A stretch of DNA of 49,361 nt, taken from positions 1 through 49,361 of the forward strand of contig JAPOVS010000042.1 in assembly GCA_026708055.1 (NCBI GenBank), in the 5' to 3' direction. The notes below the pieces were generated by a model. It was not told the DNA's origin. It ran no database searches and was given only the letters and a program-made list of their open reading frames with translations. Shown here one piece after another: positions 1 through 49,361 of the stretch. How positions within the stretch are numbered: the stretch's first letter is position 1; each line of letters begins with the position of its first letter. Made by a program: the position numbers and the translations under genes. This DNA is from a bacterium. Its GTDB lineage: Bacteria; Actinomycetota; Acidimicrobiia; Acidimicrobiales; CATQHL01.

Positions 1-1
1 C

Positions 2-1393
<1,392 letters not shown>

Positions 1394-1396
1394 ACA

Positions 1397-1410
1397 GGGC
1401 CTCACGGCCC
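1397..1410. terminator. short GC hairpin between convergent genes
   Basis: GGGCC, a TCAC loop and GGCCC form a perfect 5-bp stem in the 33-base gap between the stops of the fumarase and glutamine synthetase genes. There is no T-run on either strand, so it is at best a weak, actinobacterial-type bidirectional terminator. Confidence 0.35.
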
Positions 1411-1426
1411 CGACGCCGCCGCCCGG

Positions 1427-2440
1427 TCAGGCGAGCGCCTCGCCGATCGTCTGGACCAGCAGCCTGGTCACCACGTAGGGGTCGGCATTGGCGTTGGGCC
1501 GGCGATCCTCGATGTAGCCGCGCCCGTCCTGGTGCACCTGCCAGGGGATGCGCACCGAGGCGCCCCGATCCGACACCCCGTAGCTGTAGGTGTCGTAGCG
1601 CTCGGTCTCGTGCGCGCCGGTGAGGCGGAGTTCGATGCCGTCGCCGTAGCCCGCGATGTGCTCCTCGGGCTTGCCGGCGGCGCCCAGCGCCTCGGCGGCG
1701 GCCACCACGGCCTCGTAGTTCCGGCGCATGGAGGCGGTGGACACGTTGGTGTGCATGCCCGCGCCGTTCCAGTCGCCCTGCATCGGCTTGGCCGCCAGGC
1801 TGATCTCGATCTCATGGTCCTCACCGGCGCGGTACAGCAGGTAGCGCGCCACCCAGACGTGATCGCCCACCGCGAGCGGGTCCAACGGGCCGATCTGGAA
1901 CTCCCACTGGCCGGGCATCACCTCGGCGTTTGTTCCGGAGATCGCCAGACCTGCGCCGAGGCACCAGTCGGTGTGCTGCTCCACCACCTCGCGCCCGTGG
2001 ATGCGCAACGCACCCACCCCGCAGTAGTACGGCCCCTGCGGGCCGGGGAAGCCGTTGGGGGGGAAGCCCGACGGCCACTTGGTGACCGGGTCCAGCATGG
2101 TGTATTCCTGCTCGAGCCCGAACCAGAACTCCTGGTCACCGTACTTGTCCAGGATCGCGCGCGTCTTCGCCCGCATGTTGGTGGGGTGCGGCTCCATGGT
2201 CTCGGGCAGGAATGTCTCGCTCATCACCATGATGTTGTCGCCGCCTCGCAGCGGGTCGGGACAGCTGAAGACCGGCTTCAGCACGACGTCGGAGTCGCTG
2301 CCCTCCGCCTGGTTGGTGCTGGAGCCGTCGAAGCCCCAGATACCGGGTTCCTCACCGTCGGCGAGGACCCTCGTCTTGGATCGCACCTCGGCGGTGGGCA
2401 CCGATCCGTCCACCCATATGTACTCAGCCCTGTAGGCCAT
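1427..2440 (-). CDS. glutamine synthetase type II (GSII)
   Basis: ATP-dependent ligation of ammonia to glutamate. At 337 residues this is the short eukaryotic-like GSII rather than the ~470-residue GlnA type. Visible family motifs are WGFDGSST (N-terminal beta-grasp), FGLEQEYTML (metal-binding glutamates), GTNAEVMPGQWEFQIG, and GDWNGAGMHTN (ATP and ammonia site), followed by an RIPWQVHQDGRGYIEDRRP-type active-site arginine segment. The ATG is preceded by AAGGAGC at good spacing, which fixes the start. It is monocistronic; its downstream neighbour is convergent. GSII enzymes lack the adenylylation loop of GSI, so regulation is probably transcriptional (inference). Confidence 0.95.
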   Translation of the reverse strand: MAYRAEYIWVDGSVPTAEVRSKTRVLADGEEPGIWGFDGSSTNQAEGSDSDVVLKPVFSCPDPLRGGDNIMVMSETFLPETMEPHPTNMRAKTRAILDKYGDQEFWFGLEQEYTMLDPVTKWPSGFPPNGFPGPQGPYYCGVGALRIHGREVVEQHTDWCLGAGLAISGTNAEVMPGQWEFQIGPLDPLAVGDHVWVARYLLYRAGEDHEIEISLAAKPMQGDWNGAGMHTNVSTASMRRNYEAVVAAAEALGAAGKPEEHIAGYGDGIELRLTGAHETERYDTYSYGVSDRGASVRIPWQVHQDGRGYIEDRRPNANADPYVVTRLLVQTIGEALA

Positions 2441-2669
2441 GGTCTTGCTCCTTGCGTGCGCCGACTCGACCCGTCGGCAATGGCGGATGGGGGAAGCAGA
2501 AGAGATCGCCGCTGATCCCGGGGGTCGCCGGGCGACCGATGGCCGGCACCCCCGCCGGTGGCACGATACAGAGAACTGCGTGGAATCAAGCGCGACCGCA
2601 AACGACTCGTCGCCGCCGTGCCGCGCGCGGTGGCCCGATGACTCGCAGGCCGCGGCGACGACGGATGAC

Positions 2670-4208
2670 TCAGTTGATGGCGCGCTCCCGGTCGGCCCAG
2701 TAGGGGGCGCGGAGCTTGTACTTCTGGAGTTTGCCGGTGGCGGTGCGCGACAGAGCCTCCCGGAACTCCACCGAGGTGGGGCACTTGTAGTGGGCGAGGT
2801 GCTCGCGACAGTGGTCGATCAACTCCTGCCCGGTGACATCGGCCCCGGGGGCCGGCACCACCAGCGCCTTGGGGGTCTCGCCCCAGCGCTCGTGGGGCAC
2901 GCCGATCACCGCCACCTCCGCGACAGCGGGATGGGCGAACAGGCAGTCCTCCACCTCGATCGAGGAGACGTTCTCGCCGCCACTGATGATCACGTCCTTG
3001 CGCCGGTCGGTCAGCACGAGGTACCCGTCGCCGTCCAGGTAGCCTCCGTCGCCGGTGTGGAACCAGCCGCCGGCCAGCGCCTCGTCGCTGGTCTCGGGTT
3101 GCTCCCAGTAGCCCTCCATGACGTGGTTGCCCCGGGCCTCCACCTCGCCGTCGGCCGAGACGCGCACGCTGATGCCCAGCGCCGGCACGCCCTGGCGCAC
3201 CAGCCGCTCGGCCCGCTCGGCGGGTGCCAGGTCGTCCCATTCGGGGCGCAGCCGGTTCATGGTCAGGTACGGCGCCGTCTCGGTCAGCCCGTACAGCTGC
3301 ATGCACTCCCAGCCCAACTCGGTCTCCATGCGTTCGATGGTGCGCCGCGGCGGGGGCGCTCCCGCCACGGTCATGCGCACGGTGCCCGAGCCGGGGATGG
3401 GTCCCTGCCAGTCCTCGGCGGCCGCCAGGACCGCCGCCACCACCGCCGGCGCCCCGCACAGGTAGGTGACCCCGTGGCGCTGGATGCGCCGCAGGATCTC
3501 GGCGCCGTCGATCTTGCGGATCACCACCTGCGTGGCGCCCACACCGGTCAGCGCGTACGGCATGCCCCAGCCGTTGCAGTGGAACATGGGCAGCGTGTGC
3601 AGGTAGACGTCGCGGTCGCTCACCCCGGCGCTCCAGCCGAACGTCACGGCGTTGAGCCAGATGGTGCGGTGGGTGATCTGGACGCCCTTGGGGCGCGCCG
3701 TGGTGCCGCTGGTGTAGTTGATGGCGGCGGTGGCATCCTCGTCGGGCTCCCAGGGGCGCGGCTCGACATCGCTGCCGGCGAAGAGCGCCTCGTCGGCCTC
3801 GGATCCGATGATGAAGCGGTGCTCGCAGTCCACGCCGGCCAGATCGTCGGCCAGTTCGGGGTCGATCAGCAGCATCCGGGCCCCGCAGTGCGAGACGATG
3901 TAGTCCACCTCGGCGGTGTTGAGACGGAAGTTGACCGGCACCGAGATCCGCCCCGCGGCGCTGACCCCCAGCATGGTCGTGACCAGCCGGGCGGCGTTGT
4001 GCGACACGATCGCCACCCGTTCTCCGGTACCGAGCCCGAGACGGTCGAGGGAGGCGGCCAGCGCCCGCGTCCGTGCCGCCACCTCGCCGTAGCTGAGCGT
4101 CCCCCAGCTCGGCGCCGGCTGGTCGGGTTCGTCGATCAGCGCCGGGCGGTCGGGATAGACGTGCGCCGCCCGGTCGATGAAGTCCCCCACGGTCAGCGGT
4201 ACTTTCAT
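2670..4208 (-). CDS. AMP-forming acyl-CoA synthetase/ligase
   Basis: ANL-superfamily enzyme of 512 residues that activates a carboxylic (probably fatty) acid to acyl-AMP and then acyl-CoA. The A3 motif NYTSGTTARPKGVQ binds AMP-phosphate, QLYGLTETAP is the A5 motif, HTGDGGYLDGDGYL holds the adenosine-binding aspartate, and DRRKDVIISGGENV is the hinge region. The C-terminal TGKLQKYKLR supplies the catalytic lysine. The start is set at ATG 4208, which has GGGAGG just upstream and agrees with the family N-terminus; the open frame extends further upstream to 4382 without family similarity. The substrate cannot be read from the sequence. The neighbouring dehydrogenase gene is divergent, about 217 bp away. 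Confidence 0.9.
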   Translation of the reverse strand: MKVPLTVGDFIDRAAHVYPDRPALIDEPDQPAPSWGTLSYGEVAARTRALAASLDRLGLGTGERVAIVSHNAARLVTTMLGVSAAGRISVPVNFRLNTAEVDYIVSHCGARMLLIDPELADDLAGVDCEHRFIIGSEADEALFAGSDVEPRPWEPDEDATAAINYTSGTTARPKGVQITHRTIWLNAVTFGWSAGVSDRDVYLHTLPMFHCNGWGMPYALTGVGATQVVIRKIDGAEILRRIQRHGVTYLCGAPAVVAAVLAAAEDWQGPIPGSGTVRMTVAGAPPPRRTIERMETELGWECMQLYGLTETAPYLTMNRLRPEWDDLAPAERAERLVRQGVPALGISVRVSADGEVEARGNHVMEGYWEQPETSDEALAGGWFHTGDGGYLDGDGYLVLTDRRKDVIISGGENVSSIEVEDCLFAHPAVAEVAVIGVPHERWGETPKALVVPAPGADVTGQELIDHCREHLAHYKCPTSVEFREALSRTATGKLQKYKLRAPYWADRERAIN

Positions 4209-4425
4209 GCGCCCTCCCGCTCGCCCGAGTCGTGACTGCCCGACTCGCGACCGGACCTGCAATCTAGCCTTGACGCCCGGCGGCCTCGGCGCCGGGCGGA
4301 GCCACCGGAGACGGTGTGGCGGCGCCGCGGTCGCGGCGGCCGGGACCGCCGGACAACGGACTCGAGACCCACCCGGAATCACGAACGAGACGCGGAATGA
4401 CGATCAGGGAGCCGGAGGAACGACC

Positions 4426-5352
4426 ATGACACGCCAACCCCTGGTGGCGGTGGAACCGCAGTGCTGGCGGCGGGATGACCTGGCGGGGGCGGTCAGCGCC
4501 GGCGGGGGGATCGTGGTGCCCCCCGCCGAGGCGGAGGGCCTGATCTGGGCCGACCCCCAGAACCCCGACCTGCTGGGTCCGGTGCTGCACGCCGCGCCGC
4601 AGTTGCGCTGGATCCAGCTGCCCTACGCCGGCATCGAGCCCTACCTGGCGTTCCTGGACGACGAGCGGCTCTGGACGTGCGGCAAGGGCGTGTACGCCGA
4701 GCCGGTGGCGGAGATGGCGCTGGGCATGCTGCTGGCGGGGATGCGCGGCTTCACCAGCTACCTGCCGGCCCGGAGTTGGCTGGAGCCCGAGGGCCGCAAC
4801 CTGCGCGACGCCGCCATCACGATCCTGGGCGGTGGCGGCATCACCGTCGAGCTGCTGAAGCTGCTGGCGCCGTTCGAGTGCGACACAACGGTGCTGCGCC
4901 GACATCCCGAACCGCTCCCGGACGCCGACGGAGTCCGGATCGTCGGGCCTGCGAGCCTCGACGAGGCGCTTGCCGGCACCGACGCCGTCGTCGTGGCGAT
5001 GGCCCTCACCGCCGAGACCAGGGGCATCATCGACGCCGGGGCACTGGCGAGGATGCCGGAGCACTGCTGGCTCGTCAACGTGGCGCGCGGCGAGCACGTC
5101 GTGACCGATGACCTCGTGGACGCCCTGGGTGCGGGGACCATCGCCGGCGCGGCGCTGGACGTGACCGATCCTGAACCGCTGCCCGACGGCCACCCGCTGT
5201 GGGATCTGCCGAACTGCATCATCACCCCGCACGTGGGCAACACGCCCGAGATGGGGATGACGCTGCTGAACCGCCGGGTGACCGAGAACGTGCGCCGTTA
5301 CGCAGCGGGCGAGCCGTTGCTGGGGCCGGTGAACACCGCCCTCGGCTACTGA
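4426..5352 (+). CDS. D-isomer specific 2-hydroxyacid dehydrogenase
   Basis: NAD(P)-dependent dehydrogenase of 308 residues in the phosphoglycerate dehydrogenase-like superfamily; exact substrate unknown. The Rossmann fold shows ILGGGGITVELLKLL, in place of the usual GxGxxG with G at the last position. The catalytic triad motifs are present: the Arg in VNVARGEHV, the Glu in DPEPLPDGHPLW, and the His in ITPHVGN. ATG 4426 has GGAGGA at 6-8 bases and is chosen over the longer open frame beginning at 4177. Transcribed alone, divergent from the acyl-CoA synthetase, and convergent with the receptor gene, from which a hairpin separates it. Confidence 0.88.
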   Translation: MTRQPLVAVEPQCWRRDDLAGAVSAGGGIVVPPAEAEGLIWADPQNPDLLGPVLHAAPQLRWIQLPYAGIEPYLAFLDDERLWTCGKGVYAEPVAEMALGMLLAGMRGFTSYLPARSWLEPEGRNLRDAAITILGGGGITVELLKLLAPFECDTTVLRRHPEPLPDADGVRIVGPASLDEALAGTDAVVVAMALTAETRGIIDAGALARMPEHCWLVNVARGEHVVTDDLVDALGAGTIAGAALDVTDPEPLPDGHPLWDLPNCIITPHVGNTPEMGMTLLNRRVTENVRRYAAGEPLLGPVNTALGY

Positions 5353-5357
5353 ACGCG

Positions 5358-5390
5358 CGGCACCGGCGGCGCGGACGGCCGCTGGTGCCG
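5358..5390. terminator. strong GC stem-loop between convergent genes
   Basis: Bases 5358-5370 pair with 5378-5390 (CGGCACC.GCGGC against GCCGC.GGTGCCG, one G-T pair) around a 7-base loop, giving a 13-bp stem. It sits just after the dehydrogenase stop and just before the stop of the convergent receptor gene. It has no T-run; I infer a bidirectional, I-shaped terminator as is common in high-GC actinobacteria. Confidence 0.6.
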
Positions 5391-5399
5391 GACGGGGGG

Positions 5400-6764
5400 C
5401 TAGGACCCGCTGGGGATGCGCAACTCGATCAGCCGGCTGGCGCCGCCGTCGTGTCGGATGACCCGCAAGGCTCTCCCGCCGACGGCGTGCCGGGCGGGGC
5501 TGAAGGAGGCCGAATCCATCCAGAGTTCGACGGCCTCGAACTGCTCGATGTCGGCCGCCAGCACGGCCGGGTCCAGGCCGGCGGTGCGCTGGACCGCCCG
5601 GATGAAGATCCACAGCGCCTCGGCACCGGTGACCGCCCAGCCGACACGGTCCTCGACCTCCGCCAGACCACGGGGATCGACGTCCTGCGCTGCGTCCTCC
5701 GGCTCCCGGCGCAGATCGCCGGTGATGATCGAGGCGAAGTAGGCGTTCACCTGCGCGCTCGGGTCGTCGCCGAACGTGGACGCCTCGGTGATCACCGTCA
5801 GCGGTTCCAACCCGAAGACGCCGCGCTGCCAGGCCACGCCGTCCAGCGCCGCCGGCGCCAGCACCTCCGTGCCGATGCCCGCCGACCGCAGCAATTCGAA
5901 CATCCGGATGCCGCGCCCGCCGACCGCGGCGCAGAGCACCACAGCGGGGTGATCGGCCACCCGTTCCAGCGCCCGGGCCGTTGCCCGCGCCCCGACGACG
6001 GGCTGCGCGGCGATCCAGAAGCGGTCGAATCCCAGTGTGAAGCCCCGCGTGCCTCCCAGCTCGGTGAAGCGGCGGTCGAAGCTGTCGCACATCTGAACGG
6101 CCTCGGCCTTGTCGGCCTCCACCAGGGTCGCCGCCGAGGAGATCCCCGCGTCGACGGCGTACTCGGCGAGCGCCCGCCCGTAGGCCTGCGCGGAGGTCCC
6201 GGCGGAGAACACCCGAGCTCGCCCCGTCGCCACCGTCGGCAGGGGCTCGGGCCCGCACGGCACGATCACGAGCGCGCCGGCGCCGTGGGCCGCCTCGCGT
6301 ACCGGCCGGCTGAAGTACGGGTCGCAGGACGTGAAGATCACCGCCACGTCCCTGTCGATCAGCCGCCGCGCCGCGTCGAAAGCGGTGTTGAGCTCGGAAT
6401 CCGAGTCCTCGAACAGCAACTCCAGAGGCCTCCCCAGCAGCCCGCCGGAGGAGTTGACCTGCCGCACCGCGTAGGCGAGGGCGTCGAGCACCGGGCCGTC
6501 GTGCGGTGCGAGTCGGCCGCCGACCGCCATGATCACACCGATCCTCACCGGCTCGGGACTCCCGGCCGTGCCGGCGTCCCGGGCGTCGACCCCGGCTGCC
6601 GGGGCGGTGGCCGCCGCCGACGTCACCCCCGTCGCGGCGACCGCCGGGGTCGAGCCGGTGTCCGCCGACGCCGGCTCGGACTGCTCGGTCGGATCGCCGG
6701 AACAGGCGGCGGCCAGCAGAGCCGCCACCGTCAGGACTGCGGCGACTCCATGGCGGCTGCGCAC
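5400..6764 (-). CDS. periplasmic-binding-type (LivK-like) receptor lipoprotein
   Basis: Predicted 454-residue substrate-binding lipoprotein. The N-terminus has a basic start, a hydrophobic stretch (residues 7-20) and a lipobox-like LAAAC with Cys21, so it should be lipid-anchored on the outside of the membrane. After a low-complexity linker, residues ~73 onward follow the type 1 periplasmic-binding fold of branched-chain amino acid/urea receptors (PVRIGVIMAVGG, NSSGGLLGRPLELLFEDSDS, AVIFTSCDPYFSRP, DRFWIAAQP). No permease or ATPase genes flank it, so it is an orphan receptor here and its ligand is unknown. The GTG start at 6764 has only a weak upstream ribosome site; the signal peptide supports it. 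Confidence 0.82.
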   Translation of the reverse strand: MRSRHGVAAVLTVAALLAAACSGDPTEQSEPASADTGSTPAVAATGVTSAAATAPAAGVDARDAGTAGSPEPVRIGVIMAVGGRLAPHDGPVLDALAYAVRQVNSSGGLLGRPLELLFEDSDSELNTAFDAARRLIDRDVAVIFTSCDPYFSRPVREAAHGAGALVIVPCGPEPLPTVATGRARVFSAGTSAQAYGRALAEYAVDAGISSAATLVEADKAEAVQMCDSFDRRFTELGGTRGFTLGFDRFWIAAQPVVGARATARALERVADHPAVVLCAAVGGRGIRMFELLRSAGIGTEVLAPAALDGVAWQRGVFGLEPLTVITEASTFGDDPSAQVNAYFASIITGDLRREPEDAAQDVDPRGLAEVEDRVGWAVTGAEALWIFIRAVQRTAGLDPAVLAADIEQFEAVELWMDSASFSPARHAVGGRALRVIRHDGGASRLIELRIPSGS

Positions 6765-6894
6765 ATCACGGAGGCTACGCCCCGAAGACCCCGGAGCGAA
6801 GGAGGCGAGGGCGGCCCTGAGGGCGACGCGGCGGGGAGCGGAGGAGGGTGGCGGGGCGGGAAGCCGCCCGGGGCGTTGCCGGCCGGGGCGACCG

Positions 6895-7899
6895 TCAGCC
6901 CGCCACGAGCGCCCGCAGCGACTGGCGCAGCGAGCCTGCGGTGGCGATCACCGCCGACGGCTCGTAGCCGCAGTGCGCCATGCAGCTGGCGCAGCGCTCG
7001 TCGCGACCGCGCCCGTAGCTGTCCCAGTCGGTCGTCTCGAGCAACTCCTGGTAGGTCTCGGCATACCCGTCCGCCATGAGGTAGCAGGGCCGCTGCCAGC
7101 CGAACACGGAGTAACTGGGGATCCCCCACGGGGTGCACTGGTAGTCCACCTTGCCCTCGAGGAAGTCCAGGAACAGCGGCGAGTGGTTGAGGCGCCAGCG
7201 CTTGCGGCGCCCGTCGGCGAAGGCCTCCCGGAACAGCCGCCTGGTCTCGGCCACCTGCAGGAAGTGCTCCTGGTCGGGGGCCTTCTCGTAGGCGTAGCCC
7301 GGGGAGATCATGAGCGAGTCCACCCCCAGGTCGTCGTTCAGGAAGTCCAGAACGCCGCGCACCGACTCGGGCGTGTCGGTGTTGAAGAAGGTGCTGTTGG
7401 TGGTGACCCGGAAGCCGCGCTTCTTGGCGTCCCGGATGGCTTCGACCACTTCGTCGAAGACGCCCTCCCGAGCCACCGCGATGTCGTGGCGCTCGCGCAG
7501 CCCGTCCACGTGCACCGCCCAGGAGAAGTAGGGCGAGGGCTTGAACTGGTCCATCCGGCGACGCAGCAGCACGCCGTTGGTGCAGAGGTACACGAACTTC
7601 TTCCGCTCCAGCAGCGCCTCCACGATGTCGGCGATCTGCGGATGCAGCAACGGCTCGCCCCCGGCGATGGAGACCATCGGCGCGCCGCACTCCTCCATGG
7701 CGCCCACGCACTCCTCGACGCTGAGACGCTTGCGCAGGATCTCGGTGGGGTGCTGGATCTTGCCGCAGCCGGGACATGCCAGGTTGCAGGCGAACAGCGG
7801 CTCCATCTCCACGATGAGTGGGTACTTGTGGCGGCCCCGGAGCCTGTTGGCGGCCATGTAGGCGCCGACCCGGGCCGCCTGTCGAAGCGGGATGCCCAT
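6895..7899 (-). CDS. hpnH: adenosyl-hopene transferase, radical SAM HpnH
   Basis: Radical S-adenosylmethionine enzyme of 334 residues that joins a 5'-deoxyadenosyl group to hopene (diploptene), giving adenosylhopane, the first step of extended hopanoids. The iron-sulfur motif CNLACPGC supplies Cys38, Cys42 and Cys45, directly after the typical HpnH leader YPLIVEMEPLF. Conserved GGEPLLHP, NSTFFNTDT and the C-terminal CASCMAHCGYEPSAV cysteine cluster match the family. ATG 7899 is preceded by GGAGGTGG and overlaps the hpnG stop by one base (TGATG), so it is the last gene of the operon. The family assignment is clear; reaction knowledge comes from characterised HpnH proteins. Confidence 0.95.
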   Translation of the reverse strand: MGIPLRQAARVGAYMAANRLRGRHKYPLIVEMEPLFACNLACPGCGKIQHPTEILRKRLSVEECVGAMEECGAPMVSIAGGEPLLHPQIADIVEALLERKKFVYLCTNGVLLRRRMDQFKPSPYFSWAVHVDGLRERHDIAVAREGVFDEVVEAIRDAKKRGFRVTTNSTFFNTDTPESVRGVLDFLNDDLGVDSLMISPGYAYEKAPDQEHFLQVAETRRLFREAFADGRRKRWRLNHSPLFLDFLEGKVDYQCTPWGIPSYSVFGWQRPCYLMADGYAETYQELLETTDWDSYGRGRDERCASCMAHCGYEPSAVIATAGSLRQSLRALVAG

Positions 7900-8522
7900 C
7901 AGGAACCACCTCCAGGGGCTGCTCTCTCCAGCCCTCGCCATCTGTCGGGTGCGATCGGTGTCTCCCGGGAATTCAGCGTCGCGGCGATCCGGGAGATGAC
8001 CGCCAGGGCCCGACGCGCCCGCCACGGTAGCGACAACGACACCAGCTCCGCGGCCGGCGTGTCGCAAACGACCCTGACCACCGCCAACGGCGCCGGATCG
8101 GCAGCCAGCAGCCACCACGACTCCATGTCGACGGCCAGGGTTCCGTCGCCGGCGAGGCGGCGGCGCTCCACCCCGCGCACGGTCCGGGTCACCGATCGCA
8201 CCGGACCGCGCACCGCCGGGACGCCCGCCTCGCGCAGCCCGACCCGGATCGTCTCGGCCACCCGTCCCCAGGCGGAGCGATCGGGTCCGGGGCCGTGCAC
8301 CACATCGGCCACGAGCACGTCACCGGGCTCGAGCGAATCGGTGACGGCGCCCGCCAGCCCCAGCACGATGGCTCCGGGCAGGTCCCCGGGGACCTGCCGC
8401 CGGGCCGCGAAGGCCGCGGCGCGGCGCGGCCCCATGCCGGTGCGCACCACTCCTGCGCTGCGGGCCCCTCGCCGCGCGGCCGCCGCCTCCAGGTGAAGCG
8501 GGCACCAGAATTCGAGGCTCAC
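7899..8522 (-). CDS. hpnG: hopanoid-associated nucleosidase/phosphorylase HpnG
   Basis: Purine nucleoside phosphorylase-like protein of 207 residues that removes adenine from adenosylhopane to give ribosylhopane (family knowledge). Visible features are the glycine-rich GLAGAVTDSLEPGDVLVADVV strand-turn and the AVDMESWWLL motif, which matches the (V)DME(S/A) active-site segment of this nucleosidase family. RTGMGPRRA near residue 27 is a phosphate/ribose-binding type loop. The GTG start shares GTGA with the cyclase stop, and its stop overlaps the hpnH start, so translation is coupled at both ends. Confidence 0.9.
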   Translation of the reverse strand: MSLEFWCPLHLEAAAARRGARSAGVVRTGMGPRRAAAFAARRQVPGDLPGAIVLGLAGAVTDSLEPGDVLVADVVHGPGPDRSAWGRVAETIRVGLREAGVPAVRGPVRSVTRTVRGVERRRLAGDGTLAVDMESWWLLAADPAPLAVVRVVCDTPAAELVSLSLPWRARRALAVISRIAATLNSRETPIAPDRWRGLERAAPGGGS

Positions 8523-10480
8523 CGCCGCGGCTCCTCCCCGGCGGTGGCTCGCAGGAAGCGGCCCAGCGCCATGGTCGGGAACACCTGCCGGTAGAGGTGG
8601 TAGTTGATGTAGAAGTAGCCCTGGAAGCCGGTGCCGGTGTACTGGGGCTCCTCCCAGGTGCCATTAGGACGGCAGGCGCCGGCCAGCCACGCCACGCCGC
8701 GGCGGGTCGGCTCGCCGAACTCATCCGCAGCCATGAGCGCCAGCAGCGCCCAGGCGGTCTGGGAGGCGGTGGGGTCGCCGCGACCCCGCCAGCTGTCGGA
8801 CTCATAGGACCGCAGATCCTCGCCCCAACCCCCTTCGGGGCCCTGCGTGGCGTGCAGCCAGCGCACGGCGCGGCGGATGCGGCGGTCGCTGGGCGGCACG
8901 CCCACCGCTCGCAGCGCCGGCAGCACCGCGCCGAGGCCGTACAGGTGGTTCACACCCCAGCGCCCGAACCAGGATCCGTCGCGCTCCTGGTCGAGCCACA
9001 GCCAGTCCACGGCGCGCCGCAGGCGGCGGGCGTCGACGGGAATGTCGGTGTGGGCGCGCACCCAGCAGAGCATCTCCACCACGTGCGCGGTGACGTCGGA
9101 ACTCGGCGGGTCGATGACCTCGCCGAAGTCGCAGAATGGCAGTTGCTCGCAGAGGCGCCGGACGTTGTCGGCATCGAAGGCGGCGTAGCCGCCGTCGCTG
9201 CTCTGCATACCTTCGGCCCAGGCGACGGCGCGAGCGATCGCCTCGTTGGCGCGCTCGGGATCGGAGGCCTGGGCATGGCCCAGCGCCAGCACCACCTCGG
9301 CGGTGTCGTCGAGGTCGGGGTAGTTGTCGTTCTGGAACTCGAAGGCCCAGCCGCCGGGGGCCAGCTGCGGGCGCCGGGCCGCCCAGTCGCCGCGCACCCG
9401 CACCTCCTCGTCCAGCAGCCAATCGGCGGCGCTCACCATCGCCGGGTGGTCGCGGCGCAGCCCGGCGTCGCCGAGGGCAACGACCGCCAGCGCCGTGTCC
9501 CACACCGGCGACTGGCAGCACTCCAGCCAGCGCATGTCCCCGTCGCGCACCTCGTAGCTGTCGAAGCAGGACAGCGCCTTGGCCAGGATGGGGTGATCCA
9601 GGGCGTAGCCCCGCAGGTGCAGGGCGATGATCGAGTACACCCAGGGGGGCTGGATGCCGCCCCAGCAGCCGTCGGACTCCTGGCGGCGGATGATCCACTG
9701 CTCGGCGAGCTTCATGGAGGTCTCCCGCAACCGCCACGGGGCCCGGTCGTGGAACCTGTGGAGGGCCTTGTCGAGACGCTGGAAACAGCCGGCGGGGGTG
9801 CGGATCGACCGGGGCACCCGTTCGGGCGGCACCGCCCCGGTGCGCAACTCGGCCAGGTCGAAACCCAGCTCGACCTGCGGACGGTAGGTGCTCACGATGG
9901 TCAGCGGGACGATCGTCTGGCGGGCCCAGCAGGCGAAGTCGTAGATGTTCAGCGGGATCCAGCGCGGCAGCAGGATCAACTCGGGGGGGATGGCGGGCAG
10001 GTCCCGCCACGACCACTGCCCGAACAGGGCCAGCCAGACGCGCGTGAAGACGCGGGCGCACTCCGGACCGCCCAGGTCGCGCACGAACTCGGCGGCCAGG
10101 AGCATGTGCTCGGCGTCGGGGCTGTCGCCGGCGAGGCGCAGCGCCACGTAGGCCTCGACGGCCAGCGAGAGGTCCGAGGGGCCCCCGTAGTGGGACGACC
10201 AACCGCCGTCGGGACACTGCTTGGAGCGGATCCAGTTGGCCGTGAGAGCCAGGGTCTCGTCGTCGCAGATACCCAGGAACGTGCGCAGCAGGAGATCCTC
10301 GGCCTCGATCGCCACGTTGGTCTCCAGGTCGCCCTTCCACCAGCCCGCCGGGTCCTGCAAGCCCAGCAGCGCCTCAGCCGAACGCTGCAGGGCGTCGGCC
10401 GCTTCCCGTTCGAGCTCACCGGTGTCCGCCGGCGGCACGAGCCACGGCGGCGCGGCCAGCGAGTCCTTGGCCGTCGTCAT
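8519..10480 (-). CDS. shc: squalene-hopene cyclase
   Basis: Monotopic membrane cyclase of 653 residues that folds squalene into hopene/hopanol. The catalytic acid motif DLDDTA lies at residues 389-394 (DxDD at 389-392), and several QW repeats are visible (for example CPDGGWSS near 89, QESDGCWGG near 267, QSSDGGYAAF, GPEGGWGED, PNGTWEE). Length matches bacterial cyclases (~630-720). ATG 10480 follows GGAGG at 7 bases; the longer open frame up to 10753 overlaps the preceding gene's coding region and is rejected. It sits in the middle of the hopanoid operon, 58 bases after the polyprenyl synthase and overlapping hpnG. Confidence 0.97.
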   Translation of the reverse strand: MTTAKDSLAAPPWLVPPADTGELEREAADALQRSAEALLGLQDPAGWWKGDLETNVAIEAEDLLLRTFLGICDDETLALTANWIRSKQCPDGGWSSHYGGPSDLSLAVEAYVALRLAGDSPDAEHMLLAAEFVRDLGGPECARVFTRVWLALFGQWSWRDLPAIPPELILLPRWIPLNIYDFACWARQTIVPLTIVSTYRPQVELGFDLAELRTGAVPPERVPRSIRTPAGCFQRLDKALHRFHDRAPWRLRETSMKLAEQWIIRRQESDGCWGGIQPPWVYSIIALHLRGYALDHPILAKALSCFDSYEVRDGDMRWLECCQSPVWDTALAVVALGDAGLRRDHPAMVSAADWLLDEEVRVRGDWAARRPQLAPGGWAFEFQNDNYPDLDDTAEVVLALGHAQASDPERANEAIARAVAWAEGMQSSDGGYAAFDADNVRRLCEQLPFCDFGEVIDPPSSDVTAHVVEMLCWVRAHTDIPVDARRLRRAVDWLWLDQERDGSWFGRWGVNHLYGLGAVLPALRAVGVPPSDRRIRRAVRWLHATQGPEGGWGEDLRSYESDSWRGRGDPTASQTAWALLALMAADEFGEPTRRGVAWLAGACRPNGTWEEPQYTGTGFQGYFYINYHLYRQVFPTMALGRFLRATAGEEPRR

Positions 10481-10538
10481 GCACGAACCTCCGTGGGGGC
10501 CTTCACGCTCCTGTCCGGTCCTCTCGGCGCCATCGGTC

Positions 10539-11555
10539 CTAATGGTCCCGGTCGACGATGAACGCGGCCAAGTCCGCCAGCTCGGCGGCCGCCGCGGGGT
10601 CCACGTCGGCCGACGCCACCGCCTCGAGGGCATTCTCCATGCAACGCCGCGCCGCTGCGGCCGTGGCGGAGCGGCCACCCAGCTCTTCGATGAGCAGCGC
10701 CGCCCTCGCCAGATCCTCCTCGTCGAGGTGGTCCCGACTGTAGAGGTCGGCAAGTTCGCTTGCTCCCGCCTGCCCGGAGTTCAGGGCGACGGTCACCGGC
10801 AGCGAACGCTTGCGCTCGCGCAGGTCGTTGCCGGCGGGCTTGCCCGTGACCTCGGGACGGCCCCAGATGCCGAGCAGGTCATCGGCCGCCTGGAATCCCC
10901 GGCCCACCTCCTCGCCGTAGCGACGCAGCGCCCGCACCGTCGCCGCGGGCGCACCGGCCAGGATGGCCCCCACGGCGCCGGCGTGGGCCAGCAGAGCGCC
11001 CGTCTTGAGCGAGATCATCTCCCAGCAGTCGGCGACGCTGACGCTGGGCCGGCTGTGCAGGGTCATGTCCTGCGATTGGCCGGCGATCATGGCGGCATTG
11101 GCCCGCGCCAGGTCGGCGGCGGCCGCGGCCCGGGGCGGCGTCGTCTCGGCCAGCAGCACCTCGAAGGCCAAGGCCATGACCGCGTCGCCGATGATGACGG
11201 CGTTGTCGGTGCCGTAGACCTTCCAGACGGTGGGCCGGTGCCGGCGCTCGACGTCGCCGTCGACGATGTCGTCGTGGATCAGCGAGTAGTTGTGGATCAA
11301 CTCCACCCCCACCGCGCCGGGGACGGCCACCTCGGGGGCCGCGCCGGCGGCCTCGGCGGAGAGCACGGCCAGCGCGCCGCGCACACCCTTGCCACCGGAG
11401 CCCTCGGGCAATGCGGCGCCCTGCGCATCGGTCCAGCCGAAGTGGTAGCGCACCGGGACGGCGAGCTCGCCCGGCAGGCGGTCCACCGCCTCGATGAGCG
11501 CCGGGCGAACCAGCTCGCCGGCCCGTGCGAGCACCGCCGGTGCCTGCCGGCTCAT
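10539..11555 (-). CDS. polyprenyl diphosphate synthase (trans-isoprenyl)
   Basis: 338-residue class I prenyltransferase that condenses isopentenyl diphosphate units, most likely supplying farnesyl diphosphate to the squalene branch encoded around it. The first aspartate-rich motif is HDDIVDGD and the second is QAADDLLGIWG. Further motifs are the substrate site GKGVRGAL and the T(G)ALL segment LKTGALLAHAG. The residue five before the first motif is Tyr (YSLIHDD), which in characterised enzymes limits chain length to short products; that is inference for this protein. ATG 11555 shares ATGA with the hpnE stop, supporting this start over the much longer upstream frame. Confidence 0.92.
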   Translation of the reverse strand: MSRQAPAVLARAGELVRPALIEAVDRLPGELAVPVRYHFGWTDAQGAALPEGSGGKGVRGALAVLSAEAAGAAPEVAVPGAVGVELIHNYSLIHDDIVDGDVERRHRPTVWKVYGTDNAVIIGDAVMALAFEVLLAETTPPRAAAAADLARANAAMIAGQSQDMTLHSRPSVSVADCWEMISLKTGALLAHAGAVGAILAGAPAATVRALRRYGEEVGRGFQAADDLLGIWGRPEVTGKPAGNDLRERKRSLPVTVALNSGQAGASELADLYSRDHLDEEDLARAALLIEELGGRSATAAAARRCMENALEAVASADVDPAAAAELADLAAFIVDRDH

Positions 11556-12922
11556 GCGGCCACCGCCGGCTCGGGCGCGCGCGGGGTCGCCGCGGCGAAG
11601 TCGGCGGCCAGTTGCGCCGCGTCCAGTCCGCTGCGCACCGCTCCCTCCATCGTCGCCGGCCAGCCCGTGTCGCACCAGGCGCCGGCCAGGAAGACACCCG
11701 GCAGGGCGGTGCGGCCGGTGGCGCGCAGGGCGTGCGACCCCGGTGCCCCGACGAAGGTGGCGGCCCGCTCGCGCGTGACCATCGACTCGGTGACCCGGGC
11801 GCCTGCCGCCGCCGGCAGCAGGCGCGCCATCTCGGCGCTGAAGTGCTCGACGAGATCCGCCGAACGGCGCCCGATGTGGCGCTGCGCCGCCGACAGCGAG
11901 ATCGTGAGGCATTGGCGCCCGTCGTCGAGCCCGCCCGCGGCGGTGTGATCGAAGACGTACTCCACGTCGCTGCCCACCGCCGCGGCCATCGGCAGCTCGG
12001 TCACCGCTCGGTCATAGACCAGGTGCACGTTCACGATCGGCGAGGTGCCGAGCTCGCCGAGCCGGTCCTGGCCGGCGACGCTGCCCGGCGGCAGCAGCCC
12101 GGCGGCGGCGTCGTGCGGCACCGCCACAACCACGGCGTCCGCCTCCAGGTGCCCGCCCTCGGTGTCCACGACCGGGCGCCCCGCGGTCCCGCGGCGCACG
12201 CCCCGCACCGCCGCGCCCGTGCGCACCTCGCCGCCGGCGGCTTCCAGCGTGCGGCGGGCCGCCTCGCCGTGCAGGACCGACAGCGGCACCGTGGCCCAGC
12301 CGATGTCGGCGGCGTCGGAGCGGCTCAGCAGCCCCGTGCGGAACACCATCGCCGCCAGCTTGAGGGAGGCCTCGGCTGCGGGGACGTTCACCGTCGGCAG
12401 CACGATGAGGTCCCAGAAGGATGCCACCATGGCGCTGTCCTGGCCCCGGGCGGCCAGCCACTCGCCGAAGGTCAGCCGGTCCAGAGCGGCGTCGTCGGGA
12501 TCCAGGCGGCGCAGCGCCAGCGCGGCGCGGACAACCGCCAGGCGCCGGCGACGGCTGAGATGCGGGTAGGTCGCCAGCGCCGCCAGCAGGTGCAGCGGGG
12601 CGGGACCTCTGGTGCGCCGGATCGCCCCGACCGGGCCGCCCGGGCGCAGCACCGGCACGTCCAGGCGGCTCTGCAGGTGCACGTCGGGAGCCGAGCCGAT
12701 CCGCTCCAGGAGCCACCGGTACGCCTCGCAGCAGCGCATGAACACGTGCTGGCCGTTGTCGAAGGAGATGCCGCGGTGCTCGAAGGACCAGGTGGCCCCT
12801 CCCAGGCGCGGTCGCCGCTCCAGGAGGGTCACCGCGGCGCCCCGGTCGGCGGCCTCCACGCCGGCGGCCAGGCCGGCGAGGCCCCCGCCGACGACCACGA
12901 CGCTCGGGCGGCGCTCGCTCAC
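11552..12922 (-). CDS. hpnE: hydroxysqualene dehydroxylase HpnE
   Basis: FAD-dependent amine-oxidase-fold enzyme of 456 residues that reduces hydroxysqualene to squalene, the third step of the HpnCDE route. The N-terminal dinucleotide-binding motif is VVVGGGLAGLAAGVEA (residues 8-23), followed by the LLERRPRLGGAT FAD-ribose segment and FDNGQHVFMRCC, typical of HpnE. The C-terminus carries GVFLAGAWCDTGWPATMEGAVRSG, the second FAD contact. The GTG start at 12922 shares GTGA with the hpnD stop. Upstream open frame to 13180 is a shadow of hpnD. Confidence 0.95.
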   Translation of the reverse strand: MSERRPSVVVVGGGLAGLAAGVEAADRGAAVTLLERRPRLGGATWSFEHRGISFDNGQHVFMRCCEAYRWLLERIGSAPDVHLQSRLDVPVLRPGGPVGAIRRTRGPAPLHLLAALATYPHLSRRRRLAVVRAALALRRLDPDDAALDRLTFGEWLAARGQDSAMVASFWDLIVLPTVNVPAAEASLKLAAMVFRTGLLSRSDAADIGWATVPLSVLHGEAARRTLEAAGGEVRTGAAVRGVRRGTAGRPVVDTEGGHLEADAVVVAVPHDAAAGLLPPGSVAGQDRLGELGTSPIVNVHLVYDRAVTELPMAAAVGSDVEYVFDHTAAGGLDDGRQCLTISLSAAQRHIGRRSADLVEHFSAEMARLLPAAAGARVTESMVTRERAATFVGAPGSHALRATGRTALPGVFLAGAWCDTGWPATMEGAVRSGLDAAQLAADFAAATPRAPEPAVAA

Positions 12923-13806
12923 GGCCGCAGCCCCGCCATGCTGCGCAGCGCCACCAGGGCCTTCTCCCGGCCCGGGAGGCGGACACGCATGCTGAGCGGC
13001 CGTTCGGGGTGCGCCAGGATGCGCTCCAGCAACCGCCGGTAGATGCCCGCCATGGCGGCGGTGCAGGCCCGGCTGCGATGGTCCAGGTGGTCCAGCAGCA
13101 CGAGCCCCCGCTCGAACCACGCCGCCGCCTGCTCGCCCACGTGGCGCACCAGTGCCGCGGTCCCCTCGGTCGGCGCCCACTCCCCCGGCCGGACGCCGAA
13201 GCGGGCACGGTCGGACTCCGGCAGGTAGATGCGCCCCATCTCGTGATCCTCGACGATGTCGCGCAGCATGTTGGTGAGCTGCAGCGCCACACCGAGCTCG
13301 TCGGCGAGCTGCGCCACCTCCCCGGACCGTGCCCGGGAGGCGCCGTTGCCGTCACCCTTGGTGCCGAAGACCCCCAGGGACAGCCGGCCCACCGATCCCG
13401 CCACGAGGCGGCAGTAGCGCACCGTGTCCTCCATGGTCTCGTAGCGGGTGCCGATGACGTCCTGCTGGCAGCCCTCGACGATCTCGTGCAGCACGCCGGT
13501 GGGGATCGGGTAGCGATCAGCGGCATCGGCGAGGCCCACCAGCACCGGGTCGGCGGGGTCGGGGACCTCGCCGGACGCCAGCGCGTCGATGGAGGCGTGG
13601 AACTCCCCGAGCGCCTCCAGCTTGCGGTCGGTGGGCCAGTCCCCGTCGCCGACGTCGTCGATGCGCCGGGCCATGGAGTACAGCGCCGCCATCGCCCGGC
13701 GCTTCGGCGCCGGCAGCAGCCGGATGCCGTAGGCGAAGTTGCGCGCCTCGGCCCAGGTGATCTCCTCGCAGCGCCGGTACGCCGCCTCGACACTCAGCGC
13801 CGTCAT
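12919..13806 (-). CDS. hpnD: presqualene diphosphate synthase HpnD
   Basis: Squalene/phytoene synthase-fold enzyme of 295 residues that condenses two farnesyl diphosphates to presqualene diphosphate. The first aspartate-rich motif is RRIDDVGDGD (residues 48-56) and the second is RDIVEDHEMGRIYLP, both intact; YCRLVAGSVGRLSL matches the conserved central helix. ATG 13806 overlaps the hpnC stop (ATGA), consistent with translational coupling to hpnC, with which it acts in sequence. Confidence 0.95.
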   Translation of the reverse strand: MTALSVEAAYRRCEEITWAEARNFAYGIRLLPAPKRRAMAALYSMARRIDDVGDGDWPTDRKLEALGEFHASIDALASGEVPDPADPVLVGLADAADRYPIPTGVLHEIVEGCQQDVIGTRYETMEDTVRYCRLVAGSVGRLSLGVFGTKGDGNGASRARSGEVAQLADELGVALQLTNMLRDIVEDHEMGRIYLPESDRARFGVRPGEWAPTEGTAALVRHVGEQAAAWFERGLVLLDHLDHRSRACTAAMAGIYRRLLERILAHPERPLSMRVRLPGREKALVALRSMAGLRP

Positions 13807-14750
13807 GCCGGACCCCGTCTCAGGATCGCCTCCAGGTACAGGGGCACGGCGCGGCGCAGCAGGCGCCAGGCGCCGGCTTTCCGGGTGGCGCCCAACACCT
13901 CCCAACCCGCCGCCTCGATGGCGTCCAGACCGGCGAGGCCGCCTGCCACGAAGCCGGTGACGGCGAGTCGCCCGAACCCGCGGAGCGAGGCCACGAGCGT
14001 CCTGCCGCCCTCCAGCAACTCCCGCGCCCGTGCGCATTCGAACGCCACGAGCCGGCGCAGCGGCTCGCCGGCCTCGGGGGCGAGCAGATCGGCGGGCGTG
14101 CAGCCGAAGCGCGCCATGTCCTCAGCGGGCAGGTAGACGCGCCCCGCGGCGGCGTCCTCGCCGACGTCCTGGAGGTGCTCCAGCACCTGCAGGCCGCTGC
14201 AGACCGCGTCGGAGGCTGGCAGCCGCTGGGGTGTGGCGGCCTCGAGAACGGCAAGGACGAGGTGGCCCACCGGGTTCGCCGACAGCGCGCAGTAGCCCAG
14301 CAGGTCCTCCCAGTCGCTGTAGGCGGTCTTGGTCTGATCCAGGCGGTTGGCCGCCAGCAAGTCGTCGAACGGCGTGCGCGGGATGGCGAATTCCTGCACC
14401 GTCACCGCCAGCCGGCGGAACACCTCATGGCGCGGCGCGCCGGCGTAAAGGTCGTCGATCTGCTGCTCGAGCCAGTCCAGCGCCGCCGAGCGGTCACCGC
14501 CGTAGCGGTCACCCAGGTCGTCCACCAGCCGGGCGTAGCCGTAGATCGCCTCCAGATGGCTGCGCAGGCGCCGCGGCAGCACTCCCAGGGCCACCGGGAA
14601 GTTCTCACCGGACGCCCGAGCCATGACGGCGTCGATGCCCGCGAATTGCTCGACAGGCTCGACCTGCTCGACCTGTCCGGAGGGCGCAGCCGGGACGGGT
14701 GCCGGCGGCCTCATCGAGCCGGTCCGATCCGCGGTGGGTTCGATGGCCAC
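13803..14750 (-). CDS. hpnC: hydroxysqualene synthase HpnC
   Basis: Second squalene-synthase-fold enzyme of the pathway, converting presqualene diphosphate to hydroxysqualene. ENFPVALGVLPRRLR is the family N-terminal signature, YARLVDDLGDRY the first aspartate motif and LQDVGEDAAAGRVYLP the second. The start is uncertain. The open frame begins at 14816 and has ATG codons at 14807 and 14714. GTG 14750 is preceded by GGAGGG at 4-5 bases, the best ribosome site available, so I use it (315 aa), leaving a leader of roughly 50 bases after the putative promoter. First gene of the hopanoid operon. Confidence 0.92.
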   Translation of the reverse strand: MAIEPTADRTGSMRPPAPVPAAPSGQVEQVEPVEQFAGIDAVMARASGENFPVALGVLPRRLRSHLEAIYGYARLVDDLGDRYGGDRSAALDWLEQQIDDLYAGAPRHEVFRRLAVTVQEFAIPRTPFDDLLAANRLDQTKTAYSDWEDLLGYCALSANPVGHLVLAVLEAATPQRLPASDAVCSGLQVLEHLQDVGEDAAAGRVYLPAEDMARFGCTPADLLAPEAGEPLRRLVAFECARARELLEGGRTLVASLRGFGRLAVTGFVAGGLAGLDAIEAAGWEVLGATRKAGAWRLLRRAVPLYLEAILRRGPA

Positions 14751-14804
14751 AGCACCCTCCAGTGGGACGGACCGCGCCGCTCGGTGCTTCTCCACGATGG
14801 CGCG

Positions 14805-14845
14805 CATTTTACACAACTACTGACCCAATGGTCCAAGTGTTGTGT
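14805..14845 (-). promoter_or_regulatory. putative hpn operon promoter with inverted-repeat operator
   Basis: On the minus strand TTGGAC and TAAAAT are separated by 19 bases, a plausible if long-spaced sigma-70-type promoter for hpnC. Perfect 7-base arms ACACAAC (14811-14817) and GTTGTGT (14839-14845) flank the -35 region with 21 bases between them, which looks like an operator. The neighbouring MerR/TetR-type regulator gene is an obvious candidate binder (inference). Confidence 0.45.
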
Positions 14846-14967
14846 TGGGTGCCGGCTGCGGGGCGGAGGCTGCTCCGATCGCACCGCGGCGCCGCCGGGA
14901 TCCTCGGCCGGCGATGCACTCCACGGCGAACCGCATGCTCGGCGGGATCGGTGGACGGCGCGGGTCG

Positions 14968-15768
14968 TTACGGGCCGGCGAACGCGGGGGCGCCGGTCCC
15001 GGCCACCAGCCCGCGGAACACCTGCGTGATGGCGTCGAGGACCACCATGCCGGCGAGCGCCCGGTTGTCGGCGTCTCCGGGTCGCAGGATGTCGCCCATC
15101 TCGGCGACCAGCAGCCGGAAGGCGTCCCGCGCTTCGTTCACGTGGGTGGGCTCGTGCAGCGTGGCCCGCTTCGCCAGCTCCAGCAGGACCGGCAATCCCG
15201 GGCGCAGCGCCGTCGCGCAGGCCGTCCCCGCGGCCTTCAGGTCGGGCGGTTGGGGGCCTTGCTCCATTGCCTCGCGAAAGCGCGCCAGACTTTGCAGCAC
15301 GACCCTCTCGGCGGCTCGAACGAACACCTGGCCCTTGGAGTCGAAGTGGCGGTAGAACGTACCCTTGGCGATGTTGGCGCCGACGCAGAGGTCGGCGACG
15401 CTCACCTCGCCGTAGCTGTGCAGGCCGAACGCCTCGATGGCGACGTCGAGGATCCGATCGGCGACGGCCGAGGTCCGGGGGGCGTCCCCGTCGGGCACCG
15501 GCGCCTCGAACCCTTCGGCGCCGTCGGCGAGGATCTCGGGCAGCACCTCGGCGATCCGCGCCAGGGGCAGCCTCTGGCGCCGGCGGAGATGGCGGATCAC
15601 ACGCAGCGCGTCGACGTGTTCGGATCCGTAGAGGAAGTGCTTGGCGGCGACGCGCACCGGCGGCGGGAGCAGTCCCCGCCGGAAGTAGTGGTGCACCGTC
15701 GAGGCCGGCACGCCGGTGCGGTCGGTGAGTTCAGCCATCGAGAATCTGTCGGTGCGCTGAACGTTCAT
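14968..15768 (-). CDS. MerR-TetR fusion transcriptional regulator
   Basis: 266-residue protein with two DNA-binding domains. Residues ~8-75 form a MerR-type winged helix (FSMAELTDRTGVPASTVHHY then RRGLLPPP, with the helix-turn-helix, wing and following helices). After a linker, residues ~99-150 form a TetR N-terminal helix-turn-helix (VADLCVGANIAKGTFYRHFDSK). The rest is a helical TetR ligand/dimerisation region with no recognisable specificity. ATG 15768 follows AGGGGAAAG. It lies 217 bases upstream of hpnC in the same direction and is divergent from a MATE exporter, so either or both may be its targets. Confidence 0.85.
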   Translation of the reverse strand: MNVQRTDRFSMAELTDRTGVPASTVHHYFRRGLLPPPVRVAAKHFLYGSEHVDALRVIRHLRRRQRLPLARIAEVLPEILADGAEGFEAPVPDGDAPRTSAVADRILDVAIEAFGLHSYGEVSVADLCVGANIAKGTFYRHFDSKGQVFVRAAERVVLQSLARFREAMEQGPQPPDLKAAGTACATALRPGLPVLLELAKRATLHEPTHVNEARDAFRLLVAEMGDILRPGDADNRALAGMVVLDAITQVFRGLVAGTGAPAFAGP

Positions 15769-15910
15769 CTTTCCCCTGCTCCGAATACTCCACCGGACGA
15801 TAGTTCACTTCCCCGCGCGGGGGACAGGCGGCACGGCGGGCGCACGGCGAGGACAGGCCGGCCGGCGGGACCGCCCGCACCGTGAGCCGTCCCGCCCGGG
15901 AGACGACCGG
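15769..15910. promoter_or_regulatory. divergent intergenic region with CCCCGCGCGGGG palindrome
   Basis: 142 bases between the divergent regulator and exporter genes. It contains a perfect 12-bp palindrome at 15811-15822, placed where an autoregulatory operator would be expected. No convincing -10/-35 pair was found for either direction, so the regulatory reading is inference. Confidence 0.35.
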
Positions 15911-17239
15911 GTGAGCACCCCCACCGCCGCCGGCGCCCGCCGACGCTGGGACCGGCAGATCCTCCGCCTGGCGGTCCCCGCCTTCGGGGCGCTGGTGGCC
16001 GAGCCGATCTACGTGCTGGTGGACACCGCGGTGGTGGGGCACCTGGGCACACCGCAGCTCGGCGGCCTGGCACTGGCCGGGCAGCTGCTGCTGAGCGTGT
16101 ACGCCCTGTTCATCTTCCTGGCCTACGGCACGACCGCGGCGGTGGCGCGCCTGCTGGGCGCGGGCCGGCAGGCCGACGCGGCCCGCTGGGGGGTGCAGGC
16201 GCTGCTGATGGCGCTTGTCGTCGGCGTTGCCGCCGGGGGCCTGCTGTACGGGCTGGCCGACCCGCTGCTGAAGCTGCTGGGCGGCGAGGGCGAGGTACTC
16301 GCCCAGGCCCGCATCTACCTGCACATCAGCCTCGCCGGCCTGCCCGCCCTGATGATCACCCTGGCGGGCGTGGGCTACCTGCGGGGCGGCCTGGACATGG
16401 CCCGGCCCCTGAAGGTGGCGGTGTTCACGGCGGTCGGGAACCTGGTGCTGGAGCTGGTCCTGATCTACGGGCTGGGTTTCGGCATCGGCGCTTCGGCCGC
16501 CTCCACGGTGGCGGCCCAGTGGGCCGGGGCGGTGCTGTATACCTACTGGGTGCTGCGGGCGGCGCGCCCGCACGTGCGCAGCCTGCGTCCCGACCTGGCC
16601 GTGCTTCGCAGGCTGCTGGGCGACGGCGGCGCCCTGGTCACCCGCACGGCGGCCCTGCAGGGGGCCTTCGTGGTGGCGGCCGCGGCGGCGGCCCGCACCG
16701 GGCTCGCCGACCTGGGGGCGCACCAGATCAACGCCCAGCTGTTCGGCTTCTCGGCCCTGGCGCTGGACGCCCTCGCCATCGCCGCCCAGGGCATGATCGG
16801 CACCATGCTGGGCGCCGGCGACGCCACCGGCGCCCGCGGCGTGGGCCGGCGCGTCACCTGGTGGGGGCTGGTCTTCGGGCTGGTGGCCGCGGCGCTGGCG
16901 GTGGGGCTGCGCCCGGTGCTGCCGCAGCTGTTCAGCAACGACGCCGCCGTGGTGTCCCTGACGGGCTTCCTCATGCTGCACCTGGCGCTGATGCTGCCGA
17001 TCAACGGCGTGGTCTTCGCCCTCGACGGGGTGCTGATCGGCGCCGGCGACCTGCGCTACCTGGCCGCCGCCATGGTGGGCGCCGCCGTGGTGTTCGTGCC
17101 CCTGGCGGTCGGCGTGCGCCTGGCCGACGCGGGCATCGGCTGGCTGTGGGGGGCGCTGGTGGTCTTCATGGTGGCCCGGCTGGCGGGGGTGGGCCTGCGC
17201 TTCATCGACGGCCGCTGGGTGCGCCTCGGGGGCCGCTGA
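15911..17239 (+). CDS. MATE-family efflux transporter (DinF-like)
   Basis: 442-residue multidrug and toxin extrusion transporter, integral membrane protein with about twelve hydrophobic helices in two repeats. The N-terminal LAVPAFGALVAEPIYVLVDT and VVGHLGTPQLGGLALAG match the MATE signature, and the second half repeats the pattern (LGAHQINAQLFGFSALALDALAIAAQ). It should export cationic or polar compounds using an ion gradient; substrate unknown. GTG 15911 has GGGAGA 7 bases upstream. Divergent from the MerR-TetR regulator, suggesting local control. Its last 38 bases overlap the 3' end of the convergent BTAD gene. Confidence 0.92.
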   Translation: MSTPTAAGARRRWDRQILRLAVPAFGALVAEPIYVLVDTAVVGHLGTPQLGGLALAGQLLLSVYALFIFLAYGTTAAVARLLGAGRQADAARWGVQALLMALVVGVAAGGLLYGLADPLLKLLGGEGEVLAQARIYLHISLAGLPALMITLAGVGYLRGGLDMARPLKVAVFTAVGNLVLELVLIYGLGFGIGASAASTVAAQWAGAVLYTYWVLRAARPHVRSLRPDLAVLRRLLGDGGALVTRTAALQGAFVVAAAAAARTGLADLGAHQINAQLFGFSALALDALAIAAQGMIGTMLGAGDATGARGVGRRVTWWGLVFGLVAAALAVGLRPVLPQLFSNDAAVVSLTGFLMLHLALMLPINGVVFALDGVLIGAGDLRYLAAAMVGAAVVFVPLAVGVRLADAGIGWLWGALVVFMVARLAGVGLRFIDGRWVRLGGR

Positions 17240-19001
17240 GCCGGCCGGACCCGACCTGGGGGACCGGCGGCACACCTTCCGGAGCGCCGGCCGCCAGGCC
17301 GTCCAACTCCGGCAGCGGCTCGCGCTGGAGACGATCCATATGGCGCATCACCCGCTCGACCTCCCGGCGATGCCCCGAGCGACGAGCCGCGGCGATGCGT
17401 CGCTGGTAGCACTGCTCGCAGTCCGGGGTGACGGCGAGTCCCCGGAGCGTCGCCCAGCGCGCCACCTCCACCCGATCCAACTCCAGCGCCGCATCGGCCA
17501 GCCGGTGCGCCGTGCTGTCCACCAGGTACTCCACGTGGCTGCGCCAGGAGGCGTCGGCCCAGGAGAACGTTCCACCGCTGCCACCGCCGAACGGGGCGCC
17601 CCGGACCAGCCAGAGCGCGGCGCGCAGATACTCCAGGGCCTGCTGGGACGGGACCCGATCGGCGAGCCTCCGCCAGGCGGCAAAACGTTCCAGATCGGTG
17701 GTGACTTGCGCCGACAGCCGGTACACGCCGTCCGCGCCGAGATGGGAGAGATACGGCTTGCCGTCGGCGTCCCGGCCCAGGCAGACGCGAGCCCGTGACA
17801 CCACGTTGGCGAACGTCTTGGGACTCGGAGGCGGCTCGCTGCGTCGCCAGAGCCAGCAGCGGAGCTTGTCGGCGGCCGCCCCATCACGATGGAAGGCCAG
17901 GTAGCAGACGAGATCGAGGGCGCGCTGGGAGGTGAACGGCGCCGCCGCCCCGACGGCCTGCACGACACCGAGCACCTGCAGTTCCACCGCGCCAGGGGAG
18001 GCGTCGGCGCGCAAGCCGGCATCCGGAGGCTCACCCGCCCAGCCGAAGCCACCGGTTCCGGGGCTCGGGGCAGCCGCCGCGATGCGCGGGTCCGGCACGG
18101 ACGTCGGGGCGGGCGCGTCCTCGAACCGGAGATCCACACCCACGGGTTCCCAGCGAAGCGACCGTCCGATCACGTGCAGCGTCCAGCGGTCACCGGCTGC
18201 CCGGTGCGGCTCGGCACCCGCGGTCGGATACTGCGAGCGGGTCGCCGTCACAACCGCCAGTCCGGGACCGGCCAGGTCCACCAGGCGCGCCCGGCTCCGG
18301 GCGTCGCGGCCGTGCGGATCGATGATCACCAGCGGCCGTGGCGTGCCGCGCATACCGTGCCGGCGCAACTCGGGCAGCGGGGCCCACCGGGCCTCGGCGG
18401 CGTCGACTCTCCTGCGCTGCGTCTCGGCGTCGGCCAGCGCCCGAGCGAGCGACGTGACGACGCGTACCGCGTCGAGCGCGTCGAGTTCCCAGGCGCAGTT
18501 CACGCAGACGACTCTCGGGTGTCCTCCGAAACGGTCCGCGGCGAGGTCCGCAGCCAGCGACTCGGCGAATGCCAGGACGTCAGCCGGCTCGCCCGAGAGC
18601 TCGAGCGCCCCCAGTTCCTCCAGGTTGGCCGTCACCGCCGGGCCGTGCGGCAGAACCTGCCCGAACGGCACGAGCAGCGGCCACGGCGCGCGGCAGCCGC
18701 CGTCGGCGGCACTGGCACGACCGATCGTCAACGGCTCGGCGGTCCAGGTGAGACCGCCGTCGACGGCTTCGAATCCCGAGGCCGGATCGCCGCGCGGCTC
18801 GCTCAGCAGCAGCCCGATCGACTCCCGCGCCGTGGTGACGGCGACAACCCTCGGCAGCGGCCGCCCATCCAGCCGCTCCGGTACCGCGGCCATGAGCGAC
18901 AGCAGCGGATCGCGGCACCGGCCGGGCCGTCCCGGGGGCCCGGCGACCTCCGCGACGACGGGGTCGCGCAGCGGATCGAACAGCGCTGCCGGTCGTGACA
19001 C
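17202..19001 (-). CDS. BTAD-domain protein of the Tad locus
   Basis: 599-residue protein, last gene of the pilus block. Residues ~330-420 resemble an OmpR-type winged helix as found in SARP regulators (ELQVLGVVQAVG, SQRALDLVCYLAFH, TFANVVSRARVCLG). From ~430 on there is a helical bacterial transcriptional activator (BTAD) domain (LERFAAWRRLADR, LRAALWLVRGAPF, AWRSHVEYLVDSTAHRLADAAL-like). The N-terminal ~300 residues are unrecognised. In related actinobacteria BTAD is often fused to a LysM membrane protein; here LysM is in the adjacent gene. GTG 19001 with AGGAGA at 7 bases is preferred over the codon at 19040. Role in pilus regulation is inference. Confidence 0.75.
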   Translation of the reverse strand: MSRPAALFDPLRDPVVAEVAGPPGRPGRCRDPLLSLMAAVPERLDGRPLPRVVAVTTARESIGLLLSEPRGDPASGFEAVDGGLTWTAEPLTIGRASAADGGCRAPWPLLVPFGQVLPHGPAVTANLEELGALELSGEPADVLAFAESLAADLAADRFGGHPRVVCVNCAWELDALDAVRVVTSLARALADAETQRRRVDAAEARWAPLPELRRHGMRGTPRPLVIIDPHGRDARSRARLVDLAGPGLAVVTATRSQYPTAGAEPHRAAGDRWTLHVIGRSLRWEPVGVDLRFEDAPAPTSVPDPRIAAAAPSPGTGGFGWAGEPPDAGLRADASPGAVELQVLGVVQAVGAAAPFTSQRALDLVCYLAFHRDGAAADKLRCWLWRRSEPPPSPKTFANVVSRARVCLGRDADGKPYLSHLGADGVYRLSAQVTTDLERFAAWRRLADRVPSQQALEYLRAALWLVRGAPFGGGSGGTFSWADASWRSHVEYLVDSTAHRLADAALELDRVEVARWATLRGLAVTPDCEQCYQRRIAAARRSGHRREVERVMRHMDRLQREPLPELDGLAAGAPEGVPPVPQVGSGRLSGPRGAPSGRR

Positions 19002-19059
19002 CCGCGGCTCTCCTGCGGCCTGCCTGGTTGCGCGGGGCACCTGTGCGGACCGGCGGCCG

Positions 19060-20163
19060 TTACCCGGATGCCACCTCGACCGGAGCGACCGAAGCCAGCG
19101 CCGCGACCGCCGCTGCAGGACTCGCGGGCCCCGGCTGATCGGGATGGTCCGGCCCCTCCGGCGGATCCGGCGGCGGGAGACGCAGGCGCCAACCGGGATG
19201 GATGAGGTTGGGGTCGCGCAGCGTGCCCCCGCCTTCGAGTTGACCGGCGTTCAATTCGAAGATGTCCGGCCAACGCAGCGCATCACCCAGGTGCCGTTCG
19301 GCCAGGAGCCACAGCGAGTCACCCGGCTTCACAACGACCCAGCCCACCTCACCGGGCGCCGCCGTGGTGACCTGGTCGGCCGGCGGGGCGGCCTCGGAAG
19401 CCACCACCGGATCCCAGCGCGCCGACGTGGCCCTCTCGACGCTCGGAGCAGGCCGCGCCGGGGACAGCGCCGCTCGCGACTGGTCGAGGTGCTCGTCGAG
19501 GCGGTCCATGCGCGTCGGAGCGGGCCGCGCCGAGGACAGCGCCGCTCGCGACCCGACGGGCGTGCCCAGGATCGGAGCGGGAGCGGCCGGTTCCGGATCC
19601 GCCTCCGCGACCTCCGGCGGTCCCAGGATCGGCGCCAGCCGCGATCCCGCGACCGACCCGAGCGACGACGTCCCGGCGGCGGCCGGGATCCCCGGAGCCC
19701 CCTCGCCCGCCGGCGCGCCGGTGATCCCGCCGGCTTCCATCGGCACGGCGATCTCCGCGAACGACGGGGTTCCCGCCAGCACCGGCTGCGCCAGCGCCCC
19801 GACGGTGCCCGCGGCGGCCACGACGACCGCCACGAGACGCACCATGACCGGCTGCATGCCAAGGCCGTGCAGCGGCAGTGACCGGGCGCGCCGCCCCCGG
19901 CAGGCGGCCCGCACCTCGGCCACGAACGACAGGGCTGCCTGCGACCACCAGATCCAGACGGCGACCGCCAGCACGCCGCTGACAGCCCCGGCCGGAAGCG
20001 CACCGCTCTCGATCGCCGCCACCACCGAGGACCACTCCGGCATCCCGACAGGCAGCGGGTTGCCGACCACCGTCACCAGGCAGACCGGCACGCCGACCAG
20101 GAACAGTCCCAGAGCCGCACAGGCTCCGAGTCCCGACACCACCGTTCGAATCTTGTTCTGCAT
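19060..20163 (-). CDS. LysM-domain membrane protein of the Tad locus
   Basis: 367-residue predicted membrane protein. Hydrophobic segments lie at about residues 7-33, 57-82 and 106-130. A long Ala/Pro-rich, probably extracytoplasmic linker follows, then a LysM fold at residues ~275-330 (VVKPGDSLWLLAERHLGD through NLIHPGWRLRLP) that binds glycan such as peptidoglycan. The linker holds a 24-residue tandem repeat (RAALSSARPAPT and RAALSPARPAPS). ATG 20163 has a GAGGTGAA ribosome site, which decides against the longer frame to 20451. Located between the pseudopilins and the BTAD gene, it may anchor the pilus machine to the cell wall (inference). Confidence 0.78.
   Translation of the reverse strand: MQNKIRTVVSGLGACAALGLFLVGVPVCLVTVVGNPLPVGMPEWSSVVAAIESGALPAGAVSGVLAVAVWIWWSQAALSFVAEVRAACRGRRARSLPLHGLGMQPVMVRLVAVVVAAAGTVGALAQPVLAGTPSFAEIAVPMEAGGITGAPAGEGAPGIPAAAGTSSLGSVAGSRLAPILGPPEVAEADPEPAAPAPILGTPVGSRAALSSARPAPTRMDRLDEHLDQSRAALSPARPAPSVERATSARWDPVVASEAAPPADQVTTAAPGEVGWVVVKPGDSLWLLAERHLGDALRWPDIFELNAGQLEGGGTLRDPNLIHPGWRLRLPPPDPPEGPDHPDQPGPASPAAAVAALASVAPVEVASG
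19443..19552. repeat. imperfect 38-bp direct repeat (72-bp period) inside LysM gene
   Basis: Bases 19443-19480 and 19515-19552 are nearly identical (two differences seen). The 72-base offset preserves frame and encodes a 24-residue repeat in the linker of the LysM protein. Confidence 0.8.
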
Positions 20164-20254
20164 CGCGTTCACCTCGCTCTTTTTGTTCTGCTGCTGTCCC
20201 AGCCGGCGCTCCGTCCCACCGGCAAGCTCCGCCGCGGCGGAATCACGGGCGCCG

Positions 20255-20725
20255 TCACCGGGCACTAGGCCCGGCGCTGACACCCCAGGTGGCTCGGGCC
20301 TCCGCGGAGGCGTTGAGCCGCACGCTCCCGCTGCCCAGTCCCAGGACGCGTACCGCGACGTGGCGGCCGACTGACACCGAAGCGCGGTCGCCCTGCACCG
20401 CGACGTCGGCCACGAGACCCGATCGGCCCACCACGGCCATTGCGGCGGCAACCGCCGCGTCGCCGTCCAGCCGGACCGTCCCCGTCAACCGGTAGAAATC
20501 CATGTCCACTTCCTGCACGGCGGCGCGGGCGGCCTGACGAGCCAGGTCCGAGAGAGCGCGGCGCTGGCCCCGCAACTCCGCCGAGTCGATCACGACACCG
20601 GCGATGAGCAGGAACGCCACGAACAGGACCGCCACGAACAGGCTGACAACCCCCGTCTCGGCCCGGAGGGCTCTCGCCGGACGCCTCCTCCGGCACCGCG
20701 TCAGGTCGCTCATGCGGCGACTCAT
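20255..20725 (-). CDS. TadG/TadE-like pilus assembly protein
   Basis: 156-residue protein with one N-terminal membrane helix (GVVSLFVAVLFVAFLLIAGVVID) right after a basic leader and a glutamate (RAETGVVS), the layout of TadE/TadG pseudopilins. The region after it (DSAELRGQRRALSDLARQAARAAVQEVD) matches the post-helix segment of TadG-like proteins (pfam-like 'putative Flp pilus-assembly'). ATG 20725 overlaps the preceding stop as TGATG. A second in-frame ATG four codons on is possible. Minor pilus component or pseudopilin, probably processed by the divergent prepilin peptidase (inference). Confidence 0.75.
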   Translation of the reverse strand: MSRRMSDLTRCRRRRPARALRAETGVVSLFVAVLFVAFLLIAGVVIDSAELRGQRRALSDLARQAARAAVQEVDMDFYRLTGTVRLDGDAAVAAAMAVVGRSGLVADVAVQGDRASVSVGRHVAVRVLGLGSGSVRLNASAEARATWGVSAGPSAR

Positions 20726-21162
20726 CAGGTGCCCCCGCGGCGCCGATCCACCACTTCGACGGCCGTGGCCTCGAGAGTCACCGACCCCGGCACGCGCAGG
20801 AGCGTGAGGTCTTCGAGCCTGGTGACACAGCGGATGTCGACGGCCACCGAACCTCCGGGACGCAGAGCCGACACGTCGGCGACAACGCCGAACTCCGAGC
20901 ACCGGACCGAGCGTTGCTCGAGGCTCGCCCGGGCGATCCGTTCGGCGGCGTCTGCCGCTGCACGGGGATGCTGCCGCAGCGAGGCCGCTCGAGCGGCCTC
21001 GGCGGCGACGTCGCGCATCTCGCCGCGCGTCTGACCCAGGCGCCACGCCGCCGCCAGGAGCATCAGCGCACCGAGCACCCCGACGACGACCAGCACGAAC
21101 TCCAGCGACAGCACCCCCCGCCGATCCTCGGCGCCGTCCGCCGACCTTCCCAGCACTCTCAC
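20725..21162 (-). CDS. TadE-like pseudopilin
   Basis: 145-residue single-helix protein. RRGVLSLEFVLVVVGVLGAL is the TadE-type motif: small residue, then a glutamate five positions into a hydrophobic helix, where prepilin peptidase would cut. It then has LGQTRGEMRDVAAEAARAASL, typical of TadE/F. GTG 21162 shares GTGA with the stop of the upstream pseudopilin gene; the longer open frame up to 21861 covers other genes antiparallel in frame and is not used. Confidence 0.75.
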   Translation of the reverse strand: MRVLGRSADGAEDRRGVLSLEFVLVVVGVLGALMLLAAAWRLGQTRGEMRDVAAEAARAASLRQHPRAAADAAERIARASLEQRSVRCSEFGVVADVSALRPGGSVAVDIRCVTRLEDLTLLRVPGSVTLEATAVEVVDRRRGGT

Positions 21163-21596
21163 CGGCGACCCTCGGGAATGAACCGCTCCACCGGTCCCCG
21201 CACTCGATGACTCACCGATGTCGGCAGTCCCGGCAGGATCCGGGGAGCCACCGCCGAGACAGTGACCACCATGTCGCCCGCCGCGCCGACCACCTCCACG
21301 GACAGGTCCCGCACGAGCCGATCGTCGCCCACGACCGTCATGGCCAGATCCATCGGCGAGAACTCCGGCCCGCCCGCCAGCTGCGCCGTCTCGAGCACGA
21401 CGTCGGCGGCGTCGGTCACCGCCAGCGCGGCGTTGAACACCAGGCCGAAGTGGATCACGCTCATCACGAGTGCCAGCAGCGCGCCGTAGAGCAGCGTGAA
21501 CTCGGTGGTCACGGCACCGGACTCCCCGCCCGGCCCCGGCGCGGGGACCACCGGCCGCCCGGGTTGCGATCGCACCGCACAGCGCGGCGTTCTCAC
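21159..21596 (-). CDS. TadE-like pseudopilin
   Basis: 145-residue protein with the TadE signature ESGAVTTEFTLLYGALLAL followed by a membrane helix and VFNAALAVTDAADVVLETAQ. The glutamate within the hydrophobic stretch marks it as a type IV-pilin-like prepilin. GTG 21596 starts 12 bases after the Flp stop. Together with the next two genes it forms a set of three minor pilins overlapping by 1-4 bases. Confidence 0.77.
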   Translation of the reverse strand: MRTPRCAVRSQPGRPVVPAPGPGGESGAVTTEFTLLYGALLALVMSVIHFGLVFNAALAVTDAADVVLETAQLAGGPEFSPMDLAMTVVGDDRLVRDLSVEVVGAAGDMVVTVSAVAPRILPGLPTSVSHRVRGPVERFIPEGRR

Positions 21597-21608
21597 CGGA
21601 CACCGCTC

Positions 21609-21854
21609 TCAGCCACCGCCGAGGAAACCTCTGCGGTCGGTTCCCACGTTCACGTCCGTCGGGATCTTGTTCGCCGTCTCCGCGGTGAGGTTCCGCACCA
21701 CACTCACCACGACGATCGCCAGGGCGGCCACGCCGGCCACGAGCAGCGCCCACTCCGTCGTGGTGAGCCCCCGCTCGTCGCTGCGCAGCTTCCGGCGGAT
21801 GCCGGCGGCCGTCTCCGTCAACCAGATCCAGCCGCGGATCGATAGTTCCTGCAT
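21609..21854 (-). CDS. flp: Flp-type pilin
   Basis: 81-residue candidate major pilin. The segment DERGLTTTEWALLVAGVAAL matches the Flp prepilin motif, with the glutamate at position five after the putative cleavage and the Tyr of canonical Flp (E-Y) replaced by Trp. A single helix follows, then a short polar tail (NKIPTDVNVGTDRRG). ATG 21854 has AAGGAG upstream. Leader of about 30 residues is longer than most Flp leaders. Located downstream of tadC and upstream of the pseudopilins. Confidence 0.82.
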   Translation of the reverse strand: MQELSIRGWIWLTETAAGIRRKLRSDERGLTTTEWALLVAGVAALAIVVVSVVRNLTAETANKIPTDVNVGTDRRGFLGGG

Positions 21855-21857
21855 GGC

Positions 21858-22019
21858 TCACTCCTTGCTGTTGGTCGTCGTTGCCGGCTGTTGCCTCATT
21901 GCGGCGCCTGCGGCTGCTGCGGCCGCCGGATCGGTGCCTGCAGGTCGTCGATCACCCTGCGGGTTCGCGGGGTGCCCACAGCCGTTCCGCAGAGGGCAGG
22001 GGTCACCGGCACCGCTCAC
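21858..22019 (-). CDS. possible 53-aa micro-ORF between tadC and flp
   Basis: A GTG at 22019 shares GTGA with the tadC stop, and the frame runs 53 codons to a TGA four bases before the flp start codon; the flp ribosome site is its last codons. It would give a Cys/Pro/Ala-rich peptide (CPLRNGCGHP near its start). No family recognised. The only support is the coupled start and exact fit in the gap; codon bias in a GC-rich spacer could produce this by chance. Confidence 0.3.
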   Translation of the reverse strand: MSGAGDPCPLRNGCGHPANPQGDRRPAGTDPAAAAAAGAAMRQQPATTTNSKE

Positions 22020-22906
22020 AACATCTCCAGGAGCGAGTTCAGTGCCGGGTAGCCGACGAACATCACGAATGCGATCGCCACGACGACGGTGGGGATCGAC
22101 ATGCGCTCGGTCGTGGAATCGGCCTTCATGCGGGCGTTGGCCAACTCGAGCGTGCTGAGCATCTCCGCCTTGCAGGCCAGAGCCTCGGCGGGGCTGGCCC
22201 CCTGCTCGGATGTGAGACGGATCGTGGCGGCCAGCTCCTCGACATCCGGCACGCCGATCTCGGCCGCCAGACGATGGAACCCCGCCGACGGGGACTTGCC
22301 GTTCACCCGGCTCCAGTCCATGGCCGCCTTCAGCTCGTCGAAGGCCCAGCCACTCCCGACCGCGGCGGCCTGGTAGAGCGCCCCGTCGCTGTGGCTCCCG
22401 CCCGCCACGAGGATCTTGACCAGGTCCATGTAGGCACTGAGTGCCCGCAGGAACTGCTCCCGTCGCTCGGTCGCCTGCTTGCGGAGTGCCCCGTCGGCAC
22501 CCACGTAGCCGCCCAGGAATCCCAGAGCGGCCAGCATCGCGACGCTCCACGCCGGCGGCGCCAGGCCCAACAGCCGCGCCCCGTAGCCGGCGGCAGCGAG
22601 CGCGGCCGCGGCCAGCAAGGCGCCCGCCAGCTTGGCGAAGGCGTGCTGGGCGGGACTGCGACCGACGATCCGCAGGTCCGCCCCAAGGGTCCCGAGATCG
22701 AATCCGAACGACTCGACGATCCGGAGGGCGTGCTGTTCGACCCGGTTGCGCCGGCCGGGGAACTGCTCGCTGCCGGCATCGCCGTCGCGCGGGCCCCGCC
22801 GGTGGTAGTCGCTGAGCGCACGCAGCAACGGCACCCGCCGCCGCAGCAGACCCCGGCCCACGAGCCAGACGCCGGCACCCACGAGCGCCCCGACCAACGC
22901 CGTCAT
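22016..22906 (-). CDS. tadC: TadC, type II secretion F-domain protein
   Basis: 296-residue inner-membrane platform protein of the Flp pilus. It has an N-terminal helix, two helices at ~95-150, a cytoplasmic T2SSF domain (FLRALSAYMDLVKILVAGG through LACKAEMLSTLELANARMKADSTTERMSIP) and a C-terminal helix. Its ATG overlaps the tadB stop as ATGA, and it pairs with TadB to form the platform. Confidence 0.9.
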   Translation of the reverse strand: MTALVGALVGAGVWLVGRGLLRRRVPLLRALSDYHRRGPRDGDAGSEQFPGRRNRVEQHALRIVESFGFDLGTLGADLRIVGRSPAQHAFAKLAGALLAAAALAAAGYGARLLGLAPPAWSVAMLAALGFLGGYVGADGALRKQATERREQFLRALSAYMDLVKILVAGGSHSDGALYQAAAVGSGWAFDELKAAMDWSRVNGKSPSAGFHRLAAEIGVPDVEELAATIRLTSEQGASPAEALACKAEMLSTLELANARMKADSTTERMSIPTVVVAIAFVMFVGYPALNSLLEML

Positions 22907-23787
22907 CGCACCAACTGCGCCATCCCGGCGGCGGTGGGGTCGAAGTAGCGCTCGGGGGACCGCACGCGGCCGAGCCGCGCCAGCAACCAGAACCCGCCCA
23001 GAAACACGCAGCCGATGCCCGTCAGCACGACCTGTCCCCTGAAGCCGTCATAGGGCGCCAGGTAGCCGCGGTCCACCAGGTACAGCCCCCCGGCCATCAC
23101 CGCGGTCGTGCCCACGATGAGCCGGGCCGAGGTGCGGTAGCGCGCCCGGGCGGCGTCGGCCTCGACCACCAGGCGGCTCTCGGCGCGGACGACCTGTGCC
23201 TGGGACCGGAGCAGCGAGACCAGGTCCTGCGCTCCCTGGACCGACGCCAGGATCAAAGAGGCGGCGACCTTGTCGACAGCGGGGTGGGCCACGTCGGCTG
23301 CGAACGCCAGCAGAGCCTCGGGCAGGGGACGGACCTCCAGGCGGGCGGCCAGTTCCTGCACCTCCCGGCGGATGGCGGCCGGCGCCGCCGCGGCCGAGCC
23401 GGCGATCGCCCGCTCGATGCCCCCGCCGGCGGCCAGGATGGCGTAGAGCATCTCGATCCAGCCGGCGATGGCGTCGCCGCGCTCGCTGACGGAGCGCAGA
23501 CCCTCACCCTTGGAGAACCGCCCGGCGAACAGCACGATCCCGGCGGCCACGAGCACCCCGGCACTGAGCCACCCCGTGAGCGCGAAGATCGCCACGCCCG
23601 CCACCACGGCGATCGAGCCGCGACGAAGCCTCGCCAGGGAGGCCGCGGCGCCCGCGGCGATGTCCCTGGAGGTGTGCCGGCCCCGTGGCACCATCACCCG
23701 CCCGCGCAGTCCGGCGGCCAGCACCCAGGCGCCCAGGCCGGCGAGTGCCCCGCAGACCACCGTCGCAAGCTGGCTCACCGGTCCCAC
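22903..23787 (-). CDS. tadB: TadB, type II secretion F-domain protein
   Basis: 294-residue partner of TadC. N-terminal and central helices (VVAGVAIFALTGWLSAGVLVAAGIVLFAG) precede the T2SSF domain with AILAAGGGIERAIAGSAA and LILASVQGAQDLVSLLRSQA, and a C-terminal pair of helices closes it. It overlaps the end of the TadA gene by 13 bases, so it is translated in the same operon. Confidence 0.9.
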   Translation of the reverse strand: MGPVSQLATVVCGALAGLGAWVLAAGLRGRVMVPRGRHTSRDIAAGAAASLARLRRGSIAVVAGVAIFALTGWLSAGVLVAAGIVLFAGRFSKGEGLRSVSERGDAIAGWIEMLYAILAAGGGIERAIAGSAAAAPAAIRREVQELAARLEVRPLPEALLAFAADVAHPAVDKVAASLILASVQGAQDLVSLLRSQAQVVRAESRLVVEADAARARYRTSARLIVGTTAVMAGGLYLVDRGYLAPYDGFRGQVVLTGIGCVFLGGFWLLARLGRVRSPERYFDPTAAGMAQLVR

Positions 23788-25211
23788 CAGCCCTCGGGGC
23801 GGTTCATGAGCGCCGAGTCGAAGCCCGCTTCGGTGAGCCTGCGGAGCGTCGGCTCGGCCCGCAAGGGCTCACCCGACGGCACCGCCCAGCCGCCCGGAGA
23901 CGGGCGCCAGACCTCGTTGGAGAGCACGTGGGTGTCCGTCGAGCCGACCACCTCGCGGATGCTCGTGATCCGCCTCGTCCCGCCGATCGCCTCGACGTGG
24001 ACGACGAAGTCCACCGCCGAACCCACGAGCCGGTAGGTGAAGGCCCGGGAGAACTGCTGGGGCGTGAGCGAGGCGTACATGGTGAGCCGCTCGAATGCCT
24101 CGGCGGTGCTGTTGGCGTGGATGGTGCACAGCGAGCCGTCCTGGCCCGAGGTCATCGCCAGCAACATCCCCAGCACCTCCGGGCCGCGAACCTCGCCCAC
24201 GACGATGCGATCGGCGTGCATGCGCAGGCACTCGCGCAGCAACGCCTCCAGCGGGAACGACCCCGCCCCCTCCACGTTGGGGGCGCGGGCCTCGAGGACG
24301 CCGATGTCGGGATGCAGGTCGGCGTAGTGGTGCAGGCCCAGTTCCAGCTCGTCCTCGACGGTGATGATCCGCTCCTGCGGTGGCACCTCGTTCAGCAGGC
24401 TCCGCACGAGGGTGGTCTTGCCGGCCCCCATGCCCCCGCACACCACGACGTTGAACCCGGCGCGCACGGCGGCAGCGAAGAACGACTCGATGGCGCGGTC
24501 GAACATGCCCGCCGCCCGCAACTCCGACAGCCGCGCCAGGTCCGGGTCGTGCAGGCGGATGGTCACCATCGGCACCAGCGACACCGCCATGACCGCGTGC
24601 AGCCGGCCGCCGTTGGGCAGGCGCATGTTCAGCACCGGCGAGGACACGTCGAAGCGGCGGCCGCTGCGATCCAGCGTGGCGCCGACCCAGCGGATCTGCT
24701 CGATGAGCTCGTCGTTGCTGGCCGCCACCGGATCGCCCCGGCGCTTGTTGCCGCGGCGGTCGACCAGCCAGACGTCGTTGCAGCCGTTGATGTGGATGTC
24801 GGTGAGGTCGGGATCGTTCAGGAATCTCTCCCAGGGACCCGTGCCGAAGGCGTAGGCCAGAGCCGTACCCGCCAGACGCTCCTCGGCCGCGGCGTCGAGC
24901 ATGGGCGCCCCGATCACCAGGCGGTGCTGGGCCAGGCTCAACATCCAGTCGGCGATGACCGCCCGGGCCCGCTCGCGGCGCTCGGCGTCGCCCGGACGCC
25001 GTCCGGCTCGGTTCTCCTGCTCGATCCAGACCGCCAGTTCACCGCGCAGATGCTCCAGGAGCCCCGCCAGCAGGTCCTCCGGCGGCTTCTCGTCGCCGTC
25101 GCCCTCCCGGCTCTCGGGCGGATCTGCGGGAACCCCCTCGGGCGCCCGGCGCGCCGGGTCCGCCGAGGGTGGCCCGGGATGCTGGCCCGGCGGTCGCAGG
25201 GGGACGCTCAC
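23775..25211 (-). CDS. tadA: TadA/CpaF pilus assembly ATPase
   Basis: 478-residue hexameric secretion ATPase (VirB11/CpaF family) that powers Flp pilus assembly. The P-loop is GGMGAGKT (residues 259-266), with the Walker B/Asp box in RMHADRIVVGEVRGPEVL and the His box TSGQDGSLCTIHANS. The N1B region is LTDIHINGCNDVWLVDRRG. About 50 N-terminal residues are low complexity. ATG 25211 overlaps the preceding stop by four bases. Confidence 0.95.
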   Translation of the reverse strand: MSVPLRPPGQHPGPPSADPARRAPEGVPADPPESREGDGDEKPPEDLLAGLLEHLRGELAVWIEQENRAGRRPGDAERRERARAVIADWMLSLAQHRLVIGAPMLDAAAEERLAGTALAYAFGTGPWERFLNDPDLTDIHINGCNDVWLVDRRGNKRRGDPVAASNDELIEQIRWVGATLDRSGRRFDVSSPVLNMRLPNGGRLHAVMAVSLVPMVTIRLHDPDLARLSELRAAGMFDRAIESFFAAAVRAGFNVVVCGGMGAGKTTLVRSLLNEVPPQERIITVEDELELGLHHYADLHPDIGVLEARAPNVEGAGSFPLEALLRECLRMHADRIVVGEVRGPEVLGMLLAMTSGQDGSLCTIHANSTAEAFERLTMYASLTPQQFSRAFTYRLVGSAVDFVVHVEAIGGTRRITSIREVVGSTDTHVLSNEVWRPSPGGWAVPSGEPLRAEPTLRRLTEAGFDSALMNRPEGWWDR

Positions 25212-25966
25212 GTGCCTGCGGGGCGCGACGCCACCGGCGTGCCCGCCGAGCAGAGATGGGCCAGCAGATCGGTGACCGGCCGGACCGTGCGCGCCAGCAG
25301 CGACCGCCGAAGTGCCCGCTCGCGCCCCCCGTCGCCGGCCAGCGCCGCGGCGCCACGGGAATCGCCGGCCACCGCGGCCAGAACCCAGGCGCGGTCGCCG
25401 GTCGTCTGGCGCAAGGCCACGTCGATCTCGCCGACCGGATAAGAGCCGTCCCCGACGACCACCGCCAGCAGCGGCCGCTCAGCCGACAGACCTTCGGCCC
25501 GGTCGAGCAGCACGGCGAGGCTCTCGAACCGCGGCCGCACCACCACGACGACGAGATCCGCCGGCTCGTACAGCTGGGGCGGCGTCTCGGAATCCCGCAG
25601 GCGGCCGGCGTCGACCAGGAGGTCGGTGTCGCGCAGGCTCCGGTCCAGTTCCCCGAAGTCGACCTGCTCGAGAGCGCCTCGGGTGGCGGCGCCGCCGGGC
25701 GCCACCAGCACGGGCGGACCGCCCGGCAGGCGCTGGCAGGCAGACCAGAACTCGGCCTCGCTCACCCGGTGACGCGACACCGCGGCGAAGCTCACCAGGC
25801 TGGGGCGCTCCGGATGCAGCCCGAAGCGCGCAGCGATCGTGCCGCCGTCGGTGTCGGCCTCGATGAGGGCGACCCGGCGGTGACGCGGCCACTGGTAGGC
25901 GACGCAACTGGCCAGTGTCGTCACCCCGGGCGCGTCCTTGAGCGAACCGAACAGCACGAGGCTCAC
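25208..25966 (-). CDS. CpaE/TadZ-like ParA-type protein with degenerate P-loop
   Basis: 252-residue MinD/ParA-fold protein, expected to localise the pilus machine. The start is LVLFGSLKDAPGVTTLA: the deviant Walker A keeps the signature Lys and the final Thr-Thr but the second Lys of KGGxGK(T/S) is Val. EADTDGGTIAARFGL resembles the switch I region. These changes suggest weak or no ATPase activity (inference). Position between CpaB and TadA, with GTGA overlaps on both sides, supports the TadZ role. Confidence 0.78.
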   Translation of the reverse strand: MSLVLFGSLKDAPGVTTLASCVAYQWPRHRRVALIEADTDGGTIAARFGLHPERPSLVSFAAVSRHRVSEAEFWSACQRLPGGPPVLVAPGGAATRGALEQVDFGELDRSLRDTDLLVDAGRLRDSETPPQLYEPADLVVVVVRPRFESLAVLLDRAEGLSAERPLLAVVVGDGSYPVGEIDVALRQTTGDRAWVLAAVAGDSRGAAALAGDGGRERALRRSLLARTVRPVTDLLAHLCSAGTPVASRPAGT

Positions 25967-26757
25967 GAGTCCACCTCGGCGAGGCGAGGGCCGGCCGCCG
26001 CGGCCGCAACCACCCGCGGCGCCGCGGCTCTCGGCACCAGCAGGGACACGAGCGCATCGCTGCCTTCCCCGCTGCCGAGCCACAGCATGTCGAACACCTC
26101 CACGCCGGAGACCACAACCGGGTCGTCCCAGCCGACCAGCGGCTCGCTGGTGAGCAGATCCACCACGTCGCCGACGGAGAGCGTGCTCACCGGGTACCGC
26201 CCGGCTCCGAGTCGCAGACCCACCACCGCGTACTCCGGGGGGATGGTCGAGGAGGCCTCCAGCAGGGAGCCGCTCACGAAGCCGCCTGCGCTGGTGCCGA
26301 ACGCCACCGTCCGTCCCACCACGTCGGCGGCGGCGGCCACGTCCACCACGTCGACGGGGGTGTCGCTCTCGATGCTCGCCACCGTGAGGTCGTCCGGCGC
26401 CACGACCTGCCCCCTGCTCATGTCGTTCGCCCACACCAGCACCGCGGCGCGGGGCGGCTGCCGGCCGGCCAGCATCAGCGCGCCGATCGCCCCGAGGCCG
26501 ATGAGAACCACCCCGACCGCCAACTCGGGGACACGCCGCCGCACGGCGCCCCCCGGCGTGCCCGGAGAGCCCTCCGCCGGGCTCCGCAGAGGGTCGCCGG
26601 GCCCGGTGATCCGCCCGTCGCCCGACGTCCCCGCCGTCCGCGGTGTCCCTGGCGCTGCCGGCGCGTCGGGGGCCGCTGGGCCAACCGGGCCTCCCGAGGT
26701 AGAGAGACCGGGACCGCCGGGTGACGAGCCTGCTCGTGGCGGGTTGCTGAACGACAC
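25963..26757 (-). CDS. CpaB/RcpC-like SAF-domain pilus protein
   Basis: 264-residue protein with a Pro/Gly-rich N-terminal tail (~75 residues), one membrane helix (AVGVVLIGLGAIGALMLAG) and an outer SAF domain (DMSRGQVVAPDDLTVASIE then GRTVAFGTSAGGFVSGSLL), the CpaB layout. SAF in CpaB is thought to bind cell-wall glycan. GTG 26757 follows GAGGAGG at 8 bases; that decides the start over 26826. First gene of the minus-strand tad operon. Confidence 0.82.
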   Translation of the reverse strand: MSFSNPPRAGSSPGGPGLSTSGGPVGPAAPDAPAAPGTPRTAGTSGDGRITGPGDPLRSPAEGSPGTPGGAVRRRVPELAVGVVLIGLGAIGALMLAGRQPPRAAVLVWANDMSRGQVVAPDDLTVASIESDTPVDVVDVAAAADVVGRTVAFGTSAGGFVSGSLLEASSTIPPEYAVVGLRLGAGRYPVSTLSVGDVVDLLTSEPLVGWDDPVVVSGVEVFDMLWLGSGEGSDALVSLLVPRAAAPRVVAAAAAGPRLAEVDS

Positions 26758-27005
26758 GGTCGGGACCTCCTCTGCGCGCACGGCCGCTCGGGCTGCCCCG
26801 AGGGCTGCAAGAAGTCCGCACGGCACCGCACTGCGCTGTGCCGCTGGAAGATCGGCCCGACCGCCGGCGGGAGAGAACGGGAAGGCGAGGCCTCCGATTG
26901 CTCGCCCGCCAGCCGCCTCTCCGGATCGGCTGCCGTTCGAGCGGATTGCAGACTAACCGGAGAAAATCAGAATCACAAGAAATTATTTCAAGATGTTGGA
27001 ATCAA
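26758..27005. promoter_or_regulatory. AT-rich divergent region between cpaB and the prepilin peptidase
   Basis: 248 bases between divergent pilus genes. Bases ~26940-27005 are far richer in A and T than the rest of the window, as expected of a shared promoter region. TTGAAA and TTGCAG hexamers occur on opposite strands, but no confident -10 element pairs with either. Confidence 0.4.
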
Positions 27006-27572
27006 ATGTCGTCGGGCGTATACCGACGCATGCCCAGGCATCGGTTCGTCGCGATGGCGGTCGCACTGGCCGGCGGCACCGCCGCCAGGTTCGCCGACAT
27101 CGAGCGGCTGCTCTTCATCGCCTGGCTGGCGGCACTGGCCGTCCTGTCGTGGCACGACCTGCGCACCCGGCGCATCCCCACCGCCATCGTCAATCCCGCC
27201 ACCGCCGTGGGGGCCGCGGCCCTGGCCGGCACGGCGTGGCGCAGCGGCGCGCCACTGCGGCTCGGAACCGCGGCGGCGACCGCCGCCGGCGCCTACGCGG
27301 CGTTCGCGGTGCTGCACGCCCTCAACCCCGACGGGCTGGGCTACGGCGACGTGCGGCTCAGCGGTCTGCTGGGGCTCTACCTGGGATGGCTCGGCCCCGC
27401 CGCGATGCTGACAGCCGCGCTGTTGGGTGCCCTCGGGGCGGCCGCCGCGGCGCTGGTCCTGCTGGCGCAGCGACGGGGCCCCGGGGCGACCCTGCCCTTC
27501 GGTCCCTTCCTCGCCGGCGGGGCGGCCGCCGTGGCGCTGCTGCACGCCGAGTCCCCGCTGGGCTTCGGCTGA
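27006..27572 (+). CDS. prepilin peptidase (TadV/CpaA-like)
   Basis: About 188-residue membrane aspartyl protease that should cut the leaders of Flp and the pseudopilins. The two catalytic aspartates are in SWHDLRTRRIP and GYGDVRLSG (GxGD motif), with ~5-6 hydrophobic helices; it lacks the methylase domain of PilD. The start is uncertain: ATG codons at 27006, 27030 and 27054 are in frame and none has a good ribosome site. It is divergent from the tad operon it serves. Confidence 0.85.
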   Translation: MSSGVYRRMPRHRFVAMAVALAGGTAARFADIERLLFIAWLAALAVLSWHDLRTRRIPTAIVNPATAVGAAALAGTAWRSGAPLRLGTAAATAAGAYAAFAVLHALNPDGLGYGDVRLSGLLGLYLGWLGPAAMLTAALLGALGAAAAALVLLAQRRGPGATLPFGPFLAGGAAAVALLHAESPLGFG

Positions 27573-27667
27573 GGAACCGGCGCCGTGTGCCGTGCGGCAA
27601 CCCGGGCTTCGGCCTGCGGCCGGCCGGTGCCGCGGGTCCCGTGCGGCGCGGCGCCTGGTGGACCCGG

Positions 27668-29062
27668 CTACTCGCCGCGGCGCCAGACGTCCAGGGCGGC
27701 CCGCATGGAGGGCTCCAGCCAGGCGTCGAAGCGCCGGCGCGCCCCCGCCACGCTGTCGCGGAAGTTCACCTGGAACGGCTCGCTGGACACCACCCGATGG
27801 TCGTAGATCTGCCCGCCCCGCTTGCGGTAGAAAATCAACACCCCGGCCACGACGCCGCGGAACGACTGCCCCACGGCGTGGAACGACAGCAGGATCTCCG
27901 AGCGGCCGTTGGGGGTTTCCAGCCCGATGCGGTTCCAGGCGCTGAAGTTGCGCAGGTTGGCGAAGTAGCCCTCGCGGCGCACGCCGTCGATGACCTGCTT
28001 GCGGTGCCAGTTGCGGCGCTCGGGATGGTCGGGGGGCGAGTAGTCGGCGAAGGCCCGGCGCTCGCCGCTGCCGTCGTCGAGGGCCTCGATGAGGTCGGAC
28101 TCGATGCCCGCGATCCGCGCCTTGGCGTGCCAGAAGACCTCGGTGGCGACGTTCATGGCTTCCGCGAAGTTGCGCCGGAGCCTCGACGCGCCCGCCCGGA
28201 ACTGATCCGAGATGACCGAGATCACGCCCGTGAGGTCGTCGGGCTCGCTGGACACCCGGCCGAGCGCGCTGACCCCCTGCAGGAAACTGCGGCGCTGGGA
28301 GGTGGCCACGATCCGGCGCAGCGCCGCCAGCCCGTCGGAGTGGGCCACCGCGCAGGCGTCGGAGTAGGCGTTGCGGTCCTCCCGCCGCACCGTGAGCGGG
28401 AAGAGATCGGCCGCCATGAGGCTGTAGGAGGCGGCCGCCCGCGCCACCCGGTCGCTCAGGTTGCCGAATGGCCGCAGGCGCCCGAGGGCGTGCACCAACC
28501 AGGCCGCCACGAGTTCCGGCGCCGGCTCGTGACCCGGCGGCGGGATGGCGTCGATGATCTGTTGCAGCTTCTCGGCGGAGGAGTCGTCGTCAGCGGCGGC
28601 GGGCCGCTCGTCGACGGCGTCGTATCGCTCCAGCTCGCGCAGGCGCCCGTGCAGCTCGACGAGCAGCTCCAGATCCAGCGGCGTCCGGGCGTCCTCCTCG
28701 TCATCCAGCCGATCCAGCAGCCACAGCACCACGTCCCGCAGCAGCGACAGGATCTCCACCTCCCACTGCTCCATGTCGGCGCCCGCCGCGTCCCGCCCGG
28801 CGGCGTCGAAGCCGTTGATCGCCAGGCGGAGGGCGAGGCCCCGGTCCACGTCCACGAGCCGCTCGGCGAGGGCAACGTCCAGCGCCCACTCGCGGGCCAG
28901 CCGCGCCTCGACCGCCGTCAGCCCGTCGGGGTTCTCGTCGAGGCACAGGTCGCGGACGTCCGCCCACGCTTCAGCAATCGCGGCGCACTCGCCGCTCGGA
29001 GCATCCCACTCGATCGCCGCCGGATCCCCCAGGAAACCGTTGGCCGCTTGGCCATTGTTCAT
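27668..29062 (-). CDS. Fic-fold protein with ruined catalytic motif (pseudo-Fic)
   Basis: 464-residue protein. Residues ~172-255 line up with a Fic domain: IPPPGHEPAPELVAAWLVHAL, then LRPFGNLSDRVARAAASYSL, then RREDRNAYSDACAVAHSDGL. Canonical HPFxDGNGRxxR reads RPFGNLSDRVAR here (residues 197-208): catalytic His is Arg197, and the Asn and Gly of the anion hole are Ser and Asp, while the two Arg remain. So AMP transfer is not expected. The N-terminal 170 residues are acidic and helical; the C-terminal 200 residues are unrecognised. ATG 29062 lies ~45 bases after a TATAAT box. Confidence 0.65.
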   Translation of the reverse strand: MNNGQAANGFLGDPAAIEWDAPSGECAAIAEAWADVRDLCLDENPDGLTAVEARLAREWALDVALAERLVDVDRGLALRLAINGFDAAGRDAAGADMEQWEVEILSLLRDVVLWLLDRLDDEEDARTPLDLELLVELHGRLRELERYDAVDERPAAADDDSSAEKLQQIIDAIPPPGHEPAPELVAAWLVHALGRLRPFGNLSDRVARAAASYSLMAADLFPLTVRREDRNAYSDACAVAHSDGLAALRRIVATSQRRSFLQGVSALGRVSSEPDDLTGVISVISDQFRAGASRLRRNFAEAMNVATEVFWHAKARIAGIESDLIEALDDGSGERRAFADYSPPDHPERRNWHRKQVIDGVRREGYFANLRNFSAWNRIGLETPNGRSEILLSFHAVGQSFRGVVAGVLIFYRKRGGQIYDHRVVSSEPFQVNFRDSVAGARRRFDAWLEPSMRAALDVWRRGE

Positions 29063-29333
29063 CGACGTCTCTTCAGCTTACCGCACACGACAGAACTGTT
29101 GTATTCTGCATATTATATTCTTGCAGTTCTATGGGCCTCGACAATGTAACAGATTCTGCGGGGCCGAATGAATCGACATTTTGACCTACAGCGACCCCGA
29201 GTATCACCTGCCGGCGCTTGCACGGGTGCTGAAATGGGCATGGATGCGGAACCGGGCCGCGGATCGGGCCGAGCCGGCTCCAAGGACCGCCGGTCCCGCG
29301 CCGGCACGAGACCGCTGAAGTGAGAACCCACCC
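29063..29333. promoter_or_regulatory. AT-rich divergent promoter region with inverted repeat
   Basis: Intergenic region between the pseudo-Fic gene and the topoisomerase pair. A perfect TATAAT on the minus strand (29117-29112) fits the pseudo-Fic gene. Arms AGAACTG (29092-29098) and CAGTTCT (29124-29130) flank that box, with 25 bases between, suggesting an operator. A matching -35 element at standard spacing was not found. Confidence 0.45.
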
Positions 29334-31807
<2,474 letters not shown>

Positions 31808-31811
<4 letters not shown>

Positions 31812-34042
31812 GGATGCCGGCGCGACCCGACGCCCCGCGGCTGTTCGATCCTGTGAGCGCCGTGGGCGCCGAGACCCCCGACGTGCCGGAGGCCGCCCCG
31901 CCCGAGGCCGGCAGCGCGACGACCCGCGGCAACAGCTCGCCGGCCACCGCCGGCGACTCGCCGCGCCCCGAGCGGCCTGATTCGAGCGCCGGCCGGGAGA
32001 CCGACTCGGGGGCCGACGCCGGGCACTACGAGGCCGACTCCATCCAGACCCTGGAGGGCCTGGAGGCGGTCCGCAAGCGGCCCGGCATGTACATCGGGGG
32101 CACCGGCAGCGACGGGCTCATGCACCTGGTGTGGGAGCTGATCGACAACGGCGTCGACGAGGCGGCCGCCGGCCACGCCCGCCGCATCGACGTGACCTTC
32201 GGCGGTGACGGCTCGGTCACCGTGCGGGACGACGGCCGCGGCATCCCGGTGGGCAATCCCCCCGGCCGGGACGTCTCGGCCGTGGAGGTGGTGTTCTCGG
32301 AGCTGCACGCGGGCGGCAAGTTCGGCAGCGGCACCAACGGATCCGCCTACGGCGCCAGCGGCGGGCTGCACGGGGTGGGGGCCTCGGTGGTCAACGCCCT
32401 GTCGGAGCGCATGCGCGTCGAGGTGGGGCGGGACGGCCACATCTGGCGGTTGGACTTCAGCGAGCGGCTCGCCGGCCGGCGCGACGGCGACGGCTTCACG
32501 CCCCGCCACGACCTGCAGCGGCTGAAGCCCACGCGCCGCACGTTCACCCAGGTGCGCTTCTGGCCCGACTGGGAACTCTTCGACACCGAGGCCTCCTTCG
32601 ACTACGCCGCCACCTGCGAGCGGGTGCGGCTCATGTGCCATCTGGTGCCGGGCCTGCGGGTGACGGTCGACGACCGCCGCCGGGGCGCCGCCGGCGAGCC
32701 CTTCGATTTCCGCTCCGAGAAGGGTCTGGGAGGGCTGGTGGCCGAACTGGCCGGCGAGGCCGGTGACGCGGTCACCCGCATCATCGAAGTCTCCGGCTCG
32801 GGCAGCTTCGAGGAGAAGGTGCCGGTGGACGGCAGCCTCACGACCGTCGAGCGGGAGTGCTCGGTGTCGGCCGCGCTGCAGTGGACCGACGGCTACCGCA
32901 GCAACGTGGCCAGCTTCGTGAACACCATCCCCACGCCCGCCGGCGGCACGCACCTGGCCGGCTTCGAGCGGGCGCTCACCCGGGCGGTGAACGACGTGCT
33001 GCTGGACGGCTCCAAGAAGCTGGCTCGCTCCGGGGAACGCGCCGGTCGCGAGGAGGCGCAGGAGGGGCTGGTGGCCGCCCTGCAGGTGGTGGTGCCCGAG
33101 CCGCAGTTCCGGGGCCAGACCAAGCAGGAACTGGGCACGCCGCCGGTGCAGTCCATCGTCTACGAGGCCGTCAAGTCGGCGCTGACGGAGTGGTTCACCA
33201 GCGAGGGGCCGCGCAGCAACGTCACCGCCCTGCGGGCCAAGATCAGCGACGCCGTGGAGGCCAAGGCAGCCTCCCGGCAGATGCAGGCCGACCGCCGCAA
33301 GGCCTCGGCGCTGGGCTCGACGGGTCTGCCCGACAAGCTGGCCGACTGCCGGGTGCACGGGCCCGGCAGCGAGTTGGTCATCGTGGAGGGCGAGTCGGCG
33401 GCCGGGCCGGCCAAGGCGGGGCGCAACGCCCACAACGTCGCCATCCTGCCGCTGCGGGGCAAGCTCGTGAACGCCGCCAAGGCCTCGCTGCGCCAGGTGC
33501 TGGAGAACGCCGAGGCGCAGGCCCTGTTCCGCTCGGTCGGCGCGGGGGTGGGCACCGACTTCGACTCGGCGGCGGCCCGCTACGGCCGCATCGTGATCCT
33601 GTGCGACGCCGACGTGGACGGCAGCCACATCCGCTGCCTGCTGCTGACGCTGATCCACGCCTACATGCGGCCGCTGCTGACCGAGGGCCGGGTGTACGCC
33701 GCGCAACCGCCGCTGTACACCACCCGGGTCGGCAAGGAGACCCACCGGGCCTTCAGCGACGCCGAGCGAGACGCCATCGGCGCCCGGCTGGCCAAGGGAC
33801 GCCGCGGCGGGCTCGAGTCGATCCGCTGGCAGCGCTTCAAGGGGCTCGGCGAGATGAACACCGACGAGCTAGCGCACTGCGCCCTGGACCCGGCCACCCG
33901 CACGCTGCGGCGCATCACCGTGGCCGACGCCGCCGAGGCCCGCAAGCTGCTGGAGGTGCTGATGGGCTCCGACGTGGCGCAGCGCCGCGACTACATCGGC
34001 CGCCACAGCAGCCTGGTGGACCCCGCCACGCTGGACATCTGA
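31808..34042 (+). CDS. type IIA topoisomerase subunit B (ParE/GyrB-like)
   Basis: 744-residue ATPase subunit. An unusual ~75-residue Pro/Ser/Ala-rich tail precedes the GHKL domain (VRKRPGMYIGG, WELIDNGVDEAAAG with catalytic Glu110, GASGGLHGVGASVVNALS). The transducer is followed by a TOPRIM domain with VEGESAAGPAKAGRN where most relatives have EGDSAGGSAKxGRD; CDADVDGSHIRCLLLTL is intact, as is the C-terminal QRFKGLGEMN. GTG 31808 overlaps the A subunit stop; ATG 31814, two codons later, is an equally possible start. Confidence 0.88.
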
Positions 34043-34094
34043 GCGGCCCGCGGCCCGACGGCCCGGCCGCCGCCGGCAATACCCTGCAGGCCCG

Positions 34095-36824
34095 ATGACC
34101 TTTCCGGGACCCGAGGCACTGGGGCGGGGGCTGGTGGTGGCCGCCGGCACGGATCTCGGGGCCGAACTGGCTGTCGCCCGGGGCTGGGAGCGGGTGCGGG
34201 TCGACGGGTCGCTCCTGGCCGACGGGCCGGGCGGCGGCGGGCGGCTGGCCGACACCACCGAGCGACTGCACAGGGCCTGGGCCGGGCGGCAGCGGGTGCT
34301 GGTGGAGCTGTATCTCCCGACGGAGCAGCTCGCGCAGCTGCGGCAACCGGAGGTCGTCGAGCGCGCCGTGTACCTGCTCGGCGCCGAGTTCACGCTGCTG
34401 CGCGAGCGGCTGCAATTCCTGCTGTGGCGCAACAACTACGACGCCCGTAACGGCGAGCCGGTGTGGTGGTGGGCCCGCAAGGCCGCCGGCCTGGGTGCTC
34501 GGCCGAGCGGGCGGGCCGACGTGGTGCTGGGCGACGGCAGCGAGGCGTGGGTTGACGGCGGGCCTCGCCAACCGCTGGACCTTCTGGGCGAGCCCGGCCG
34601 ACCAGACCGGGTGGCGGTGCACGCCGAGTCGGTGGAGTTGGGCCGTCTGGCGCGCCAGCCCCCGCCGCGCGGCACCACCGGCGACGGCACGTTGCTGGCT
34701 CCCGACCAGCGGGCCGCGGTGGAGCACCCGCGGGGACCGGTGCGCGTGGTGGCGCCGGCGGGCTCGGGCAAGACCCGCACGCTGAACGCCCGGCTGCTGC
34801 ACCTCGTGGACGACCGGGGGGTCGAGCCGTCGCTGGTCACCGCCGTGGCCTACAACAACCGGGCAGCGGCGGAGATGCGGGAGCGGCTGCAGCGCCCGGA
34901 CCTGCAGATCCGCACGATCCACTCGCTGGGCTGGCGGATAGTTCGGGATTCGCGGCCCGACGTGACGCTGCTGGGCGAGCGGGAGGTGCGGGGGCGCCTG
35001 CAGCGAATCCTGCCGCACACCCGGCGAGCCGGTAAGGACGTCCTCGGCCCGTACGTCGAGGCGCTGGCCGACGTGCGCATCGCACTGCGACACCCCGAGC
35101 GGGTGGAGGCCGAACGAAACGACGTGCCGGGCTTCGCCGGCATCTTCGAGAACTACCGGGCCGGGCTGGCCGAGCGGGACGAGTGCGACTTCGACGAGCA
35201 GGTCTACGAGGCCATCCGGCTGCTGCTGGCCGACCCCGAGTTGCGGGCCCGCTGGCAGAAGCGCTGCCGGCACCTCCTAGTGGACGAGTTCCAGGACCTG
35301 ACGCCCGCCTACCTGCTGCTGCTGCGACTGCTGGCCTCGCCCGGGTTGAACGTGTTCGGCGTGGGCGACGACGACCAGACCATCTACGGCTACGCCGGCG
35401 CTGACCCGCGGTTCCTACTGGAGTACGAGCGGCTGTTCCCGGGCGCGGGCAGCGCGGCCCTGGAGGTCTCCTACCGCTGCCCACCCGAGGTCGTGACCGC
35501 CGTCGGGCACCTGCTGCTGAACAACCGGCATCGCTTGCCCAAGACGGTGCGCGCCGTCCCGACAGAGCACGCCGACCCGGTCGCCACCGATGCCGCCAGT
35601 GCCTTCAGGGTCATGCGGATCCCCGACGAGGCGCTGGCGGCGGCGGCCGCCGGGATCGTGACCGGCTGGCGGGACGAGGGTGTGCCGGATGGGGGCATCG
35701 TCGTGCTGGGGCGGGTCAACTCGATGCTGCTGCCGGCGCTGGCGGCGCTCGACGAGGCCGGCGTGGGCACACGTTGCCTGCTCGAGACCTCCTTGCTGCA
35801 CCGCAGCCTGGTACGGGCCGCGCTGGCGTGGATGCGCCTGGCGCTGCGGCCCGACTCGATGGATTCCCGCGACCTCACCGAGGCGGCTCGGCGGCCCGGC
35901 CGGAAGATCAACCAGGTGTCGCGGGAACTCCTGGAAGGAGCCTGGGACCTGTCCCTGGAGCGGCTCGCCACGCTCGGCGCCCGCCTGAACGAGCGGCAGC
36001 GGGAGTCCTGGAACGGTTTCGTGGCCGACGTCGAGGCCGGGGCCCGCCTCGTCGCCGGCGGCTGCGACTCGCGCCGGCTCGTGGAATTCCTCATGCAGCA
36101 AGTCGGGCTGGGGCGGGCCGCCGGCTCGCTGGACTCGGGACGCACCCGGCCCGACCGGGCGACGCACGCCGACGATCTGCTGGCGCTGCGCCGGGTCGCC
36201 GCCGTCTACAGCAGCCCCGCGGGGTTCCACGGGCAACTCACGGGACTGTTGCGGGGCACCTCAGAGGTGGGCGACGGCGTCCTCCTCACCAGCATCCATC
36301 GGGTCAAGGGCCTGGAATGGGACCGGGTGCTCTTGTTCGCCGCCGACGAGACGCTGATGCCGCACCAGTTGGCCGTCGACATCGAGGAGGAGCGCCGGGT
36401 GCTGCACGTGGCGGTCACCCGCGCCAGCAACCAGGTCGTGGTGCTGGCCGACGAGAGCCGGCCGTCCCGCTTCCTGGACGAGTTGGAGGGCCGCCCGCCG
36501 CAGCGGCGGCCCGAGCGCAAGGGATCCGTCCCGAACGCCCGGACGTCGAAACGCCCGGCAGCCGCCAGGCCAGCAGCGCCCACCGACGAAGCGCCTTACG
36601 ACGAGGCGCTGTTCGAGTCGCTTCGCCAGTGGCGCCTGGAGGAAGCCCGCCGGCAGGACGTGCGAGCGTTCCACGTCTTCAGCAACCGCGTGCTCCGGAA
36701 CATCACCCGCGCCGCCCCCGCAACGACGGCCGACCTGGCTGGCGTGTCCGGGGTCGGCCCATCCAAGCTGGCCGCTTACGGCGACGCGGTCCTGGACGTC
36801 GTCAGCCACCACGACGGTTCCTGA
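34095..36824 (+). CDS. UvrD/PcrA-like superfamily 1 DNA helicase with HRDC-like end
   Basis: 909-residue 3'-5' helicase. Motifs in order: APDQRAAV (Q-like), VAPAGSGKT at 219-227 (I), LLVDEFQDL (II), VGDDDQTIYGYAGAD (III), VSYRCPPEV (IV), SIHRVKGLEWDRV (V) and VLHVAVTRAS (VI). The last ~75 residues (FHVFSNRVLRNITRAAPA, VSGVGPSKLAAYG) resemble an HRDC domain as in UvrD2. Residues 1-200 are an extension with no motif I know (WWWARKAAGLGARPSGRAD is conserved-looking). Follows the topoisomerase genes by 52 bases; may share a transcript. Confidence 0.88.
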   Translation: MTFPGPEALGRGLVVAAGTDLGAELAVARGWERVRVDGSLLADGPGGGGRLADTTERLHRAWAGRQRVLVELYLPTEQLAQLRQPEVVERAVYLLGAEFTLLRERLQFLLWRNNYDARNGEPVWWWARKAAGLGARPSGRADVVLGDGSEAWVDGGPRQPLDLLGEPGRPDRVAVHAESVELGRLARQPPPRGTTGDGTLLAPDQRAAVEHPRGPVRVVAPAGSGKTRTLNARLLHLVDDRGVEPSLVTAVAYNNRAAAEMRERLQRPDLQIRTIHSLGWRIVRDSRPDVTLLGEREVRGRLQRILPHTRRAGKDVLGPYVEALADVRIALRHPERVEAERNDVPGFAGIFENYRAGLAERDECDFDEQVYEAIRLLLADPELRARWQKRCRHLLVDEFQDLTPAYLLLLRLLASPGLNVFGVGDDDQTIYGYAGADPRFLLEYERLFPGAGSAALEVSYRCPPEVVTAVGHLLLNNRHRLPKTVRAVPTEHADPVATDAASAFRVMRIPDEALAAAAAGIVTGWRDEGVPDGGIVVLGRVNSMLLPALAALDEAGVGTRCLLETSLLHRSLVRAALAWMRLALRPDSMDSRDLTEAARRPGRKINQVSRELLEGAWDLSLERLATLGARLNERQRESWNGFVADVEAGARLVAGGCDSRRLVEFLMQQVGLGRAAGSLDSGRTRPDRATHADDLLALRRVAAVYSSPAGFHGQLTGLLRGTSEVGDGVLLTSIHRVKGLEWDRVLLFAADETLMPHQLAVDIEEERRVLHVAVTRASNQVVVLADESRPSRFLDELEGRPPQRRPERKGSVPNARTSKRPAAARPAAPTDEAPYDEALFESLRQWRLEEARRQDVRAFHVFSNRVLRNITRAAPATTADLAGVSGVGPSKLAAYGDAVLDVVSHHDGS

Positions 36825-36931
36825 GGCTTCAGCCAGTCCCGGCTGCGGTCATCGATCGCTCGGGGGGCGCAGAGCTCTCGTCTTCGGTACACCCGCATGG
36901 TTTGTCCCGGTAGTCGGCGTAGCGTCAGGGC

Positions 36932-37429
36932 ATGGCTCTCAGTGACGAACTCGTGAACAGGCTGACCTGGAAGATCCCGAATGCGCTGGCGCTGATCGGG
37001 TCCCGGGCCGGCGAGGAACGCAACGGCATGACGGCGAGCTGGATCAGCCAGCTGTCCATGGAGCCGGTGCTGATCGGCGTGGCGGTCGAGAACACCGCCG
37101 TGACGCACCGCCTCATCACAGACGGCGGGTCGTTCACCGTGAACCTCTGGGACGCCGAGCAGACCCGGGTGTTCGTGAAGTTCTCCAAGCCCGCCGCCTA
37201 CGCCGACGGCACGCTCAACGGGCGGCCGGTGACCGAGGCCGCCACCGGGGCCCCGGTGTTCGCCGAGGCGATCGCCTGGCTGGACTGCGAGGTGCGCCAC
37301 TCGCTGGACCTGGGCACCCACACGCTGTTCATCGGTGAACTGGTCGACGGCGGCATCAACGACGACGAGCCCCGGGCGGCCGCCATGAGCGACACCCGCA
37401 TGAAGTACGGCGGCGTCAAGCGCCACTAG
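36932..37429 (+). CDS. flavin reductase-like FMN-binding protein
   Basis: 165-residue split-barrel flavoprotein of the flavin reductase domain family. RNGMTASWISQLSMEPVLIGVAV is the FMN-binding strand-loop, and FTVNLWDAEQTRVFVKFS and GTHTLFIGELVDGG complete the family pattern. It probably binds FMN and acts as a reductase or oxygenase partner; no oxygenase partner lies beside it. Weak ribosome site (CAGGGC) before ATG 36932. Confidence 0.82.
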   Translation: MALSDELVNRLTWKIPNALALIGSRAGEERNGMTASWISQLSMEPVLIGVAVENTAVTHRLITDGGSFTVNLWDAEQTRVFVKFSKPAAYADGTLNGRPVTEAATGAPVFAEAIAWLDCEVRHSLDLGTHTLFIGELVDGGINDDEPRAAAMSDTRMKYGGVKRH

Positions 37430-37461
37430 AGCAGGGCCACGAGAGCAGGGGATATGCCGCT

Positions 37462-37494
37462 GCAATTAAGATTTCGGCCCGAATTCTTAATTGC
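37462..37494. repeat. 33-bp near-perfect palindrome, AT-rich arms
   Basis: Outer arms GCAATTAAGA and TCTTAATTGC are perfect 10-mers, and TTCGG/CCGAA continue the pairing inward. Only one symmetric mismatch and a one-base centre break it. It lies between two plus-strand genes in a locally AT-rich spacer and lacks a T-run, so it may be an operator or transcript hairpin rather than a classical terminator. Confidence 0.75.
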
Positions 37495-37656
37495 CATCGA
37501 TCCAATTGAGGAAAACTGAACGAGCAGGTGCGTCGCGGACCGCTCTAGGCGCCACACAGGCCCGACCGAAGCGCTTTCCAGGCGGATAGGAATCCATGTC
37601 CGGGGGTCGCGCCGGCACTCCCCGCGGACTGCTCGGGACTCTCCTAGCGTTGGGGC

Positions 37657-38154
37657 GTGGCCGATGCGGTTCTGCAGCAGCTCGACGCCCTGGGGCTCGC
37701 ATACGAGGTGGTGCCCTGCGATCCCGACCTGGCCGACACGGCCAACTTCTGCGCGGCGTACGGCTACGCCCCGGAGGACTCCGCCAACGCCATCGTGGTG
37801 ATCGGCAAGTCGAACCCGCCCAGCTACGTGATGTGCCTGGTGCTGTCCTCGACCCGGCTGGACGTGAACCGCGTGGTGCGAAAGCGCATGGGTGTGCGGC
37901 GGGCCTCGTTCGCCTCGGCGGAACAGACCAAGGAACTCACCGGGATGGAGATCGGCGGGGTCACCGTGTTCGGGTCCACCACCGACCTGCCCCTGTGGGT
38001 GGACGCCCGGGTCATGGAGCGCCCGGAGGTCATCATCGGCGGCGGCGGCCGGGACCGCAAGCTGCTGGTGCCACCCGCCACGATCGCCGGCCATCCCGAC
38101 GTGACCGTCGTGGAGGACCTGGCGATGCCGATCCCAGTGGAGCCGGCCGGATAG
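37657..38154 (+). CDS. YbaK/EbsC-type aminoacyl-tRNA deacylase domain protein
   Basis: 165-residue single-domain protein of the YbaK/ProX family, which hydrolyses mischarged tRNA (for example Cys- or Ala-tRNA). Family features are VVIGKSNPPSYVMCLVLSST with the central Lys, KRMGVRRASFASAEQTKELTGMEIGGVTVFG, and the GGGGRDRKLLVPP end. Substrate specificity cannot be read from the sequence. The GTG start at 37657 has no strong ribosome site. It lies downstream of the 33-bp palindrome and could be controlled by it. Confidence 0.85.
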   Translation: MADAVLQQLDALGLAYEVVPCDPDLADTANFCAAYGYAPEDSANAIVVIGKSNPPSYVMCLVLSSTRLDVNRVVRKRMGVRRASFASAEQTKELTGMEIGGVTVFGSTTDLPLWVDARVMERPEVIIGGGGRDRKLLVPPATIAGHPDVTVVEDLAMPIPVEPAG

Positions 38155-38156
38155 GT

Positions 38157-38174
38157 CCGGCCCGGCCCGGCCGG
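38157..38174. terminator. GC hairpin between convergent genes
   Basis: CCGGCC (38157-38162) and GGCCGG (38169-38174) pair around a 6-base loop, between the YbaK stop and the stop of the convergent small gene. No T-run, so a weak bidirectional terminator at best. Confidence 0.4.
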
Positions 38175-38179
38175 CGTTG

Positions 38180-38608
38180 TCAGTAGTCCGAGGGGAACAG
38201 CACCGTGGTCTGCGAACGGACGCCCTCGGAGTCCTCGGCCTCGGTAATGATCCAGAGTCGCTCGTCGGCGATGACCTCCCGCAACCGAGTCAGTTGCGGG
38301 CCGGAGTCGGGCTCGGCGCCGGCACCCTGACGGACCTTCTGGGGAATCAGGTAGCTCGACAGGACTCTGGCGCCGGTCACCAGCGCCAGGTCGTTGGCCT
38401 CGGCATCATGGCTGCCGAGGTCGCCCCAGTCGCCACTCTGATGGCGCCGCAGGCAGGACATCACGAATGCCCGACCGGCCGCGTGGCCCATCAGTTGCCT
38501 GTCGACGGCCCGCGTGGCGACCAGGTGCCCGAGCGGCACGCGCAACTGCCGCTCTGCACCGGCGGGGCCGCGTCTTCCCGGCACGTTGGCATTGATCTGA
38601 GCCGGCAC
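38180..38608 (-). CDS. conserved hypothetical protein, SGDWGDL motif
   Basis: 142-residue small soluble protein. The motifs RRHQSGDWGDLGSHDAEAND and RLWIITEAED, ending in TTVLFPSDY, match a small family common on bacterial mobile elements and sometimes mislabelled as a restriction-methylase subunit; no methylase motif is present. GTG 38608 has GGGAG at 5 bases, which decides the start over the longer frame to 38737. Function unknown. Confidence 0.6.
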   Translation of the reverse strand: MPAQINANVPGRRGPAGAERQLRVPLGHLVATRAVDRQLMGHAAGRAFVMSCLRRHQSGDWGDLGSHDAEANDLALVTGARVLSSYLIPQKVRQGAGAEPDSGPQLTRLREVIADERLWIITEAEDSEGVRSQTTVLFPSDY

Positions 38609-38767
38609 GGCTTCTCCCTTTCTCAGGCCGCGATCCACTGTCCGGATCCGGCACGGCGTCGGGGGAAGCCGCCGAGACTCTATACAGCTTTTAGAACAAT
38701 GACATATTATTTCTTTGCTTCTGCTGTCGAGCGCCAAGTCGGCGGTTCAGCCGGCTGGGCGAGTCGG

Positions 38768-39508
38768 CTAGACCCAGATGTGCATCGGGTAGCCGGTCTC
38801 GTCGTGCTCGCCGGCGCCCAGACATTCGGCCTCGCCCGCGACGATGCGGCGGGCGGTCCAGGCTGCTGCGGCGGCGTCGAGGAGGTCGTCGAGGCCTGGC
38901 TCGGAAGGCCCGGGCAGAGGTGTACCCAGGGACGCCTCGGCGATGTTTCCGAACGCGCCCGCCAGCACCGCTGCCCTCGCCTGGAGGCCGGCGAGCTTGT
39001 GCTTGGAGGAAGCCATCGGTGCCCCGGCCAGACGCACGAAGCTGCTCTCGGGGTGCACCTCCGCGGCCCGGGGCCGCGCCTCAGGAGTGAAGTCCTCCGG
39101 CGCCAACGTCGTCCGCAGTTCGCGGATCTTGGGCATCAGGGCGAAGGTCTGGGCGGAGAGGCCCCGGCCGGTCTGCCGGCGTGAGCGCAGGTTGGCCTCG
39201 GCGTGGTCGGTAGCGTCGCGTGTGCACAGCGGCGGCGTCCAGAACAGCGACGAGCGCCGTGCCTCCAGCAGCTCGCGGGCCGCGATGTCGGCCGTGCGCC
39301 GCTCGGCGCCCGGCAGCCCGACCGGCATGTCGAACCCCACGACCAGCAGATCGCGGGCCCTGGCCTCGGCCCACAACTCCCCGAGCACGGGCCACGCGGA
39401 GAACTCCACAGTCGATCCGTCGGCGACCGCCGTCACCGCCATCACCCAGCCGCCCCGCCCCCCGTCGACGCCCGCCACGAGACTCGTTGCCATGGTCTCC
39501 GATGGCAC
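38768..39508 (-). CDS. DUF429 domain-containing protein
   Basis: 246-residue protein with the DUF429 opening VAGVDGGRGGWVMAVT, then VVGFDMPVGLPGAERRTADIAARE, RSSLFWTPP and AAEVHPESSF, which match this predicted RNase H-fold nuclease-like family of unknown function. GTG 39508 follows GGGAGGAG; ATG 39493, five codons later, has only a very close GGAG and is the alternative. No partner gene is obvious. Confidence 0.8.
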   Translation of the reverse strand: MPSETMATSLVAGVDGGRGGWVMAVTAVADGSTVEFSAWPVLGELWAEARARDLLVVGFDMPVGLPGAERRTADIAARELLEARRSSLFWTPPLCTRDATDHAEANLRSRRQTGRGLSAQTFALMPKIRELRTTLAPEDFTPEARPRAAEVHPESSFVRLAGAPMASSKHKLAGLQARAAVLAGAFGNIAEASLGTPLPGPSEPGLDDLLDAAAAAWTARRIVAGEAECLGAGEHDETGYPMHIWV

Positions 39509-39604
39509 GCGCAGGGCTCCTCCCGTGAGTCGCTGACGGCGACATATCCTTCCAGCCCGCACGACGCCGCGATGGCGGGGTGAGCAACCGGCGGGAGCAG
39601 GGCA

Positions 39605-39976
39605 ATGCCGCAGAACATCGCCATCATCGCCGGGGGCGTCTCGGGACTGGGGGCGGCCTGGGCGCTGCATCACAGCGCCGACAGGTTCGACTTCCGGCTG
39701 GGAGAAGGTCATCAGGCGCTGGTGGTTCCAGCACGTGGTGCACGACGTGAAGCACGTGACGCTGCTGGTGAGCCTGTTCCGCTTCATCCAGGGCCCCGGC
39801 GCACCTGGCACTGCGGCGCCCACACGCTGATCAACAGCCAGGAGACCTGCCTGGTGAGCGGCCTGGCCGCCGCCCGCCGGATCGGCGCCGACTACCCCTT
39901 CGACGACCCCGCCGCCCGCCGCACGTTCAACTACTACGGCCGCGTCTTACACGGCTGGCGCTTCCGCAGGGCGTAG
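39605..39976 (+). pseudogene. remnant of an FAD-dependent amine-oxidase-like protein
   Basis: A 123-codon open frame that keeps only the two ends of a much larger flavoprotein. The N-terminus has the dinucleotide motif IAIIAGGVSGLGAAWALHH. The C-terminus (WHCGAHTLINSQETCLVSGLAAARRIGADYPF) is the usual end of such oxidases. Between them, bases ~39717-39800 read in another frame as RWWFQHVVHDVKHVTLLVS, also family-like. So there is a large internal deletion plus a frameshift. Non-functional as an oxidase. Confidence 0.7.
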
Positions 39977-40085
39977 CGCTCCGAGTCGCCGGCGCCCGTA
40001 CGCGAAGGCGATTGTCCCGTTGCGGCCAACCACATCGGTAGCGACCATTCACGACGACAAAGTCCCCGAAAACGACCAATCAGTC

Positions 40086-40166
40086 CGCTATCAGCCGAAA
40101 AATGACCAGTATCCTGAGCCACTAAATCAAGAAAACGTAAACTTATGTGCCTATGGGCTGATATCG
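40086..40166. promoter_or_regulatory. inverted repeat flanking the promoter region of the Fic fusion gene
   Basis: TATCAGCC (40089-40096) and GGCTGATA (40156-40163) are perfect inverted arms 59 bases apart, extending to 11 bases with one mismatch. They bracket an AT-rich stretch just before ATG 40174 and may bind the protein's own N-terminal winged helix (inference). Confidence 0.45.
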
Positions 40167-40173
40167 TTCACTC

Positions 40174-41673
40174 ATGGCGACCGCTCGTCCGCGATGGCCG
40201 ACAGGCCCTCGTACCCTGTTCTTCGACGACGTCGCTTCGCGGACCACTCTGTCCAAGGCGGTCGGCGACGGTCGGATCCGTCGCCTCGCCCCCCGGATCT
40301 ACAGCGCAGACCTCGTCTCCGCAGAGTCCGAGATCATCCGGGCCAACTGGCCGTTGCTCTGCAGCCATCTGATGCCAGGGGCGGTCATCGTGGATCGCTC
40401 GGCGGCGACCTCCGGGGTGGTCTTCGACGGGAGCCTGACCGTTGCCGCCGAAACCAGCCGGAAGATCATCGAGCTGCCCGGCCTCGAGATCCGGATCCGG
40501 TCAGGAACACCGCACCCGTCGGATTCGCCGTGGACCCACGGCCTCGTCATGTCGAGCCCCGCTCGCACTCTCGTCGACAACCTGGAGCCCAGTCGGAGCC
40601 GCGGCGGGCGACCCTCGCGCACGCTGACGATGACCGAACTGGAGGACTGGGTGGCCCGCAAGTACATCACATGGGGCCCCGAACGCACCGACCGCCTCCG
40701 TGCACAAGCCCGCGACCTGGCGGCCACGACGGAACGCGCTCACCACATCGACACCATCGATGCTCTGTTCGATCAACTCACCGGGATCGAACCGGTGCGA
40801 TCCAGGGCCGGCGAACTGTTCACGGCCGTCACGGCCGGTCAAGGATGGGACGGGCGGCGCATCCGCTTGTTCGCACAAGTAGCCGACACTCTCTCCCGAC
40901 TCTCATCCCCTGCCGTGCCGGATTGGCTCGCCGAATGCGATCCGCCAGGCGAGCTGCCGTTCTACGAGAGCTACTTCTCCAACCACATCGAGGGAACCAC
41001 CTTCACCGTTGAGGCGGCGCGCCGCATAGTCGAGACCGGAATCCCGCCGGCAGAGCGACCGGCGGACGGCCACGACATCCTCGGTACGTACCGCTGCGTC
41101 GTCGACCCCGTCGGACGAGCGGCAACGTCGACCGACCCCGACGAACTCATCGGCAATCTGGTCACGCGCCATCAGGAGATCATGCGGGGTCGACCCGACA
41201 AATGTCCGGGGATCTGGAAGACCGAGAACAACCGCGTCGGCTCCTACGACTTCGTCGACAAGAGTCTCGTCGAAGGCACGCTTCGCAAAGGCCTCGAACA
41301 TCTGGGCGATCTGCCCGAAGGGTTCGCGAGAGCTCTCTACCTGATGATCGTCGTCACGGAGGTCCACCCCTTCGAGGACGGCAACGGCCGTGTGGCACGC
41401 GTCATGATGAATGCGGAGCTATCGGCCGCAGCCGCCGCCCGGATCGTCATACCGAGCGTCTACCGGAACGAGTACCTCGCCAGTCTGCGGCGCATCTCCA
41501 CTACGGACGGCGATCTCACTGCATACGTCCGAGTCATGACCCACGCATGGCGGTGGTCGGCTGCGATGCCATGGAACGACACGGCTGCAACGGAGGGCCA
41601 ACTCCTCGCCACCAATGCGCTGCTCGACTCGACCGACGCAGAGGTCAGAGGCATCCGGCTCGAACTCCCGTAG
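40174..41673 (+). CDS. AbiEi-like antitoxin domain fused to Fic AMP-transferase
   Basis: 499-residue protein. Residues ~13-140 resemble the AbiEi antitoxin: winged helix LSKAVGDGRIRRLAPRIYSADL then a linker domain ending SSPARTLVDNL. Residues ~260-490 are a complete Fic protein: inhibitory helix with SNHIEG (Ser269-Gly274, the (S/T)xxxE(G/N) motif placed N-terminal as in class II Fic) and the catalytic loop HPFEDGNGR at 398-406. Fic enzymes transfer AMP or related groups to proteins; autoinhibited by that Glu. The N-terminal domain suggests DNA binding and autoregulation. ATG 40174 has no strong ribosome site. A rare fusion of two toxin-antitoxin themes. Confidence 0.85.
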   Translation: MATARPRWPTGPRTLFFDDVASRTTLSKAVGDGRIRRLAPRIYSADLVSAESEIIRANWPLLCSHLMPGAVIVDRSAATSGVVFDGSLTVAAETSRKIIELPGLEIRIRSGTPHPSDSPWTHGLVMSSPARTLVDNLEPSRSRGGRPSRTLTMTELEDWVARKYITWGPERTDRLRAQARDLAATTERAHHIDTIDALFDQLTGIEPVRSRAGELFTAVTAGQGWDGRRIRLFAQVADTLSRLSSPAVPDWLAECDPPGELPFYESYFSNHIEGTTFTVEAARRIVETGIPPAERPADGHDILGTYRCVVDPVGRAATSTDPDELIGNLVTRHQEIMRGRPDKCPGIWKTENNRVGSYDFVDKSLVEGTLRKGLEHLGDLPEGFARALYLMIVVTEVHPFEDGNGRVARVMMNAELSAAAAARIVIPSVYRNEYLASLRRISTTDGDLTAYVRVMTHAWRWSAAMPWNDTAATEGQLLATNALLDSTDAEVRGIRLELP

Positions 41674-41712
41674 CCGGCAGCACGAACGGTTCGCCCGGGA
41701 CCCCGGTGGTGG

Positions 41713-43012
41713 TCACTGGCGCAGCCGGAGGTTGCCGGGACCGTAGATGGCCTCGCCCAGGACCCGGGCGGGGCGCAGCTCGGCCCGGGCGCCAGCAGGC
41801 CAGTGCGTCTCGAAGTACTCCCGGTCCTTCTGCTCCCCCACCGCAGCGGACACCAGGTAGAAGTGGTCCTCGGCCAGGCGGGTGATGGTGGCCTCGCCCT
41901 CGCGACGCCCCGTCGGGGTGAGCAGGTAGCTGAGTCCGATCCGCCCGACGGCCGGCAGCGTGTTCGTGGTCAACCGGTCCAGCACCGCGGCGGCGTCGGG
42001 ACCGACGAGGTCGAACTTGGCGAAGGCGGTGAGGTCCAGGATCCCGACCCGTTCCCGCACCGCCCGGCACTCGGCGGCCACGACCGGGAACCACCGGGTG
42101 CGGCGGAAGGCCACGATGTCCTCGGGGGCCAGCCCGGCCGTACCCGGGAACCACTTGGGCCGCTCCCACCCGTAGACCTGGGTGAAGACGGCGCCCTTGG
42201 CTTCGAGGCGCGCCTGCAGCGGGGTCTCCCGGTAGGGCCGCAGCCGGGGGCGCTCCAGACCCGGGATCGGCGTGCGGTGGCGGTACTCGTAGTCCTCGCT
42301 GCCCTTGAGGCGCCCGTAGCGGGCCGCGTCGCCTGCTGGCACGAAGCCGAAGCGCCGGGCGCGTCGTAGGCGCGCACGCTCAGCTCGGTCTCGCCGTGGA
42401 CCATCCAGCGAGCCAGCTCGCGGTCCAGGCCGGGGCCGTCGGCGATGCCCACCTGCACGCCGGCCATCATCCAGAAGTTCGGGATGCCCGAGGGTCCCAG
42501 CAGCGCCTCGCCGTCGGGCGTGTGGGGGATGGCGCCCCGGATGACCTAGCGGATGCCGAGCTCCTCGAACAGCGGCACCCGCTCGTAGGCCCGCGCCAGC
42601 CAGAAGCCGATTCGGTCGAAGTCGGCGGCGAACAGGGGGCTCTCCAGCGACCAGTCGGGCCCGTCGATCCAGGCCGCCTCGGCGCCGTGCTGCTCGTAGA
42701 TGCCGATGAGGCCCGACTGCTGCTCCTGGCGCACGTAGCCCGAGATGTAGTCGTCGCGGACCACGGGCAACTCGTGCTCCAGCCAGGAGAACTCCTCGGC
42801 GGTGCCGGTGATGAGGTAGCTGTGCAGCACGTTGGCCAGCAGCGCCGTCAGACCCACCATCCCCGCCACCTGTGGTGCGTAGCAGCCGGCGGCGTTGACG
42901 ACATGTTCGGCCACCACGGTGCCGGCCTCGGTGACGACGTCGAAGCAGCCGTCGGCCCGGCGGTTGATCTTGAGCACCCGGTTGCGGCGGCTGAGGGCGG
43001 CGAGGTGCCGTC
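41713..43012 (-). pseudogene. decayed dimethylglycine-dehydrogenase-like FAD/GcvT protein
   Basis: Pieces of a two-domain oxidoreductase spread over frames. Bases ~43012-42546 encode the middle and end of the FAD domain (VVAEHVVNAAGCYAPQVAGM) and stop at an in-frame TAG near 42546. Beyond it GTPDGEALLGPSG-type and WMMAGVQVGIADGPG sequence continues, a frameshift follows near 42360, then a GcvT-like folate domain (YGWERPKWFP, GILDLTAFAKFDLVGP). The N-terminal GxGxxG is missing and the folate domain jumps from FETHW to a C-terminal ARVLGEAIYGPGN, so an internal part is gone. Family members demethylate dimethylglycine or sarcosine. Confidence 0.75.
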
Positions 43013-43015
43013 CCG

Positions 43016-43801
43016 GTGAGCGTCACCGCGCCGGCACCCCCGCGCGACCCCTCGCCCATCCTGCAGGCGCTCACCAACGCCTTGGAGGCGATGTCGCCGC
43101 AGGTTCGCCGGGCCGCCACCTACGTGCTGAACCATCCGGGCGAGGTGGCGGTCACCTCCATGCGGGGGATCGCCGAGGCGGCCGAGGTGAACCCGAACAC
43201 GCTGGTGCGCATGGCCCGGGCCGTGGGCTTCGGCGGCTATGAGGATTTCCGGGAACCGTTCCGGCAGCAGGCGGCCGACGGTACGCCGTCGTTCCCCGAT
43301 AGGGCCCGGTTCCTGCAGTCCATCAACGAGGGCGGCCGCCACGGCGCCTTGCTGGCGGGAATGGCAGCGGCGGCCCTCGGCAACGTCGAGTCGCTGTTCG
43401 CCGACGTGCAGGCCGGCGACCTGAAGGCCGCCGCCGACCTCATCAACGCCGCCCGGCGCGCCTACGTGCTGGGCGTCGGCGTGGCCAAACCCCTGGCGGA
43501 GAACTTCGCGTACCTGGCCGGCATGGCGGTGGACAACGTCACCGCCATCCCCACCATCGGGCTCGCCATCGACGACGTCGCCCGGATGCGCCGCGACGAC
43601 GTGCTGGTGTCCATGACATTCAGCCCCTTCCGCAGCGAGATCGTGGAGACGGTCCGCCTGGCCGACCGCCGCGGCGTGCCGGTCATCGCCATCAGCGACA
43701 CCTGGGCGGCGCCGATTGCCGCCCCGGCGGCGCACGCATTCATCGTGCCCGACGACTCGCCGCTGCCGTTCTCGTCCTGCATCGCCGCGGTGGCCGAGAG
43801 C
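43016..43801 (+). pseudogene. RpiR/MurR-type regulator lacking its C-terminus
   Basis: About 262 codons of an RpiR-family regulator: N-terminal helix-turn-helix (ILQALTNALEAMSPQVRRAA, MRGIAEAAEVNPNTLVRMAR) and a SIS sugar-isomerase-like domain (AYVLGVGVAKPLAENFAYLA, DDVLVSMTFSPFRSEIVETV). The frame then runs without a stop into histidinol-phosphate aminotransferase sequence, so the last helices of SIS are lost. Family members sense phosphorylated or amino metabolites. GTG 43016 has no strong ribosome site. The HTH could still be made as part of the chimera. Confidence 0.7.
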
Positions 43802-44273
43802 CTCGACCGGCTGCACCTCTACCCGTCGTGGACCGCCGAGCCGCTGCGCAGCAGGATCGCCGAGGTCCACGGCTACGCCCCCGAACAGGTGATCTGCGGT
43901 GCCGGGGAGACCGAGATCATCTCGCTGATCATCCGCTCGTTCTGGGAGCCCGGCGGTCGCATCCAGATGCCCGGCCCGTGCTTCCCCATCTACCACCTCT
44001 TCGCGGAGGCCGAGGGGCGCCGCCCGGCGCCGCTTCGAGTCCCTGGAGCGGTTCCGGATGGTGCCCGGGAGCTGCGCCAACTTCTTCCTGGTGGAGGTAC
44101 TCGATCCCGACACCGACTCCACTCGGGTGTTCGAGGTGTTGCTGGAGCGAGGGGTCATCGTGAAGGACGGGGCGGTGTCGTGGCGGGGGCTCGGCGACCG
44201 CTTCCTGCGCTGCGACGTGAACCTCATCGAGCGGATGGACCACCTCGTCGACGCCCTGGCCGACCTGGGCTGA
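43802..44273 (+). pseudogene. remnant of a HisC-like aminotransferase
   Basis: Fused in frame to the RpiR remnant. LHLYPSWTAEPLRSRIAEVH and VICGAGETEIISLIIRSF are the N-terminal part of a histidinol-phosphate-type aminotransferase. After about 44024 the frame changes and sequence resumes with FRMVPGSCANFFLVEV and the C-terminal domain, ending at TGA 44273. The middle, including the PLP-binding lysine, is deleted, so no activity is possible. Confidence 0.72.
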
Positions 44274-44300
44274 GGGCGTCGGGGGGGCACGGGCGAGGGG

Positions 44301-45014
44301 GTGAGCAACATGGACGACACCCGGCCGGCGGGCCTGGCGGCCCGCTACTACACCGACCCGGAGATCTTCGACCGGGAGCTTCAGAGCGTCTTCGCCCCCT
44401 CCTGGCATCTCGTGGGGCACCGGTCACAGGTGGCGGCGCCGGGGCAGCTGATCACCGCCACCGTCGGCGACGAGAGCGTGATCGTGGCGAACGACGCCGG
44501 GGCGGTGCGCGCCTTCTACAACGTCTGCCAGCACCGCGGCCACGAACTCGTCGCCGTCGAGGCGGACACCGTCGACAGCATCACCTGTCCGTATCACGCC
44601 TGGTCCTACAGCCTCGGCGGGCGGCTGTTGCACGCCCGGGGCGAGGACGTGGGCGAGTTGTGCGTGCCGCCGGTGCGGGTGGAAGCCCTCGCCGGGTTCC
44701 TGTACGTGAACCTCGACCCCGGCGCGGCGTCGCTGGCGGAGACGGCGCCCGGCCTGGAGGCCGGCCTGCTGGCGCTGGCCCCCGACGCCGGCGAGAGGCT
44801 GCTGACGTCCCGGCGCACCCGGCGGATCGCCGCCAACTGGAAGCTGGCGGTGGAGAACTACAACGAGTGCTACCACTGCCCCAACGCGCACAAGTCGTTC
44901 ACGACGGGGGTGATCGACCCCGGCAGCTACCGCATCGCTCCGCGGGAGTTCCTCATCCACCACACGGCGCAGGGACCGGCGCCGGAGCGGGCGGCCTGGT
45001 CCCGCCCGGCCTGA
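44301..45014 (+). pseudogene. truncated Rieske oxygenase alpha subunit (betaine/carnitine monooxygenase-like)
   Basis: 237 residues of a protein usually ~380-430 long. The Rieske cluster motif is complete: CQHRGHELV and CPYHAWSYSLGG (CxH...CxxH). The catalytic domain begins with NWKLAVENYNECYHCPNAH, which contains iron ligands seen in GbcA/CntA-type monooxygenases. It breaks off after GSYRIAPREF, and the third metal ligand (Asp) region is absent. GTG 44301 or ATG 44310 (GAGGGG better spaced for the latter) may start it. Next to a dimethylglycine-dehydrogenase relic, betaine demethylation is the likely former role. Confidence 0.72.
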
Positions 45015-45280
45015 CAGGCACCCTCCACAGCACGCTCGAAGAGCCAACCCGTCCGGTCACCCACCTAACCGAGGCTCTCCGCTCCGCCGGAGGCGGCTGA
45101 GGGTCGAGCCCGGCGGACCTCGACGTCCTCGGCGTGCTCGGCGAGGACTCCATGAGCCAGCTCTACCCCCAGCGCGATAGCGTCGCCACAGCCGAGGTCA
45201 CAGCCGGGGCAACCAGTCACCGAGGCTCATCCCCAAAGCCCACCGGACGCCCCCGCGGCCCGTTGAGAGAGGAACGGAAC

Positions 45281-45757
45281 GTGGCGACACCGACGAACGA
45301 GAAGCAGCCCTTCATGCCACCGCGTTGGTTCGTTCGCCTTGCTTGGCGGATTCATAGTGATCTGTACCGCCTCACGAGAAGGAGGAAGGGCCTCCGTCCA
45401 CCAAGGCCTGATCAGTATGGCTTGATGCATTTGACAGCGATTGGGCGCCGCTCGGGGCGCGAACGACCGGTGATGCTCGCCTATGTCGAGGATGGCCCGA
45501 ACCTGGTCACCCTCGCCATGAACGGCTGGGACCCCGCTGAGCCGGCGTGGTGGCTGAACCTCCAGGCCACCCCCGAGGCCCACGTCGCGCTGGTCGACGG
45601 CGAACGTGACGTGGTCGCACGGGTGGCGACGGACGAGGAGCGACAACGCCTCTGGCAACGATGGGCCGAGGTGAACAAGAAGCTCGACGCATTCGCTGAG
45701 CGCCGTCCGAACGGGACCGCCGTCGTCGTCCTGGAGCCCGCCAAGGCGCCCGCCTAG
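45281..45757 (+). CDS. deazaflavin (F420)-dependent nitroreductase family protein
   Basis: 158-residue split-barrel protein of the DDN family. HLTAIGRRSGRERPVMLAYV followed by NLVTLAMNGWDPAEPAWWLNL and TPEAHVALVDG are the family core that binds coenzyme F420. Native substrates are unknown; homologues reduce quinones or nitro compounds. GTG 45281 has AGAGAGGAA upstream and suits the family N-terminus better than the longer frame from 45134. It looks intact, unlike the genes before it. The spacer before it (45015-45280) holds no gene I recognise. Confidence 0.85.
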   Translation: MATPTNEKQPFMPPRWFVRLAWRIHSDLYRLTRRRKGLRPPRPDQYGLMHLTAIGRRSGRERPVMLAYVEDGPNLVTLAMNGWDPAEPAWWLNLQATPEAHVALVDGERDVVARVATDEERQRLWQRWAEVNKKLDAFAERRPNGTAVVVLEPAKAPA

Positions 45758-45896
45758 CTACGAACTTCGGCTACCGCTGCATTGCCGGGCCCGGGGTACG
45801 AGTTCGTCGGTGCAACAGGCGTGGCCGAGCGGCTCTGGAGCAACCTCGAGTGCCGCTACCGGGAGCACCGGGCCCGCCTCGCCGAGGTGGAGCGGT

Positions 45897-45946
45897 AATG
45901 ACATATTCACAAGGACAATCCGGCTGTATCTCACGAATATGCCATA
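45897..45946. repeat. 50-bp palindromic element, left copy
   Basis: Starts with AATGACATA and ends with TATGCCATA, an imperfect version of the right copy at 47686-47735: same length, same orientation, same end motifs and followed by the same AACT. It ends 7 bases before the stop codon of the AlbA_2 gene. The interior is poorly conserved. Confidence 0.65.
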
Positions 45947-45953
45947 ACTGCGA

Positions 45954-47693
45954 TCATTGCCTTGCGGCGGGCGGTCCAGGGATGACGTAGTGGCTGCCCC
46001 GCCTGCTGCCGCGGCGCTCCAGGCGGCCGGCGGCGACGAGGGCGTTGAGCACCCGCAGCGCGGCCACCCGGTCGAGGCCGGTTCGGTCCCGGACAGCCTC
46101 GTTGGTCACGTGCCCTTCCCTCGCCAGCGCCATCACCACCTCACCGGGGTCCACCGGCCGGACACGCACACCGCCGGGGCCCTCGACGCCCTCGAGATGC
46201 GGCGCCAGCACGTAGGTGGCACCCGAGCCCGTGCCCCGCTGTTGCACGAAGCCGCGGTCGCGCAGGCGGCGGAGTGCCGCCCGGGCCTCGGCGGCGCCGA
46301 CGTCGAGCAACCGGCGGACGTGGCCGTTGGTGAGCGTCTCGCCCCGGGCGACCTCCAGCAACACGCGGGCGTCCCTCCCCTCGGTGCCGTCCGGCATTCC
46401 CCCGGGGTCGCCGACCGAGTGGGGCCGCAGGGCGCCGGACGCCTCGCCGCTCAGCGTTCGAGCCAGCCAGGCCCGCTCCGGCGGCGCCGCCTCGGACCCC
46501 AGCAGCAGCGTGACGGTGACCGACGAGTCGTCCGCCTCGAATCGCGGCGGTGCCATGAGGTTCAGGGCCATGTGGTCGCGCATGAGGCGGACGCCGCGTC
46601 CCGCGTCCTCGGCGATGCCGAAGAAGCGCAGCGTGCGGATCAACAGCACGTTGCGGGGGACCGACCGGAGGGCCAGCAGGTCGAGGGACACGCCGTCAGG
46701 CAACCCGCCCGGCGAGCGCACCACCACCCGGTCGGGTCGAATCTCGATGCGCACCGCCTCGGCAGCCGCCGTCGGCGCGTAGGACCGGTGGGCGACGGCG
46801 TTGGCGATCGCCTCCCGCAGCACGGCCCGGGGAAGGCGGTGCAGTTCGTGGCGCAGCACGCCCAGCACCACCAGGTCGAAACCCAACTCGTCGAGCACGA
46901 AGTCGACGGCCGCTTCGATCTGCCGCTGCAGCGGACCGCGGAACTCGGCGCGCCGGTCGTAGTCCAGCGCCTCGGACCGGTAGCGGAACACCTCGACGAA
47001 CGGCTTCCCCAAGACCCCGGCGGGATCGGCCAGCAGGTACAGCGCCCCAGCGACGCTCAGGCGGTCCCCGTCGCCGTTGTGCACCAGGAAACCGCTGTCG
47101 CGCAGGCGATCCAGCAACTCCGACTCCGGCGCTCCCGGCGACACCGGCCACTGCCACGCCCCGGACAGTTCCCCCGCCAGGCCGGGATCGATGGCGTCGG
47201 GCCGCAGCGCTGTGGGAGCCGCCTCCACCGTGCGCACGAACCGCCGGGCGATGAAGTCGGAGAGTTCGGCCCCGAGCAGCGTGTGGTTGGAGACGCCGCG
47301 CCGCTCTTTCACCGTGCCGCTTGCGAGTTGCGCGAATCCGTCCCGGCGACGCCCGACCCCGATGGCCACGACCGTGCGCCCATCCACAATGAGCCGATGT
47401 ATGTGGTGCGGTCCCAGGTCGCGCACCTGGCCCAGGGTGTTCCGGAGCCGGGTCTCGCCGCCGGCTGCGAGGTCCACGCCGCGGACCACCCCGTCGTCGG
47501 TCACGCCGAGGAGCACCACCCCGCCATCGGCGTTCGAGAACGCCATCGCCGTCTCGGCGATGCGGGAGTGCGACACACCCTCCTTGAACTCGACATGAAG
47601 ACCCTCGCACGGGAACTCCGCAGCAAACTCCGCGGCGGTGAGAGTGACCGCAGGCGCGCGCCCAGAGGCAGGGTGGAACATCGGATATGACAT
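45954..47693 (-). CDS. AlbA_2 (Schlafen-like) plus GHKL ATPase regulator
   Basis: 579-residue protein. An AlbA_2 DNA/nucleic-acid-binding domain comes first (CEGLHVEFKEGVSHSRIAET, MAFSNADGGVVLLGVTDDG). A GHKL ATP-binding C-terminal subdomain follows (VLREAIANAVAHRSYAPT with catalytic-type Glu and Asn, and SPGGLPDGVS), then at least one, probably two winged-helix segments at the C-terminus (NGHVRRLLDVGAAEARAALRRL; TNEAVRDRTGLDRVAALRVLNAL). Such proteins are predicted transcription regulators, sometimes in defence loci. The start ATG 47693 lies inside the right palindromic element; ATG 47681 is the alternative. It stands alone between two 50-bp elements. Confidence 0.8.
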   Translation of the reverse strand: MSYPMFHPASGRAPAVTLTAAEFAAEFPCEGLHVEFKEGVSHSRIAETAMAFSNADGGVVLLGVTDDGVVRGVDLAAGGETRLRNTLGQVRDLGPHHIHRLIVDGRTVVAIGVGRRRDGFAQLASGTVKERRGVSNHTLLGAELSDFIARRFVRTVEAAPTALRPDAIDPGLAGELSGAWQWPVSPGAPESELLDRLRDSGFLVHNGDGDRLSVAGALYLLADPAGVLGKPFVEVFRYRSEALDYDRRAEFRGPLQRQIEAAVDFVLDELGFDLVVLGVLRHELHRLPRAVLREAIANAVAHRSYAPTAAAEAVRIEIRPDRVVVRSPGGLPDGVSLDLLALRSVPRNVLLIRTLRFFGIAEDAGRGVRLMRDHMALNLMAPPRFEADDSSVTVTLLLGSEAAPPERAWLARTLSGEASGALRPHSVGDPGGMPDGTEGRDARVLLEVARGETLTNGHVRRLLDVGAAEARAALRRLRDRGFVQQRGTGSGATYVLAPHLEGVEGPGGVRVRPVDPGEVVMALAREGHVTNEAVRDRTGLDRVAALRVLNALVAAGRLERRGSRRGSHYVIPGPPAARQ

Positions 47694-47735
47694 ACTCGTA
47701 TCTAGTACAGTAGCCGTCTGTACGATTATGTCATA
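47686..47735. repeat. 50-bp palindromic element, right copy
   Basis: Perfect outer arms TATGACATA (47686-47694) and TATGTCATA (47727-47735), and an inner pair GTACAG (47705-47710) and CTGTAC (47718-47723). It overlaps the start of the AlbA_2 gene and ends one base before the next gene's stop codon. It could be the operator of that gene and/or a recombination site. Confidence 0.7.
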
Positions 47736-47736
47736 A

Positions 47737-48480
47737 CTAGACTCCGGGCCCGGCGCTCGGGGCCGTGACGCGGTAGCCCAGCGTCTCGAGCGCGCCGACC
47801 GCCTCCTCGGGGAACTGCCGGGCCGTCGCCCGGGCCTGTTGCCGCTCCCACGCATCCACCGATTCGAGCACCTTCGGCTTCCAACCCGCCTTCCAGTCGT
47901 TGAAGAGATTCTCCCTGTCCAGGAACAGCAGGAACTCCTCGAGGGTCGGCCGGAACCGGCGCCCGCCGACGGGGAAGTGCAGCGCGTGCAGATCGGGAGC
48001 GGGCCGACCGCTGGATCCGTACATCCACGCCAGTTCCGGCGAGTTCGCATGCAGATGAACGTGCGCCGCGGCCCGATCACGGCCCAGCCAACTCCGGTCG
48101 TACTCGACCCGTACGAGCGGGCGCGGCCGTTTGCGCCCCCCGGTCACGTCAGCCCAGAGCCCGACCAGGGAGGTGGCGACTCGCAGGTGACCACCGGTCG
48201 GGCTCATCTCGACGTTGTAGTGCGCATTCAGGAACAGTGCAGGCGCGCTCGGCGCATCAGCGGCACGGAGGAGGGCGAGACCCCCGGTCAGGTCGCTGTG
48301 GCGTTCAACGACCCGGACGAACGCCAGATCGTCGTCACGGTAACTCGTGGCCTCGAACCTGGCCGGCGTGTCGATTGCCCCGACGAGCACCGCGTTCAGG
48401 CTGCCCACGAACTCCTCAACGCGTGGCCGAAGATTCCGTGCCGTCACCGCCCGAGCAACGCGTTCTTGTAGAGAAGCCAC
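47737..48480 (-). CDS. unrecognised 247-aa protein, second gene of a two-gene module
   Basis: No family recognised. It opens with a helical LQERVARAVTARNLRPRVEE region. Candidate active or structural residues are in AAHVHLHANS (HxHLH) and DLHALHFPVGGRRFRPTLEEFLLFLD; the C-terminal 60 residues are helical and rich in Trp and Arg. Not predicted to be secreted or membrane-bound. The gene overlaps the preceding 55-aa gene by 37 bases. Small-then-large overlapping order recalls toxin-antitoxin pairs, but nothing in the sequence proves that. ATG 48480 has no strong ribosome site. Confidence 0.6.
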   Translation of the reverse strand: MASLQERVARAVTARNLRPRVEEFVGSLNAVLVGAIDTPARFEATSYRDDDLAFVRVVERHSDLTGGLALLRAADAPSAPALFLNAHYNVEMSPTGGHLRVATSLVGLWADVTGGRKRPRPLVRVEYDRSWLGRDRAAAHVHLHANSPELAWMYGSSGRPAPDLHALHFPVGGRRFRPTLEEFLLFLDRENLFNDWKAGWKPKVLESVDAWERQQARATARQFPEEAVGALETLGYRVTAPSAGPGV

Positions 48481-48611
48481 TCACCTCGACACTCTGCGTC
48501 GGTCAGCAGGTCCGCCTCGCCTTCGGCCATGAACTCCTCGAACGTCAGGCCCGCCCGCCGAGCCGTCTCCGTGCAGATCTCGACGATTTCCTCTCGCGTG
48601 ATGATCCTCAT
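48444..48611 (-). CDS. unrecognised 55-aa acidic protein
   Basis: Small acidic, helix-rich protein (IITREEIVEICTETARRAGL, then FEEFMAEGEADLLTDAECRG). ATG 48611 follows a GCAGGAGGCGCC ribosome site, much better than any upstream start in the open frame to 48755. Its 3' end overlaps the start of the 247-residue protein by 37 bases, so both are made from one transcript. Not a known antitoxin fold by eye. Confidence 0.65.
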   Translation of the reverse strand: MRIITREEIVEICTETARRAGLTFEEFMAEGEADLLTDAECRGEWLLYKNALLGR

Positions 48612-49121
48612 CGTGGTGGCGCCTCCTGCAGGCTCGATCCGGCTAGTCCTGTCCCCGGAGCCGGCCGACATACTTGCCGCCCACACCCAACACGCAGCGC
48701 GATCACGCGCAAGACACCGTACAAGCCCAAGCCGCTCGGCCGAATCGCCGCCCACGTCAGCCTGCGTGCAGACCGGCGCACATCACGGGGAACCCTCGAC
48801 GGCGCCCCAAGTCCGGCGGTCAACGTAGCGGCGCCCGTGCCCACCGCCACCCCGCCCCGGATCCGATCGATTGTCACGCCCAAGCCGCAGACCGTCCCGT
48901 CGGGCCGCACGAGATCGACCAGCACCTTCACGCGTCCCGCAAACCGGTCTGACCAGCAGATTCGCAACCCTTCTGCGCCTCCCCACCGGCCGTCCAGCGA
49001 TATCACCTTCCTCGACCCGGACGCGCTCTTATGCTGAAGGCACGTCGCCGGCCCCAGCCCGCTGACCCGGCCCTTCGCGCGTAGCGCCATGCCAGCAACA
49101 AACCAACGATGGGAGCACTCC
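48612..49121. other. 510-base stretch without a recognisable gene
   Basis: Open frames run on both strands here (for example minus 48608-49144, 178 codons), but none shows a family motif, and all have the odd Arg/Pro/Ala composition of antisense frames in GC-rich DNA. It must hold the promoters of the 55-aa gene (minus) and the right-edge gene (plus); no clear boxes seen. Confidence 0.5.
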
Positions 49122-49361
49122 ATGCACACCGATGCAGAGCCCACTCGTGGGCCTCATCCGCTGTTCGGGCAATTGCTCACGAACGCCGAAGCGCTACGCG
49201 AGCAGGAGGACGATCTGATTGCCGAGCACGGCGCATGCGCCGTGCTCATGGTTGACCGCGTGGTCATTCAGGCCTTCGACAACCACGCGTCCGCTGTTCA
49301 GGCGGGGAAGGAACGCTTCGGATCGGGGAACTTCTCCGCTCACACGCTTCCTGTCCCTGTC
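49122..49361 (+). CDS. hypothetical small protein, 3'-truncated by window edge
   Basis: 80 codons to the window end. ATG 49122 has GGGAG at 7 bases. LREQEDDLIAEHGACAVLMV then RVVIQAFDNHASAVQAGKERFGSGNF resembles a small conserved family (short 'ehhg..v.i.ggevv..fd...eA...g..rFG.g.Flv' pattern) that is often encoded next to a retropepsin-like aspartic protease; such a gene would lie beyond the window. Function unknown. Confidence 0.6.
   Translation, partial: MHTDAEPTRGPHPLFGQLLTNAEALREQEDDLIAEHGACAVLMVDRVVIQAFDNHASAVQAGKERFGSGNFSAHTLPVPV

Follow-up and report, generated by a model that had tools for sequence, protein, structure and literature searches.

Introduction

AlbA_2/GHKL proteins are widespread and have been linked to phage defence; we found no DNA site reported for them, and a literature search of limited coverage returned no published description of operators for the COG2865/AlbA_2 protein family. 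The closest solved relative of the protein considered here, both by profile (E 6.9e-27) and by fold, is PDB 3lmm (DIP2311), a structural-genomics entry from Corynebacterium titled 'uncharacterized protein', which has the same fold family and domain order and for whose COG2865-type family the literature searched offered no operators. A comparable layout of sites is known from the lac system, in which there are several cognate palindromes (O1/O3) and LacI at O3, located at the 3′ end of lacI, acts as a roadblock that blocks transcription of its own gene (PMC3711431). Unlike the lac arrangement, both sites of our locus flank only the regulator's own gene, with the primary one over the start codon, and the protein family is unrelated to LacI.

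A gene that sits beside palindromic DNA and is mobile as a small unit is also a feature of REP/RAYT systems and integron attC cassettes, and is common to the gene described here. Unlike in those systems, however, the elements of our locus are not amplified, were not found alone and are not attC-shaped, and the unit carries neither a tyrosine transposase (REP/RAYT) nor an integrase (integron). Both identities were considered and rejected: an attC site needs 5′ RYYYAAC ... GTTRRRY 3′, whereas the ends of the elements read GTTATG ... CATAAC, which is the reverse order and not RRR, and a REP/RAYT system is expected to have many dispersed palindromes, whereas the 3.9-Mb genome holds three element sites.

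Here we describe the locus, which lies in a window (the whole stretch of DNA analysed, 49,361 nucleotides) from a member of the Acidimicrobiia. Judging from sequence comparison, the two palindromes that enclose the gene are probably operators at which its own product acts, not the ends of a mobile gene.

A solitary regulator gene between two palindromes

The gene occupies 45954..47693 on the minus strand and encodes a 579-residue AlbA_2/HATPase_c_4 (GHKL)/tandem winged-helix regulator, as delineated by Pfam, an alignment of 18 homologues and an AF2 model. Its start codon (ATG, 47693-47691) begins an N terminus, MSYPxFHP or MxYPxFHP, that is conserved in the alignment, and its stop codon is at 45954-45956. 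A Schlafen AlbA_2 domain (47334..47606; PF04326, E 3.3e-10) is followed by a HATPase_c_4 (GHKL-like) domain (46506..46757; PF13749, E 6.2e-18) and, in the AF2 model (mean pLDDT 83.7), by two tandem winged helices, all encoded on the minus strand. The first winged helix (residues 441-496, 46206..46373) has a MarR_2 match in Pfam and a helix-helix-helix-strand-strand succession in the model, and the second (residues 516-570, 45984..46148) is seen in the model. This order of AlbA_2, HATPase_c_4 and C-terminal winged helices is that of AlbA_2/GHKL/wHTH (COG2865-like) proteins, and we take the protein to be COG2865-like. Among its structural relatives Schlafens rank after 3lmm, and weaker fold matches include the RNA-binding winged helices of SelB bound to SECIS RNA. 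No recombinase domain or known transposase domain was found in the protein with Pfam. PADLOC gave only partial matches, to proteins from unrelated systems, and these were set aside; NCBIfam has no model for three of the window's proteins. The gene is solitary and stands beside TA-like genes, and its payload is presumably a Schlafen-type RNase serving defence.

The palindromic element at the 5′ end of the gene, a candidate primary operator over the start codon, has a 50-bp core at 47686..47735 (47684-47737 with the outer bases; model search E 4.9e-8), and its symmetry was reached by 0 of 60 shuffles. On the plus strand the core reads TATGACATACTCGTA-N20-TACGATTATGTCATA, with its CATAAC end at 47737. 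Read on the gene strand, the outer arm (47721..47735) is TATGACATAATCGTA and the inner arm (47686..47700) is TACGAGTATGTCATA, within which the start codon falls. The C that closes CATAAC is shared with the upstream gene, whose stop codon (47737-47739) has it as its last base. The element at the 3′ end, a candidate second operator just after the stop codon, has its core at 45897..45946 (45895-45948 with the outer bases; E 1.4e-6; arm match reached by 0 of 200 shuffles) and reads AATGACATATTCACA-N20-CACGAATATGCCATA on the plus strand, with its CATAAC end at 45948; the core is 7 nt and the CATAAC end 5 nt from the stop codon. The spacers of the two elements agree at 2 of 18 positions. TGnCATAAT, which resembles an extended -10, is present in both arms through the symmetry of the palindrome, and there are no convincing promoter hexamers.

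The first-pass annotation of this DNA had pointed to two 50-bp elements bracketing the gene, and they are real: across 100 dinucleotide shuffles of the window, the number of matches expected for the pattern ATGACATA-N24..40-TATGYCAT was 0.00. Their coordinates also bear out that the left element lies 7 bases beyond the stop codon and that the right one overlaps the start. The annotation was right to call the left copy degraded (10 of 14 arm positions agree), but the right copy, described as perfect, has one mismatch (13 of 14); and both cores are indeed of one length, but their shared orientation says little for palindromes that are nearly symmetric.

Some neighbours deserve mention in their own right. 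The convergent neighbour on the 3′ side is a remnant of the 3′ end of an XRE/HigA-like gene (45810..45898, plus strand; an 82% match to G005:C541:12050-12288; ORF 1052-1504 of L006). This 88-bp remnant adjoins the left element, and in G005:C541 a full-length gene faces the same element. On the other side, the family of the gene at 47737-48480, together with its small upstream partner (48444-48755), occurs elsewhere as three tandem copies that are 80-91% identical (L099:3923-8302, in G002:C76) and intermixed with VapBC-like and XRE genes; the family has no Pfam or NCBIfam name.

The start-codon palindrome is conserved in layout and free in spelling

Homologous loci were collected by a search of relatives, a GTDB scan (including MAGs named Acidimicrobiia and Chloroflexi) and searches of the class and phylum. 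A scan of viral contigs gave no relatives of the gene, and tblastn against plasmids and phages gave partial matches only, at ≤36% identity. The family is sporadic, being present in 11 of 395 genomes of the class at E ≤ 1e-60.

In nearly all close homologues (37-91% identity) the start codon is overlapped or adjoined by a palindrome, the inner arm of which in most stays at a nearly fixed offset of -6 to 0 from the ATG; L116, L118 and the distant paralogues mostly have no start-codon palindrome by the same test. The spelling varies by lineage (TATGACATAATCGT, TATGCCATACTTGA, TATGTGGCATTTGT and AATGGGGGGTTTGT), and still both arms of each site match, with a symmetry of 11-14 of 14 positions in most sites. 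Roughly, the arm consensus is GTTATG-N5-(H)TTYGT, inverted and with fixed spacing; across 58 arms, conservation is highest at positions 1-4 (TATG) and 11-12 (TY), and position 5 varies almost freely. Elements are 48-51 bp long or, at both sites of L013 and of L117, 58-59 bp and thus longer by about one helical turn; the exceptions are a length of 44 at the truncated C82 gene and, for second sites that are weak, 57 in L120 and 60 in L041. Separately, a 64% homologue (L111/L040) lacks the C-terminal stop context and runs into an extension of ~170 aa; the palindrome at its 5′ end is retained, and a 3′ element is absent.

A second copy recurs in several lineages

The arms are repeated after the stop codon in about seven independent lineages. 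A second copy 3′ of the stop is present in the window clade (four loci), in L112, where the gene is frameshifted and both elements are still intact, in L115, where it lies ~130-180 nt past the stop, and in L013, L117 and L120, with L041 a possible and weak case; the second copies of L120, L041 and L117 are individually weak, and those of L117 and L120, which an automated 5′/3′ 16-mer test missed, rest on inspection and arm scans. In L113/L119 the second copy instead precedes the operator by ~100 bp and follows an M16 peptidase gene; the corresponding site has no element in eight of nine relatives that have that peptidase gene but other downstream sequence, and one arm-like stretch in the ninth (L149). 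None was found in L011, L012, L111, L114, L121, L122, L123 or L124.

The two sites of a gene resemble each other more than they resemble the sites of other genes: own-pair arm similarity averages 9.9 of 15, against 7.8 between genes (permutation p 0.0023, nine lineages), with arm registers set by hand and two pairs scored in a poor register, which works against this result. A length class is also common to the 5′ and second elements of one gene (48/48, 50/50, 58/58 and 58/59), except in L041 and L120, and the spacers of paired sites are unrelated (2-6 of 18 identical in most, L013 being an exception). In L018 a CTACTCTAA arm recurs 61 nt past the stop with a 15-of-16 match. Other AlbA_2 subfamilies repeat the two-ended layout with unrelated palindromes. 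The paralogue L035, in the same genome as the window, has AAAGAT-N6-ATCTTT at 1377, 1427 and 3118, a 5′ pair and a single 3′ copy around a gene that ends at 3165, and L026, in gene orientation, has it at 150, 252, 302 and 2158, three 5′ and one 3′ of a gene that ends at 1968.

The second copy could be a relic without present function, either an operator whose tandem gene copy has been lost or something that a duplication left behind. The repeat of 153 bp on either side of the paralogue L170 contains the gene's last codons and a palindrome, as would be left after a tandem copy, and ~650 bp past the stop of the L115 gene lies what remains of another copy's start (ATTATGTCATATCCAATGTTTCG, MSYPMF), suggesting former tandem homologues. 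We nevertheless regard this explanation as quite unlikely: the 3′ elements have CATAAC at either end, as opposed to the coding-constrained CATATCC of the 5′ operators, and so are not recent copies of them; arms and length have been kept while the spacers are unrelated, which speaks of selection; and the 3′ element recurs across the lineages listed above.

A different possibility is that the elements act as RNA, forming hairpins at both ends of the mRNA that the Schlafen-type domain or the winged helices bind or cleave for autoregulation of translation or decay. The start codon does lie within a stem, as RNA the elements fold with energies of -8 to -25 kcal/mol, G.U outnumbers A.C by 13 to 5 among 18 transition-type arm mismatches on the gene strand, and the SelB winged helices with SECIS RNA are among the weaker fold matches. 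On the other hand, RNA has no need of a fixed loop length with a one-helical-turn alternative, 31 other mismatches stand against the 13 G.U, the reverse strand folds about equally well, and the upstream second element of L113/L119 may be untranscribed. The fixed spacing and the 31 other mismatches favour DNA over RNA as the form that is recognised, and RNA hairpins seem to us an improbable account.

The gene moves singly, and the palindromes stay with it

Such elements are not confined to one locus: an exact-arm search of the same genome matched the two window sites and one further element only, at C82:27221-27262, which lies 3′ of the stop codon of a truncated homologue (locus L025). The same pattern search in 60 relatives gave further matches only in G005 and G007, and a covariance model found six sites in eight congeneric genomes (two in C42, one in C82, one in G005:C541 and two in G007:C96), each at one end of a member of this gene family; by that model no element was present in the five congeners that lack a close gene copy. 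Nowhere in the own genome, the eight congeners (model) or the 60 relatives (pattern) did an element stand away from the gene.

The annotation had suggested a mobile single-gene cassette, and the part of this proposal that concerns the gene itself has fared well. The G007 homologue (91% protein identity) bears both elements, and its gene is 92% identical in DNA to that of the window genome (G000) between unrelated flanks, with homology that begins precisely where the 5′ element has its outer edge (window 47736) and ends inside the 3′ element (45932). In G359 a homologue stands alone between two genes that are adjacent, as an empty site, in most congeners; the exact edges of this insertion are blurred by variable intergenic sequence, and no target duplication is readable. 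(A gap at the same site in G417 was followed up and proved to hold an unrelated gene.) Five of about 48 AlbA_2 loci have a single AlbA_2/GHKL gene enclosed by direct repeats, which are 64-153 bp long and 86-95% identical: L165 (2758-2848 and 4647-4737), L170 (1404-1556 and 3023-3175), L172 (770-843 and 2363-2436), L122 (1227-1305 and 3247-3325) and L017 (629-692 and 2824-2887). The downstream repeat of L165 and that of L170 take in the last codons of the gene, a trace to be expected of tandem duplication or integration, and self-comparison of ~150 kb of other sequence gave three comparable repeats, one of them a tandem gene pair. AlbA_2 genes thus move or duplicate singly; nothing ties this movement to the palindromes.

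Whether the elements themselves are recombination sites or transposon ends, on which the AlbA_2/GHKL protein or some unknown recombinase acts, is another matter. The sharp G000/G007 boundaries, the G359 insertion, the bracketing repeats and the outer arms of L013 (the G005 homologue), lengthened by an extra GTTATGTGGA, could all be read in that way. Site-specific recombination needs a shared crossover, however, and recombination sites are disfavoured because the paired centres have no common sequence. The elements occur solely at the ends of one gene family, homologues with one element exist, L113/L119 have the second element upstream, where relatives without the gene have no such element as an empty site, the G359 junction shows no readable target duplication, and the protein has no recombinase domain by Pfam. 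Homologues that have the gene without the left element, and element copies at this gene family only, are the very findings that the annotation had said would argue for a plain operator, and both were made, the homologues without a second copy being mostly ≤51% identical, except L111 (~64%), whose C terminus is altered. We consider recombination sites unlikely.

Discussion

The annotation's other suggestion, a paired operator, is the one we favour, because the arms co-vary within a gene, the spacing is conserved apart from a variant longer by one helical turn, and the 5′ copy lies on or beside the start codon, and because the layout persists in relatives whose palindromes are spelled differently. 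The layout fits an autoregulatory operator with an accessory operator. In this model the protein would be a dimer, each subunit of which would read one 16-bp bipartite arm with its two C-terminal winged helices, a number that would suit such an arm. Bound at the start-codon element, the dimer would repress its own transcription.

The second copy, for which our proposal is more tentative, may be an accessory operator; it is not essential, because about eight homologues lack it. It may raise the local repressor concentration through a ~1.8 kb loop to the first site, or it may be a roadblock to RNA polymerase coming from the convergent neighbour. Where a gene has a 3′ element, its neighbour there is mostly a convergent gene or remnant (window, C82, G005, L117, L120 and L013; exception G007), and where it has none, the neighbour is mostly in tandem (L011, L012, L113/L119, L121, L114 and L111; exception L123). 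Orientation was scored by eye from ORF lists, leaving out L112, L115, L122, L124 and L041, and the contrast of 6:1 against 1:6 (Fisher two-sided ~0.03 by hand calculation; ~0.07 with the window clade counted once) comes from a small sample in which the pattern was noticed post hoc. We hypothesise that such a roadblock might shield the gene from opposing transcription and be avoided where a downstream gene would be silenced. It is very unlikely, to our mind, that the AlbA_2/GHKL/wHTH protein uses both palindromes for self-repression and also for its own mobilisation, which would make the locus a minimal, self-transferring single-gene element without a known recombinase.

With paired operators, the gene would carry both of its control sites and would arrive in a new genome as a self-contained, self-silenced single-gene unit. 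For a family linked to phage defence, sequence comparison by itself yields a predicted operator, as GTTATG-N5-TTYGT inverted repeats or, in another subfamily, as AAAGAT-N6-ATCTTT, which makes binding and self-repression directly testable. The two-ended layout recurs with palindromes of unrelated sequence, which suggests that single genes that are transferable, and possibly toxic, carry their own silencing at both edges.
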